Of a stretch of 64,000 bases of DNA, positions 1 through 64,000 are shown piece by piece. The position numbers and the translations under genes were made by a program. Each line of letters begins with the position of its first letter. Position 1 is the first letter of the stretch. The stretch comes from Phanerochaete sordida (lineage: Eukaryota; Basidiomycota; Agaricomycetes; Polyporales; Phanerochaetaceae). Location of the stretch: the NCBI GenBank assembly GCA_019973155.2, contig BPQB01000040.1, forward strand, positions 231,153 through 295,152. The letters are read 5' to 3'. The notes beneath the pieces were generated by a model. It worked only from the letters and a program-made list of their open reading frames with translations, did no database searches and had not been told where the DNA came from.

Positions 1-1768
1 CGGGCAATATGCTTATCATGACCATCGCACACGCGCGTGCAACGGGCGACGGCTCTCTGATCCGCGCATATGATGTGAGCTTTCACTGTCCTCATAATGC
101 TCCGCTTTCTAATCGACACACAGTATACGCTCTTGAAACAATGGGCTGACTATCTCGTGAATAATACGTCCTCAATGCCTCCTAACCAGTATGTCGTTTC
201 CGAGCTTCGACATAGCCCATGCTGACACGGGAACAGGATTACAGCAGACCTCGGCTCAAAAGAAAACTCGACGAACCTAGCCGTCAAGGGTATTATCGCC
301 ATCGCTGCGATGGCTCAGGCCTGCGCTGCAATGGACGAGCCAGCAGATGCGCAGCGCTACTTGGTGTGTGGCCCAGTCCTGCTTCCGCCTCCATGAAGCA
401 GTCGTTGCTGACGAAACACAGAGCGTGGCACAGGCGTATGCGAGCACTTGGAAGTCACTCGCGCTCGCGTCGGACGGGCACATCCTCGCGAGCTATGACG
501 ACAGCACGAATCCGTCGTGGGCGCTCGAGTACAACTTGTATGCGGACAAGTTGCTCGGCACAAATATCTTGGACGCAGCAGTATGCGGTCTTTACTCGAA
601 GCTAGCGAGGCGTAGCGCACTGACAGCAGTATCTGCAGGTGTACAGCTCGGAGACGTCGTTTGTGCAGAGCCTTCTGAGCGCCAATCCGGGTAAGTGCCA
701 TTTGGCAGGCGTGCAGCCGCTGCCGACGTACTAATCTTTACTTCTAGATGGTCTGCCTATCAGCAGCGATCAACTGGGCCCCAAGGCAAACGCTGATACA
801 GGTGCGCCGATATGAAGCACCTCAGGCATTAATCCTGAATTCGGCGTACAGCTTGGACGCTGTTCACCGCCATGACCATGACTGACAGCGGCGTGAGGGA
901 TAATCTCATTGACTACGTTTGGAATATCGCGTCGAGGAACATGTCTGGGACAATCTTTTCGACGCTCGTCGCCCTCGATGGGAAGGGTGGGGCGGAAGGT
1001 AATTCGGCTGCAAGGTACGAAAGCGGCATCGAGTAGCTGATACTGCGTGCTGAAGCCTCTGACAAGCCCCGGAGTAGGCGCAATGTTTGCACCTATCGCA
1101 CTTAAGTAGGAAATATCTGCAACTCTGTTCTTCCTTCGCTAACGACGCGTCGCAGCCTTCCCAACTCCAGAATCACTGTCCCACAGCTCTCAAACAGCAC
1201 ATCCACCAACCCTTCCAACCCCACCAGCCCAGGCAGCCCAGACAACTCTGCCAGCTCGTCACATTCCAACGTCAGGCCGATCGTCGGTGGCGTCGTGGGC
1301 GGGATCGGCCTTCTGGTGCTGCTCGGCGTGGGCTTCTTCCTGTGGCGCCGGCGCCGCGCAGCGGAGGACGAGAAGCTCGACGCGGCCGCCACGCAGCCGC
1401 GGCCGTACAACTACGCACGCGAGACCTCGCAGGCGTGGGGATCACCCGCGGCGCTGAACCTGCCGATCGATACGTCAGCTGAGCCTACTGAGCCCACGGC
1501 TGCGTATCCGCGCATGATGGCGAAGGCCGCAGAGCCCCGCCAGCCGCAGGCGCTGGCCACTACAGGCTCGGTACATATGAGCAACAGCGGGCCATCGAGC
1601 AACAGCGAGCCGCCGACACTCGCCCCGCGGGGAGACATCGCGAACCAGGTTTCGCCGCAGGAGGTGCAAAGCCTGCGACAGGAGGTGCAGAACCTGAGGC
1701 TGGTGATGCAGTCGCTCCGCGAGGGAGCGATGGAGCCACCGCCGACGTATCATGAGGAGGATCTTTGA
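1..1768 (+). CDS. gtaA: GtaA-type glutaminase, membrane-anchored (5' partial)
   Basis: C-terminal part of a fungal glutaminase A family protein (DUF4965/DUF5127/DUF1793 group), which deamidates glutamine. The start lies left of the window. Conserved blocks are visible across short introns: GNMLIMTIAHARATGDGSL at the left edge, KQWADYLVNNT after an intron at 75-123, then after a second intron (189-236) NLAVKGIIAIAAMAQACAAM, WALEYNLYADKLLGTNI, and near 850-1010 a block matching the family's ending (FTAMTM, NSAARYESGIE). Unlike secreted GtaA, this protein continues with a Ser/Pro/Asn-rich stalk, a glycine-rich TM helix (PIVGGVVGGIGLLVLLGVGF, about 1274-1333), an RRRR stop-transfer and a tail of about 140 residues. 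The tail has a short heptad-like segment (QSLRQEVQNLRLVMQSL) and ends in PPPTY (a PPxY motif). Family assignment is firm; exact middle exons are approximate. Confidence 0.85.
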
Positions 1769-2303
1769 TAGCTTTCTTTGACCATTTGTCTTGTTCACTT
1801 CCATCCTCTTCGTATCATATCTTCGCTGGCCGGATAATTGTCACCTCGTTTGGGATTTTCTTCACATTGCATACTTGGACTTGAGATCTAGTTAGCATCG
1901 TGCCCGCATTTTTGCATATAGAAGTTGTCGATCCAGGGTGTATCATAGATATATGATCCCTCCCTTGACGAATGCCTGGCAGTCCTAACCGGTTCCAGGT
2001 GTTCAGCGTTCAGGATCTACGTCAGGAGATAGCAAGCTTGCGGATGATGATGCGGTCGATTTGTCGGGATAGCCTGCAACCTCTGCCTACGTATCAGTTA
2101 GAGGATGTCTGAAGGGAACCTTCCAGCTAGCCGTTGCGGTCAATATCGTTGCCATCGGGTGTTATATTGACTTGCTTGTCAGATTGCACGCTACGGACTT
2201 AGTCAACATGGTCATGACATAACAGCATCTAAATGGAGGGACAAGATGTTCACGGATCCGACGACAAGAGGCTATGGATAGCACGGACACGAAAACCTGA
2301 GGT
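1769..2303. other. Intergenic gap between convergent genes, holds a gene relic
   Basis: Tail-to-tail gap between the glutaminase and the helicase. Apart from the decayed glutaminase tail listed separately, nothing recognisable is seen. Confidence 0.6.
1981..2112 (+). pseudogene. Relic of a duplicated glutaminase C-terminal tail
   Basis: Read in one frame, this stretch gives NRFQVFSVQDLRQEIASLRM, continues with MMRSICRDSLQ and ends PLPTYQLEDV followed by TGA at 2110-2112. It aligns with the end of the upstream gene (NQVSPQEVQSLRQEVQNLRL, then VMQSLREGAM, then PPPTYHEEDL-stop). Heptad spacing, the PTY and the Glu-Asp C-terminus are all kept. No upstream TM helix or catalytic part is seen, so it is a truncated remnant of a tandem duplicate, or less likely a retained alternative last exon. 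Confidence 0.65.
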
Positions 2304-5300
2304 CTACACTCCCCAATCCCAAGGACTACGTGCTGCGCCATGCGTGCGAGCGATCTCTTCATATTGCATGTCGCGAGTGTTGTTGGATATCAGACTATGA
2401 CCTGTCCCGCCAATGGGTGCGCTGCACTCGGGACAGAACGCCTGTTGATTAGCTCCACCGCACTGATCAGAGTCTTAACGTCAGAACAGTAATCGCAAAG
2501 GTAGAAACGCCGCTCACGTCGCCTATGACAAAGGTATGTCCGCGCGGGCATTTGTAAAAATGTCCGGTATGAGCTGTGGACGTGGTCAAAATCTACTCGC
2601 AACAGGAATGATGGTAGATTTACTTACAGAAATTCAACCCCTGGACGATATCGTGCATCTCCTGCAACGACACTGGCTCGTAGAACGTTTGCATGCGCAA
2701 AGATCTCTCGAGCTTCTGCCATTCCTGGATGATGACGTTTGCAGGCTCGCTGAAAGTCGCGGTCAACCACTCGAGCTCTGGCTTCTGATCAACCCGCTGG
2801 ATGCGCGAGTGAGCGAGCTTGACACCTTCGCTGGAACGCAGAGCTTCTTCATGCTTCTCTTTCGCGCGATCGGCCAACTGGTTGCGCTCGTCGCGAAGCT
2901 GCCCTCGAATACGGCTGCCCTCGACATTGAAGCGGAAGAACTCGAGGTCGATGCGCATGAGAAGCAATGATGTCTTGACGATCTGGCGATGACTTTCGGA
3001 ATCCTGGGCGATCCCTAGCGCGATCCGACCATCTTGAAGACACGACCGGAAGGCGAAGGAAATGAACCGGTCCCAACGCTGCCTGTTGTCTGACGGATAG
3101 GAAGGACGCGAGGTGAGGGCAGTACACCAAGCCTGTGCGAGGTCGGCAATTGCGAGACGGATGTGAATAGATGTCCAGAACGCTTCAACCAAGAATCTAC
3201 GATCTGCGCGGGGCTGAGGTTGGCCAACGCCGAGTCGGGCCATCCGCATCGCATGCTCATGAGGGTTCCTAGGGGCGCTCTCCGGGTGCTGCGCAGCGAG
3301 GTCCATCTCCCTCTGATATAGGTAGGAGAACGAGGCTTCCCAGGCATGAACGTGAGCTGAACGAATGCTCGCGACCGCAACCACGTCATGATAAGCGGTG
3401 AGGAGGGTTCGGACAGTCGCGCGCCAGGGAGCCACTTCTGGTACCGGGACGCCATGCAGTTCGCCATTGCTCGGGTCGAGAGCTTTGCTAGGGAGTGGGG
3501 TGCTACGAAGTTGCTGGAGAAGTGCTCGCTGGTTTGTCTGATGGGCAGCTTTGTTCTTGGAAATCTTGACGATCGACAGCTTGTCGTTCGCAGCTTCTGC
3601 CTTGAGCGCGACCTTCAATGTTGCCGATTGAACACCTTCTAGCCTTCTGCCTATTGCGGCGAGCGATCGTGACATGCGGAACGCCACGTTATTCTCCAAA
3701 ATGTCGAGATCGGCCCTCTTGAAAACTCGGCCATATCGGTTTGACCTAATAGCGGTCCGGCACGTTGGGCAGGTGGGTGGCTTCCGGAAGTCGTTCGGCG
3801 GGGCTTCGAGACCTGTCCAGCGCCCTTCATCGTCTGCCTGGTAGTAGTCTCGCATCGAAGCATGCCCATCGAGGGTCTCCACTGTGAAGACGTGGCGGCA
3901 GTTTGGCAAAGTGATCAGAAGATCATCCAGGCCTTCCATATCCGGGTCGACGTCCGCTAGAGTTCTTGCGAGAATGAGGTCCACAACCGTGTCCTGTTGC
4001 TCGAGGCTGGCACAGAATGGGCAGACTTGAATGGTGCAATCCTCGCCGCATACTGAAGCAACTGGATCAGCTAGAGCCTAGGAGTCCCATGTGCGAAGAA
4101 TAAACTGACCTGAGGGGCAGCGGTGCCCACATCTCAGAATCGACGTGCAACGCAGGTCGCAGGGAAGGCGAGCGCACACCTGTATGCACTCAATGAGAGG
4201 GCACTTCGACATAGGCACAAATTGAACTCACAGATCCGCATGGTGCAGGGCATTTTTGATGAGGGCATTGCCTAAGGAAATGACAGGTCAGCTCTCGCTA
4301 AGACAACTTGCTCTTCAGATGATTTGCTTCGCGTACCATAGACAGGGTTCTTGACAGGGAGCACATGGGGTGGAACACGGCTGTCGGCAATGGGCGTGTG
4401 CACAGGTTTGACGACAAGGAGCCTTGCACTCTGTAGTGCACTCGTGATCTTCCGAACACGCCCTGTCACACTCATGCTCGCAATATAGGCGACGCTGGCA
4501 TGGGTGAGCCCGATGAAGCCGCCGTGCTACCGCTTCTCCCATGCCTTCGGTCGTGGCGTTCAGACCTTGGCATTGATGACAGTACGCCTTGCAGTTCCTA
4601 CCGCAACACGCCAGAATTCCTGCACAGGGTGCGTTGCACTCGTGCTGAGACGCGTCGTCCGAGCAACCCATGTCCGCCTCGTGTTCGCAGCTCGGAAGCT
4701 TCTTCTTGACGCGAACATCGCATCGCACTTGGGACAGATCGTCGAGGGCAAAACTATCAAGCCAGAAGGTAAATATAATATCACACAGCAAGCCGAAAGA
4801 TGCTGTAATTGCTCACCAAGACACTTGCGCTTTGAAATGGCCACAGGGAAGCTCGACATGAGGCACGATGGTCAAGCATTGCCCACATGGCTCTGCGCAA
4901 GGTCTAGAGCATGGATGTCCACGGGGACAGAGCCGAGTGCAGCGTTGCTCGCACCTGACGCTTCGGTGATTCGGGTCGTCGGAGTGACACTATAGTCGCG
5001 GTCAGCGACGACATTAGTTATAGAGTTTCTAAGTCTTTAGTACCTTGTAAGGACAAAGGTGTCCACAACCCAGCCTGGAATCGCACTGCCTGAGGCATCC
5101 ACCTGGTAAATTGTTAGTCAAAGAAGATTTGACTGGTCGCTTGTAGCGTGGAGACATACCATCTGGAGCAATTCGGGGTAGCTGTCCAGGTTTCGAAATT
5201 CTCTCCAGCTGATCTTGGTGACGTTGGCAGGCGATGGGAAGGTGGTCGCCAACGCAGTCGCCTTCGTCTAGGATGGAGAGGATCGATCGCCACATGGGGC

Positions 5301-8300
5301 TGCGGAGCCTGAGGTCGCGCGCATTGCCCAGGATATATAGGCCTTCCCTAGCTCTCGATAGAGCGACTAGGATAGATATGAGTGCGAGGATTAAATCGAG
5401 AATATTTCAAACTCGCCGTTGGTACGATTCTCGGACTACCAAAGAAGAATGTCTCAGAAGCTGTACAGGTTGAGTAGACACCGGCTTACTTTGAGGAAGC
5501 CTACGTTCACTCGCCCTTTCGACGAGTGCCCGTAGACCGTCTCGTCATCCTCGGCTCCCCCAGAGTTGCGCACAAGAGACAAAATGACAATCTAAGCATG
5601 CTACTTATCAACCTGCGCCTGCCAATGCATCAAAGCCAACCCTACCTTGGCCTCTTCTCCTTGATAATTATCGATAGTTCGCAGGCGAACCTGTATAAGA
5701 AATATGAAGCTGCTGCAACATGCCATATTTCAACAGTACGCACTCGACGTGTCACTTTGACGTGCTCGACAGTGGTGATATCTGCTCCGACGTCCTCTTG
5801 ATCAGCTTCGCGATCTGCTAGGTCCCGTTGGTCCCGCTCGTCGATGACAACGGCGACCTTTTGCGCCAGAGCGTCACGCATGCGAGCCAACTGCCCTAGG
5901 TAAGCGCAGAGAACAACGATATCGCCTTCGGCTGAGTAGGGGCCTTGTCTGGCATAGTTCAAATCAGCGTCACGAGCTATAGCATAGCTGATTGGATGGC
6001 ATACCGAAGCAGGTACATGACAAGATCTACAGTCATATCGACCTAGAATAGAGCATGGTGAAGACGAAGTCCTGATGGTTGAAGTAAAACCTACCTCAAA
6101 CTGGTTGTACTTCGAGATCGAATCATCTTCGCCCCCGTTCTCCTTGTGACGGTGGTCGAAGAAGAAGGCGTTCTTGTGCATACCACGTACCGCAGGGTAT
6201 GTTGTCACGGATGCATGGTCTTCGAGCTTTGGATACAGCGTACGGCTACCAATGGAGATCAACATTCAGCTCGCTCTAGATGAGGCGATTTTGCCGTACC
6301 GTATAAGGTCCGATATTTGGGGACGCATACGTCGCTGTACGTTGATCTGGGACATGGGGAATCCCGAGGATGATAGACGCTCCATGAGGGACATGTCAAA
6401 CTTGTGCAGCTTTCCACCGCTCTTGTGCTCGGTGGAAAGCGCTGCGCAATGGATGAGCACCTATATACCACCACGAAATAGAACGACATTTACCGAAGTT
6501 GTTGATGGTTGGACGCAGTTGCTGTGGGTCTCCGATGAGGATGACATGCTGGATAGACGGTACGAGAGCACCCAGGATGTGGGCTTCGAGGACTTGGCCC
6601 GCTTCTTCGACAAGCATAATTCGGGGCCCAATAGTCTTTCTCGCGAGTCAGATTCTGGACCGAAGTACACAAAGTTCTGACTCATACCTCAAGCATTGCA
6701 GTGAGATTTGCCGCGCCTAGAAGGATGAGCCGGACAAACATGAGCGTTCTGGTACCGATAAAGCGAGCACTTCTCACCCGTAGTTGTGCAACCAATGATG
6801 TCCACGTTCCGAAGCAGCTCACACCGTGCCTGCGATCCACTCTCAGTATTGTCTCGCAGGTACAGGAGGAAACGAACGACGTACGGCAGCCCTGCCTTCG
6901 TTGTATTGCTGAATAGCGTCGGCATGTTTGCGCCGTAGACGTTCGAATTCTTCCGTCCGAGTAATTTGCGAGAGAGCAGAGACTGTTGCGACCCAGTGCT
7001 CGTGGAGCCTGCCGCGTTCCACACGAGAGAGCGACCAGACTCCGTCGTGCTCGAGGAGTACGTTCAGTTCGCGATCAGAAGAGGGGACAGGAGGGAGGTT
7101 GGCGTAACCACAGAAGGCAAAGAACTGGCTCAGGTCGCGGAAGTCGGAGGGCTGAATGCCTTCAGGAAGAGAGGAGGTGTCTGTGACCGTTCGCTCTTGA
7201 GGCCGCGCAGGAGTTGGGTTGGCCGCTTGTGGCTGACTCGACGCGACAGGCGCATCAGCATACACTTCATTGTCCGCGATACCTACGTCCTCGGCCTCCA
7301 CGGTCATATACATCCATGCTTCTTCCGGCGGTACCTGCTCGGCATCGTCGAAATCGAGTTCGCTCTCAGCGACGTCGGAAGTATCGATCGCGGACGCGGT
7401 CTCGGACGACACCTCTGAACCATCACTCTCGGAGCGCAGGACATCGTAGGGGTTCGTATCTGGGGACGGATCTGCACTCGGATCAGCTGCAGGCGCAGAG
7501 TTCGCTGCACGTGGATTGCGCTCCTGCAAATGCGCGGCCTCCAGGAAGTCCAAGTCGTCCGAGCGCAGCCAATATCCGTAAAGTGTCGCGTCCGAGAGAA
7601 GCGGATCGGTCCCTGCCCTGGACACCCGCGTCCATGCAGCTTCGCCCTGGTTGGCAGTGAACAGAAGGTGGACCCAAGGCGGTGGCTGTGCGAAATCTTC
7701 GAAGAAGACGGGCGTGGCATACTTGAGGTGGTCCATGATGTCTTCGCTGCCGATACTCGTCTTGAGACATTCCTTCATCAATTCGCGAATCTCCTGTTCA
7801 ACCGTTTTGACGTCTCTATAGTTCTCCGAAAACGCGCGATCAAGCCGAGATCGGCCAGCGACAGCCTCCATAGCTTCGATGGAGAACTGCGAGATACGCT
7901 CGTCAGACGAACGCGACCCGAGGCGTACGACCTTCTTTGTGATGCCGGCGTCGAGGACGGAGCAGAGCATGTGATCGAGGGCATGGTTCGTGAACGCAAT
8001 CATGAGGATAGGCCCGACCTTGTTTGAGAGCAAGACGTCGATTGCCTTGACGCCTGTGTAACTCTGCATAGATGAATGAATAAATTGTGATAGAAATTGG
8101 AGAGTCAGGCTTACCTTGCCGGTGCCAGGAGGTCTGGGTAGACGCAGGTAACACTTGTCAGAATCGCCAAAATCACGCATGAAGAGGGAACTGACCCTTG
8201 TATCAGAGAAACCTCTCGAGTCAGAGCATCAATGATAGCGTCTGCTTGGCTAGGATCCAGAGAGCTTCTCGATCGAAGCTCGGTCCTCGCAAGCTCCACA

Positions 8301-10830
8301 GAGTCAGAGTCTGTCGCCGTCAGCCGCAGGGTCTCAACACCAGATTCAGATGGAAAGAGCGACGCGAGCTCGAACGAGAAGCCTTCGTTCCGGGCATACA
8401 CAGGTGGGTCAATCTTGATCTTGGCGAGCTCGCCTGGAGGATGGAGCACGAGGTACTTGCTGAACGGTAGCCTGGTCGGCTCGACGCAGAGCGCTTCGAG
8501 GAAGGGTCGGACGGACGCGAACATGACAGTCGCCTCGATGAGTAGCTTGAGGTCGTCGCCGCGGTCCTCAGGGGTGCGCCGGAGCTCCTGCAGGATGCGC
8601 AGTTGGATATCGGCATCAAAGAGCGAGACGCGGACCGCGAGGCGCGAGGCGCTCTGCTTGGCAGACGTGACGTGGTCGTGCACAGAGCTAGAAATGGTGC
8701 CGAGGTGCACGTCGAGGCCAGTAGGCCGCTGCCAGACGAGCGCGACGAGCCCGCCGGAGATGAGCCGCTTGCCGCTCATGCCTTCCCAAAAGGATGCTCT
8801 GCGATTGGCGTCGGGGGCTCGCGCCCGGCCGGGTGGGGTGTCGACGACGAGGCCAACGGAGAGACCTCGTCTGTCGGGCGTAATTTCCGTGAACTCGGCA
8901 TTCGTGTAGACATTGAACATGACGGTATCCTCATTGTCGGTGTGACCATGGTACTTCCCGCCGCCTCGCTGAAGGACAGTATCGAGCTGCGTGTTCCTGT
9001 CAGACGAGTTAAGATCGCTCATGACGAGCTGCACTGATGTGCGAAGTGAAGCACTGGACAAAGCATTGAGTATATGCGCCATCGAGAGTGAGCTAAGAGG
9101 GCGCACGTGAGTTCCTCCCTGAGGAGGCGAAACTGGATATCAAGAAGTCTCTCTGGACTGTCAAGGGCCGCGGGATGGGGGGCATCGTACAGCGTCGAAG
9201 GCAAGAATGCAGGAATACGACAAACAAGTTCTTCATGGGTAGGGGCGATGCGGATGTCCTCGATGTCGACATGGTCATTGTCGTGCCGAGGGCCTTCTGG
9301 TCGTAATTCGCCTGGGCCGACGTAGCTGTTGTGCAGAGCAGCGATGACTCCTTCGTCGGAGTCGACGCTCGCCAAGGGAGAATGCAGTGCCTGCTTGGAG
9401 CGCTCGGTCTTCGCGTGCTCGCGATTCACAATGGATACTAGCTGCTCTACCTTTACCTTCAGATGTTGAACGATTTGCTCTCGCGTCTGTAGAGGAGCGG
9501 AAGTGAGAGGGTCGTTGAAGGAAGGTTGAGCTGCGGTGATCTCTATCGCCCAAAGCTCGATCCAGCTGTTGAGACTGAGGACCAGCGGTCGAAGTTTGGG
9601 GTGTTTTGCTGTAGCGTTCTTGATCCTCGTAAGGCACCTGGACGTCTGAATGAGTAAAGGCTAGTAGTTTGGGGAAGAGAGCGTACTGAAGCAGGACGAC
9701 AGCGAGCGCACCGAAGACTTGTGCCCCTCCGACGTTCTTCGAGACCTTGGAGAATGTCATGCTCGGCTCCTTGAATGACTTGGTGCCGGTCATGATAGTC
9801 TCCATACAGGTCTGAAGACGCTCCGAGAAGGCATCGAAGTGCTCCATGAAAACCATATACAGAGCGCTGCAGGGGATTAGATGGTGAGGAAGGTTGATAT
9901 GTACTACACATACTTGATCAGGTGAGATAAGACGCTCTTCACAACGAAATCAGACGAAAGATACTGCAACATGGCATTCAGACGGGTGTCAAGCCTCGAG
10001 AAGATTATCACACACCTGAAGAAGGACGATGTAGCCGCGATGGAAAGACAAGATATTTCTGTTGTTATTGACGTTGACCGCGACGGATTCACAGCTTAAG
10101 ATATCATTGAAGCGCTGCAAGCCGTTACCCTGAATGTACAAAGTGAAAGGTTAGAGCATCGCTTATGACAGTGTCCAGGAGAAATACCTTTGCAACGGCT
10201 GAGAGTAGAAGCTTGATGATTGAAACACGAGATTAGACATGGCCGAAAGCACGAACATGCAAAGCTTACCTGACCGTCCTCGGTGGTCTGGCATGGCTCG
10301 CAGTCAGGAGTGTAGAAGCAATCAAGGGTATGTTCACTTACCCACGAAACGTTGTTGGATGTAGCATCGGACAGGAGGGCAAGGAAACTATGCATATCAA
10401 GCGCACCGCGGAAGTGATAGTCGTCCCGCAGGTACATCTTCAAGTAGTTGTGAACCTCCGATGGCGTTTTAGGCTTGGAGCTTCCAGCAAAAAGCGAGTC
10501 GCTCCCCGTCTCGAGTAACCTGGAGATACCTGCGGGTGTCAAGAAAGGCAGCAGGGCATCTGCGTTGTTCGAGGCCGCTGCTACTCCAGGGGGAGACAAG
10601 CTGGATTCTACAGGCTGCTCGTGCTTGTAACGGCACTGGAAACCGCGTTTGCAGTCGCCCGTTCGCCAGTAGAAGATGCATTTTCCCGGAGGCACCGGTG
10701 GGGCGGTAGTTGTCGAGGAGCCCTCGGAAGTGGCAACATTGGGTGGTCGGTCGATGTGAGAGAATTTACAGTTGGCTCCATTGCGGCAGCCACCAGGTTT
10801 GAGGTGAAAGTGACAAGGTACCTTGGACAT
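2304..10830 (-). CDS. NFX1-type zinc finger SF1 helicase with N-terminal CCCH fingers (ZNFX1/Hrr1-like)
   Basis: Very large multi-exon gene, roughly 2.2-2.4 thousand residues. The start is the ATG at 10830, just before [13 protein letters not shown]. Order of parts: two CCCH fingers ([20 protein letters not shown] and [20 protein letters not shown]); a long helical region; a UPF1-like SF1 helicase core with Walker A QGPPGTGKSYTG, assembled across two introns near 8100-8200; a Walker B-like [11 protein letters not shown] and motif [11 protein letters not shown] near 6500-6600; the late-motif sequence YQGEEAK near 5650, then [21 protein letters not shown]1 cysteine repeats (about 5160-4200, for example CGHLCP and [18 protein letters not shown]); and a C-terminal finger ([25 protein letters not shown]) ending PWDWGV-stop at 2304-2306. 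Relatives are ZNFX1 and fission yeast Hrr1, which act in small-RNA silencing and RNA surveillance. Direct silencing activity here is inference. Confidence 0.88.
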
Positions 10831-11356
10831 CGTGGTTGTCAAGGAAGTGGGGGCGACCGAGTAAGGAGGCCTCTGAGCCCTTATAACTGCACGAAGGAAA
10901 GAACTCTAATATCCTGATACAGCGCGGCTTCTGAGTCACGCGCGGCGGCCTCGAGGCAGCAAATAAGCAGCCTGAGAGTCCCTAGAAGATTCGAGGAGCA
11001 ATGCAGAGGGCTACAGCACTTCAAAAACGCGTTGCATGGCAAGCAGACAGAGCGTAGTTGAGGGACCGAGCGGGTATTAGGTCATATTTATCGTGTTGTC
11101 ACTACAGGATGCAGATTTGCTAGGATGCCCAGTACCAAATCTGCAGCCTGAAGAAAATAAAGAAAGGAACAGTCGAACCTTCCTCTATGTCGTCGTGCAC
11201 ACAGGTTGTGGAACGGGCTGAAGTTGTGGGGAAAGCGCGAAGGCCGAAATGCGGGCGGCTAACCCTAACCCCATCCGGTTTACCGGGGAGCGGGGAAATC
11301 CCGAGCCGTATGCGGATGCGGGGAAGGGTGCTTACAGCCTACGTCTTGCATCCACC
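10831..11356. promoter_or_regulatory. Shared divergent promoter region (helicase / ETF alpha)
   Basis: 526 bp between two divergent starts. It holds a telomere-like AACCCTAACCCC run at about 11260-11272 followed directly by the near-palindrome CCGGTTTACCGG. No clear TATA box is seen on either side. Confidence 0.4.
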
Positions 11357-12516
11357 ATGCTCCGTGCTCGCTCTCTCGCATCGTTCAGACCTCTAGTCCT
11401 CAGGACATATGCCACGGCTGCAGGCCCCCATGCTCTCGTCTTTCTCGAGCATCGCGGCGGTGTCATCGACTCAGGCTCACTTTCCGCCCTCACCGCGGCG
11501 GAGAAGCTGGGAGGCCAGGTCACTGGCCTTATCGTAGGATCCCAGGAGGAGGTACAACAAGTGCTGCCCAAAGCTCAGAAGTGCGTACCGATGCTGCTGT
11601 CTAGCTCCAGTGCGTCTGACCATCGTCGTGCCAGGCTGAAGGGCCTAACAAGCGTGCTCCATGCATCTGCGCCCCAGTACGCGCCACCACTGCCGGAGGC
11701 CGTCACTCCTCTCCTCGAGAAGCTTTTGAAGGACTCGCCATTCACACACGTCGTCTCAGCACACTCTGCGTCTGCAAAGTCCTTGCTTCCTCGCGTTGCT
11801 GCGAGGCTTGACGTCCCGGCCGTCTCTGACATCACCTCGGTCGAGCACGACAGCTCATCAAACAGCACGACGTTCACCCGCCCCATATACGCAGGCAACG
11901 CCATCGCTACGGTGCGCGCGCCATCCGAGATCCCACTGAAGTTCTTCACGGTGCGCTCGACCGCGTTCGGCGCCGCGTCGGCGGACGGGTCCGAAGTTGA
12001 GGCTAAGTCGGTCGACGCCGTGGAAGTCGCGAAGCCCGGCTCGGAGCACGTGAAGACGGAGCTCACAAAGTCAGACCGCCCCGAACTGGGTGCTGCGAGC
12101 CGTGTTGTGTCGGGTGGACGCGCGCTGAAGGACGCGAAGACGTTCAATGAGACCCTCGAGCCGCTCGCGGACCTCCTCGGCGCTGCCATCGGAGCCTCCC
12201 GCGCGGCCGTCGATGCGGGCTATGCCGACAACTCGCTGCAAGTTGGCCAGACTGGCAAGGTCGTCGCCCCTGAGCTGTACATTGCCATCGGCATTTCCGG
12301 CGCGATTCAGCACTTGGCTGGTATGAAGGACTCGAAGCTCATCGTTGCCATCAACAAGGTAAGCTAGCTTTTGCGTTCTAGGACCTCTTGTTCAACGCTT
12401 TGCACGATCTCCAGGACCCGGACGCTCCCATCTTCCAGGTCGCGGACGCCGGCCTCGTCGCCGATCTCTTCGAGGCAGTTCCGGAGCTGGTCAAGAAGCT
12501 TAAGGAGCAGCAGTAA
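11357..12516 (+). CDS. ETFA: Electron transfer flavoprotein subunit alpha, mitochondrial
   Basis: Alpha subunit of the mitochondrial matrix flavoprotein that carries electrons from acyl-CoA and other dehydrogenases to ETF-ubiquinone oxidoreductase. The chosen ATG begins [20 protein letters not shown], a typical arginine-rich presequence; an in-frame ATG at 11249 would add 36 unlikely residues. Domain I ([16 protein letters not shown]) is followed by the FAD-binding domain with [31 protein letters not shown], and [20 protein letters not shown] at the end. Two introns: 11581-11634 (54 nt, stop-free and in phase, so easily missed) and 12359-12414. The product is about 349 residues, close to the family norm. 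Confidence 0.95.
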
Positions 12517-12653
12517 TATGAATGTTTGTATGCCATAACGACTAGAACACATAAATCATACTTCGCTACACTATCTCGCCCATTCGGAGTTTCCCAACGC
12601 TTCTACCTGTGTACGAGCATAATCGGCCGTCACAGTCGCGCGACTACGTCTTG

Positions 12654-14416
12654 CTACTGACTTCCGACCTCACCCGTCTGCGCATTCATCCAATCCAAAG
12701 CCCTCTCGAGCTGGGCTGCGGGGTCCTCGCTGTCAACCCAGCCCCACTGGCCCTGGATTGCAGGCGCCAGCGTCGCTTCGTTATCCCCATGCGCACTCCG
12801 GAGCTGACAAAGCTTCCCGGCGTTGCTCGACGCGCTCAGGACGTGGTTCGCGAACGGCAAGCGGACGTGCTCGTACGCGCGCAGGGCCTGCGCCAGGTTC
12901 GCACGCGTCACCGACGCGTGCCCGAGGATGCTCGCGAGCATGTACGCGTCCTGCGCGGCGCGTCAGCGATGACGAACACGCGGGGTCATCAGACACACCT
13001 CGATGCCTTGTCCTGCACCGGAGCCTTGGTGTGGTGGCATCGCGTGGGCCTTCGCAGCAAATCAGCACCTTCCAGGAAGTCTGCTGCGGACTTGGACCCA
13101 CCGCGTCGCCCACAAGAGCCACCGTGCCGCGCACATATGCCGGAAGAGGCTTCAACATATTCAGAGCCCACTTCGACGTACTGTCTACACACTGCCACCA
13201 TGGTTTAGGAGGATTCGAGGGCAGGTGCGCGCGAGTAGTACGTACCTTGATGATGTCCTGCACTTCGTCTTCCCAGCCTTCAAAGTCGCTCGCAAGGTCC
13301 TCCGGCGTCGCGTCTTCTACCCATGGTCTCGCGTAGGGCACACCCTCAAGCTCAGGCTTCGTGATGACTGCTCCGACGTTCAGCGTCCGGCCGCCCGATA
13401 TCGGATAACCGATGAAATGCTACGACGACGCGTCAGGAACTGCAGTGCAATTCGTGGCTAGCACACTACCTTGTTCTTGCCACAATACTGAGATAGAAAG
13501 ATGTAAGCGTGTGGTCGCATGTATAGAGCGAGACTGCTCGTAGACGTACGATCACCGTTTTTGACAACGCCGGGTGCTTCTCTCCGTTCCTCAGCGGAAT
13601 GCGCTCCGCAGGGATCATCATCCTGTAGGTAATCTCGCCAGTGAATACGGGATCGATGTAGTCGCGCATCTCAGGGCGTCCTTCAGCAGCCATAGCCTCA
13701 TATATGTGGCGGCGCACAACGGACTTGATCCCATCGCAACCTACGAGAACGTCACAGTCTGCAGTGGTACCATCCACGAAGCTGAGGTGGATGGGACCGT
13801 TCTCGGCATCCTGCGTGTAAGACTGGAGACGCTTGCCGAGATGCGCCATATGTTTGGGCAACCGCTCGACCAGGATGTCCAGGAAATGCGCTCGATGATA
13901 GAGGTACAAATCGTCTAGCCCAGAGATGTTAGTCACGATGCGTTGAACGGAGGACCCGGACGTACATGGCAGTTCCAAGCGGAGTATGAGATGGCCGTCT
14001 GGCCCTATGTCGGCACGGCGATAGTCATAGGAAAACGGACGCTCTGTCGAATGTGAGATTTATACGCTGCAGCTGGCCCGCGAGAGTGATGTAAAGGCAT
14101 ACTCGTGTCGCCGTCCTTGGTATCGCCAGCAAGCTCCCGGAAGGCGTCGGCCAAGCCAAGAAGAGATAGCACTCGCCAGACGCGTCCCCACATCATGACA
14201 CCAGCACCAACCTCCTTGAAGGTCGCTGCGGCTTCATAAACATTCAGCTCGATGTCAGGGTATTTGGCCAAGGCGACGCCGAGACAAAGCCCGGCTATGC
14301 CTCCGCCGCTATAGAGTGTCAGCAATCCCATGCGTAGATTATGGCAGAAGTAAGCTAACTGACCATACGGCTACCCGGAATTTAGGACTAGCCTGTGATG
14401 CAGAAGTAGAGGACAT
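12654..14416 (-). CDS. FAD-dependent monooxygenase, salicylate hydroxylase-like (copy 1)
   Basis: Class A flavoprotein monooxygenase (FAD_binding_3), probably hydroxylating an aromatic acid with NAD(P)H. The first exon, MSSTSASQASPKFRVAVC, splices to GGGIAGLCLGVALAKYPDI, rebuilding the GxGxxG Rossmann motif. Then come EVGAGVMMWG, the DG motif CDVLVGCDGIKSVVRRH, and GDAAHAMPPHQGSGAGQGIE, the second FAD motif reassembled across two introns at about 12970-13090. The C-terminus is helical and ends at 12654. No signal peptide or TM is visible. It is one of three tandem paralogues on this strand. The substrate cannot be read from sequence. Confidence 0.9.
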
Positions 14417-15031
14417 CTCGGAATCGACGGTCAGCGCGAAGATTGCATAGAGGCGTCCTCTTTTATAGGACTCCGCCCTTCGGATCGCCTGCATACAATG
14501 CAATCTGCAGAAGTTGATCCATTTCCATGCTTGGTTTGCTACTGGCGGTAAGATGAAAGCATGGGTGGGAGTATGTTGCGGCAGTCATGAGGCCTGAGGA
14601 CGCGTTCAGCCGATGGACCAGCTGAATTAGCTGGATCTGATGAGAGATAAGATAAGATAGCTGCCGGCTCAGCCACCCTTCAGTGACGTCCTCCTGGCGC
14701 ACGACGAGCCCGTAGCGCAAACGAACGCAGGCTGCGATATTGTGCTGTGAAAAGGTCAAAGGATCTCTCATTTAGCAGTGTAGCAACATCGAGATAGGAC
14801 CAAATGCGCGATTTCGCGCGTCCTCGCTACTACTGCAGCACGGGTCGACAAATCATAGCGCCCCCAACCTTTGAGCACATAAAAATCGGGAAGAAGGCTG
14901 GAGGTAGAGCTGCCGTACGTTCAGAGTCAACCATAAACAGGTACTAACGCTGTCGCACAAGAAGGCGGCGGGGCAGGCCTGGCAGTCGGGGCGCCATATG
15001 GGCCATGGGAAGCGTCAGGAGAATGTTCGGT
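14417..15031. other. Intergenic region between monooxygenase copies 1 and 2
   Basis: About 0.6 kb holding the promoter of copy 1 and the 3' flank of copy 2. No convincing gene or repeat is seen. Confidence 0.5.
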
Positions 15032-16794
15032 CTATAGTCTGTGCTCTACGACAGAGGTCGCCTCTTCTCTCCTCATCCACCGGAGGGCAGCTTCCAGCTG
15101 CTCGGAAGGATCGTTGCTTTCTACCCAATCAAATTGTCGATGAAGAGCTGAAACCCAGGAAGGGTAGTCATCGCCAGAGTCGGGGCTTCTAAACTCGAAC
15201 ATCGGGCCAGTCTTGCCTGATTTTGACATCACCTCAGCAGCGAGTGGAAGACGAATGTGTTCGTAAGCCTTGAGTGCAAGCGAGATATTTCTTCTAGCAA
15301 CGGATGGGTGTCCGAGTATTCCAGCGAGAACATAGGCATCCTGCCAGATCAATAAGAGATCGTGCACGGTCGAATACGCATGGCAAACGAAGGGCTTACT
15401 TCGAAAGCCTGCCCCGCTCCGGCGGCATGATGCGTGGACATAGCATGAGCCTAGGCGTCGAGTGAGAATTGAAAAGCGGGATGTCCTCGACATGGAACTG
15501 ACCGCGTCACCGAGTAGTACGACCGGCCCCAACGTGTAGGTCGGGAGTGGCAGCAGCTGATGTATAGCCCACTTCAATGGCTTGTCGATAACCTGTGGTG
15601 ATTTCAGCTGCTAAAAGTGGCACAAGGCATAGACGAATGAGAAGCTTACCTTGAGTACATCTTGAAGTTCTAATTCCCAGCCGGAGAAAATGCTGAGCAG
15701 TTCCGCCGACGTACTTTCTTGCACCCACGGTTCACGGTAATGCGTGCCTACGGCGTTCGGGGTTGTGAAGAATGCTCCTACATTTGCCCATTTACCCCTG
15801 GCGATGGGGTACCCCATGAAATGCTAGCTTGCCTATGAGCCGATGGCTCGACAACTTACCAACCTAGTGCTGCGACTCACTTTATATCTTCCACAGTACT
15901 GCGCCTCCAAGTCAGCAGCGATAAAGCATCTAAGAAGTTTGACATACCATGACAGGGCTTCCAAGAACAGGGTGCATCATCCCGTTCCTCAGCCTCGGTA
16001 CTCGCTCAGCGGGAATAAGGGCTCGATACACTGTCTCGCCCGTCCAGACCGGGTCGATATACTTTCGCATCTCCGGCCTTCCGGCCTTCGCCAAGTCCTC
16101 ATACATAGTCTTTCTCACCGCAGATTTGATGCCGTCGCACCCAACGAGGATATCACAGGTGGCCGTTGACCCATCCGCGAACGCGATCGTAACCGGGCTT
16201 GAGTCGATGTCTATCTGGTAAGACACGACGCGCTTGCTCAGATGAACGATGTGCTGGGGGAGCATGCTGGCTAGAAGCTCAAGGACGTGCGCCCGATGGT
16301 ATTCGTGCATTGGACCTGCCGTAAGCAGTCAGTTTCGGTTGCCCGAATGGCGTACTGTGACTTACATGATGGCAGGGACAGGGTGTGAACGTGATGACCC
16401 TCGTCTCCCCCATCGGACCTTCGGTACGTCCAGCTAAACTTAGGGTCTAGCGTGAACAGAGATGGTCAGCCCTGAAGCCCCCGAGGCAACAACATGTACC
16501 TTGCGACCCATCCGCTGGCACACCCGCGAGGTTGCGGAAAGCTTTGTCCAAACCGAGCAGCGTGATGACCCTCCATGTCCTGCCCCACAGCATCACTCCC
16601 GCACCGACCTCTCTCAGGCTGCTCGCCGCTTCATAAACCATTATGTCGATGTCCGGATATTTCGAAAGCGCGACGGCTAGGCACATGCCTCCTATGCCTC
16701 CGCCGCTTGCATCGGAGAATTATCAGGTCGCGAGCTGCAATTGTGGTCACACTGATCAAGCTCACCAGATTGCTATTTTGAACTTCGCTGTCAT
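15032..16794 (-). CDS. FAD-dependent monooxygenase, salicylate hydroxylase-like (copy 2)
   Basis: Second tandem paralogue with the same exon plan. Exon 1, MTAKFKIAIC, joins GGGIGGMCLAVALSKYPDID, then VGAGVMLWGRTWRVITLLGL, CDILVGCDGIKSAVRKTMYE and VVLLGDA. The latter joins across an intron to AHAMSTHHAAGAGQAFE. This is the odd part: the second FAD motif of the sister copies is PHQGxGAGQ, but here it is THHAAGAGQ, so a Gln-Gly pair has become Ala-Ala. The reading frame is otherwise intact and ends EATSVVEHRL at 15032. Substrate unknown. Confidence 0.88.
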
Positions 16795-17169
16795 GGTACG
16801 GCAGGGTCGTTTCGAAGACGTTCACTCGTCGATACTTGCACTTTTATAGGCTCCCCTCCTGGGCGAGCGCGTGAAAGGATCCTCCGGGGATCAATACGTG
16901 GAGAGAGACAGCTGGAACAACCGTCTGTAACGGGAAATTCTGTTCGGCAGACCCAGGGAACTGCGTACCTTAGGCAGACTGCGTGGGACTGTAACTTGCA
17001 GCTTCTCGGGCCGACGGTAAGGGCGAGTCTGTAAAACGGTATGTGTAGCGTTGCTTCTCGTGTTAAGACCTTCCGCTAGCACAGCTCAAACGGTAATTGT
17101 CGCCAAGATAACGAGACTGACCATTACTACTAGTAAGCTGTCAGTACACAATCGATTCGCAGGCTGTGA
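16795..17169. other. Intergenic region between monooxygenase copies 2 and 3
   Basis: About 375 bp carrying the promoter of copy 2 and the 3' flank of copy 3. Nothing else is seen. Confidence 0.5.
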
Positions 17170-18927
17170 TCAGAGAGAAGCCTTCACGGCCGCCACGCCT
17201 CGTTCCTTCATCCACTTCAAAGCCCTCTCGAGTTGAGCAAGGACGTCTTCGCCATCGACCCAGTCCCACTGGTTCTGGATAGCTGGTGCCAAAGTCGAGT
17301 AGTCGTCCCCGTGTGCACTCCGCAGCTCGTACATCGCGCCCGCGTGTCTGGACGTCCCGATGATCTTGTTTGCGAACGGCACGCGAACGTGGTTGTAAGC
17401 TTCCAACGCGTCTGTGAGGTTGTTCTTAGTGACCGACGGGTCGCCGAGTAGGCCGGCGAGGATGAAAGCGTCCTGATGAAGTATGTCAATGCCCGGATTG
17501 ACAAGCGGGCTCTCGAACCCAGCCTACCTCGATAGCCTGGCCGGCTCCCGCGCCTTGATGCGGAGTCATGGCATGAGCCTATGCGTCACTCTTTCAGCTA
17601 CGACAGCAGTACTTGCTGTCTTTGAATTACGCACTGCATCTCCGAGCAGTGCAACTCGTCTATCAATGTACGTTGGTAACGGGTGTAGCTGATGAACAGC
17701 CCACTTCAGCGGCTTCTGTACCAGCTGAGTAGATCATGAGCCATGATGTCGCTGATGATAAGACGATATTATCTCACTTTAACCAACTCTTCAGCTTCAG
17801 GCTCCCAATTTTGGAAGCAGGCGAGGACTTCCTCGCGAGAGCTCTCGGATACCCACGGCTTGGTGTACGGGCTCCCTTCTGCCTCGGGGATAGTTGCCAT
17901 CCCTACGAAGTTCACGAGCGTACCGCGAGCTACAGGATAACATACGATGTGCTAACTTGGAGTCAGATAGGGGCACAAAAATCGGCATCGGGGTTGACGT
18001 ACCTTGTTGAGGCCACAGTACTATGCCATGAAGATGTGTGTAAGCTTCTACGTCTGGCCGCACGACTTGAAGCGTCTTACCATTGTCGCTTCCCTGCGAG
18101 CTCGGTGCATCTGTCCATCCCGGTCACGTAGTGATTCTGCAGGCACAAGGCTTCTATAGATGACCGTGCCGCTGAAGAAGGGTTGTATAAAATTCAGCAT
18201 GTCTCGACCGTGTGTCTTCGCGAGGTCGTTGAACATCCAGCGCCGAACGACTGATCTGATCCCGTCAGCACCGACGAGGACATCACAGGCGGCACTGGAA
18301 CCGTCGGTAAAGTTTAGTTCAATGGGGCTGAGGAAGTTTGCCTGGTGGTAAGACTCGAGTCGTTTGCCGAGATGAGCCGACCCTTCGGGCAGAACATCGA
18401 CGAATGCCTGAAGGAAGTGTGCACGGTGGAACAGATGCCCAGGGCCTGCGAACAAATATTATGAGAGTCCAACGAGGCGTAAATCGCGACTTACAAGGTA
18501 GTCTCAATAGATGAATTCTGTGGCCTTCCTCGCCTCCCGTATCAGACCTGCGAAAATCGAACCCAAAATCAGGGTCTGCGTAGCCAAGCATGAGATAGAG
18601 TACCAGGAAACGGACACAGAACGTACCTTCTGAGCTGCCCGACTCCAGCCCTGCGATATCTCGCAACGCGCGCTCCAGACCAAGAAGAGTCAAGACCTGC
18701 CAAGTCCGTCCCCATACCATGATACCGGCCCCGACTTCCTTGAAGCTCTGAGCGGCTTCATATACGTCGATCTTGATTTCCGGGTATCTCGACAGGGCAG
18801 CTGCAAAGCATAGTCCCCCTATTCCCCCACCACTAACGGGGAGTCAGTCTTATGAACAAATATTATAACAAAGCTAAGCATTGACGTGCCAGATAGCTAC
18901 TCGAAACTTGGAGCCTGAGGCTTGCAT
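17170..18927 (-). CDS. FAD-dependent monooxygenase, salicylate hydroxylase-like (copy 3)
   Basis: Third tandem paralogue. Exon 1 (18890-18927), MQASGSKFRVAIC, splices to GGGIGGLCFAAALSRYPEIK, then EVGAGIMVWGRTWQVLTLLG, CDVLVGADGIRSVVRRWMF and VALLGDA, joined to AHAMTPHQGAGAGQAIE; it ends EERGV-AAVKASL at 17170. The first intron (18833-18889, 57 nt) appears to begin with GC rather than GT (TG|GCACGT), at exactly the position where copies 1 and 2 have a GT donor, so it is a GC-AG intron. The tail (LERALKWMKERG) resembles copy 1 (LERALDWMNAQTG). Confidence 0.88.
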
Positions 18928-19302
18928 TGCGTATGGACGCGACAAGTTGTTGTCGCTGGAGCTCGTAGTTAATGACAAGAGGGCATATATGTAGCTGTAT
19001 TTTAGTTCGTGAGACAGCACACTTCGCTGAATACCGGGATAGCGTGGGTGAGACTATGACATCGTGTATGAAAGAACCCACTCACCGCTGGTCTAGATCT
19101 GCTGGGCTGTCAACGAAGTCGGTACCGTTCCCATGCTTGTGGTGGTACGTTTCCGGCGTATACCCGACACAGGCTGGGTGCACCACAGCACAAACGTGGA
19201 GGAGCAGGGAATCATTGAATGGAAGCAATGTCACAGAACGAATATATCATAGCGATGGAGCAAATTATACGAGAGTGTAGGGCGAACCAGAACGTAGATA
19301 CC
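18928..19302. other. Intergenic region
   Basis: About 375 bp: promoter side of monooxygenase copy 3 and 3' flank of RRP12. Nothing further is recognised. Confidence 0.5.
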
Positions 19303-22300
19303 TCATCTCTTTCCCGCGATACCCAGTCGCTCTCGCCTGCCCTTTTTCTTGGCCGCTTGCCCAAGAGACATATAAGCGTATGGATCGACACCGCCTTTCT
19401 TGACGTCACCCCCCGCTTTCTGTTGATGAATATGTACTCAGTGACTGACAAAAATCGAAAAGAAAACGTGTTACGAACCTTTGCCTTGAACTCCTGGCCA
19501 ATCCTAGCATCGTGCTTCTTCTTCTCCTTCTTGTTCGACGCGGGCTGCGCGTCCGCCATCTCAACGTCTTCCATCTCGGTCTCCTCGCGCCGCCGCTTCT
19601 TGGTGTCCTTGTTGAACTTGACACGCCCATTCGGACCGCGTGTGAAGCCGTCAGCAGACGTGAGAGCCTCGCGGTATGCTACGCCGGCGACATCTTCCTC
19701 CATCTCCGCATCCTGTTCCGCACCGGTGCCGTCCTCATCATCGATGACCATCTTGCCAGTGTCCTCGTCGGTCTTGAAGCGCGCAGCATCCTGGCCGGGC
19801 CTACGGCGCTTCTTGCCTGCCGCATCTGGTGGTGCGTCAGTCCTATGCACTAGTATAGGTGTAGAAAAAGACACGTACTGGTGATACCAGAGGCAGCACC
19901 GGACAGCAAGTCCATGGGCAGGTCGTCGTCCGCACGAATGCGAGCACCACCTGCCTGGTTCTTGCGGCCCTTGGCGGGTTGCGCTGGGGCATCCTCGTCA
20001 TCGCTGTCGTCGAGCTCTGACTCGCTGCCGTAGAGCACGTCCTCGAACGCGTCTCCGGCTGCAGGCTTGGCCGACGGCTCCTCCTCGTCCTCCTCGTTCT
20101 CGTTCTCAGCATTCTGCGCCTTCTTCCTCTTCGCACGGTCCTTGCGCTTCTTGATGTTGACGAGCACCTTCCGCGCATCATCCTCCTCGCCGGCGCACGA
20201 GTAGACGTCTTCCCAGCCGAATCGGCGGAGCATGCGCTCGAAGATGTGGCGGACCTTCGCCTTGAAGTGGTTTTTGTGATCGTGCGACCAGTGGAGCAGC
20301 GCAGGCACGAGCTGCTTGAGATGTGGCTGAAGCAGGTCGACGGGCATGGTGTGGATCGCGAGCTTGATATAGCCGAGGGCAGACTTCACGATCTCCCTGT
20401 TGTTCGAGGTGACAAAGACAAGGAGCGTGGTGAGGATCTCAGAGTGCATCTGAGGTGAAATCGCGTCTGATAGACTCGTCAGCAGAGCGCAAGAGAAAGT
20501 ATAAGGAGATGCCAACTCACCCTTAAACTCGAAGACTAGCCTCGAGATGGCAGTCACAGTCGCGCTGATCATGTGCGGGCTTGCACCAGCGAGACCACCA
20601 GCAATCATGGTCATGTACTCCTCGATGCTTGCAGTAGCCTCCTGCGCGACGCCCTCGTCCATCTCGCCGACCTGGTCTCGCCGGACCACACCACCCTCGG
20701 ACATTTTGCGGCCCATGGCGACGACAAGATCGAATGCAGCGAGACGCGCCTTTTCCGACGGCTCCTTTGTGCCAAGAACGGCCTCAGGAATGATCGATGG
20801 AATGAGATGTAGGTTGTTCGGCGGGATCTTCGCGACGAGCTGGCTGAGAAGCGTGAACCGGTCCTTCTTGGCCGCCGACGAGAGACCATCGAGGAAGGTG
20901 TCCAGTTTTTCGAGCGTGGCCTGCGCATCGACGGTGACCTTGCCGCTCTCCACGAGCTTGGTGAGAATCTTGTAGCCGCGCTTCTGTGCCGCGTTGTCGC
21001 TGCTCTCAAGGATCGCCTGCGACAGGCAGTTGTCGAACAGAGCCTGGGCTTCGTTGGCGGGCAAATAGGGAAGCATGAGTACGAGCAGGTCCAGGGTCAT
21101 TGCCACGACATTGTCCGGGTCCTTTGAACCGCTGGCAGCCTGTGGCGCGGCAGACTTGGTGCTGAGGTTCTGCTTAAGCAGCGCGACGAGCTTGTAGTAA
21201 GCTTTCGCGATATCCTGGTAGAATAAAGTCAGCAGTTTGTCGAGACTCGGAAGCTGCGACATACCTTGCCCTCAGCGATGGCCAGCCAGGTGCTGATCAC
21301 GTCGCCAACGGGGCCCTGGCTGTCGCGTCCGACGCTGCTGAAGACGTTGAATAGCACAGCAAGCCAGCTCTCGACTTGTGTACGCAAGAACGCAAGGTTC
21401 TCCTGAGCTGCGCTCTGGCTGATGGGCGCGGCACGCGCTGCCTCGGGAAGCTTGATAAGCAAGACTTCGTCACCACTGGCGAGAGCGACGTTGGAGTCAA
21501 CCATGGCCTTCAGCGCTTTCAGGACAGCTGGCCTCAGTTCCGGCTGGGTGTACAGCAGCTGAGAGAGCAATTGCGAGAACTGCGCTGTCAATGCCTAATG
21601 TATTCGTCAGCACATGGACAAGATAGTCAGTAAGACAGACTTGCCGTCTTCAAGTCGGAGGTGCCATAGCAGTATCCATGAAGACCAGACCAGATCTGAT
21701 CGACCAAGACACTCCAGACCTTGGCCTCGGACTGCCGTCCCTCGCTCTCCGCCGTCGACTGGAGGTCGAACATCCGCTCCGTGAGAGGGACGAAGTATGC
21801 CGCGAAATGTGACAGTGGCGAGGGGTGAGGCTGGGACAGCATCGGCAGCAGGAACGCGCGAGGTTCCTTGCCAGCCTTCCTATCCTCGGGCTCCAGATTA
21901 AGCGGAAGCTCGCGGAGCATGACCTCGGGGCCTAGAACTTGCATGGCGGTCCTCAGAGTGTTGTCCGCGGCCTCTTTGAATTCGAAGCTCTTCTGGACCC
22001 GGAGCTCGGCAATCTTGACCACAATGGGCATCAGGAGGATCTCGGCCGCGGTAGGACCATTGCTTTTGGGGCGGAAGCGCAGGCCAGACAGCAGAGACGC
22101 GATGACGGCCATCACCTCAGGCAACGCACGAGCGTAGGTCAGCGCGCCAAGCGCTTTGCCCGTCTGCGAGATGATCCTGCTCAGCGGCGACTTCGCATCG
22201 TCAGCGTTTCGCTCCTTGACGGCAGCTTGTATGAACGCTGGGGTGAAGCATTTGACAAGCAGGTCGAGAGCTTGCGCGGCGGACTTGCGAACGTTAGAGT

Positions 22301-23391
22301 CCGAAGCATCCATGAAGGACCAGAGTGCCTTCCACGCCTCCCAGATTTTCGAGGCACATGCATCAGGATCGGCATCGTGATATGCGTGCATTGCTGTGCC
22401 GAGGAGATTGGTCCACGACGGGATAAGAGTAGCGTCGGTCTTGGATGGAGAGGAAGAGAGCACGACCTGAAGGATGTCTTGCACTTGCGAATGTACGTTG
22501 TTCGTGGGGTCATCGACCGGGATAGAGAGAAGGTCCGCCAGGATGGAATACGCAGCTTGCGAAAGGTATGGGTTCCCGAGCCGGGGCAAGGTGAGCAGGG
22601 CGGAAGATATAGCAGGCAGAGTCTGCTAAAGATCAGCGTGCTGCGACATATCTCGTAGCGTGCATGATACTCACTGAGGAAGGAAGATGGGCCAGGACTG
22701 GGCGTAAGAATGCCAGCAGGTGGATAGCGGTGTCCGTGCCATCTGAGTCCGTCTTTTTGCCTTTGAACTTCGGCAGACCGCCGGTCAGATCGCCAAGCGA
22801 AGCGTTCACCCATTCCGCCGTCCTTTCAGCATACGGATGGCGAAGCATAGGTGGCGGAGGGTTCGCGAGGACGTCCTTCACAATCTCTGCTGCTTTCTTG
22901 CGCACCTTGGGCCGAGGGTCAAGACACAGGTGCAGGATGGAATTGAAGGCATTCCGGAGACCGGGCGTCTCAAGCTGAGGTCGCTCCAAAGTGGCGAAGA
23001 CTGCAGCATAGAATGTAAGCTGAGACCGGAGCGGAGGAGCATGTGGTACAAGAGCCGGGAATAGCGGCGCGGAGAGATTGATGATAGTGTTCAGGTTTGA
23101 ACGGATGACAGGGTGAGGCACGAAAGGCGCGACGAGAGCAAGCAGGTAGAGCTCAGCCGGAAGGACGTCTCCGTCGCCGAGGGCAGGCCCGGCGGCCCTC
23201 GAAGCTTGCAGGGTACCATCGAGAGTCGTGAGGAGAGCTGCAAAGTATGCTGTCGCAGTCTTGTCCGTGTTCTGCTCCCGGAAGGTCGACTCCAGAGCCT
23301 TCAGCAGAGTTGCCGGAGCTTTTTGGTGGGGAAGGGAGGACGACGTGTGCGGCCTGATTTTCGAGAGGGCTTGCTCGAGGCCGTCAGCCAT
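19303..23391 (-). CDS. RRP12: RRP12-like ribosomal RNA processing protein (HEAT-repeat, NUC173)
   Basis: Karyopherin-like HEAT/ARM protein needed for export and maturation of pre-ribosomal subunits in the nucleolus and nucleus. The ATG at 23391 begins MADGLEQALSKIRPHTSSSL. Long helical repeats fill 20200-23300. The C-terminal third is acidic and basic (for example DDSDDEDAPAQPAKGRKNQ; FNKDTKKRRREETEMEDVEM) and ends in a final small exon GVDPYAYMSLGQAAKKKGRR ... GIAGKR-stop at 19303, a typical RRP12 ending. Six or so short introns are evident. Its start faces the acyltransferase across 309 bp. Confidence 0.9.
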
Positions 23392-23700
23392 GATGTCGAC
23401 CGGTGAGCTTTTGGGCGAAGACGGCCGGCGGTCTTCTGGGGGTGAGTGAGGTCAAGGCTGCAATCAGCAGCAATATTTTCCGCCTGCACGCTCTCACGTG
23501 CCGCATCGGGCTGATAGACGCCGCCGTCGCCTTGCTATTTATGGACACGGGCGGGACGCCACATTCGCAGCGCGTCCGCTTATCGGGGCCGGCAATACAG
23601 CACGCTTGCATCTCCACCCGACGGCTATGCGGTGGCATCTCCCGGACATCTCCCACTAATCTCCCTCCTCACTACTTTGCCACGTCTGCTGCCGCGTTTT
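23392..23700. promoter_or_regulatory. Bidirectional promoter between RRP12 and GPAT
   Basis: 309 bp separate two divergent ATGs. No TATA box is obvious on either side, as is usual for housekeeping pairs. Confidence 0.45.
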
Positions 23701-25833
23701 ATGGCGGGGAAAGGGTCGCCGACGCCCTGGTCCTATTTTCTGATTCGGTGGGCCGCAGAATCTCGGCGCCGTGATTGAAACGCGGAGCTGAACGCCCTTC
23801 TCACACTCTAGACTTCTCTTCAAGTTTGTGCTGAAGATCTTCTATGGGACGATTGTCGTTGAGGGTACGGAGCATATACCTTTGCGGGGAAGGCCATGGT
23901 GCGTTCGCTCGGTCGTTTTACGCTGTATGGGTGTCTGACACGTATGTTCCGCCAGCATCGTTTGTGCAAACCACAGCAACTCATTGACAGATGCCCTGTA
24001 CGCCAGAGCAATTACGGCTCTCTATGTCAACGCTAAATACTCTGCTGTAGAGTGATGGTCGCCACCGTCCCCTCGAAGGTGGATTACCCCGCGCCACGCC
24101 GTAACCGTCCTGTAGGCTCATGTCGTTTCCCGGACAGAGGCGGGATCTCCTACGACTCACTGCGAAATCAACGCAATTCGGAAAGCGCACATTTACGAGT
24201 TGGCTCATCGAATCTGCCGGCACCGTTCCTCTCCAGCGTCGTAAGGACTTCCCAGATGGAAAGGTGAATAACACGGAGGTCATGGAGAAGCTTCTCGAGG
24301 TGCGTCGTCCCCCTTTCTGTAAGCTTCAGGACTCAACTTCCAGGCAGGCATTAGAACAGGGCGATGCGGTATGCCTCTTCCCGGAGGGTATGAGTCGCTA
24401 CCATCCTACCATCGCACCTCTGAAGACAGGTGGTAAGTCCGCAGTCAGCTCCGTCACAACATCCCTTTAATTCAACATGTGTCCAGTTGCTCGCATTGTG
24501 TCTGACGTACTGACCCGCCAGCGGGACGACCCAACTTTTGAGGTGGACGTACTTACATGCTCTATCACATATATGTACGTCTTCATACGTGCCATCGCTA
24601 CAAGAAACTGAACATCCTCCTGTAGGCACCGACAGCACTTCCGCTCTGACGTCTTGGTTACATTTCACAAGCCGATGACTTTCAGTCCTGCTGTATGTCG
24701 CCCTATATTCTGAGCAAACATGAGCTGACATGTGGATAGACAAACCCTGAACTTCTTGCTCCAGTCGAGTTCAGCCATATCCGGGACCTTACCGCCAAGT
24801 TGCACCACGAAATATCCATGGGCACGTTATCTGCCCCTTCGTGGCGATTGCATCGGAACGCCAAACTCGCAGCACAAATATATGCACCGCTTGGCACCGA
24901 GATGACCCTCGGGGACTACGTTCGAGTCGTCCGGATGTTCCTCGAGGCACTCAAAGTGCCGGAAACGAAGGATGCGGGAGCAGCGCGCGGCAGTGCGAGC
25001 GAAGGGGAGATGGAAGGGGCGACGAGAGATTTGGAAGAGAGACTAGCCTGCCTGAGTGCCGACCTCACGGTATTTGCGGTCCTGCTTTCTATAATGCTTA
25101 CAAGGCTGACTGAGCGTCCAAGGCGTATCAAGAGAAGCTGTCCTACTACGGAATCAAGGACGACCGCATCCGCCGACCCCTCTCGCGGCCCGTCATCCTG
25201 TACCGTCTCACCGTGCGGCTCTCCTGGTCCCTCGTCCTCTTCTCGCTCTCGCTCCCGGGCCTCCTGCTCTGGCTCCCCGTCTTCGTGACGACCTTCATCG
25301 CCGTGCGCGAGTTCAAGCGCACAGGCCCAGTGTGGGACACCTGGGACGAGATCGCACAGTACAAGCTCGTGTACGGCCTCATCTCGGGGCTCTGCGTCTG
25401 GTGCGGCGCGATGCTCGTCACGCTCCCGGTCGCACCCATTACGGCCGTCGTTGTCCCCGTCATGATGTGGATGGCGCTGCGCTGGTTCGAGGACGCCGTG
25501 GCGTCGTTCCGCGCGTTCGCGGCGCTCGCAAGACTGTTCCTCATGCCCCGCAGCCAGATGGTGCTGCTACAGGCGACGCGACGCGACCTGCACAAGCGCG
25601 TTGTAGACCTGGCGGTGAACACACTCGGGCTGCCGGAGCACCCTGAGACGTACTTCGCTCAGAATCCCGAAGCAGATGGCTTCACCGGCACGGGAAGAGA
25701 AGACAAGGGACGCGTCCGAGGACCGTGGCAGAGCAAAGCAAAATACTTCTCAATCAGGCGCAGGCGCAAGAGGGACTGGAACGAGACATTGAGGCTTTAC
25801 GACAAAGTGGATTACGGACCGGAGGATTACTAG
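23701..25833 (+). CDS. GPT2: Glycerol-3-phosphate / DHAP O-acyltransferase (Gpt2/Sct1-like)
   Basis: ER acyltransferase making lysophosphatidic acid, the first step of glycerolipid synthesis. The start is inferred: the ATG at 23701 gives MAGKGSPTPWSYFLIR, which splices (GT at 23748) to LLFKFVLKIFYGTIVVEGTE. The PlsC motifs then appear: CIVCANHSNSLTDAL (HX4D, rebuilt across an intron), FPEGMSRYHP (motif III), and a C-terminal membrane part with two or three TM helices (LSWSLVLFSLSLPGLLLWLP; GLCVWCGAMLVTLPVAPITA). It ends YDKVDYGPEDY at 25833. There are about nine very short introns and roughly 540-600 residues. It is shorter than yeast Gpt2 because the C-terminus after the last TM is short. 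Confidence 0.9.
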
Positions 25834-26037
25834 GAACCTGATCTAGTGGTTTTGGATATATTTTCATGTATCGAATACACAATAAAATTACAGTATGTAC
25901 AGGACGTTTTCCTAAAGAGAAGGTAACCCGATGACAAGGCTCTGAGCGATGGCTGGAGTGTTCGTGCGAAATAAGAAGTAGCGGAAATCGGGAAGAGATC
26001 CGGGGCGGCGTGTGCGACTAGGGTATCTTCTGGAAGC

Positions 26038-26909
26038 TTAGCCTGCAATAGGCTCATAGGCTCTGTTGCCTGCTGCCCACCTCTGACCACGGGAGGCGGC
26101 CATACCCGTGACCAGAACACCGAAGGTGGAGAGGACTGCAAGGATCCAGGCAAGCGTGCCAAGGATGTATGCAGCGCCTGCCATCGAGATGAGCATGTGG
26201 AAGCCAAGTGAAGGCTTTGATACGCACCCGGCTTAGCCCTGTCGAAGATAGGGAGTGTAGCATTGCTATAGGTATCGGTGACCAGGGCGAAAGCCACAAT
26301 TAATGCAGCCGCTGGACGGCACATCAGGCCCCGTTTGATACAGCAGTAGCGAAAACCACGCACCATGCAGGCCGACAAGCACCGCTACAGCCCTCCAGAT
26401 CCTGCGCCTTCTCGAATGGGTCGTGACGCCGAACACCAGCGCGAGGCATGAGACCGCAGCAAATCCTACTGCGAGCTCCGCGAAGTAGCCTGCGGTCGTC
26501 CACTGGATGCAGAAGTCCCTGTTCTCATCCTCGCACTTGTCCTGAACGCGTGCGGGGAACGGGCGGCACTTGTAGTCGGAGTACTCGACCTTTCCCCCCT
26601 CCGACCCGCCGGGGAACCCAATAATGTTGCGCTCGCAAACACGGGTGAGTCCATATTGGACGGTAGCCTTGGCGTTGAAGACTTTAGTATGCACGACAAG
26701 CCTGCAGGGGCACGAGTGAGCTGGGATGCTAGGTTCTCGGATGAAGCAGACGTACCAGTCAGGGCGGCGGATGGAGACCACGTTCTATGGGCAAGCTCAG
26801 CACCATTCATCTAGAGGACGCAGGTTCATCGCGTTCTCGTTGCGATACGCACCAGCGTGAGCGTGAGCACCACGGCAAAGAACGCAATAACATATGACGT
26901 TTTTCTCAT
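26038..26909 (-). CDS. Four-TM claudin-like (SUR7/PalI-type) membrane protein
   Basis: Small integral membrane protein. The ATG at 26909 opens MRKTSYVIAFFAVVLTLTL (TM1). An ectodomain follows with several cysteines (YGLTRVCERN, DYKCRPFP, VQDKCEDEN, DFCIQW). Then come TM2 (YFAELAVGFAAVSCLALVFG), a basic loop (THSRRRRIWR), TM3 (VAVLVGLH spliced to LIVAFALVTD) and, after another intron, TM4 (GFHMLISMAGAAYILGTLAW and on to TFGVLVTG), with a short tail YEPIAG-stop at 26038. The topology and the first-loop cysteines fit fungal claudin/SUR7-like proteins of membrane domains or pH sensing. The exact subfamily is not decided. Confidence 0.65.
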
Positions 26910-27074
26910 CTTTCCTCGGGCTGGGCGATGTCGTGGATGTTGGTGTCAAGGGCGGAAGGCAAAGTCGCGCAGCAATGCAGTTACAGTTGAGGCCCGGATG
27001 CATTTCGCAGGCTAAATCCTTGCGTCATGGATGATGCATACCAATGATACCCACATATTTCGGGACAGCTTCCG

Positions 27075-27146
27075 GTCCCTATCGATTAGTGGTTAGATCA
27101 TCACGTTGTGGCCGTGAAGACGGAAGTTCGAATCCTCCTAGGGACA
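27075..27146 (+). tRNA. tRNA-His: tRNA-His (anticodon GTG)
   Basis: 72 nt without intron folds as a cloverleaf. The acceptor stem GTCCCTA pairs perfectly with TAGGGAC, discriminator A. The D arm is GATT/GATC around AGTGGTTAG (A-box-like). The anticodon stem TCACG/CGTGA encloses loop TTGTGGC, giving GTG. The T arm GGAAG-TTCGAAT-CCTCC has one A-C mismatch (B box GTTCGAATCC). The G-1 of mature tRNA-His would be added after transcription, as in eukaryotes. Confidence 0.9.
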
Positions 27147-27148
27147 TA

Positions 27149-27164
27149 TTTTTGCTTCTTTTTT
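27149..27164 (+). terminator. RNA polymerase III terminator
   Basis: A run of five T (27149-27153) starts 3 nt after the tRNA, backed up by six T at 27159-27164. Confidence 0.75.
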
Positions 27165-28582
27165 GCCTCTCACAACTCTGTAGTTTTATCTTGAAGAGTC
27201 ATGAATACAAGAGAGTTTGTGCTAAATGAGATGACACCTGGGTTATTTTTGCTGTAAGAGCTCACTTGGTGGAGAAATACCTAGCGATGACATCGTGTAC
27301 CGGAAACAGCCTGCCCTAAAGTCCACCTGATAATTCCGCGCCTACGCGTCGACGCGGTAAGTTTTACTTCCACCTTCAGAGTGGTTTTCGTATGCCACGT
27401 CGCACCCCCGTCTCTGCAGATTGCAATCATCCTCGATGCTCTACTCGTGAAAATCTGCTCGTTTGAACCCATAGCCAGCTGACGGGTCCTGGACCAGCGC
27501 GAAGCAAGGACGCGAGGAACCTCTGCGCGTCGCACTCCGCCAGATGGGATGTTGGTGCGTGTCACACACTCTTCTGCGGGACGGACAATACTCATCGCCT
27601 ATCTAGACCTTTTGATTCTTGACTGACCTGCGGCCGTGCTCTACATTCGCTCAAATACGCTTTGCGTTAAGTGTCACATTCGCACCTTCATATACAGGCG
27701 CTGCGGGTCTCCTACCGTAGCCTCTGAAGTTAGGGTGCAAAAGCGAGACATTTCTGGTCCTCCGCACTATACTTCAGCGTCAGTATTTCGTCTAAATGAC
27801 GATGAAGTCTGATCGGTCGATACATCTTTGTTAGTGTCTTCACCCGTTAGCACCCACAATATCATCATGGTTGCATGTTCGCATACCTATGGCTGATCGC
27901 CGGAGCTTTATGGTGTACTCATGTATGCTGAAGTTGGCTTTAGTCTCACATGTCTCAACGTACGCTGAGAGTTAGCCAGTATTAGGATCCTCGCTCATGT
28001 ACCACATCGCGTCATCCTTGTGAAAGACGGAGCATATGAGGTCGGAACCCACGGGAACGTCGTGAGCACTACTATGTACTTGTACTTCAGCTTGCCTAGG
28101 TCCGCTTTGACCGACCACATCAACTAGCTAGTGTGGCCGTGCGGAACTTGGCCAAGTACTGACTCTACTGATGCTGCAGGCAGAAATTTGACTCTCGTTC
28201 GTCGTTCCTCACTTCGAAACCCTTTGAAACCTTGGAGCATGTCTTCGGCCCGTGACACGGCGTGCAGTGAGTGACCGTCACGTTCGACCCGCAGCTACTG
28301 AGGCCGCCAAACCTTGAGCTTGATGGTCCATCCATCGCAAGGGAATGCAAAGCGGAAGTAGCAGTCGTGGGGGGCATAATCACAATTATTGATTGACAAT
28401 CCATGCATGCTGGGAACAAAGCCAAAATTTTAGGTGCGTGTATGGTCATACACGGTGTTGAGGTCCGCCACGTTTCAATGCTCACGCACAAGGCGCGCTT
28501 TGAGATGACAGGTGGAGCACTCATGTGCCCCCGTCGCTGAGCCTTATATGTCCAGCCATGACGAGAGGCTCGAGGAGCTACC
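27165..28582. other. Gene-poor intergenic region
   Basis: 1.4 kb with only short stop-broken frames. A TATA-like TTATATG lies at about 28542, some 40 bp before the next ATG. No gene, second tRNA or repeat is recognised. Confidence 0.5.
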
Positions 28583-29629
28583 ATGTCTGCCACCAAGTTC
28601 TTCGACGAGATCCCCGACGACGAGGAGCTTATTCAGTGGATTAAAGCACAGTATCTATTCCATGTGGCTACTGCTCCCTTGAACGGTACGCTTGACTCCA
28701 GTTTCCAGCCCAATAGCCCAATCCCTTGACTAAACAGTCCTTCTGGGTCGACAGATGGACATGTGAATGTCTCGCCGAAGGGACAGCCTTCGCTCAAGCT
28801 GATCAATAGCAAGGCGATCTGGTATCTCGACCTCACCGGCTCTGGTGCGAGTGGTCCATGTGTGCGATGACTGACTGACTGACAGGTCGAAATGAATACA
28901 GGGAACGAGACAATATCTCACCTGTACGAGCCAGGCAACAGCCGCATGACGATCGTCTTCGAGGCTTTCGAGGGTCCTCCGCGCATCTTGCGCCTCTTCG
29001 GACATGGTGCGTAGATCACCTTCGCGCAACTGTGGCGTAGCTAACGCCTCAGTCGGCACCCAGGGCGCGTCATCGAGCGCGATGACCCCGAGTTCGATCA
29101 GCTTGTGAATAGGGAGTTGGGCGCGTATGGGTGGCCTACGCCCGAGGTCATGCCTGGTGCACGCGCCATTATCTGGCTCAACATCGACAAGGTCAGCATC
29201 TCACGCGGATCTTCCGTGCCTCTCTTCAAGTTCGAGAGCCATCGTAAGCAAACAGAAAAGGCGCCCTGTCCGTCTCCACTCATCCTTTCCCGGGCAGGCG
29301 ATACCCTCAAGAAATGGTCCGAGAAAGCAGAAAAGACGGACAGCCAGTACGAAGACCCGTATACCCTTCCCCCGCTCAAGAGCCTGCGGAGCTTCTGGCT
29401 GCACAACAACAGCTGGTCCGTGGACGGACTGCCGGGATACAGGCATGTGTTGGACAAGGCAGATGAGGGCTTCGTGCGCAAAGCGATGTCGGACGTCGGG
29501 CTGGACTACGACTACTCCCTCGCGTCGCGCAAGGGGATGCCGAATTGGTGGCTGACCCTGTTCGTGGGCGTCGGCGTCGGCGTCCTGCTGTCTACATCGC
29601 TGACACTGGTCATGCGCGTGTGGGCGTAG
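28583..29629 (+). CDS. PNPOx-like FMN-binding family protein with C-terminal TM
   Basis: Pyridoxamine 5'-phosphate oxidase-like fold protein (flavin or F420 type split barrel). Four or five exons: MSATKFFDEIPDDEELIQWI ... HVATAPLNG joins HVNVSPKGQPSLKLI, then IWYLDLTGSG joins NETISHLYEPGNSRMTIVFE, AFEGPPRILRLFGHG and RVIERDDPEFDQL. The set NVSPKG, DLTGSG, ETISH and EGPPRI is characteristic of this fungal/bacterial subfamily. The last exon carries HNNSWSVDGLPGYRH and ends with a predicted TM helix (WWLTLFVGVGVGVLLSTSLT), so the protein is tail-anchored, unlike true PNPO. A stop-free intron lies at about 29244-29298. Confidence 0.85.
28868..28883 (+). repeat. (TGAC)4 microsatellite inside an intron
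   Basis: Four TGAC units within intron 28845-28901 of the PNPOx-like gene. Each CTGAC is a candidate branch point. Confidence 0.7.
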
Positions 29630-29654
29630 CTCATTGACAAACCGCCTGTGTAAT

Positions 29655-29820
29655 TCTATCTCGCACCTTCTCCACCGCCGCTGGATATTGAATGTGTGAA
29701 CCGTCCGTGGCCTGCACAGCAGGCGGAGACACCACGGTCTATCTCGCACCTTCTCCACCTCCGCTGGATATTGGATGTGTGAATCGTCCTTGGCCTGCAC
29801 AGTCGGCGGAGACACCACGT
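29655..29820 (+). repeat. Tandem direct duplication, 2 x 83 bp
   Basis: Copy 1 (29655-29737) and copy 2 (29738-29820) both start TCTATCTCGCACCTTCTCCA and end GGAGACACCACG(g/t), with a handful of substitutions. They lie in the 3' flank of the PNPOx-like gene, upstream of the I9 inhibitor. The level of divergence implies an old, not very recent, duplication. Confidence 0.85.
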
Positions 29821-30090
29821 CTCCGTGCAGTGCGCGCACCGCTTCTGTCCTCCGAGCGTACAAACGCCTGCCGCGCGCGGAGCCTGAGGGAGCCTGCGCT
29901 GGCTGCGCGTGACAGACGCGTCGCGCGCAGCACGCGTCCCAGATTGCGCGCCGCCTCGTCATCTGCCCCCGGGCGTCTAGCTGATCAGCTCCATATCTCG
30001 AGCCACCGGCCCGCAGCTTCTGCAACGCCTTTCGCTCTGACCGCCATCCTCTCTCGTATTCGCCTCCTTTCCACACTCAGTTCTCGCAAC

Positions 30091-30547
30091 ATGTCTGGCA
30101 GTGCGTACACGGTGGCGAGGGCGGGAAGGGCAGATCTGAGCTGATCGCGTGCGCAGAGTACATCGTCGTCTTCAAGAAGACGGCCACCCCGGACCAGATC
30201 AACAAGTACGCCGACGACGTCAACGCCAATGGTGCGTGCTGTGCTCTCTGCGCTAATTCCTGGCTGACCCCGCGCAGGCGGCCAGGTCAAGGACCGCTGG
30301 GACACGGGCTCGCTCCTGAAGGTGCGTCTCTGCGCTGCTCGTATGTCGCTGTGTGCTGACGCGATGGCCGGCGCCGCGCCAGGGCTTCTCGGCGACGATC
30401 CCGGACCAGTTCCTCACGCAACTTCAGTCGCTCGCGGGCGACGTGATCGACTACATCGGTGCGTCCTCGCTTTGTCGCTGGTCGTCCGCTTGCTCACATC
30501 GCGCGTGATCCGCAGAGCCCGACAGCACCGTCACCATTCAGTCTTAA
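30091..30547 (+). CDS. Peptidase inhibitor I9-type protein (Pbi2/POIA1-like), 78 aa
   Basis: A small gene split over four or five tiny exons, so no long frame shows it. MSGK (30091-30100) splices to YIVVFKKTATPDQINKYADD, VNANG/GQVKDRW, DTGSLLK, GFSATIPDQFLTQLQSLAGD and VIDYIEPDSTVTIQS-stop. The beta-alpha-beta pattern with YIVVFK at the start and IEPD near the end is the inhibitor I9 (subtilisin propeptide-like) fold. There is no signal peptide and no protease behind it, so it is a stand-alone cytosolic or vacuolar inhibitor like yeast Pbi2 or Pleurotus POIA1. Splice phases are consistent: introns at about 30101-30156, 30232-30277 and two further ones. Confidence 0.88.
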
Positions 30548-31126
30548 GCCCACGACCGCTGATGGACACGTCTCTGCCAGAATGGCACTATTGACGGATC
30601 TACAATAAGCCCAATGTATAGCAATGTATCCAAGGAATCGTCATGTAACGGAATCTTACGCGATCATACCCTCTGTTCTATGTACTGTACCGCAAGCAGC
30701 TCCGTGCTAATTGGACCTTGTACACCATGAGCCGTTCTTTGGACTGAAGTACTGAAGGGTTGTAGGAGCATCGTGTGGCTCTCGCCGAGTCATAAGATCT
30801 TGCATGCAAAGAGTGATGGATTGCAAATGAATGTGGCTACCGAGAAGAGGTACACAAAACAGCTGTAGAGTTCCTTGAATGAAAGCGAGCTACGTATAGT
30901 CGGTATTATACTCTTTAAAGTACGAAGTTCCGGATGGGTATCGACAGTGAACGAAGAGGAGTGCCAGTGAAGTCATGACGGGTCGTGAGAGGTCGTGAAC
31001 AAACAGACATGGAAACGACAGGTAATCCGAGGCAATGTTCAGAAAGGTATCTTCAGTGAAAGTCCATGGTGGGTATGCGCATGCAAAAGGGGGGAGGGGG
31101 GAGAGATGTCATAGGTAGAATGCTTC
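30548..31126. other. Intergenic region (convergent)
   Basis: Tail-to-tail gap of about 580 bp, AT-richer than its surroundings. It has one G-run (G6AG6 at about 31089-31101) and no gene. Confidence 0.5.
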
Positions 31127-33022
31127 TCAGACCGCATTGGGCGTAGTGGTGGTCGCGAGGCTACTCGCGGTCTGCACAGATGTCGGCGTCGGCGGGACAA
31201 CAGCGACAGCCGGCAGCTCCGACTCCGCTTGAGGGGTCTCGTCTCCAGCGACCTCCGGCGCCGTCTCTACAGCGGCCGCGGGCGTAGCGTCAACGGGTTC
31301 GGCGGTGTTCACTGCCGCATCACCGAAAGTCGAGTCGTGAATGTTCAGAGGCGGCAGGAGGGTCGGCGGCGAGGCAGGACGCGACTCGGGGAGATCATCC
31401 GTCGGCGAAGTCGGAGAAGTAGGCACGTCAGGGTTTGTAGGCTTGTCGTGCGTAGGCTTGGCAGGATCCTCAGCGGGTGCTGGCTGGATCGTGATGATAG
31501 GCGCTGGAGTGAAGTCCCATGGGCGGGGCACCAGTGCAGCGGGAAGCAGCCTACCAGTCGATGGTCAGCAATTCCAATAAATGGTGATACTGTGTATGAA
31601 GGTGCTGACCAAGTGGCGGCACAAACGACTCCCTTGCCTTGGTCCTGGCCCTTGATCATGTTGTACTCGGTATCAATGAACGTAGAGATGTACCGCACGA
31701 AGGGCAGGATTTCCCGGACGCCTTCGTTCAGCACGGACAAAGCGGTCAAGATGTTGATGGCGGAGTGCGCGATAGAAGGCACGTTCTGTCGTCGTAGTCG
31801 TTAGACTCAACAACTGAAGCATTCGCGGGGACAACTTACGCCCAGGTACTGAATAGAAGCTGGCGGCATACACACCTCAAAGCCCCACCAGTCTAGGAGA
31901 TTTGAGCATTGATTAAGAGTAGGCTCCAAGTAACTCACAAGTGAGCACCGACATCCGATCCGTGGGAGGGTGGACGCCTGAGTGGTCGGGCAAGAGGGCC
32001 TTCCCAGTTGCGTATCCCAACGCCATGAGCTGGGGCGTCACCTGCTCAACGCCTTCGATGATCGTCTTCGCGGTCGGGACGGCTCCACTGAAGAGCCCGG
32101 GCTCCTCGGCGGACGCTCCAAGACCCATGTTTGGGGCGGTGACAAGATCCACAAGCTCCATGTTGTCGAACACATCCTTGAGCTGGGTGTACGACGCGCT
32201 GTACACGCTCGTTACGCCGGCGGTTGTGAAATGGCGCGAGTCGACCTCCGCGTCGGTGACCTTGAGACAGACCGCCCGGATCGGTGGCGCAGGCCCCACT
32301 GCCGTGGCTTCGCCTGCCGTGTTCACGGACTCCGTGGGCAAAGCGCGGAGGTGCGCGATGAGGCGGTTCGCGGACTTGGGCTTGAGAAGCTGCGACTTGG
32401 CCCTCTCGACCTTGGGCTTCGACACCGGCTTCGGCTTGGGCAGCGTGGTGCCGTTGGGACCGATGATGAGCGAGCGGACGACGACGGCGGACTCCTTTGC
32501 ACGCTTGTCCGCGTTCGAGATGCGGATGATGCGCCGCGTCCTGTCGTCGGACACCTGCAGCCGCTTCTTGTGCTCCTCCTCCGTGCTCAGGATCGGCTTC
32601 GCGCGCTCGTCGGACGGCGCCTGCCCGTTCATGAACTTGAACGCGAGCGGGCGGAAGGAGAAGCGGCGCTGGTTCGTCGGAGGCTGCGGCTTGAGTTCGA
32701 GCTCTGGCTCCGTGTCCTGGGCAGCCTCAGAGGTCGGGGCGGTCGAAACGTCGGCGGTCGAGGCAGCCAGAGCGTCATCTGGAGGCGCGTCTTGGCGCTC
32801 GTCTGAGGAGTAGATCGACGCGGAGGGTCGCGCATCGTCGACTTGGGGCTGCAGCGGGGCGTCGCTCAGCGTTGTGCTGGGCTCGGGCGCAGGTGCTGTT
32901 TCAGTCTCAGGCGTCGGGTCGACCGTGGGGACGGCAGCGGCGGCGCCTGGCTCCGGTTTCGCAGGGAGCTGGACGTCCGACTTGTTGAGCTTGCTCCTCG
33001 AGCGCGAGAGAAGGGCGAACAT
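31127..33022 (-). CDS. Uncharacterised basidiomycete protein with Ala/Pro/Thr-rich ends
   Basis: Not recognised. The ATG at 33022 opens MFALLSRSRSKLNKSDVQLP. A disordered Ala/Pro/Glu-rich region follows to about 32700, then a basic conserved-looking segment (RKPILSTEEEHKKRLQ-like; DKRAKESAVVVRSLIIGPNG) and an ordered core (TTAGVTSVYSASYTQLKDVF, MALGYATGKALLPDHSGVHP). After introns come DWWGFEVCMPP, SIAHSAINILTALSVLNEGV and a Pro/Thr-rich tail ending at 31127. There is no clear TM or signal peptide. Splicing of the 3' half is approximate; the 5' exon of about 1.1 kb is clear. Confidence 0.75.
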
Positions 33023-34160
33023 GGCAGAGGAGAGGGGGCGTGAACGAAAGGAAGGGGAGAAGTTGGGATGGCTGCAAGGTTGGGATGGAGGAAGCGTTCT
33101 TATAGGTTTTCCCGTTTGGGAATGCTCCCGTGGGGGAGACGCGAACGTGGGAAGATTTGCGTCAGAGATCTACTCCCGCCCCGTCTCTGGACGACAGAGG
33201 ACGTCCCCCAGCGTGTCCACAGGCCCTCCAGCATCTTCGGTTTTGAGCCAAGCTAGTCTTACAGCGAAGGTCGTTCTATGACTTTGGACTTCCGGATTCT
33301 CTATTTATGACGCATCGTCCTCATGAGATGCTACGCCGAGCGTCCCAGACTGAGCTTACTGCCTGCGGATCCTTCCCGGTTCACAGAAGATACGAACCCA
33401 TGTGGTGCACTCATGCATGCATTGGATGTGGCTTTGTACCTCCAAGTAACCGTGTTTGCGCTGCCGGGGCGGTTTTACCTGCAGCTGTTCAAGTGCAGTG
33501 GTGCGCCACGCGCGATTTGCCAAGCGCAACTTGAACGACGAAACTGCGCGACGTGTTACGTATGCCGGATACAACACGTCGGGTTGAGCGCACAATTGTG
33601 AAGGTCAGTTGGCATCTTCGACATAAGAGCATAGACCCAGCTCATATTTGCTGCTCTCACTTGGAGCCTGCTCTTCGTAAGGTACCGCACGGATAGTCCG
33701 AAAAGGAATTACCGGTCCTTGGCATGAGCGCGTGCTCTGTTGACATGCCCATATCGGTTCAGGTCTCGATGGACGTTGCGCAGCGAACTCTCTGAGGACT
33801 TTTCAGTCTGAGGACAGCTCGCGCTTTCCGGCGGGTTGAAGCTGACGCCCAGTGAAAACATGCGCTGTTCGGAGCGGTCGAGCGCCGTCCGTATCTGCGT
33901 GAGGTATCCCGAGCTGCTCCAAACCGCCCGCAGCCTCCGGTCTAGTGTGGGTCTAGTACCGACGCCACTAAGTGAAGTCGGCGACGCGTCGCGTCGCGTC
34001 GGGACTTCGCGTATGTATGAGTATTTTGAGTCCGCTCCCGCGCCATACCCGTACCGTTGACTCAATGTCTTTGCCCAACTCTTCTGGTTAACGTCGCTTT
34101 GTATCGCGCCGCCGCATCAAAATAGAACTCCACGACGCCCGGGCCAAGCCGACGTCGCCC

Positions 34161-34170
34161 ATATATATAG
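34161..34170 (+). promoter_or_regulatory. TATA box candidate
   Basis: ATATATATAG, about 50 bp before the ATG at 34216, followed by a CT-rich leader. Confidence 0.4.
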
Positions 34171-34215
34171 GACATAGCCTCACAAGTGCCTCGCCCATCT
34201 CTTTCTCTTCCCACC

Positions 34216-34479
34216 ATGTCACCGCCTCGAGCCTCTCCCTCCCTCCACGCCCTTCGCCCCGGCTTCGACCTGCGCCGAGGCGAGTATATGCGCATCCCTC
34301 ATGCATCTCTGCGTGCTCATCCTGTGCATACATCGTGCCTTGACGAGGCAGTGCGCAGAGGAGCCTGGAGCGCGGAAGCGACAATGCTGTACATGTGCGT
34401 AGTCTTTATCTGAACGCCCCGAGCGAATGTTTACCAACGCTCTCGCAGGTGGCACCCCGCAGAACGGACGAGGTCATAA
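34216..34479 (+). CDS. Possible small protein gene
   Basis: The ATG at 34216 sits in good context (CACCATGTC) behind a TATA box and pyrimidine-rich leader. Reading gives MSPPRASPSLHALRPGFDLR and on to EATMLYM. Splicing at a GTGCGT donor (about 34394) to an acceptor at about 34449 gives WHPAERTRS-stop, roughly 70 residues. A different donor (GTAGTC) would instead extend the protein to about 34830 through a basic segment (KRRHRRLRKSIRRRGSR). No homology is recognised; kept as a weak candidate. Confidence 0.3.
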
Positions 34480-35307
34480 GCTGCAACAAGACACTGCCAG
34501 TGGCTACGGAGTGTGCGTATATGCGTATCGTTTCTGCACACAACACTGAGAGCGTGTTTTCCTAGGTACTCGCCGTCCTTAGCACCGGCGAAACGTCGTC
34601 ATCGACGCCTGCGCAAGTCCATCCGGCGCCGCGGCAGCCGAACGGATCTGGGAGGGTATTCCGCCTGCAGTCGCGAGGACGGCTTGCAGCGGATACGAGC
34701 ATCTCGTAGCATATATGCAGCCTATATATTACGGTCATCAATATATCACGCTTTCGATCTAAAATGCTGGCTCTATGGGCTGCCTAGTGCTGCTATATAC
34801 CGCTCTGAACTGCCGTTGATTTATTTATAAGCTACAAGCCGAGGTGGAACGCTGCGTGCAGCTGGGAGCGGTTTCTCACCGGGATAGGCTGTCATGCGAC
34901 CACCCTGAGCGACCTCAGACTGCTTGAGGCTGCCGTCCAATAAGGATGCAGCGCAAAGCGGCGCGGGACGGCTCCGAGCAGCGCATGTTTTCACTGGGGC
35001 TGACGAAAGAACGGAGGAGGGCGGGCGCAGCAGAGGCCGACAGGCCCGCCAAGCGTGATCCGCCCTTGTTTTGATTGGCCGCCATGATCACGGCCTCTTC
35101 GAGACGTCATCATGCATCGAGGCGACGGCGCGGCGCCCAACGACCTCCAGTCTTGGCCTTCGTCCCTTGTCACGAACCACCACCATCTCCCCTCTCCAAC
35201 TTTCCCCTCTGTAGATTCACGACTTTTGACGCGTACGAACACGTCCTCGACACGCGGACATCCTCCTAGGACCACTCACCAAGCCCCCATTCTGACCGGA
35301 GCGCGGC

Positions 35308-37619
35308 ATGGATTGGAACCAGAACAAGAACCAGTGGTCTGGGCAGCCATACCAGCCCGTCTACGAGCCCGGTCCGACGCCGCAGTACGGTGGGTCGAGC
35401 TACGCGCCACCTGCAGGACCTCCGCCACAGGCGTACGGGTCAGACCAGAAGTCGCCCTTCGATGGCGGTCGCTTCGCTCCAAAGAAGCGCATCAATGACC
35501 CAATCTTCACTGTGTTGTTCATTGCTCAGGTGAGTCCCTGTGTCTCGATGCTTACCAGCAGTCTGACCCCTCCTTTCCTTCGTTAGTTTGCTGGTTTTGT
35601 TGTCATCTCCGCTATAGTCCTTACAGACTGGATCAAGAATGGGGGCCTCGGCGGTGGTGTCGGTGGGGACGGCGAGACCGGGACGCACATCACCTTGAAC
35701 AGGTGCGTTCTTTGCATCTCCTCTTTCTCTGCTAAGAATCTGATGTTCCTTTGCGATAGACATACTGTGTACCTCTTGCTATTTGTCGCAGGCGCTGCAG
35801 TCTTGCTCTCCACTATCTACCTCATGCTTGCACGAATGTTTACGAAAGCTATCATGCACATCACCCTGATCTTGTCCATCCTGCTGAATATGTGAGTCTG
35901 CTGTCCAAGCTACTCACGCGAAGGTATGTCTGACCCACATCCCAGAGGAATTTGCGTGTACTATTGGATCACGAAGTACTATTGTACGTCCCAGTCACAG
36001 AACGCGAGGCATTTACTGAATACTGCTAACAGCTGGTGCCATCATCTTCACCATCATTGCCATTTTCTCCATCCTCGCCTACTTCGGATACCGCTCACGG
36101 ATACCGCTTGCATCCCTCCTCCTTCAAATCGTCATGGACGTCTCCAAGCACCACATGAGCGTATACGTGGTCGCGTTCATCGCTCTGATCCTGCAGGCCG
36201 CCCTCAGCGTGTGCGTACCATGCCTCCTTGGGCTTGACATCCGTGAGAGCTGACGAGATCGCTGAAACAGGTACTTTACCTTCACCGCGATCGCAACGTG
36301 CGTTGTGATGCGTCCCAAACAGCGCGGACAGCTGATTTCACCCTGACATCGTCCAGATACGCGAAATGGACGCCCGGAAACCCTTGTACGACTTCCATTC
36401 CATAACATGTGGCGCGGGCGTGCTGAATCCACACAGCTTGCAGCACAGGAACGGCGTGCTCATCTGCGAAGGTCACAGGCCTCATCATATACGAGGTCTT
36501 CTCGTTCCTCTGGACGTCGCAAGTCATCGGTAATGTGGCGCTTGCGACGATGGCCGGCGGACCGTTCGGCAGTATGTCAGCTCTTCGCATACGAGGAACG
36601 TGGACTAATCACCGCTGGCGTCAGGCTGGTACTACTTTGGACCGCGCGATGCAGGCCAGATGGTGCGCCCAGCTCAGCACAAGGCAAGGACAGAGCGGCT
36701 GACATGTCCCGCAGCCCCCGCACCCGACGCTTTCGGCGTTTGTGCGCGCGTCGACGCTGTCTTTGGGCTCCATCGCGTTCGGTTCTCTCATCGTCACCAT
36801 CCTTGAGCTGATCCGCATGCTCCTGAACGTCGCGCGCAACAACGCCAACGCTGACGGCCATCGTAAGCACACTGCGCCTCGCCCGAATCGAATCAGCGCT
36901 CACATGCGTGCCCAGCCGTCGAAGCCTGCCTCGCGCTCTGCGCAGAGTGCTTCATCGGATGCATCGAGGGCATGGTGCAGTACTTCAACCGATACGCGTA
37001 CATCGAGATCGGCGAGTCCCCGCTCCGCCTCTCCGCTCACCCGCGCTGACGCGCCGCACAGCGCTGTACGGCAAGCCCTACCTGCAGGCCGCGAAGGACA
37101 CGTGGGGGCTCTTCACGGACCGCGGCATCGACGCGCTCGTGAACGACCAGCTCGTGAGCATGAGTACGCCGCCCCGCTCCGCCCCTGCGCCCGCCCGCCG
37201 CTGACCCGCCCGCAGCGCTGACGTGGGGCGCGTACGCCGTCGGGCTGCTCTGCTCGCTCTTCGGGTACCTCTACCTGCGCTACACGCACCCCGCGTACAA
37301 CGCGGACGGGCAGTACACCGCACCCGTCGTGCTCTTCGCGTTCCTCATCGGGCTGCAGTGCTGTGCGTGCTTCGTGTTGCTTGTGGTGTCGGGGTGCTCA
37401 TGGGCGGGCTAGCGCTGACGCTGTCGTCCGCCATCGAGGCGGGCGTGTCCACCATTTTCGTCGGGCTCGGCGAGGACCCGCAGGTGCTCGCTTCGCGCGC
37501 GGCGGAACTCTTTGGGGTGCGGATTCTCCTGGCGCTCGTATCGAATATAGACTGACCAGTGCCCTTAGCTCATCGCGACGATGTACCCGCAGGTCGTCCA
37601 AGGCGTTCCCAGGGTCTGA
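35308..37619 (+). CDS. PNS1: Pns1 / choline transporter-like (CTL, SLC44 family) protein
   Basis: Polytopic plasma membrane protein of the CTL/SLC44 family. A cytosolic N-terminus rich in Tyr/Pro/Gln (MDWNQNKNQWSGQPYQPVYE) leads to DPIFTVLFIAQ/FAGFVVISAIVLTDW (TM1), then YLLLFVAGAAVLLSTIYLML, AIMHITLILSILLN/GICVYYWI, GAIIFTIIAIFSILAYFGYR and VYVVAFIALILQAALSV. The family core follows, FSFLWTSQVIGNVALATMAG and SWYYFGP, then TLSLGSIAFGSLIVTILELI, CAECFIGCIEGMVQYFNRYA(YIEI) and ALYGKPYLQAAKDT. It closes with GLALTLSSAIEAGVSTIFVG, GLGEDPQVLA and MYPQVVQGVPRV-stop at 37617. About a dozen short introns. FNRYAYIEIALYGKPYL-type sequence is diagnostic. Yeast Pns1 does not clearly transport choline, so the substrate is open. 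Confidence 0.92.
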
Positions 37620-37990
37620 TGCTTCTGTCGTACCGTAGGTTAGTTCATGCTGTCCATACACGTGTTATACATTTACTGTGTACAGATTGTGTGCGATTAC
37701 ATTAGCTACCGTACTTTGTCCTGAGGTAGTGTCCGTGGCAAGTTTGTGCTGGGAATATTGTCCGGTGGTCCATATCTCGTCGGATATCATTATACGGGAT
37801 TTATGATAATCGTGATGCGTTGGGAGGGTCGTGGAGGTCGTAGCGGCGTAGGGATCATGAAGCGAGGATAGAAGCAGGGGCAGAGCAGACAATTCGGAGG
37901 TTATGCGACGACGCGCTAGCTTCGGGCTCCGAGTTGCGGACTGACGGGCTCCTTACACGGAGCGGCAGCGCAGGCTAGAGTGCAACACAT
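37620..37990. other. Intergenic region (convergent)
   Basis: About 370 bp between two 3' ends. No feature is recognised. Confidence 0.45.
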
Positions 37991-38870
37991 TCAGGCCAAG
38001 TCCGGCACCAGACAAAGAGACGCACCCACCCTCGAGCACACCACGAACTCCCTCCCGGTGCCCGGCCGGTCTACGCGGCACGCCCCGGCGGCCGCACACA
38101 CGACGAACCCGCTCCGGTCGCCCGCCCAGCGCGTGCCGCGCTCCTGCACGGTCTGCCATCGCACGTCGACATATGTACTGTCGACGTGCCGTCGACGCGC
38201 CGCGACGACCCTGTCGCCGTGCGGGAGGCACGCCGCGGCGCTGCGGATGCCCGCGGGCAGCACTGACACCGCCGACGCGGGCGCGGGCTGCGGCGCGTCG
38301 ATGACGTGCTCGTCTGCGTCTGGGGTGGCCGCGAAGGTGGCTGCGGGCAGGAGGGTGGCTTCCTGCCCGGCGTCTGTGCGGTGTGCTGAGACGGCGGAGA
38401 GAGCGGGAGGAACGCTGAGGGTCGCGGCGAGCTCAGAGGGGAGCCGGGCTAGAGGCGAGGGCGAGCTGTCGACTGTCCATGCGCCGCCCTTGTTCACGTG
38501 CTCGAACGACGGCGGAGCGCGTGGCGGGGATTCGCGGACGGGTGATGGCGAGCATGAGTGGAACGGAGTGACGGGAGGGAAAGACAAGCTCTCGAGCTCA
38601 TCGAGCGGTAGGCCGCAATCGTGCGCAGTGGCCGGAGAGGCCAGCGACTCTGGGGTAACAGGTGTCTGTGGGGATGCACAATCCGAGTCTGTGCTGACAG
38701 ACGATGCTATGGAACTGAAGGAGGAGTCTCTTGGCCGAGTGATCTGTTGCAGGGCAGTTAGCACTCGGACGCGAGCCGCGCCACACGAAGCAGGCTCGCA
38801 CCGGAAGCAAATCAGGCCGCGAGCTTGACCGCCGATGCCTGAACGGCCGCATGCGCGCCAGGGACAGCAT
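37991..38870 (-). CDS. Uncharacterised Ser/Pro/Ala-rich protein
   Basis: Not recognised. The open frame on this strand has no ATG until an upstream exon is added. The ATG at 38870 gives MLSLARMRPFRHRRSSSRPD-LLP, and an intron with good signals (GTGCGA donor, GCTAAC branch point, CAACAG acceptor, 59 nt) joins it in phase to ITRPRDSSFSSIASSVSTDS and a low-complexity Ser/Pro region (SPQTPVTPESLASP), then AAAC/RVVAARRRHVDS, ending at 37991. About 270 residues, probably disordered. The opposite strand has a longer frame, but this strand shows the Ser-rich composition typical of fungal regulators. Confidence 0.5.
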
Positions 38871-39512
38871 GTTGGCCCGCGCGACGCGAAGAGCCGGAGG
38901 CCGGTGCAGCCAGGCGCGGGGTGCCCAGGTGGAGGGAGAGGGCAAGCAGCAGCTTCACGGGGCCGGAGGCGCTACATAACGGGCACCAAAGCGGGCGCTT
39001 AGCGCGCGGGGCGCGGATGTCAGCCGTGGAGAGGCACAGTACTGCGGGAGATCCGGATTGGGAGGGCCTGGAGTGCCAGGCACGGATCTTTGGCTGAGTG
39101 CAGCGTCCCGACTGGGGTCGCCGCACAGATGGCGGGCATGAACGGAGGCTATCTCGCTTACTCGGGAGCGATTCCGTTCCTGACCGGTTGCGATGAGTTG
39201 GGACGCGTCCGAAAGGAGCAATTGGTCGCGACATTACGTCTCCGGGATGTCTCGACGTCAGGATACTGGTACGGCACGCAAAGACAAGTGATCAGGCATC
39301 AAATCCGGGACGAGAATGTGCTGAGCGACGGCAAGAGAAAAGGCTGGGAGCGGCGGGCGCCTGGAGCCGACTTTGTGGCGGTTGATTGGATCAAGTTGCC
39401 GCGTGGGTAGACGCCGAGCCACGCAGCCTCCGCCCGACGGCCCTCATTTGGCACCGTCGTGGTATGAGCTCGCGTCGTCTCCCGTCCTCTCTCTCCCGTT
39501 AACCTCCACCAC
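38871..39512. other. Divergent promoter region
   Basis: About 640 bp between the Ser-rich gene and the PI 4-kinase. It ends in a CT-rich leader (CTCTCTCCCGTTAACCTCCA) just before the kinase ATG. No gene is seen. Confidence 0.45.
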
Positions 39513-42500
39513 ATGCCGCACCGCGCAGACTACCAACCGCTCGCCCAGCATGCCGACGACGACGACGAGGGCGACGTCTCCGAGGTCCTCCCCGCCCCCG
39601 TCACCGCCCCCTCTCGCCGCGCCTTCCGCCGCTCCCAGCGCCCGGGCAACATAGACCTCAGCAAGCTCGACCATGCGTTCAAGCGGTGTGTTTGTGCGCT
39701 GCTCCGAGGCCCTGCTGCCTGCTGACTGTGCACGCATGCAGGTGGACCGAGTCTATTGCGCAGAAGGTCAAGCGGAAGAAGAAGGTCGAGGACAAGTCGC
39801 GCAAGGAGATCTGGCACAGCGTGTTCGCGCCTCAGGTAGAGAAGGTGCTCGTGGACAACGACATTCCGGTGCGTGACGACGCCTGCCTCTGCGCACACGT
39901 CGGCATTAACGTCGCCTTGGCTGCGCAGATCAAGACTCTGGACCACAAGCCGCCTATGACGCACGCGGACTTCCAGAAGTGAGCATCTGTCGCTTTGGGC
40001 TCACCAAGTTCTCTTCTGATTGTACAAGGCTCGTTGAAGCGGTCAAGGACGCCATAGCCGACGGCATACATCCCAAGATGATTTCGAAGGGCTCGTCAGG
40101 GTCGTACTTTGCACGGGCGAGGTCAGACGGGAAGGTGCAGACTGTCGCGTGAGTTCCTTCGCGCCTCAAATCGCTTGCAGTGCATACAACTGCTCCGCAG
40201 AGTCTTCAAGCCCAAAGACGAAGAGCCGTACGGCGACCTCAACCCGAAGGCATGTCCCCTTGCCCAACCTTGCCGACACCCGCTGACCGTGTCTCAGTTG
40301 ACCAAATGGCTTCATAGACAGTTCAGATGGATCATTCCGTTCGGCCGGGCATGTCTCATTCCCAATCTGAGGTGAGCGTATCCAGGGATGTTCGATTCGT
40401 TGCTGACCGTCTCCCAGCTACATCTCTGAGGCCGCAGCATCGCTATTAGACGAGCGTCTCGAACTACACATCGTCCCGAAGACAGAACTCGTGTCATTGT
40501 CAAGTCCAGTGCGTAGTCAATATACTCAATGCTAGAGTTATACTGACTATATGCAGGCTTTCTATTACCACTGGCTCGACAGGAATGCTACGAAGAAGGG
40601 CAAGCCTCTGCCAGAGAAGATCGGGAGCATGCAGTATTTCCTTCACGGATACACGGGCAAGTCCAACCACTGTCAGACGATGGGTCATTCTAACTTGCTC
40701 TTTAGACTCGTCTGAATTTCTGCGGAAGTATCCATGGCCGGGGCGTGCGATCTCAGACACGTTCGACGACGACACACATCGGAAACGCAAATGGTCTAAG
40801 AAGTTCTGGGCCGCCGCGAAGATCGTCTGCGGGAAGACCGGCGCGGAAGACGAAGGCTGGGACGAGGAGGAACGTGAAGAGGAGCGAATGCTCTTCGACG
40901 CGTCGGAGAACATCACTGATTCCGAGGACTTCTACTGGACTCCGGGATTGCAGGACAATTTCCGAGAAGAGCTTGAGAAGTATGTACCACGACCGTTCGC
41001 TTTGGACATACCTAACTCTTCGTACAGGCTCGTCATCCTCGACTACCTCATGCTCAACACGGATCGTGGCGCAGACAATTATATGATCAAGTTCTGCAGC
41101 GCGCCGCATGGGAAGTCCCTCGTCGACGTCGCACCTTCGCGCTCAGGTACCCGCGACATGCCTATGATGGCCGAGCTGCGCAACACGCCGCCGGTGGGCA
41201 CGCCGCAGATGAGCGCGAGCGCGTCGAACACGTCGAACACGCGAACGCCACAGCTCTCCTTCGCGGGCACGTCGCTCCCGTACACACAGAAGCCGCACGT
41301 GCACATCGCGGCGATCGACAACTCGCTCTCGTTCCCGCACGAGCACCCGAAGGGCTGGCGGAATTTCACGTACGGCTGGCTGTACCTGCCCGTGACGATC
41401 ATCGGGCGGCCGTTCAGCCAGAAAACGCGCGACCACTTCCTCCCGCTCCTCACGTCGAAGCAGTGGTGGGCCGACACGACGTTCGAGCTGCGTAAGCTGT
41501 TTGCCATAGACCCAGGGTACCACGAGAAAATGTTTGCAGTAAGTTCACTCGCTTCAGTTGAGTACACGGCGCGGTCGTCTAACACACGTCAAGCGACAAC
41601 TGGCTGTGATCAAAGGGCAGGCTTGGAACATCGTTCAGTCGCTGAAGCACGCAGTAAGTCTTTTTATTTGCTGCTTTTGGTAGCACCGAGTTTGCTTACC
41701 TACGCCTGTCAGGACGAAGGTCAGCGCCTTACATCAGAACGGCGCAGCCATTCAAATTGACTGAATTTCACCCTATGCACAGGTCCCCTGGAGCTGACCC
41801 GGCGGCAGAAGGTGCTCGTGTGGGACGACGAGGTCCAGCTCACCGACGACAACCTGCCAGCGATGCTAAACGGGCCGGGGCTCTCGCGCCTGCCGCCGCC
41901 GTCGCCGCTCTCGCCGCGCTCCCCGCACTCGCCGCACCCCTCGGTCAGCACGCTGCCCGAGCAGCCGCGCACGCGCCGCAGCGCGAGCGTGACGGACTTC
42001 CCGCCGCCGATGCGCCGCGTGTCGTCCGAGCACGCGCGCCCCGTGTCCTTCAGCGCCAAGTTCTCGCGCGTGCACCCCGCGACGACGGGCGTGACGGTGC
42101 TCGAGCACATGGAGCGCCTCGACGCCGTCGAGGCCGGCCTCAAGCGCCTCGGGCTCGACGACGAGGACGAGGACGGCGACGCGGGCGCGGGCGGCGAGGA
42201 GGTCGACGTCGGCACGGTGCGCGCGAAGCGCAGGCCGGGCGAGGCGCCAGACGGCGAGCCCGTGCTGTCGCCGTCCGCGCCGTCCGAGCGCCTCCCCGCC
42301 GTGCCCGAGGGCGACGACGGCGGCGCGACGGACGACGCGGAGTCGGTCGCGGAGGAGGACCTCGTCGCGATGTCCAAGTCGATGTCGCACATCGAGTCGA
42401 CGTCGCCGCACTCGGCGCGCTGGCCGAGCCCGCACGAGCGGGCGAACCTGGACTGGATGGACGTGGACGCCGGCAGCAGCCCCCGGCGGCGCGTGGTCAT

Positions 42501-42614
42501 TGCTGAGGTCTGTGCATTTCACTACCGCTGCCCCGACGTCTTGTGCTGATGCGTGTCTCCGGGTCGCAGCGCCTCGAGACTGTGGATACCAAACCGATCT
42601 TCTCGTGCTGGTGA
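39513..42614 (+). CDS. LSB6: Phosphatidylinositol 4-kinase type II (Lsb6/PI4K2-like)
   Basis: Makes PI4P on endosomal, vacuolar and plasma membranes. The ATG at 39513 opens MPHRADYQPLAQHADDDDEG. Kinase features after splicing: GSSGSYFARARSDGKVQTVA (glycine-rich loop), VFKPKDEEPYGDLNPKLTKW (ATP-binding Lys), YISEAAASLLDERLELHIVP, then LVILDYLMLNTDRGADNYMI (catalytic loop) and IAAIDNSLSFPHEHPKGWRN (metal-binding Asp). A Ser/Thr/Pro insert (about 41140-41280) interrupts the catalytic region. The C-terminal 250 residues are a GC-rich Ser/Pro/acidic tail (SPRSPHSPHPS; DDEDEDGDAGAGGEE). A last small exon gives RLETVDTKPIFSCW-stop at 42612. The C-terminal CW could be lipid-modified, which is inference. 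The start of the exon around 41550-41780 is approximate. Confidence 0.92.
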
Positions 42615-42776
42615 AGACACTGCTGATTAGACGTCTGGACTGGACTGGATTCTTGTTGTACACTTTTACGCTGCTGGAGACAGGTATATATTGAGCATGG
42701 TGAATAATGTATTGCACGGGGGATATGCACGCCCATAGATCAATGTCAGCTCGGGAGTAGTGTCCAATGCAGGCGA

Positions 42777-44327
42777 TCAATCGCCCTCAGTCATGAGCCA
42801 CTGCGCAAAGTCGTCGAGACGCCGCTTCTCGGCTTCGTCGCCCTCGCCCTCGATCTCCTCGTGTCCGCCGCTGCGCTTGAACCGCTGCTTGCCCGCATAG
42901 ACGGAGGCTTCGATGCGACGTCCGGCAAAGAAACGGCCATTCATTTTCTGGCAGGCGGTCAGCACATGCAGGGACCGCTGTACGGGAGGCTGACGTACAA
43001 TGACGCATGCTTGCGCACTGAGCGGATCGCGGAACTTGACCGTCATGATGCCCTCGGGCTCTTTCTGGCAGAAGCGCGGCGGAATCAGCGGCCGAGCGGA
43101 CGAGGTAAAAATCGGGAAGATACGCACATCGTACAGGACGACGTTGGTGACCTCGCCCAAGGTCTCACATTCTTCGCGCACGTCTTCCTTCAAATCAAGA
43201 AGCAGCGACGCGTCCTCGTCTAGCTCCTTCAGTGTGAACATGTGCTTTAGAACGACGACGCGGCTGGTCCGGTTCTCTGCGCGGATCTTGTCCTCCTCCG
43301 TGAGTGAGGGCCCGAAGCCGTCTTCGTCGTCCCACTCGCCCAGCTTCCTGCAAATCCAATTAGGTTGGGGATCTGAGACCGGGAGATAGGTGCACTCACT
43401 TCACCATCTTTCCGATGCGCCTCGTCGCCCTCTTTTTGTCGACGGTCTTACGGGGCTTTGCGTCCGCGCTTCCCTCTACGCTCCCGGACTCGTGTTTGTG
43501 CGAAAAATCGGCCTTACGGACGCTCATGCGCGTCGCAGGTTCGCCGATCCGCAGCTCGGCGTCGTCCAGAATATTTTCAGCGAGCATCACGCTCTCCTCC
43601 TTGAAGTACACGATGAGGGCCTCGCCGCTGAACGACCCGTCGTCGCGCGCGTACATCTTGATCTTCGGCTCGCCGTCGTCGCCCTCCTCGATGAGCCCGC
43701 ACTTGCTGAAGCGCTCCACGAGCTCGTCGTGGTCCGTGTCCGGCGGGAGGCCCGTCACGTACACAGCGGTGTTCTTCGACTTCGGCTTCTCGCCGTTGCT
43801 CTTCCCCTTCTTCCCCTTCTTCGACGGCCCCGGATCCTGCCCGGTCGTGTCCGACGTGAAATCCTCCGGCTCCTTGCGCTTCTTGGCCCGCTTCAGCACG
43901 GGCGCAGCGGGTGTCTGGGCGGCGCGCGGGTGAGCGACGGGCGGGATCCCATTGGCCAGGCACGCACCTCTTCGTCGACGCCAGGGACTGAGTAGGCGGC
44001 CTGCTGCGCCTTCAGCAGGTCCTCTGAGAGCTAGGAACGTGGTAAGACCTCCTCAGTTTCAAACGGACGGCCTCTTCTCCGATGGACTGGGGTACTCACA
44101 ACCGGGACCCACGCCCCTTTTGCGGCGTCGTATTCCATCTCGTTGCCGTCATCGTCCTCGAATCTCCACGTCCCAGCCTGCCTGTCGAAGTGTACTCGGG
44201 GATCATCCGCGAACGCAGCGGCCTGAGCCTGGGCCGAGGAGCCTGCCGCGATGGTAGGTGGCGCGGCAGAAGCTGCAAGAGCAGTCGCGCTCGCAGACGC
44301 ATTAGCAAGTATTGTCGGGTCGGACAT
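42777..44327 (-). CDS. CUS2: U2 snRNP-associated splicing factor CUS2 / TAT-SF1 homologue
   Basis: Nuclear RRM protein that assists U2 snRNP and SF3b during pre-spliceosome formation. The ATG at 44327 opens MSDPTILANASASATALAAS. The N-terminal segment WRFEDDDGNEMEYDAAKGAW is typical of TAT-SF1. RRM1 is TAVYVTGLPPDTDHDELVER through SGEALIVYFKEESVMLAENI. RRM2 is of UHM type, RVVVLKHMFTLKELDEDASL, then REECETLGEVTNVVLYD joined to KEPEGIMTVKFRDPLSAQAC, and KMNGRFFAGRRIEASVYAGK with the R-x-F signature. It ends DDFAQWLMTEGD at 42777. One intron of 63 nt is stop-free. Convergent with the PI 4-kinase, 162 bp apart. Confidence 0.92.
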
Positions 44328-44559
44328 CGTTCGCCGATGGGTGTCGTGTCGAGATTATTGTTCAGTGCGGTATCCAGCAGGGTCGAACACGTCCAGAGCA
44401 GTGTAGATGGAGGCTAGCTCAGTCGCAGCATAACAAGGTGAGGAACAGGTTCAAGATTGCCAATGACGCCCTCACGTGTCTTTCAAGCGCTCGGTCGACC
44501 CGCAGGGAAACCGAAAGAATGTAGTCTACGACGAAAGGATATATTTCCAGAGATGCTGC

Positions 44560-45262
44560 CTACTTCACGAGCAACATGGGGAAGTAGGAGTGCGGGTCGT
44601 GCGGGGGATCCTCCGTAAGCTCGGCTTTCCAGCGCTTGTATGAAGTGGGGAAGCTGGGAGGCAGCTTGGACTCGGAGAAGACCTTGCTGGCCTGGGCGAC
44701 GGTGGCAATAGCAGCAGTAAGATCTACGGGCTCGTGGGGTGCAGGAACGTCCTTCTTCTCTTCCTGGCCTTCGGCAGCGGGGGCAGCAACTCTGTGGTGG
44801 TAAATGAGGACACACGGCACTGCAACGGCTCCAGATATAAACGTACACCTGCTGCTTGGCGTCGTGGTGCTCAATCAGGAGCGTGGATAGCTCTGACTGT
44901 GTGACGACGGACAGCTGGGGGTATGCGCGCCGTACGTCGCGCTTCCAGTAGGGGTTCTGAGCGGGGTCCGAAGCTGTGTCGCGTTGGGTCCGTGAGCACC
45001 AGGATACTGGGTACAGGCGGAGACGCACCTTTGGTGGCCGGGGTCGCGTACTTCTCTGGTCTTGAAGCCGGTGGCGGGTAGCGGTGGACGCCCTGGATAG
45101 GCAGACCACTCGATATCTCGGGGTTTACGACCACGGCATCACCTGGACACAGATATCAGACCACTGAGGACACGACACGCACACACGCGACGCACGGAAT
45201 TTCTTCCAAAAGCCCCTGGGGCTGAGGTGGTAAAGGGTGTGGTCGGCAAACTTGGCAGCCAT
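44560..45262 (-). CDS. Complex I accessory subunit, NUZM (21.3 kDa)-type
   Basis: Predicted supernumerary subunit of mitochondrial NADH:ubiquinone oxidoreductase in fungi. The ATG at 45262 gives MAAKFADHTLYHLSPRGFWK-KF, spliced to RDAVVVNPEISSGLPIQGVH, RYPPPASRPEKYATPATK, ASDPAQNPYWKRDVRRAYPQ and LSVVTQSELSTLLIEHHDAK. The signature NPYWKRDxRRxYPxLSVVTQ is what I recall for the 21.3 kDa subunit family. The tail ends PHSYFPMLLVK at 44560. Three introns, about 190 residues. No classical presequence is seen. The subunit name is from memory and less certain than the family. Confidence 0.7.
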
Positions 45263-45955
45263 GGTTTGGAGATCCCAGGCCGGGGAGAGGCTGAGGGAGT
45301 GAACGGAGGACGAAAGAGGAAAGCGCGCACGTGAGGTTAGGGTGGGGAGGCGCCAGCTGTCTTCGTGGCGGCAGCTCCGGTCCCACTCTCTGTCTCGAGC
45401 ATCGTCCGCCGTCGTCACCCTGTGTGTTGCAACCACAGAGGAAGCACCACACGGATAGAGAAGTTTTTGTCCCCTTATGCATATGCTATGTCCTGACAAG
45501 CCGTGGGCATTGGGGCGAAGAACATGTCACCGGCGCAGGGTATTACTGATATCTATAGCGGCCTGCGCCTGGTGTCCCGTTGATTTGCCTTATGCTTGAT
45601 TTTCCGCCTCGGCGGTGCCTTACAGAAACTCTCCGAGACGTTGCCAGCGAGGCAGGCCCTTTGAGCGTGCCCCGGAACGTTGCACCCGCCTGTTGGCCTA
45701 TCGCAGGCCAAGGAAGTCAGACTGGTTGTCCCTGTGACGACAGGCTCGGTGAGTGTCGATTACGTTCGGCTTACTGGAGTAATGTAGGTTAAGCCGCTAT
45801 CATTGATACGTCCTTGGGCAAGGCATTGCTAGGTTGTTTCGTAGCCGGATCAGCTATTCGTATTTAAGCTGCAATGCGAGCGGTCGGATTCGCTCCAGCA
45901 GCCGCCGACAGCAGTCCTTTAGTACTACACCCACGCACACCCAGACATCTTCAGC
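45263..45955. promoter_or_regulatory. Divergent promoter region with TATA-like element
   Basis: About 690 bp. TATTTAAG at 45861-45868 lies 95 bp before the ATG of the UPF0643-like gene. The NUZM side has none. No other gene is supported. Confidence 0.45.
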
Positions 45956-46872
45956 ATGACCACCATGACTTTCGCCCCCACAACGACCAGAACTTCGATG
46001 CCTTCCATGGTCGGGTCGATCACACTCCAGAATGACACAACAATCACCCCACCCGATTCACCACTGTCACCCGTGAATTTATCCCTGCCATCCCTAGCAG
46101 AGAGCCACGACTATCAGTACAACCCCCACTATCTTCTCTGCCCTCGCCACAAGGAGCGTGCACAACACATGCCGACGCTCTATCTTCCGCCACTTCTCTC
46201 CCTGTCCCTCGATGAACTGTGCATCCCGGAGCCGACAAGCAGTTTTCGGCCGTACACGACGTACCAGCCCGACCTCGCAGCCGCAACGCTGGCACTGCAC
46301 CGCGCCCTTCATCACTTCCGACCAATCACGGAGCAACACGCCGATATGCCATTCGACGAGGCGTTCAACTGGGATGAGCTGAGTTTGCCCGAGGATACTG
46401 AGCGGGAGTGGTTCGCTGTGGTGACGCATAGCAAAGCGAAAAGTGGCACCACCGACGGTCGTAAGAGCTCCAGACACGAATGATCCTCTTTAATCACCTA
46501 TACTGACGTCCCCCTGCCCCCATTAGCCCTCTACGAGGTCAACAAGCACGCACACGAAGAGGCGCTGCGCCACGGCGGGGTACATTCCAGCTCGCTCTCC
46601 TCCACATCCGTGCTAACGCCGCTTGCCCGCAGCTGATTCTCTACTGGGACAGTGCCCCACACCCTGTCACGGGGGTGAAGATGACGACCTGCATCTGGCG
46701 ATCGCGTGCCCACGCGATTGCAGCGCATTCGGGGCCGCACCACATCCGCGCCCTGCGCCGCGCGGTCGCCACGCACGAACGCTACGACATGCACCGCTAC
46801 CGCCTGCGCAAGATCCGCGGCGAGAGCACGCTCCGCGTCGAACGCTACGACGACGGCGACGAGGGTTGGTAG
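45956..46872 (+). CDS. UPF0643-like protein of unknown function
   Basis: ATG at 45956 (MTTMTFAPTTTRTSMPSMVG). A variable Thr/Pro-rich N-terminus leads to the conserved half: TEREWFAVVTHSKAKSGTTD, spliced to ALYEVNKHAHEEALRHGG, then LILYWDSAPHPVTGVKMTTC, IWRSRAHAIAAHSGPHHIRA and RYRLRKIRGESTLRVERYDD with GDEGW-stop at 46870. The block LYEAD-LAHEEA...GLIMYW...TCIWxSRxHA...RYxLRK is shared by many basidiomycete proteins annotated as UPF0643. Two short introns near 46460-46635. No known reaction, TM or signal peptide. Confidence 0.75.
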
Positions 46873-48980
46873 AGGACCGTGGCGACGTAAATTGACGTGG
46901 ATTGATTTCGTTGGGCTGCTGGCACCATTTCTATCTCATATCCCCACTCACCTATTTCCCATTTCCCCTGATTTCATTTTTATCACTTCACGTAATGCTC
47001 GCTTCCTGTATTCCCCATGACTGGTTCCTACCCTTGGATCGCGTACCCTCTATTATTGTAGTGTCTCAATTCCTCGCTTCAGCTTGCTCTAATTTATTTT
47101 CCTCGGTTGTAAATCAGCACGTTGTATCTCGCAGCGCAGCGCGTGGGGGCGTAGCCTGGGTCAGCGGTCGGTATTGGCAGACAAAGTGACACGTAAGTCC
47201 CTCTGCGCTGTCTGCGGCCCGACTCTCTCACCTTCTGCATTTGATTTAGAACCCAGGGCGAGCGTTCTGTCCACTGCATTCGGAATTCAGTGTACAGCCC
47301 GCTTGTTACTGTGCCTGGGGCCGCCGAGCGTCGCTCCTTTGCAAGGCAACTGTCGACGTGAAACGTGGCGTCCCGCCAGCGCGACGAGCACAATTCGGAA
47401 TTTGGCCCCGACGAACGCGAGCAACACCCGATGCTCTGCATCTCGGATCCACGCCCTGGACGTTGAAACATGATGCACGAACAGGCCGCCCAATTGCCCA
47501 GAATCTCGCAACGAGCACGTCGTGGTCACGTGCGGTGACAGACCCCCACGCTTTGGCAAGTATGGGATTCGTTTGTGATGTTGTTCGGGATTCCGTGCTG
47601 ACCGACAGCGTCTCTGTTGACCTGAATATCGTTCACCTGCATCCAGATCAGCGCGCTGAGAAGTCGAAGTCGAACCGAACCAAAGCTGGGCGCCGAAGCA
47701 CACGATCGACAAGCTTTCCGGGTCGGGAAACGCTCACTTACTCCCGCGACGCCACAAAGGCGTAGAACTGACGCTGTGTTGGAGATCATGCTGCCACAAA
47801 TACACTCGGTCCTACAGGGTCCCACAAGCGGATGGGAGGCAAACGCGATTGGCGTTCGCCAGCGGACTGGTCCATGGCGTGCGCGGGCGAGCAGGCCAAC
47901 CGGCAGCCTCAGCTCTGTTCGCGCGTAACCCGGTGTCCCCGCAACGTCAGAAGCGTGATCTCGTGCGATAATTCCGTCGTGCGAGTCTGCGGGACGTCGC
48001 GTGCAGGTCCCACCGCATTTGCACCGAGAGTTCTGGTCAACGGTACGCGATTTGGTCTTCTGGTTCAACGCAGCGTAGCTAATTATGGAGTCCTGCGAGA
48101 CGGTGCAGCGGTCTCCGTCGAGACGCGCCAGTCTACAGAGCAGTCGCTCTCCCGCTTGCAACGTAGTCGGTCGCTCGTCATTGCATCCATCAATGGCGAG
48201 CTCGGGAGACGCGATACTTCGCACGTAACACGCGCGCTAGAAGACGCTGAACTTCTTGAGGCTGTTCGGTCATCTTCCAGCTCGTATATGAGCTCTAACG
48301 AACCGCGACGGAGGCGATGAGGTCGTGCAGGGTATTGTAAGCGTACTCAGCCATCATATCTGTTATTCGCTGCGCGCCATCAGGCTGTGCCGGCGAAGCG
48401 GCGGTATATCGGTTCAGGCGCTGATCCCTACCCGCTGTCTTGGAAGGTGAACACGACCTCGTACCTTGCCCCTGCTTTTCGAGGGCTGTCTATTGCAAAA
48501 TGTGGTGCCCCGACGATGGCGCAGTCCAGGCTTCGAACCTTGGTTTCGCCAAGCTCGCCGAAGAGATCGACGGAGGAACTTTTCGCAGACGATTGAACAA
48601 AGGAACTCTAATGCCAGGGCCCTAGCGCTACGGACAACACGGATGAGCGACGCCAGGCACGGTGCTGTGCTTGATATTATGTCGTCTTTGATAGATGTGA
48701 CCGTTCACCTGCTTTAGATGGGCAAGCGCGACGCAGATCGCTGGCGGATCGTCACATTCCTCGCGTACAGGTGACCGCCGCTGGTCCGCTCCCGTCAAAC
48801 GCGTGGCTACTAGTCGACGCCCTTCGCGGCATGTAAGCCACAGCCCGCTTGCAGGGCTGATAGGCTCCGCCCAGAGGCAGCATAAGAGTCAGGTCCCTCG
48901 GCGTCGTCTCGCGTGTGCCTCTGCACTCCCCCACCGCCCCCACGCCCTGCCTGGTAGCCGCCTCCGCCTCAGCCGTCGCC
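46873..48980. other. 2.1 kb gene-poor region left of the membrane-protein array
   Basis: Several overlapping short frames occur on both strands (the longest, 47526-48224 minus, has no recognisable motif and lacks clear splice structure). I see no transposon end, long repeat or conserved domain. A CATAAGAG element at about 48886 may serve the next gene. Confidence 0.45.
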
Positions 48981-50175
48981 ATGATATCTAGCGTGGTTGG
49001 TGTTTCCAGCGTCTTGTTGGCCTTGGCGGGAGGCGCGCTCTCGCAAGGCACCAACGCCAACTGCTCGGCCAAGTTCGATTGGGTGAGCGCTGCGGATGCT
49101 TCGCGCTGCTTCAGAGCTGACGGCATTCCCAGGCCAGCAACGATAGGCAGCAGGACATTTGCCTGATCACAGCTTATCTGCGCTCAGCATGTCTGGCGGA
49201 CCCCACTGGTATGTCTGGTACTTGCTGAGCTGAACTGTCCTAACGGTCCCTGGTGAACTAGATGCTTATGTCAATGCGCTGCCCGGCCCTACCTATTACT
49301 ACGTCCAGCCCACCCTCCCCGACAAGTGTACCTGCAGCATGGTGTACTACAACACCATCAGCGCCTGCGCGTTGTGTCAAGGAGGAGAAACAACGCCGTA
49401 AGCACCTGTTTCCGGCGCCCTTGTTTCCCGCTTCTCACGTCCGTTTTAGATGGTCAGGCTACATCACGAACTGCACTTCCGACGAGGTCACCAAGGCGGG
49501 TTTCCCTGACAACATTCCACTCGGGACGGACGTCCCCGCATGGGCGTATCTCGATGTGTCTCTCACAGACAATTTCAACGTGACGCAAGCGCTAGACTAC
49601 AGTCAGCTCAACGGCACTTTCGTCGAGGGACAGACACCGACGTCGAGCGCGCTCCCGAGCTCCACTTCCTCCTCCGTCTTCTTCTCTTCGAGCGCGGCAA
49701 CGAACTCGGCAGCCACATCCGCTCCTGCCGAGTCGACAACAGCGCCCGCCGTCACTTCTTCCTCACATAAGTCCAACGCCGGTGCTATTGCCGGCGGCGT
49801 GGTTGGCGGCGTTGCAGGCGTCGCGCTGATCGCGTTCGCGCTTTTGTTTTGGCAACGGCGGCGGACCCACACCGCGAAGCCTGGCATGGCCATTCACGAC
49901 GCGGAGCCGACGCTCATAGGCCAGATGTCACCGCCCGTTTCGCCCGGACCCATCCAAACGGGCTCCGTCGGCAGGCTCTACGTGAGTCCCTCGCTGTCCC
50001 TTACGCTGCGGAAAGGTAATAACATTCGAGCCTCGTGTAGAACCCCGACGACCCGACGACCTTCCCCAAGACGCATGGGGCTCCTGATATGGGCTATGCG
50101 TATGGTCGCGACAGCTCTGTCATGTCGACTGGGATGACCCACCCGACAGGATACACTGGTGCTGCTGAGCTATAG
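48981..50175 (+). CDS. 8-Cys single-pass membrane protein, array copy 1
   Basis: Uncharacterised Agaricomycete membrane-protein family. Five exons. Exon 1: signal peptide MISSVVGVSSVLLALAGGAL-SQ, then NCSAKFDW. Exon 2: DICLITAYLRSACLADPT. Exon 3: KCTCSMVYYNTISACALCQG. Exon 4: WSGYITNCTSDEV, IPLGTDVPAWAYLDV, a Ser/Thr-rich stalk, HKSNAGAIAGGVVGGVAGVA (TM) and RRRR. Exon 5: tail NPDDPTTFPKTHGAPDMGYA ending GAAEL at 50175. The eight cysteines follow C..C-x9-C..C-x-C-x10-C-x2-C-x14-C, all in the ectodomain. About 325 residues. The layout (signal, disulfide-rich head, glycosylatable stalk, one TM, short tail) suits a surface sensor or adhesin, but no function is known. Confidence 0.85.
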
Positions 50176-51197
50176 AACAATCGCGGACTTGCGATACCCA
50201 GACATATCATCATTAGTACCGTGCTCGTCTTTGCAATCACATCCACGTTCCCTGTCTCTTTCTGCCATCGTCCGGCGAAGGGAATAGAGAAGGGATTGGT
50301 CGCCTGTTAGCACGTCCGCTGTAGGCTCTTCGTATGCGTCAGATATCGTGTTGACGTGCAGAAGATGTTAGTCATCCCAATGGCGATACGTGGTGTCAGT
50401 GTCAGACGAAAAGTGGACAGCAGACCCTAAGGTTAGAGCCCAATACTAGTATACCGTTGACCTTCCCTTCCATGCTTCGCTGGATGCTGGCGCATGCAAG
50501 GCGCATGCAGACAGCATGTATTGGCTCGCTTAGCAAATATACGACCTTGAAAAGGCACAAAAATCGGCACTGTACGCATCTGCAAAACGAGATGCCCGGG
50601 GATTCTGAGAGCGTTGGGACTGAACGAGATCAAGCTGGAAGTCCTCACGGAGGATGCGCGCCTGGGGAGCGGCATCTCGGCATAGCTTCCGCGACGCGCG
50701 GAGGCCTGAAGCGCCAGCCTCGCGTTCGACTCGTCCGCGACGGTTCTCTCGGTATGTAAACCTTGTTTTTGCAGCAGATTCGTGCGTGCTAACGATTCTC
50801 GGCACAACAATTAGCTCGTTTTAGCTAGGAACGTTGGCAGGACCCTTTCAACCTGGGAAAGGACGGCGGTGCCGCACTTTTTCCAGGGATTTGACAGATC
50901 CGCGTACGAGGCATGGTGAGCAGCTGCCGACATTATGGCTGGATACTAGGGTTCCGACATCCCATTTACTGATAGATAGCTCTTCGCGATGTTCGCTATG
51001 GAATGTACAGCGGCGCATTCCGTCTATATCCGGTGAAGAAACACAGCCTGTGAACGCAGCTACGATCTCCGACTTTCTTCAACATGCATCCCGTGCTCTG
51101 GGCAGCATAAAATAGCGCGAAGCTTCCCGAGTGCAGCTCTACCCCGTCCTCCTGGCCTCCAGCTCGCCCATAGTTGACGACTGACTCCTCGACCGTC
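50176..51197. other. Spacer between array copies 1 and 2
   Basis: 1.0 kb. Searched for the CTCSM-YYN block and TM motif without success. The TATA-like element for copy 2 is listed separately. Confidence 0.5.
51106..51115 (+). promoter_or_regulatory. TATA-like box of array copy 2
   Basis: CATAAAATAG, 92 bp before the ATG at 51198. Confidence 0.45.
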
Positions 51198-52348
51198 ATG
51201 GCCCTCAACTCGGTCAGCGTCTTGGTCACTGTCCTAGCTCTGGTGATATGCGGTGTACTCTCACAGAGTACCGATGTCACCTGTGCCACGAGCTTCAGTT
51301 GGGTGAGCATCAATTTTCTTCGATTTTCTTTCCCCTTTTGTGTTTATTATTCCATCCCTTCCCAGACCGCCAACTCTTTCGGTCAAAACCCTTGTCTGGT
51401 CACAGCATATCTTTGGGAGGCATGTACAGAAGACCCTAGCAGTACGCTGAGTGCTTGCCGCTCTAGCTATTGAGACTAAATTTCTGACACACTGTAGCTG
51501 CATATATTCCAGATCTGGCTAGCATCGACTCGTCTACATATCCCCAGACGAACACTCCTACAGCATGCTCTTGCAGCATGGTATACTACAACACCATCAG
51601 CGCCTGTGCGCTGTGCCAAGGGGGTCAGACGCAAGCGTGAGTTTGTTCAAAGCCTTGGTTGTAAGCCCCTGCTTAGCGCGTGGTTTCCAGATGGACGAGC
51701 TACGTAGAGTCCTGTCCCACCTCCTTGATCACCTCGGACGCATCGTTCCCAGAATCCATTCCCGGTGGGACCACCGTTCCCGCCTGGGCCTACCAGGACG
51801 TCTCGGGGACTGACTACTTCGACCCGAACGCAGCCGAGCAAGTCGCACAGCAAGGCGGCGCTGCGGGCACAGGGCCTGCAGAGCCTTCTGGCAATTCCGG
51901 TTCACCTACGTCGGCGCCCTCCACTCCAGACCCCACGCCGAGCGCATCATCCCAGGGCTCCGGATCGAACGTCGCAGACATCGCTGGTGGGGTCGGCGGA
52001 GGAGTCGGCGGACTCATCGTGCTGGCGCTCGGGGCTTGGATCGTCTCGAAGCTCAATGGCGGTCCGAGCATCGGGAGTATCAACATCTTCAACTTTCACT
52101 GTCATGTGAGTAGCGTGTATACTCCTGTTTATCATGACATTGACCCCATGCAAGTCAAAGGGTGGCGGCTCGCATGCCTAGAGAGTAACGTTCACTATGA
52201 GGTGGACGCACGACCGAGCGACAGCGCGTTTGTATCTAAGCGTCCGCCGTTCATTCCTCATTCCTCGTCAATCGCACGCACAGGTTACGGTCGCAAACTG
52301 GCGCTGCCGAGCTCGGACAGTTCTAAGTACGGCCCGTCCTCTGAGTGA
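51198..52348 (+). CDS. 8-Cys single-pass membrane protein, array copy 2
   Basis: Exon 1: MALNSVSVLVTVLALVICGV-LSQ (signal), then VTCATSFSW. Exon 2: NPCLVTAYLWEACTEDPS. Exon 3: TACSCSMVYYNTISACALCQ. Exon 4: WTSYVESCPTSLITSDASF, IPGGTTVPAWAYQDVSGTDY, a Gly/Pro/Ser stalk, then DIAGGVGGGVGGLIVLALGA (TM). All eight cysteines and their spacing are kept, and intron phases 0,1,2 match the other copies. It differs in lacking the HYGPP block of later copies, in having no Arg-rich stop after the TM, and in a tail of different sequence to 52348 (GRKLALPSSDSSKYGPSSE). A GTGAGT after NFHCH could mark a further intron, so the tail is uncertain. Confidence 0.82.
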
Positions 52349-52992
52349 CACTAGACCGCGTGACATTCCTTCGCGTCGCTTCATAGCCGCGTAGACACGG
52401 TCTATCAACCTGAACCTCCTTTGGTCACAACTGACATTCTGGGCCTGCGATGCTGGGTCTCTCGACAGATGCCATGATGATCAAGATGTCCACGGTTCCC
52501 GGCCTTTTCGAAGCTTCCCGCGAGAAAGGCCACCATGTGCATATGTGTCCAGACAGTCTCGCTGACATCTACATGCTGACCTAGTCTGCCTTGGCAGCCT
52601 TTACCATCGTTGGCGCATGTGTCGACTGGAACTCCGAGGCCCGTTTCCGCTCGGAGCAGCTCGCTAATGCACGGGGACATACGAATAGCTTCCCTCCGCC
52701 ACCGCCGCCGCACACGCGATGTCTAAGGCGGCAACCTTTGACAGATATTGATGCAGATGCGCGGTGACTGGTGGTTGCCCTGGGCTCACAAGCTGAGTAG
52801 TGCATTATCTTCTTTTCGCAACATAGCTGACGCTCTACCACCATAATCATATCTGTTCGCGATAGATATCTTGTTGGAACTGACATAGCATATTTCAACA
52901 GAGTATAAAGGTGAGTGCGATTGAACAGGCGTATGCGCAAACCCACCTTGCACCTCCCGCGCCTCAATTTTTACTGAAGGTCTGCTGCCAGT
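52349..52992. other. Spacer between array copies 2 and 3
   Basis: About 640 bp, no gene recognised; contains the TATA box of copy 3. Confidence 0.5.
52904..52910 (+). promoter_or_regulatory. TATA box of array copy 3
   Basis: TATAAAG, about 90 bp before the ATG at 52993. Confidence 0.5.
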
Positions 52993-53999
52993 ATGCACCG
53001 TGCCATTCCCGCCGGGCTATTTCTTTTGCTGGCACTGCGTGTTGCTGCGCAGAAATCAGAGGTCACTTGCTCTTCGCCGAACTTCGCTTGGGTAAGTTCC
53101 ACAGTGGTTATGCTACGTCTTAGAGCGCGCTCCGAAACTTCGCTAGTCGAGCAACGATAAGGGCCAGGACACGTGCCTCATCGCTGCCTATCTACGTGCA
53201 GAATGCCAGCCCAATCCGACCAGTACGTTGTCCACGGATCTTTCGCTAAGTCTTGCCGTTTACTTTGGGGCTCCAGGCTTCGACCTTGGGCCGAGTAACT
53301 CGGGGCACTATGGACCACCTACGGACGTCAACAAGTGTACTTGCAGCATGGTCTACTACAACGCCATCAACGCTTGTTCTCTCTGCGGAGGCAATCAGAC
53401 TCTCCCGTGAGTAGATGCAGCCAGCTATGCCACAATGTCTGACCAAAAGCTACTCCAGATGGTCTGAGTCGATCACGCCCTGTGCGCCCAAGGATGTCAC
53501 TGTTGCCGGGTTCCCTGAGCCCATCCCCGCCGGCATTTCGATTCCTGCCTGGGCATATATCGACGTCACAAAAGCAAACGTCTTCAAGGCAGATGTCGCC
53601 AAGAATTTCAGCACGACGAACCATACGATGTTCAGCGCCGACGGCTCATCCCCTTCGTCCTCTTCTCCGTCCGCCTCTTTGTCAGCCCATACGTCCTCTC
53701 TTTTGTCGACCCGTTCGTCTGTCCCTTCCTCGAGCTCCGTACCTGCTAGCTCTTCGGCCAAGGAGCCTTCGGATACCTCGAGCCCGCCCACAATCGGCCC
53801 CATACCTCCATTATCGAGGTCCCCCACGGCTTCCTCCGCTAGCACGAATAGCGCTCCATCATCTCTACAGTCTGCCCAGCCGAGCACCCAGTCATCCGCA
53901 GCGAAGTCTCACAGTTTCAATGCGGGGGTCGTGGGGAGTGAAGCGGTGATCAGCGCGATCGCCGTCCTGGCTGCATCTGCCTTTCTGTTCGCCCTTTGA
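52993..53999 (+). CDS. 8-Cys surface protein, array copy 3, GPI-anchored variant
   Basis: Exon 1: MHRAIPAGLFLLLALRVAAQ (signal), then VTCSSPNFAW. Exon 2: DTCLIAAYLRAECQPNPT. Exon 3: FDLGPSNSGHYGPPTDVNKC and CTCSMVYYNAINACSLCGG. Exon 4: WSESITPCAPKDVTVAGFP, IPAGISIPAWAYIDVTKANV. A very long Ser/Thr/Pro stalk of about 120 residues follows. The protein then ends AGVVGSEAVISAIAVLAASA-FLFAL-stop at 53999. There is no basic stop-transfer and no tail, and the last 20 residues are hydrophobic after a small-residue SFNAG site. This is the form of a GPI-attachment signal, unlike the TM-plus-tail of its neighbours. All eight cysteines are present. Confidence 0.85.
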
Positions 54000-54908
54000 T
54001 CTCGGCCAGTCTCTCAACGCTTGCATGTCCTCGCATTAATGTAACCTGCACATGTATTTATTTCTGCAATTTTGACGGTTTGCTGCCATGGCGCAGTAGC
54101 GTGGCGCCTTTAAGACCAAGATTGTCAAGATTTCCTCAAAGCCCTGACGAGGAAATTTAGCTCGCCGGCAACATCCTGCATTTACCTATACAAAGTCGCT
54201 AGATGTTAATAACATCACGGGTAGATGTGCTCAGCTCGTGGTGGGCTTTGGACGGACTCTGGTTTCGAGGGCCGTAGTTCGCCGCTGGCGGGCATACCGG
54301 AGGTTGCCGGGAAACCCGGCTTCGGCTTGGCATCGACGCTGCTCGCGACGCTTGCCGTCGACCACCGAACGCATTGAGATACTTCGGATTCCTCACCGTC
54401 TACATCCTCTAACAAACTCGAATAGCTGAGCCAAATACTCTGTGCATTGACCTGTGTGTCGCAATGAGCTCGGCTAGTACTGCACGACTCGGGCCTAGTA
54501 TGAACGGCCGGGCCGCCCCACATTTGCACCCGACATGTCACTAGTTGCCTGATTGTTTGGAAGGTACGTATACCGGCAAACACGTTGAGATGAAGACTGA
54601 CATCCACTTTTTGCGTTCAAAGTTGGCAGCCTTCGCCCAATACCGAGGCATCTCTCACACTCGTTGCGAGGCAGCTGCGCATCACTGACTGCCGCACCCT
54701 GCTGGCAGATGGGATGTCACTCGCACTCTATGAGATGCGGTGTACTTCAGTGATCGTATCCAGGTGCGGTCTTTCTCATTCAGGTTTAGTATCCAAGATC
54801 CCTCACCTCGAGGAAGGATAAGGACGAGGTCGCGTATGCCGCGCATCTTTGTACGCCGGGGTAGCACCCCTCTCTTCCATTGTCCTATCCCTGCTGTTTC
54901 CTTCTGCT
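54000..54908. other. Spacer between array copies 3 and 4
   Basis: About 0.9 kb. A Ser/Pro-rich minus frame (54215-54607) has no ATG and no clear splice partner. No family block is seen. Confidence 0.45.
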
Positions 54909-56048
54909 ATGCGACACAGGCTCGCAGCTGCTTCGTGCTGGCTGCTGGCAGCAGCGGGCGGGATCTACGCGCAGAGCGCATCTGTCAACTGTTCCGCAGA
55001 CTTTGCATGGGTGAGTTCGGCGCCGAAAACCTGTGCAAATGTCTAAATCCCCTAGGCGAGCAACAACTTGGGTCAAAACGTGTGCGAGATTACAGCCTAC
55101 CTCCGTGCAGCCTGTACTGCAGATCCCGCTGGTGCGTGACGCACCTGTTGCCTCTGGACAGTATCTGACTCTGAGTATCAAGGATTTGACCTTGGTCCGC
55201 CTCAGTCAGGACACTATGGACCACCCGTCACACCCGACCGCTGCACCTGCAGCATGGCATACTACAACGCTGCCAGCGCGTGCTCTCTGTGTCAAGGAAA
55301 GCAGGTCCTATCGTGAGTGCAGCATACTCTGAGGCGCTAATGTTGTAGCTTCCTAACATGCGCCGCAGATGGTCGGCATCGATCAAGACGTGTCCCGCGA
55401 GTGACATTACAGTCTCCGGATACGGTCAGCCTATACCGTCAGGCACTGACATCCCTGCGTGGGCGTTTCTGAACGTCACATCCCTCGACACCTTCGACAC
55501 CGATACCGCCAGGACCTTCAGTACTACAAATTCTACGATGTTTGGCGGTGCCAGTTCATCCTCATCATCGTCAGTGATCATTTCTTTCCCCACCCTATCT
55601 TTGAGCCCCGCCTCGTCGGGATCCGCCAGCGCCACCCCGTCGGCAGCCTCAAACGGCCAAAACAAATCGAACGCCGGAGCCATTGCGGGTGGTGTCATCG
55701 GCGGACTAGCTGGCGCGGCAGCACTTGCATCTGCCGCGGTGTTCTGGTGGCGCAGGCGGATCCGTGCTCCTAGGGCTGCCGAGACTGCGGTCGACTTAAC
55801 GTCTCCGTGGACCTTCACCGGAGCGGCATTTGGGAAGCCATATGTGCGTAGCCTCGTCGAAATCGTTCATACCAGGCACCGTGCTGACCACGATATCGGC
55901 TTCACAGGATCCTGACGACCCTTCGACCTTCCCTGACGCATTACATCCGCCTACGATGGCGTACGTCCAGAGCCAGAGTGCCACCAATGTGACTTCGCCT
56001 AGTATCGCGAGCGCGCCGCCGGAATACACGCACTACGCCGAAGTATGA
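54909..56048 (+). CDS. 8-Cys single-pass membrane protein, array copy 4
   Basis: Exon 1: MRHRLAAASCWLLAAAGGIY-AQ (signal), then VNCSADFAW. Exon 2: ASNNLGQNVCEITAYLRAAC-TADPA. Exon 3: GFDLGPPQSGHYGPP, RCTCSMAYYNAASACSLCQG. Exon 4: WSASIKTCPASDITVSGYG, IPSGTDIPAWAFLNVTSLDT, Ser-rich stalk, NKSNAGAIAGGVIGGLAGAA (TM), WWRRRIRAP. Exon 5: DPDDPSTFPDALHPPTMAYV, ending APPEYTHYAEV at 56048. The last residues carry PPEY, a PPxY-type WW-domain ligand. Architecture, cysteine spacing and the DPDDP tail exon match copy 1 (NPDDPTTFP). Looks intact. Confidence 0.87.
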
Positions 56049-56568
56049 CAGTTAAGTGAAGTACAGGAATTTTGGTACGTTAGCCCACAATCACGCTCGT
56101 CTTGTCGTGCTGAGGAACGGACTCAGTTGTCGAACCGTTCTTGTGGCATATTCGTCCGCCGCCGGCCGGTACTATCAAGGACTCGAGGTCATCCTCCTGT
56201 TGCGATAGTTCGAGGACGTTGAATGCCTTACGTGCTTTGCTGTGCAGAGCGCGATGCGAGCAGAGCGGCTCCAGTAGGATAATTGCAGTTACGGATATTC
56301 CATGTAAGCGATAATGGACGCAAGGTAGCACTGATTATGTATCGCAGCCTCCGCTTGCTTGTGTTGCGACGCGATCCGCAGAGTCGTGCGGACATTATGA
56401 TTCCCTGCTCGCCCATCCAGCGAGGCCTTGGGTACCACCTATTGCCCGAACAGCTTGTTGCAAAGCCGAAGCTACATATCAGCGTTTGGGCGAGTGCACT
56501 CAGGTTCACAGAATACTCGCATGGGTACATTCTTGCTTGTTTTTTCAGCGTCGTTGTTCGACACGCGA
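56049..56568. other. Spacer between array copies 4 and 5
   Basis: About 520 bp; no gene recognised. Confidence 0.45.
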
Positions 56569-57260
56569 CACATGTCTGGTGTGTTGTTGCTGTTTCTGAC
56601 ATTGACGCATAGCGTGGCTTTCCAGATGAGCCCGAGTCCGACAAATCGCTTTCAGCACGCGGACTTTGACTGGGTGAGTCCGTGATTCTTGCGCCAGGTC
56701 TAAAATCTGATACAGCTTCGTTCACTTAGCAGCTGGGGTTAAGATATCTGTTCCATCACAGCGTACCTCCATGTACAGCGGACTCTTCCGGTACGCTCAA
56801 TTCCGTATACTTTGAAGCCTCGAGTCCTCACCACGTTTGAATTGTCCGTTTATCTTTGGCCTTCCATGGTCATTATGGACCTCCACCAGTTCAGCATCCC
56901 GCCTCTACGTCGCAAAGCGCTTCGCATAAGTTCGACGCTGATACCCTAGCTGCTGGCCTACTCAGCGGGATCTTCTGCGATTCGTCGCTAGCTCTGAAAC
57001 TTTGACTCTGGCTGCGGCAGCATCTCCAGGATAGTTGATCCTCCGCGCCCTCGAGTCTAGTCCCGGAGGCAGACAGAGCATTCCCATCCGGAATACATCC
57101 AGGAAATGTCTCAGAGAGTGACGACAGCGCGGACCGTCGCTCGGTAAGTGCTCTCGAACGCCCTGATCCGATTGCGGACATACTTAACATTGCTTCGTAG
57201 AGGCGTCTCTCGACTGGTATCAGCGCCATCTCTGAGCTTGCCTCTCTCACACCTGGTGTA
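56569..57260 (+). pseudogene. Decayed array copy 5
   Basis: Fragments in the right order. A signal-like MSGVLLLFLTLTHSVAFQ is followed by FQHADFDW and a GTGAGT donor (exon 1). Then a block like DICSITAYLH follows TAA/TGA-type stops, where intact copies have DxCLIxAYLRAxC (exon 2). Next GHYGPPP runs straight into SASHKFDADTLAAGLLSGI, the counterpart of NKSNAGAIAGGVIGGLAG. The CTCSM cysteine exon and the whole stalk are therefore deleted. A tail-like piece with a GTAAGT intron follows (about 57050-57260). Stops, deletion and loss of cysteines show it is dead. Confidence 0.7.
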
Positions 57261-57960
57261 CATGGCTAATCATATGTCTATAAGCTTTCATCGAGCCACT
57301 CCGCGATGGGCCACAGATCTATTGCGGCCAGATCACCAGTCTTCAAGTCTCCAAGTTTGCAGGTCCTCGGTCAAGTACGTCTTAGTAAGCATATGTTTGT
57401 CTTACTATATAGCGCCGAGCGGTCATGTTTACCTGTGAGCATAGTGTTGTATGCTGGGCAGCATCTAAATCACGCAGCTACGGTACAGCCTTTTCTTGAT
57501 CTTGGAAGCCAGCTGGCGAGCCCATGTCGACTGCGTCATCTATATCAATCCATATTACTGCGCCAACATTTCACATATATGTGCAGATAGCGTGTGTCTG
57601 GCGCACTCATGGCACGAAAGGTAACGTTCGTATCATCCAGGATATGATTTAAACAGGCACTAATAACAGCGTGCACCCAGTGCTCGCCTTCAATTTATCC
57701 AACCTACGCACGGGCTCGAACAGTGAGCGGTCGCTACTACTCTTGCTGCATTGTGAGGAAATCACGCGTCACAGCAATCGTAATCACTTCCACCTCGCTT
57801 CTAGATCGCATCGTTCTCTTGTGATGAGTGTTGTCGTGTCAAGCGCTACCGGCTAGGGGTTCCTACGGCTCTCCGCCATTCGATATAAATACGGGGCGCA
57901 CCAGACACGCAGTATTGCATACGCGTTTGTCTCTCCTATACCTTGTTATTTACCCTCTCC
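57261..57960. other. Spacer between array copies 5 and 6
   Basis: About 0.7 kb, nothing recognised except the TATA box of copy 6. Confidence 0.45.
57884..57890 (+). promoter_or_regulatory. TATA box of array copy 6
   Basis: TATAAAT, 77 bp before the first ATG at 57961. Confidence 0.55.
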
Positions 57961-59195
57961 ATGGCATGTATGGCTATGCGCCATAGTACTGCCGCTTCTT
58001 TGTGCTGCATACTGGCAGTGATGACCGGTACTTTTGCACAAAAAACAACGATTAATTGCACAGCAGAGTCATCTGATTTCGAATGGGTGAGTGTTGACGC
58101 AAATGCTTGTTTCGCTCATACCTCATCTCAAGCCCGCCAGGCAAGTAATAATTTAGGTCAAGACGTTTGCCTCATCGCAGCATTCCTCCGGGCAACCTGT
58201 GAGACGGTTCCGACGAGTATGTCGTATATTGCCCTATGAACGTACGGCGGTTGAACTTGCCTTCGAAGATTATACTCTTAGCCCGCCCCAGCATGTACAT
58301 TATGGGCCGCCCTCGGATCCCAACCTCTGCACCTGCAGCATGGCCTACTACAACACCGTCAACGCGTGCTCTCTATGTCAAGGGCTGCAGACGCTACCGT
58401 GAGTGTAGTATACTCTCTCTAAAGGCCCATAGCGCTATTTATCTACAGATGTGCTCTAGGTGGCTGTTGTCAGTGGGGCCATGTATGCAACATATCATCA
58501 CAGTCACTGGATATCCGCTGCCCATACCATCTGGTACAGCCATCCCTGCGTGGGCATATTTAAACAGCGCACAGTCCGGTAATTTCGATGTGGCCGCAGC
58601 GAAAACCTACAGCCAAATAAACAGTACTAGCATCGCTCCCACACCGCTCGAATTGTCTTCATCAGACTCAGCTGCCCCGACCCATACTCCCGCTGCGTCT
58701 TCAACAAGCGCTATGCATGAAACGTCTTCATCAGACTCAGCTGCTCCGACCCATACTCCCGCTGCGTCTTCAGCAAACGCTATGCACAATATCGACGTCG
58801 TTGGTCTAGCTGGTGGCTTAGTTGGCGGAATAGCTGGTCTGCTGCTCGTCGCTTCGATGACCATGCTCTGGCGGCGGCGGCGATTCAAGAGTGATCTTTC
58901 CCCTACTATGCTACCATCACCCGGCCCCTACGCAGCGAGGCCATTCCCATTCTTCATGCCTGCGGAGGAAGAATCCGAAGGCGATGACGAAGGACAGCCT
59001 CGCTCGATGGGCCCCGTGGCTCCATTGGACTCAGAGCCTCCTTCCTATAGCACAATACAACATACTCCATGTCGTCAAGCTCAGATAGTAAGTAGTCAGT
59101 AGTCCTTCGCAAAAGCCTGTTTATTCACCAACCAGCCGCAGGATCATGGGTCTGCCGCTGTTCCCCACCGCTGTTCCGCTGTTCCCAACGTGTAA
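57961..59195 (+). CDS. 8-Cys single-pass membrane protein, array copy 6
   Basis: First ATG 57961 (alternatives 57970 and 57976; the latter, MRHSTAASL, matches copy 4 best). Exon 1: TAASLCCILAVMTGTFAQ signal, then INCTAESSDFEW. Exon 2: ASNNLGQDVCLIAAFLRATC. Exon 3: YTLSPPQHVHYGPPSDPNLC, TCSMAYYNTVNACSLCQG. Exon 4: WLLSVGPCMQHIITVTGYP, IPSGTAIPAWAYLN, a short stalk with a 23-residue repeat, GLAGGLVGGIAGLLLVASMT (TM), WRRRRF, and an acidic tail EEESEGDDEG with SEPPSYSTIQ (PPSY motif). Reading on, the stop is at 59102. A strong GTAAGT...CCGCAG intron would instead lead to DHGSAAVPHRCSAVPNV and a stop at 59193. Eight ectodomain cysteines kept. Confidence 0.85.
58655..58792 (+). repeat. In-frame 2 x 69 bp repeat in the stalk of copy 6
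   Basis: Units 58655-58723 and 58724-58792 both encode SSSDSAAPTHTPAASS(T/A) and differ at few positions. Each is exactly 23 codons. Confidence 0.85.
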
Positions 59196-60168
59196 GTACT
59201 TCGGCCTGATGTCCGGTAAAATGCTGGCTGAGCCTGAGGCAGTAACACCAGATCAAATCGAGTTCATCGGTTGGCAAGGAAGGCCTGAGCCTGAGGCGCA
59301 CATTGTTCAAGGCAGGGTCATTCCGTAGGATTGATACCAATTTTCCGTGCTAATGAGCCCAGAAAAGATGTTTCAGATTCTGTAGGGCAGGTCGGGGCAG
59401 GATGTCATATCCTGCGACCATTTCCGCTCCAGGGGAAGCCAGGACTACAACAAGAGGCCCCCAAAGGCAAGCCGCGCGAATGGTTGTGGGCAAGCCGACG
59501 CTATCTTTGAGTCGCATGAAATCCCCTTCTTTCCGACTCGCATCCAGACACGCCCCGAACCAGACTCTAAAGAGTAGACAGACTCGTGAGCGGACTTTGT
59601 TTTAACTTGTAGAACTTAGAGACTCGCGTTGATCAGTGTGTGTGCAGTATTATTTATATTTTGCGGGATCTTCCCGGGCACTTGTGCACCTGTAGCATGC
59701 GCTCACAGATGTCCGTATTCTGGTTCCACTACATAGCACTAGTACTGTGTACTGCCTGGTAGAAGCGCGCTCTACGTTTTTGTGCGTAGAAGTGCTCCAC
59801 AGCATTATAGTCCACACCGTGAGTAGAAAGCCAGGTACGCTCAATATAGACTTTAGGGAGTAAGAGGATAATTACGTAGGAAGGTACGTTCCGCGGAGTC
59901 TACGTAGTTGCCTTCTGCAACTTACAGTTACGCAGCTCGGCCACAGCCGGAGTCGTCGCGGACAGCGTTGTCAGGCATGGAAAGCTGCAATCTTGCACGA
60001 ACAACGCGACATTGTCAATCATCTCCGATAGTCATGCACGACCGTTTCCACGGCCCATGATGTCGTTTTACCGCAGTCTCCATGTCGGAGCGAAGCATAA
60101 AACGCGGAGGCCGCTGAGGTCTCTCGACCGAATGTGCGTCCTCGTTCCCCTATCTACGTTGCTTTACC
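59196..60168. other. Spacer between array copies 6 and 7
   Basis: About 1 kb; no gene recognised. A CATAAAAC element at 60096-60103 lies about 70 bp before copy 7. Confidence 0.45.
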
Positions 60169-61072
60169 ATGCAACACCGATTCGCTCATTCTCTCTGTCT
60201 CCTGCTGGCTCTGGTATGCAGCATTTCTGCGCAGAGTGCCCCGGTAAATTGCTCAGCGACCTTTGACTGGGTGAGATCCATATTGTATATCTTTCGAGCG
60301 CGTCTTAAGTTTCACTCAGGCTAAGAACAGTCTAGGCCAGAACATCTGCTTCATAGCAGCTTACCTTCGAGCGTCCTGCCTTCATAATTCCACTGGTATG
60401 CTACTTTGTGACTGTACTAATAGCGTAGCAGATGCTAACGACAGAGCGTCTCTAGCCTTCACTCTCGGGCCACCTCAGTCCGCTCGGGGCACTATGGGCC
60501 GCCCTCCGATTCTAATGCATGTACTTGTAGCATGGTATATTACAATAGCATCAGCGCCTGCGCGCTGTGCCAAGGAGAGCAAATATTGCCGTACGTCTAT
60601 CATCTTCTAGTGTGTCTGTCTGTCACCCAGTTCTTGAGAAGCACGTTTCAGCTGGCAGCCCTCAGTCTCCCATTGCTCCCCAGGCGACATCACGTACGCA
60701 GGATACCCGCTGTCCACGCCTTCAGGCATAACTATTCCCGCATGGACATACCTCAACTTCTCGCAATCTAGCTTCGACGTTGTTACTGCTAAGGCAAAAG
60801 CCGAGAGTAGCAGCACCATGATAGCGCGTACGCCGAACGGGGGAGCCATCGCAGGCGGAATCATCGGCGGGCTAATCGGTGTGACTGCAGCGATCATAGC
60901 TGTGGTCATATTCTGTTTGCGGAGGCGCAGGCCGCGGACCCGCACTGCAGTCCCAGAGCTCGCATATCCTGCGTCGGAGATCGTGCTATCATCTGTTGTT
61001 TCGCCTCCTCCACTGTCAGTCAGCGGTGCTGGTGGCCCAACGCTCTATGTGAGTATCCGAGTCACACTTTGA
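60169..61072 (+). pseudogene. 8-Cys membrane protein, array copy 7, frameshifted in exon 3
   Basis: Exon 1: MQHRFAHSLCLLLALVCSIS-AQ, then VNCSATFDW. Exon 2: AKNSLGQNICFIAAYLRASC, ending in phase 1 like all copies. Exon 3 begins FTLGPPQS in that phase, but the conserved part (GHYGPP, ACTCSMVYYNSISACALCQG) lies in another frame: relative to copy 4 there are 5 extra bases near 60478-60486. No alternative GT or AG in the flanking introns restores the frame. Exon 4 is clean: WQPSVSHCSPGDITYAGYP, IPAWTYLNFSQ, almost no stalk, NGGAIAGGIIGGLIGVTAAI (TM), RRRRPRTR. The tail exon DPDDP is missing. Either a young pseudogene or a base error in the assembly. Confidence 0.6.
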
Positions 61073-61436
61073 ATCGTCTGCCAGATGGGTTGAGCATCAG
61101 GGAAAACGCCCCGGGGTAATGTCAGCTAATAGCGATTAACGAGAGACTAATGACGTCTACTGGCCCCAGTAGACCATTAGACTCAGTAGACACCCTCCTC
61201 ATTAGACGGGTCGAGGTTAGCCTCATTATCACACTAATAAATCACAGTAGACAGACAGTAGCAATATTATTCGGCCGTAGATGGCAATTTTCGTGTACAG
61301 CGTTGGGCATGGCACATGTGGGACTACAAACTACTAGTCTTCTGGGTCGAAGATAACACGCGAGACCGCTCTATTACGAGGATCATCATCCCGTTTCGCA
61401 TCCCTCACAATGGGTGACGATCCGCTACGCACTTCA
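61073..61436. other. Convergent gap with palindrome-rich tract
   Basis: 364 bp between copy 7 and the DUF6532 gene; most of it is the TAGAC-rich tract listed next. Confidence 0.5.
61138..61272. repeat. AT-rich tract with (A/C)NTAGAC repeats and a perfect palindrome
   Basis: Contains GTCTACTGG-CC-CCAGTAGAC (61155-61174, 9-bp arms, 2-bp loop) and then further ATTAGAC, AGTAGAC, ATTAGAC and AGTAGACAGACAGTAG units. It could be a relic of a small inverted-repeat element (MITE-like) or a hairpin-forming 3' signal. No protein coding. Confidence 0.55.
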
Positions 61437-64000
61437 TTAGCAAAAGTATGGAACCTGACGAGATCCCACGTACCAGGCCGACAGGTACACGTCGTGCATC
61501 ACGCGATGGTACATCCGGGGGCCTCCCTCGCGTATGTCGTCAATGAGCTCGAGCACCTTCGTGTACTCTTCGCGGCATGCTGTGAGTGCAAACATTTCCG
61601 CGCGGTTGCGCTTCCCGTCCTCCTTGACCGTCGGGCCACGTCCGTTGCGCCACAAGTCCAGGGAAAGCTTAATCTACAAGGGCTCCGTTAGCAGCGCGCC
61701 AGGTCTGGATGAATGCCCATGAACGTACCATTGCACAAGTGAGCGCGAGCATCGGGATCGGGATCTCGAGTTCGTCTGCCTTGTATCGGTCGCTCGAGGT
61801 GAATCGCTCAGGGAACATGCTTGACACCGAAGGCTTCTTGGCCGTCGAGGTGAAGAAATGGATCTGTAGGGTCCTGATGACGAGGGCGCGATAGAACGGA
61901 TTTTTTCCATCAAGGGTTCCCTGGGGCGTAGCAGACATGAAATATCGTGAGCACAAGGCAAGAGGAGGGCCCGAGAGATGCTTCGCTAACCTGCAGAATA
62001 TCGCCGGGATAGGCGTATGCTTGCTTTACTAGTAGGGCCTTGACGTGGTCCTCACACTCGCCGCGAACAAGCTTGAATTCGTCGACAACCTGGCTATCAG
62101 TATACTTCTTCATATTAGTCCGCAGGTTAGCGTTGCGCTGCTCAACCTGTGGGCTCGCAAGCTGCGTGAGTGATGCTATCGTCAGGTGATGCAAAGCACA
62201 GGAGACTCACCGCTTTGACAAACACTTCCATGTAATAGAAGTCGTTCTTCAGCCGATCGACGATGGGCGTGTAAGCGCTTCCAAGTGCGATGGCCTGGTC
62301 AAGAATGATTTCGCGTTGTAGTCTGGACCGGTCCGGCTCGAGGTAGAGTGCTGAGGCCAAGGTGAGCGCACTACTTCGCAGGTGATGTAGACACGCACCG
62401 CAGTCGAACGCGACCAGTGCAGCAACGTGGTTCATTGCCGCTCGCATGAGCTGCGCGATGTGTGCGGCCTGGTCTGTGAGACGCACTTCGCGATTCGTAC
62501 TCCATACTAGCCTAGTGATCGGGTCGAATCGGGCCTCCCACTGCTTGAGCGAATCGAGCGTACGCCCATGGTGAGGCATCTGCTGTGGGTCAATGTCTTC
62601 GGCCTTAACGGCTGCCGATGCGGACTCGGTTAACGCGGTATGTGTGGGAGGGGCCGTGGATGATATCGAGCTGGCCGACTCCGTGCTATTCGTATTGACG
62701 GCTGAGCTCGTTGTGGGGAACGTCGGCCGCTACACAACAGTCAGTGTGATGGAGTTCCTGGGTCATGACGACGTACCTCGATAGCATCAGCGTGTCTGTC
62801 AGACCTGGAGCGCTTCTTGGGAGGATTGGACGATTGTTCCTCGTCGCCTGAGCCAGCGGACACTTGCGTACGCTTCGTACGAATCGCGGTCGATGGCTCT
62901 TCATCCGAGATGGTGTTCGCTAGCGGTAGCTCAGCCTTGAGCCGGAGAGTTCGAACCACATAGAGGTCATACTACGATCAGAAAGCACACGGTGCGGAGA
63001 CATGACAAGACGTACCGCGGTCTTGGAAGACGCTGCGCTGTCATCAACTGAAAGATCCTAATGATATCCACAGATTAGCATCGACAAAGAATTGAGGGTA
63101 TTCACAACGCACCTGGATCTCCTGCTCAATCTCGTCGCAGGCAGATCGATTGCGCTCTGCAGGGTCTTCGTCGCTGACCTCGTCCTCGCTACTCGACAGA
63201 TCGTCGGAGTATTCACTCCCAGATGAACCAGACGCGGTGTCGACTTGGGAAGAGGAACCCGAGTCATCGCTTGATGACGACTCTTCCTCCTCGAAGTCGG
63301 AGGACCGTGGTGATGGGCGGTGTGCTTTGTTGTTGGGCTTGTCGAGCTTCTTCGAGCCCTTGGGCTTGCAGGACTTCTTCGAGCCCTTGGACTTGTCGGA
63401 CTTCTTCAAGTCTTGATCCTTCGACTTCTTCGCAGTCGAGCCCGTGTTGATTTCGGCCGTGTTGTGTGTAGCAGGCCGCTGCTCAGGCTTCTCTGTAGCA
63501 CAGTGTGAGGGTATGGACAAGCGAAGAATAATAGGCACAGACAGCGCACCTTGCTGCGAGGCCAGAATGGGTGGCAATGCGCCAGAAACGGCCGTCTGCT
63601 CACCAGCAGCGTGAACGACGTTCGTGGTCGGGGAAGGCGCTGCCAGAGAGTTTGTGTCCTCCGTGGGGATTATCCCCGTCGCCTTCGTGCTGCCATGGAT
63701 CCGCTTGGGGGGCACGACAATTTTGGCAGCGCTCAGCGGGCCCTCGTCGTCGCTGTCGAGAGTGGTGCGTGCAAGTACAGGACGAGGACGCGGAGCGGCT
63801 GTAAGGGCATGCGTAAGCCTCGACGTATTTGGGCAGGTGGACCCACAGCAGCACTTACGGGTCGATTGTTTGTGCACAGTTTGGGCACCATCCGCATCGC
63901 CTTTTCCCTGCGATTCCTCGTGATCCTTATCCACTTTCGCTGCAGCTCAACCGTCAATACTGTACCTGCGCAACCACAGTCATCGCTGCTGCCCACCTTT
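61437..64000 (-). CDS. DUF6532 domain protein (5' partial)
   Basis: Runs off the right edge. The leftmost coding is ... HRVMHDVYLSAWYVGSR with a stop at 61437. The N-terminal two-thirds (about 62590-63940) is disordered: a Lys/Ser tract with KSKGSKK/KPKGSKK repeats, an acidic tract (SSDFEEEESSSSDDSGSSS) and a basic NLS-like PPKKRSRSDRHADA. The C-terminal domain has ITRLVWSTNREVRLT, DRLKNDFYYMEVFVKA, VRGECEDHVKALLVKQAYAY with PGDILQ, NPFYRALVIRTLQIHFFTS, DELEIPIPMLALTCAM and EEYTKVLELIDDIREGGPRM, the pattern I know from basidiomycete DUF6532 proteins. Function unknown. The first exon is probably beyond 64000, since an acceptor (GCTGCAG) precedes the first coding seen and GTGGGC at 63996 may be its donor. 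Confidence 0.75.

What the first reader, a model, noticed from the sequence alone, without database searches (positions are those of the whole stretch)
48981..61072. Head-to-tail array of seven copies of an 8-cysteine membrane-protein family
At least seven copies lie in the same direction over 12 kb. Every readable copy has the same eight-cysteine plan, with invariant spacing C-x9-C, then C-x-C-x10-C-x2-C-x14-C, the phrase IPAWAY-like, a Ser/Thr stalk and a GAIAGG-type TM. Stalk and tail diverge strongly while cysteines do not, which is how surface receptors or adhesins under diversifying selection look. I know similar uncharacterised proteins in Agaricomycetes but no assigned function.
Basis: partly seen in the sequence, partly recalled or inferred. 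Interest (0 to 1): 0.8.

Follow-up and report, generated by a model that had tools for sequence, protein, structure and literature searches.

The report
Tandem fungal receptor-like surface protein genes
A wood-rotting fungus carries a row of old gene copies for a widespread, unstudied family of mushroom-fungus membrane proteins with a cysteine-rich head and, in many members, a conserved tail, so they look like surface sensors whose ligand and partner are unknown.

Summary
The array is real. The window lies in Phanerochaete sordida. Six copies with a readable head and one relic lie head to tail at 48981-61072, with conserved intron phases and eight cysteines; one of the six (c7) has a broken or unusual exon 2/3 junction. 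The genome holds at least 17 more head-bearing loci. Three searches gave 187 proteins, 160 with the core head; the named ones are Agaricomycetes. Pfam matches only the TM segment; AlphaFold gives the head a confident helical fold without a PDB match.

The last exon, hidden behind an intron, carries Y[DN]PxDPSTFP and a C-terminal YxGx[PA]E[VLI]; with variants, 141 and 137 of 160 have them. In P. sordida 8 of 23 loci keep both (5 strictly); other tails are degraded, replaced or lost. Diversifying selection is not seen: pN<pS in 253 of 253 head pairs, most saturated, so the copies are old.

Best reading: type I surface sensors, built like WSC/Mid2 sensors but not members, with an unknown partner for the tail. 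Boldest reading: a paired-receptor-like array, one head with several tail classes.

The parts
48981..50175 (+). Copy c1 (PsYK624_106690), 326 aa: exons 48981-49082, 49133-49208, 49262-49397, 49450-49981, 50041-50175; signal peptide, 8-Cys head, S/T stalk, TM, canonical tail NPDDPTTFP...GYTGAAEL
   Evidence: closest relatives P0003 and P0005 (P. carnosa)
51198..52181 (+). Copy c2 (PsYK624_106700): exons 51198-51302, 51366-51441, 51498-51636, 51691-52105; database model ends ...HCHSKGGGSHA; no canonical tail found
   Evidence: the end at 52181 was placed by eye from the database protein on the sequence
52993..53999 (+). Copy c3: exons 52993-53091, 53147-53222, 53277-53406, 53459-53999; ends in a hydrophobic stretch with no charged residue in the last 15, so GPI-anchor-like or tail-less
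54909..56048 (+). Copy c4 (PsYK624_106720), 307 aa: exons 54909-55010, 55056-55131, 55183-55312, 55369-55843, 55908-56048; tail DPDDPSTFP...PPEYTHYAEV (motif 1 canonical, end a variant)
   Evidence: (structure)
56570..57000 (+). Copy c5, relic: exon-1 piece (ADFDW), exon-2 pieces (DICSITAYL; CTADSSG in another frame), exon-3 piece (HGHYGPP); C1 and the CTC core lost
   Evidence: moderate support
57961..59195 (+). Copy c6: exons 57961-58086, 58141-58216, 58269-58398, 58460-59088, probable last exon 59142-59195; tail lacks both canonical motifs and carries PPSYSTIQ (PPxY)
   Evidence: last exon placed by eye, tentative
60169..61072 (+). Copy c7: exons 60169-60270, 60320-(60395 or 60413), exon 3 to 60590, exon 4 60652-61048 or to the stop at 61072; canonical exon 2/3 junction out of frame, alternative GT-AG 60413/60479 open; no canonical tail seen downstream
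49262..49397 (+). c1 exon 3, encodes the core C-x-C-x10-C-x2-C
   Evidence: (family D1)
55908..56048 (+). c4 exon 5: cytoplasmic tail exon with motif 1; the C-terminus YTHYAEV is a variant of the family end

Best explanation
The genes encode type I single-pass cell-surface sensors. A signal peptide leads to a compact helical head with eight near-invariant cysteines; a Ser/Thr-rich stalk holds the head out into the cell wall; a glycine-zipper TM helix (GAIAGGVVGG-like) allows tight helix packing or dimerisation; in the family at large a cytoplasmic tail presents two short motifs, Y[DN]PxDPSTFP and a C-terminal YxGx[PA]E[VLI]-COOH, that dock a cytosolic partner. Binding or wall stress at the head would be passed through TM pairing to the partner. 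In the P. sordida lineage the family grew by old duplications into several clusters; heads stayed under purifying selection while tails were kept, degraded, replaced or lost. Shown: gene structure, tandem order, cysteines, predicted TM and head fold, tail motifs, purifying selection, expansion. Inferred: surface location, orientation, disulfides, dimerisation, docking, sensing.
For: Architecture. All eight Cys present in 147 of 178 aligned heads; of the 31 others, 6 have a substitution and the rest only gaps or missing parts (29 of 187 database proteins were left out of that set by pattern or as truncated). Tail: of 160 core-head proteins 141 carry Y[DN]PxDP[STR]T[FY]P (106 the strict DPSTFP form), 137 a loose and 115 the strict C-terminal motif, 128 both loosely, 10 neither. 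Mean top-residue frequency in 86 aligned relatives: motif 1 0.77, TM 0.64, C-terminus 0.62, head 0.53, stalk 0.33, tail linkers 0.26-0.28. A tail-only query (43 candidates) returned 24 proteins at E<=10, all with the tail and 23 with the head pattern; the other, P0100, has a head with a core piece missing. TM segment resembles receptor TMs in profile searches: TM_ErbB1 in 73 of 86 at E<=1, mostly under cut-off, and APP/ErbB/EphA2 chains. Purifying selection. Expansion: 20 of 23 P. sordida loci with P0003 and P0005 lie on one side of a branch with support 98/97 (47 rows, midpoint root).
Against: No ligand, partner, localisation or expression evidence. Only 8 of 23 P. sordida loci keep motif 1 and an [AP]E[VLI] end, 5 of them in the strict form, so signalling cannot be assumed for every copy; in the array only c1 and c4 have the tail. 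The homologue counts lean towards tailed proteins because tail words were among the search words. Disulfide pairing could not be inspected. The TM matches may be compositional.
Confidence: 0.5

Rival explanations
1. Wall-anchored adhesins or structural surface proteins: the head binds wall or wood polymers or neighbouring hyphae, the stalk is a mucin-like spacer, and the TM or GPI end merely anchors it.
For: S/T 0.42 and 0.46 in the c1 and c4 stalks; c3 ends in a hydrophobic GPI-like stretch; 8 of 23 P. sordida loci have no recognisable canonical tail and 5 a degraded one; the stalk diverges faster than the head.
Against: The tail motifs are among the best-conserved segments in the sampled Agaricomycetes, which a mere anchor does not need; no adhesin domain among the Pfam families shown (25 of 76 shown).
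Confidence: 0.22
2. Endocytic or sorting receptors: the head captures an extracellular ligand or nutrient and the tail motifs are sorting or ubiquitin-ligase signals that drive uptake and turnover.
For: Short tail motifs and no enzymatic domain matched; PPxY sequences in the tails of c4 (PPEY), c6 and L043-1998 (PPSYSTIQ), and downstream of L044+2240 in an exon I did not model (PPEY). That PPxY can recruit WW-domain ubiquitin ligases is recalled, not tested.
Against: PPxY occurs, anywhere in the protein, in only 10 of 160 relatives; I had no test for whether the canonical motifs are sorting signals.
Confidence: 0.17
3. Polymorphic recognition receptors under diversifying selection, e.g. for hyphal self/non-self recognition.
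For: Tandem array, copy-number expansion in the P. sordida lineage, and varying tails.
Against: pN<pS in 253 of 253 head pairs; no region above 1 in the two pairs tested by region; c1's heads are 0.75-0.77 identical among P. sordida, P0003 and P. carnosa P0005. Pair averages cannot exclude a few sites or polymorphism within the species.
Confidence: 0.06

Closest known systems
WSC-type cell wall integrity sensors (Wsc1; Pfam PF01822)
   Same: Type I plan: extracellular domain with eight cysteines, Ser/Thr-rich stalk, one TM, cytoplasmic tail (PMC9024836, passages seen).
   Different: The WSC domain has a PAN/Apple fold with a beta sheet (same passages); here the head model is helical. PF01822 matches 44 places in this genome, none at the family's loci.
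Mid2/Mtl-type sensors (recalled; several relatives are named 'Mid2 domain-containing' in UniRef)
   Same: S/T-rich ectodomain, single TM, cytoplasmic tail (recalled).
   Different: Mid2-type sensors have no 8-Cys head (recalled). Nine relatives, seven of them bearing the Mid2 name, matched no Mid2 model at E<=0.1.
CFEM domain proteins (PF05730)
   Same: Eight cysteines in a similar order: the P. sordida CFEM of L047 has gaps 3, 9, 6, 1, 11, 4, 15, the array heads 15-18, 9, 25-28, 1, 10, 2, 14 (c7 aside). CFEM being helical is recalled.
   Different: Loop lengths differ; PF05730 matches 4 places in the genome, none at the family's loci; hhalign probability at most 0.4% against four P. sordida sequences.
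'Epidermal growth factor receptor-like TM' annotation (PF21314)
   Same: Glycine-rich TM segment.
   Different: Only the TM segment matches, mostly under the cut-off (over it in P0060 and P0129); no match covers the head.

Membership tests
WSC sensors (PF01822) | WSC domain match in the head | tested here: not met
   44 PF01822 matches in the genome, none at the family's loci; WSC is not among the 25 Pfam families shown, of 76 matched, for 86 relatives
WSC sensors (PF01822) | PAN/Apple beta fold of the cysteine-rich domain | tested here: not met
   Head models are helical with only tiny strands; Foldseek found no PDB match at E<=0.001; a direct superposition on a WSC structure was not run
WSC sensors (PF01822) | Type I plan: signal peptide, 8-Cys domain, S/T stalk, one TM, tail | tested here: met
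   c1 and c4, by sequence, hydropathy (c4's signal peptide scored under the 1.6 threshold) and model
CFEM (PF05730) | Profile similarity of the 8-Cys domain | tested here: not met
   the hhalign test is weak because each template was a single sequence
Mid2 family | Mid2 Pfam domain | tested here: not met
   No Mid2 model among matches at E<=0.1 for nine relatives
This Agaricomycete family (as described here) | C; C-x9-C; C-x-C-x10-C-x2-C-x14-C head followed by a PAWAY-like segment | tested here: met
   c1, c2, c3, c4, c6; c7 with a splice caveat
This Agaricomycete family (as described here) | Tail motifs Y[DN]PxDPSTFP and C-terminal YxGx[PA]E[VLI] | tested here: inconclusive
   In the array: c1 both; c4 motif 1 with a variant end; c2, c3, c6, c7 neither found
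Cell-surface sensor (function) | Plasma-membrane location, ligand or stress response, cytosolic partner | not testable with these tools
   needs bench work

The most novel reading that the evidence does not exclude
The clusters are a fungal counterpart of paired-receptor gene clusters: a conserved, possibly novel-fold head is coupled by tandem duplication to different intracellular outputs (canonical docking tail, PPxY tail, no tail, GPI-like end), so that copies with related ligands compete as signalling, turnover and decoy receptors.
Probability: 0.15. Interest if true: 0.8.

Novelty: new variant of a known kind. Interest (0 to 1): 0.5.

Why it matters
Mushroom-forming fungi must sense walls, wood and neighbouring hyphae, yet few single-pass receptors are known in them (recalled). 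This family is widespread in the sampled Agaricomycetes, has no Pfam match over its head in my scans, and no function in print that my paper searches listed (most subscription papers are not held). It combines a confident predicted head fold without a PDB match with two conserved cytoplasmic motifs. The motifs are a ready bait for the downstream partner, which makes the question of what these proteins do directly testable in tractable mushrooms.
Full report
What is there. The window is contig C40:231153-295152 of a 40.8 Mb assembly. Copies c1 and c4 are letter for letter Phanerochaete sordida proteins PsYK624_106690 and _106720, and c2's four exons are the start of _106700; the contig of these proteins is given as 295152 bases long, like C40. 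P. sordida is in Polyporales, Agaricomycetes. That the strain is YK-624 follows from the tag prefix and the genome paper's title (listing). I spliced six copies by hand: c1 48981-50175, c2 51198-52105 and beyond, c3 52993-53999, c4 54909-56048, c6 57961 to about 59195, c7 60169 to 61048 or 61072. Introns 1-3 lie at phases 0, 1, 2 (c7 is out of frame at exon 3), and the last one in c1 and c4 at phase 0; exon 2 is 76 nt in each. A relic (c5, about 56570-57000) keeps collinear pieces of exons 1-3; its support is moderate, since the highest of 100 Markov sequences scored more.

The cysteine spacing (C; C-x9-C; C-x-C-x10-C-x2-C-x14-C) is exact in c1-c4 and c6 (c2, c4 and c6 have further cysteines in signal peptide or tail). 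c7's canonical exon 2/3 junction is out of frame; another GT-AG junction keeps it open with an added cysteine.

The genome. DNA and protein searches and spliced alignment of fetched loci give 17 further loci with a modelled head: six on C44 at about 196-208 kb (+), one on C44 near 225 kb (-), four on C44 at 252-262 kb (-), three on C18 at 255-261 kb (+), two on C10 (-), one on C52 (+). With the window copies that is 23 loci with heads, plus the relic. The genome search scores only its best candidates and I fetched only part of the matched places (matches on C6, C7, C5, C1, C76 and two more on C40 cover stalk, TM and at most adjoining tail, and were not fetched), so 23 is a lower bound.

Relatives. 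A search with five array proteins gave 94 proteins (E<=0.001; 7997 candidates scored), a tail-only search 24 (E<=10; 43 candidates), and a search with 86 of the first set 130 at E<=1e-5, of which 120 are listed. In all 187 proteins are held, 160 with the core C-x-C-x10-C-x2-C. The strong named matches are from genera that I recognise as Agaricomycetes (orders recalled: Polyporales, Boletales, Russulales, Agaricales, Hymenochaetales, Cantharellales, Auriculariales and others). Weak matches under about 75 bits, among them two Aspergillus proteins, lack the core head and, where I looked, the tail. The searches scored only candidates sharing most words, so absence from other fungi is not shown. 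Near-consecutive locus tags on one contig (Ganoderma adspersum V8D89_005452, 005453, 005455, 005457) suggest arrays elsewhere.

The tail. Exon 5 in c1 and c4 reads NPDDPTTFP...GYTGAAEL and DPDDPSTFP...YTHYAEV. Of 160 core-head proteins 141 carry Y[DN]PxDP[STR]T[FY]P (106 strictly DPSTFP); 137 have a loose C-terminal motif (115 strictly YxGx[PA]E[VLI]); 128 have both loosely, 111 motif 1 with the strict end, 10 neither. Across 86 aligned relatives the mean top-residue frequency is 0.77 in motif 1, 0.64 in the TM, 0.62 at the C-terminus, 0.53 in the head, 0.33 in the stalk and 0.26-0.28 in the tail linkers. Caveat: tail words were among the search words, which favours tailed proteins.

A view less biased comes from the own genome, where loci were found by head exons. 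Of 23 head-bearing loci, 8 keep motif 1 (some as DPDDSSTFP or NSDDSSTYP) and an [AP]E[VLI] end: c1, L039+1955, L039+7089, L042-2175 and L043-5618 with the strict end, c4, L044+4331 and L044+6156 with a variant. One has motif 1 only (L045-3757), one the C-terminus only (L045-1802), 5 degraded versions (L039+4230, L039+8906, L041-1972, L040+2167, L044+2240) and 8 none found (c2, c3, c6, c7, L040+4132, L042-4306, L043-1998, L046+2026). The sources are; the grouping, and the degraded ones and c7, are judged by eye. c6 and L043-1998 share another tail with PPSYSTIQ. Motif 1 occurs in the six frames of the 64 kb window only twice, in c1 and c4.

A tail-only query returned 24 proteins; all carry the tail and 23 the head pattern, while P0100 has a head with a core piece missing. 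I read all 13 proteins that have motif 1 but no intact core: eleven show pieces of the family head; P0093 and P0169 show none that I recognise; none shows a different known head. So head and tail travel together in this sample, whereas the TM type also occurs with other heads (P0178, P0180, P0184).

Selection and age. Nei-Gojobori on heads of 23 loci: pN<pS in all 253 pairs, maximum pN/pS 0.82, 236 pairs with dS>1.5 or saturated (c7 in its alternative splice). For the two least saturated pairs dN/dS is 0.19/0.25/0.50 and 0.60/0.33/0.67 for signal peptide plus head, stalk, and TM plus juxtamembrane. So the heads are under purifying, in one pair relaxed, selection. Pair averages cannot exclude positive selection at few sites. 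In a maximum-likelihood tree of 47 heads (the 23 loci and 24 chosen database proteins), 20 of 23 P. sordida loci with P. carnosa P0005 and unnamed P0003 lie on one side of a branch (98/97); the other three group with other species. Only one P. carnosa protein was in hand, so how old the expansion is within Phanerochaete is open. c1's head is 0.77 identical to P0003 and 0.76 to P0005, its stalk 0.55 and 0.44, its tail 0.77 to P0003; P0005's database model lacks the tail.

What it does. The plan resembles WSC sensors (PMC9024836, passages seen), but the head matches neither WSC (different fold in the passages) nor CFEM. I favour a sensor with a docking tail (0.5), with adhesin (0.22) and endocytic receptor (0.17) as rivals. 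Shown: anatomy, conservation, expansion, tail turnover. Inferred: surface location, dimerisation, docking and sensing.

Literature. No paper describing the family appeared in the listings; most subscription papers are not held, so this is not proof of absence. Beyond listings I saw passages of PMC9024836 and PMC10949477 only.

Noticed in passing
58650-58786: A 69-nt tandem duplication (two copies, 93-95% alike) lies in the stalk of copy c6, probably a recent stalk lengthening.
   Followed up: no
61672-62025 (-): An ORF downstream of the array matches DUF6532 (PF20149, 30.9 bits, cut-off 24).
   Followed up: no
63333-63407: A 27-nt repeat with 2.8 copies, inside a Lys/Ser-rich ORF on the minus strand.
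   Followed up: no
G000 contigs C9, C47, C15, C2, C81: The 44 WSC-domain (PF01822) matches of this genome are themselves clustered on five contigs.
   Followed up: no
P0169 (Trametes pubescens protein): A database gene model with TM and motif-1 tail twice in a row, perhaps a fusion of neighbouring tandem copies.
   Followed up: no
P0015, P0040, P0060, P0129, P0162, P0169: Family members bear misleading source names (Mid2, EGFR-like, Lid2 complex component, carcinoembryonic antigen-related); in those scanned (P0015, P0040, P0060, P0129) Pfam gave no match over cut-off other than the TM model.
   Followed up: partly
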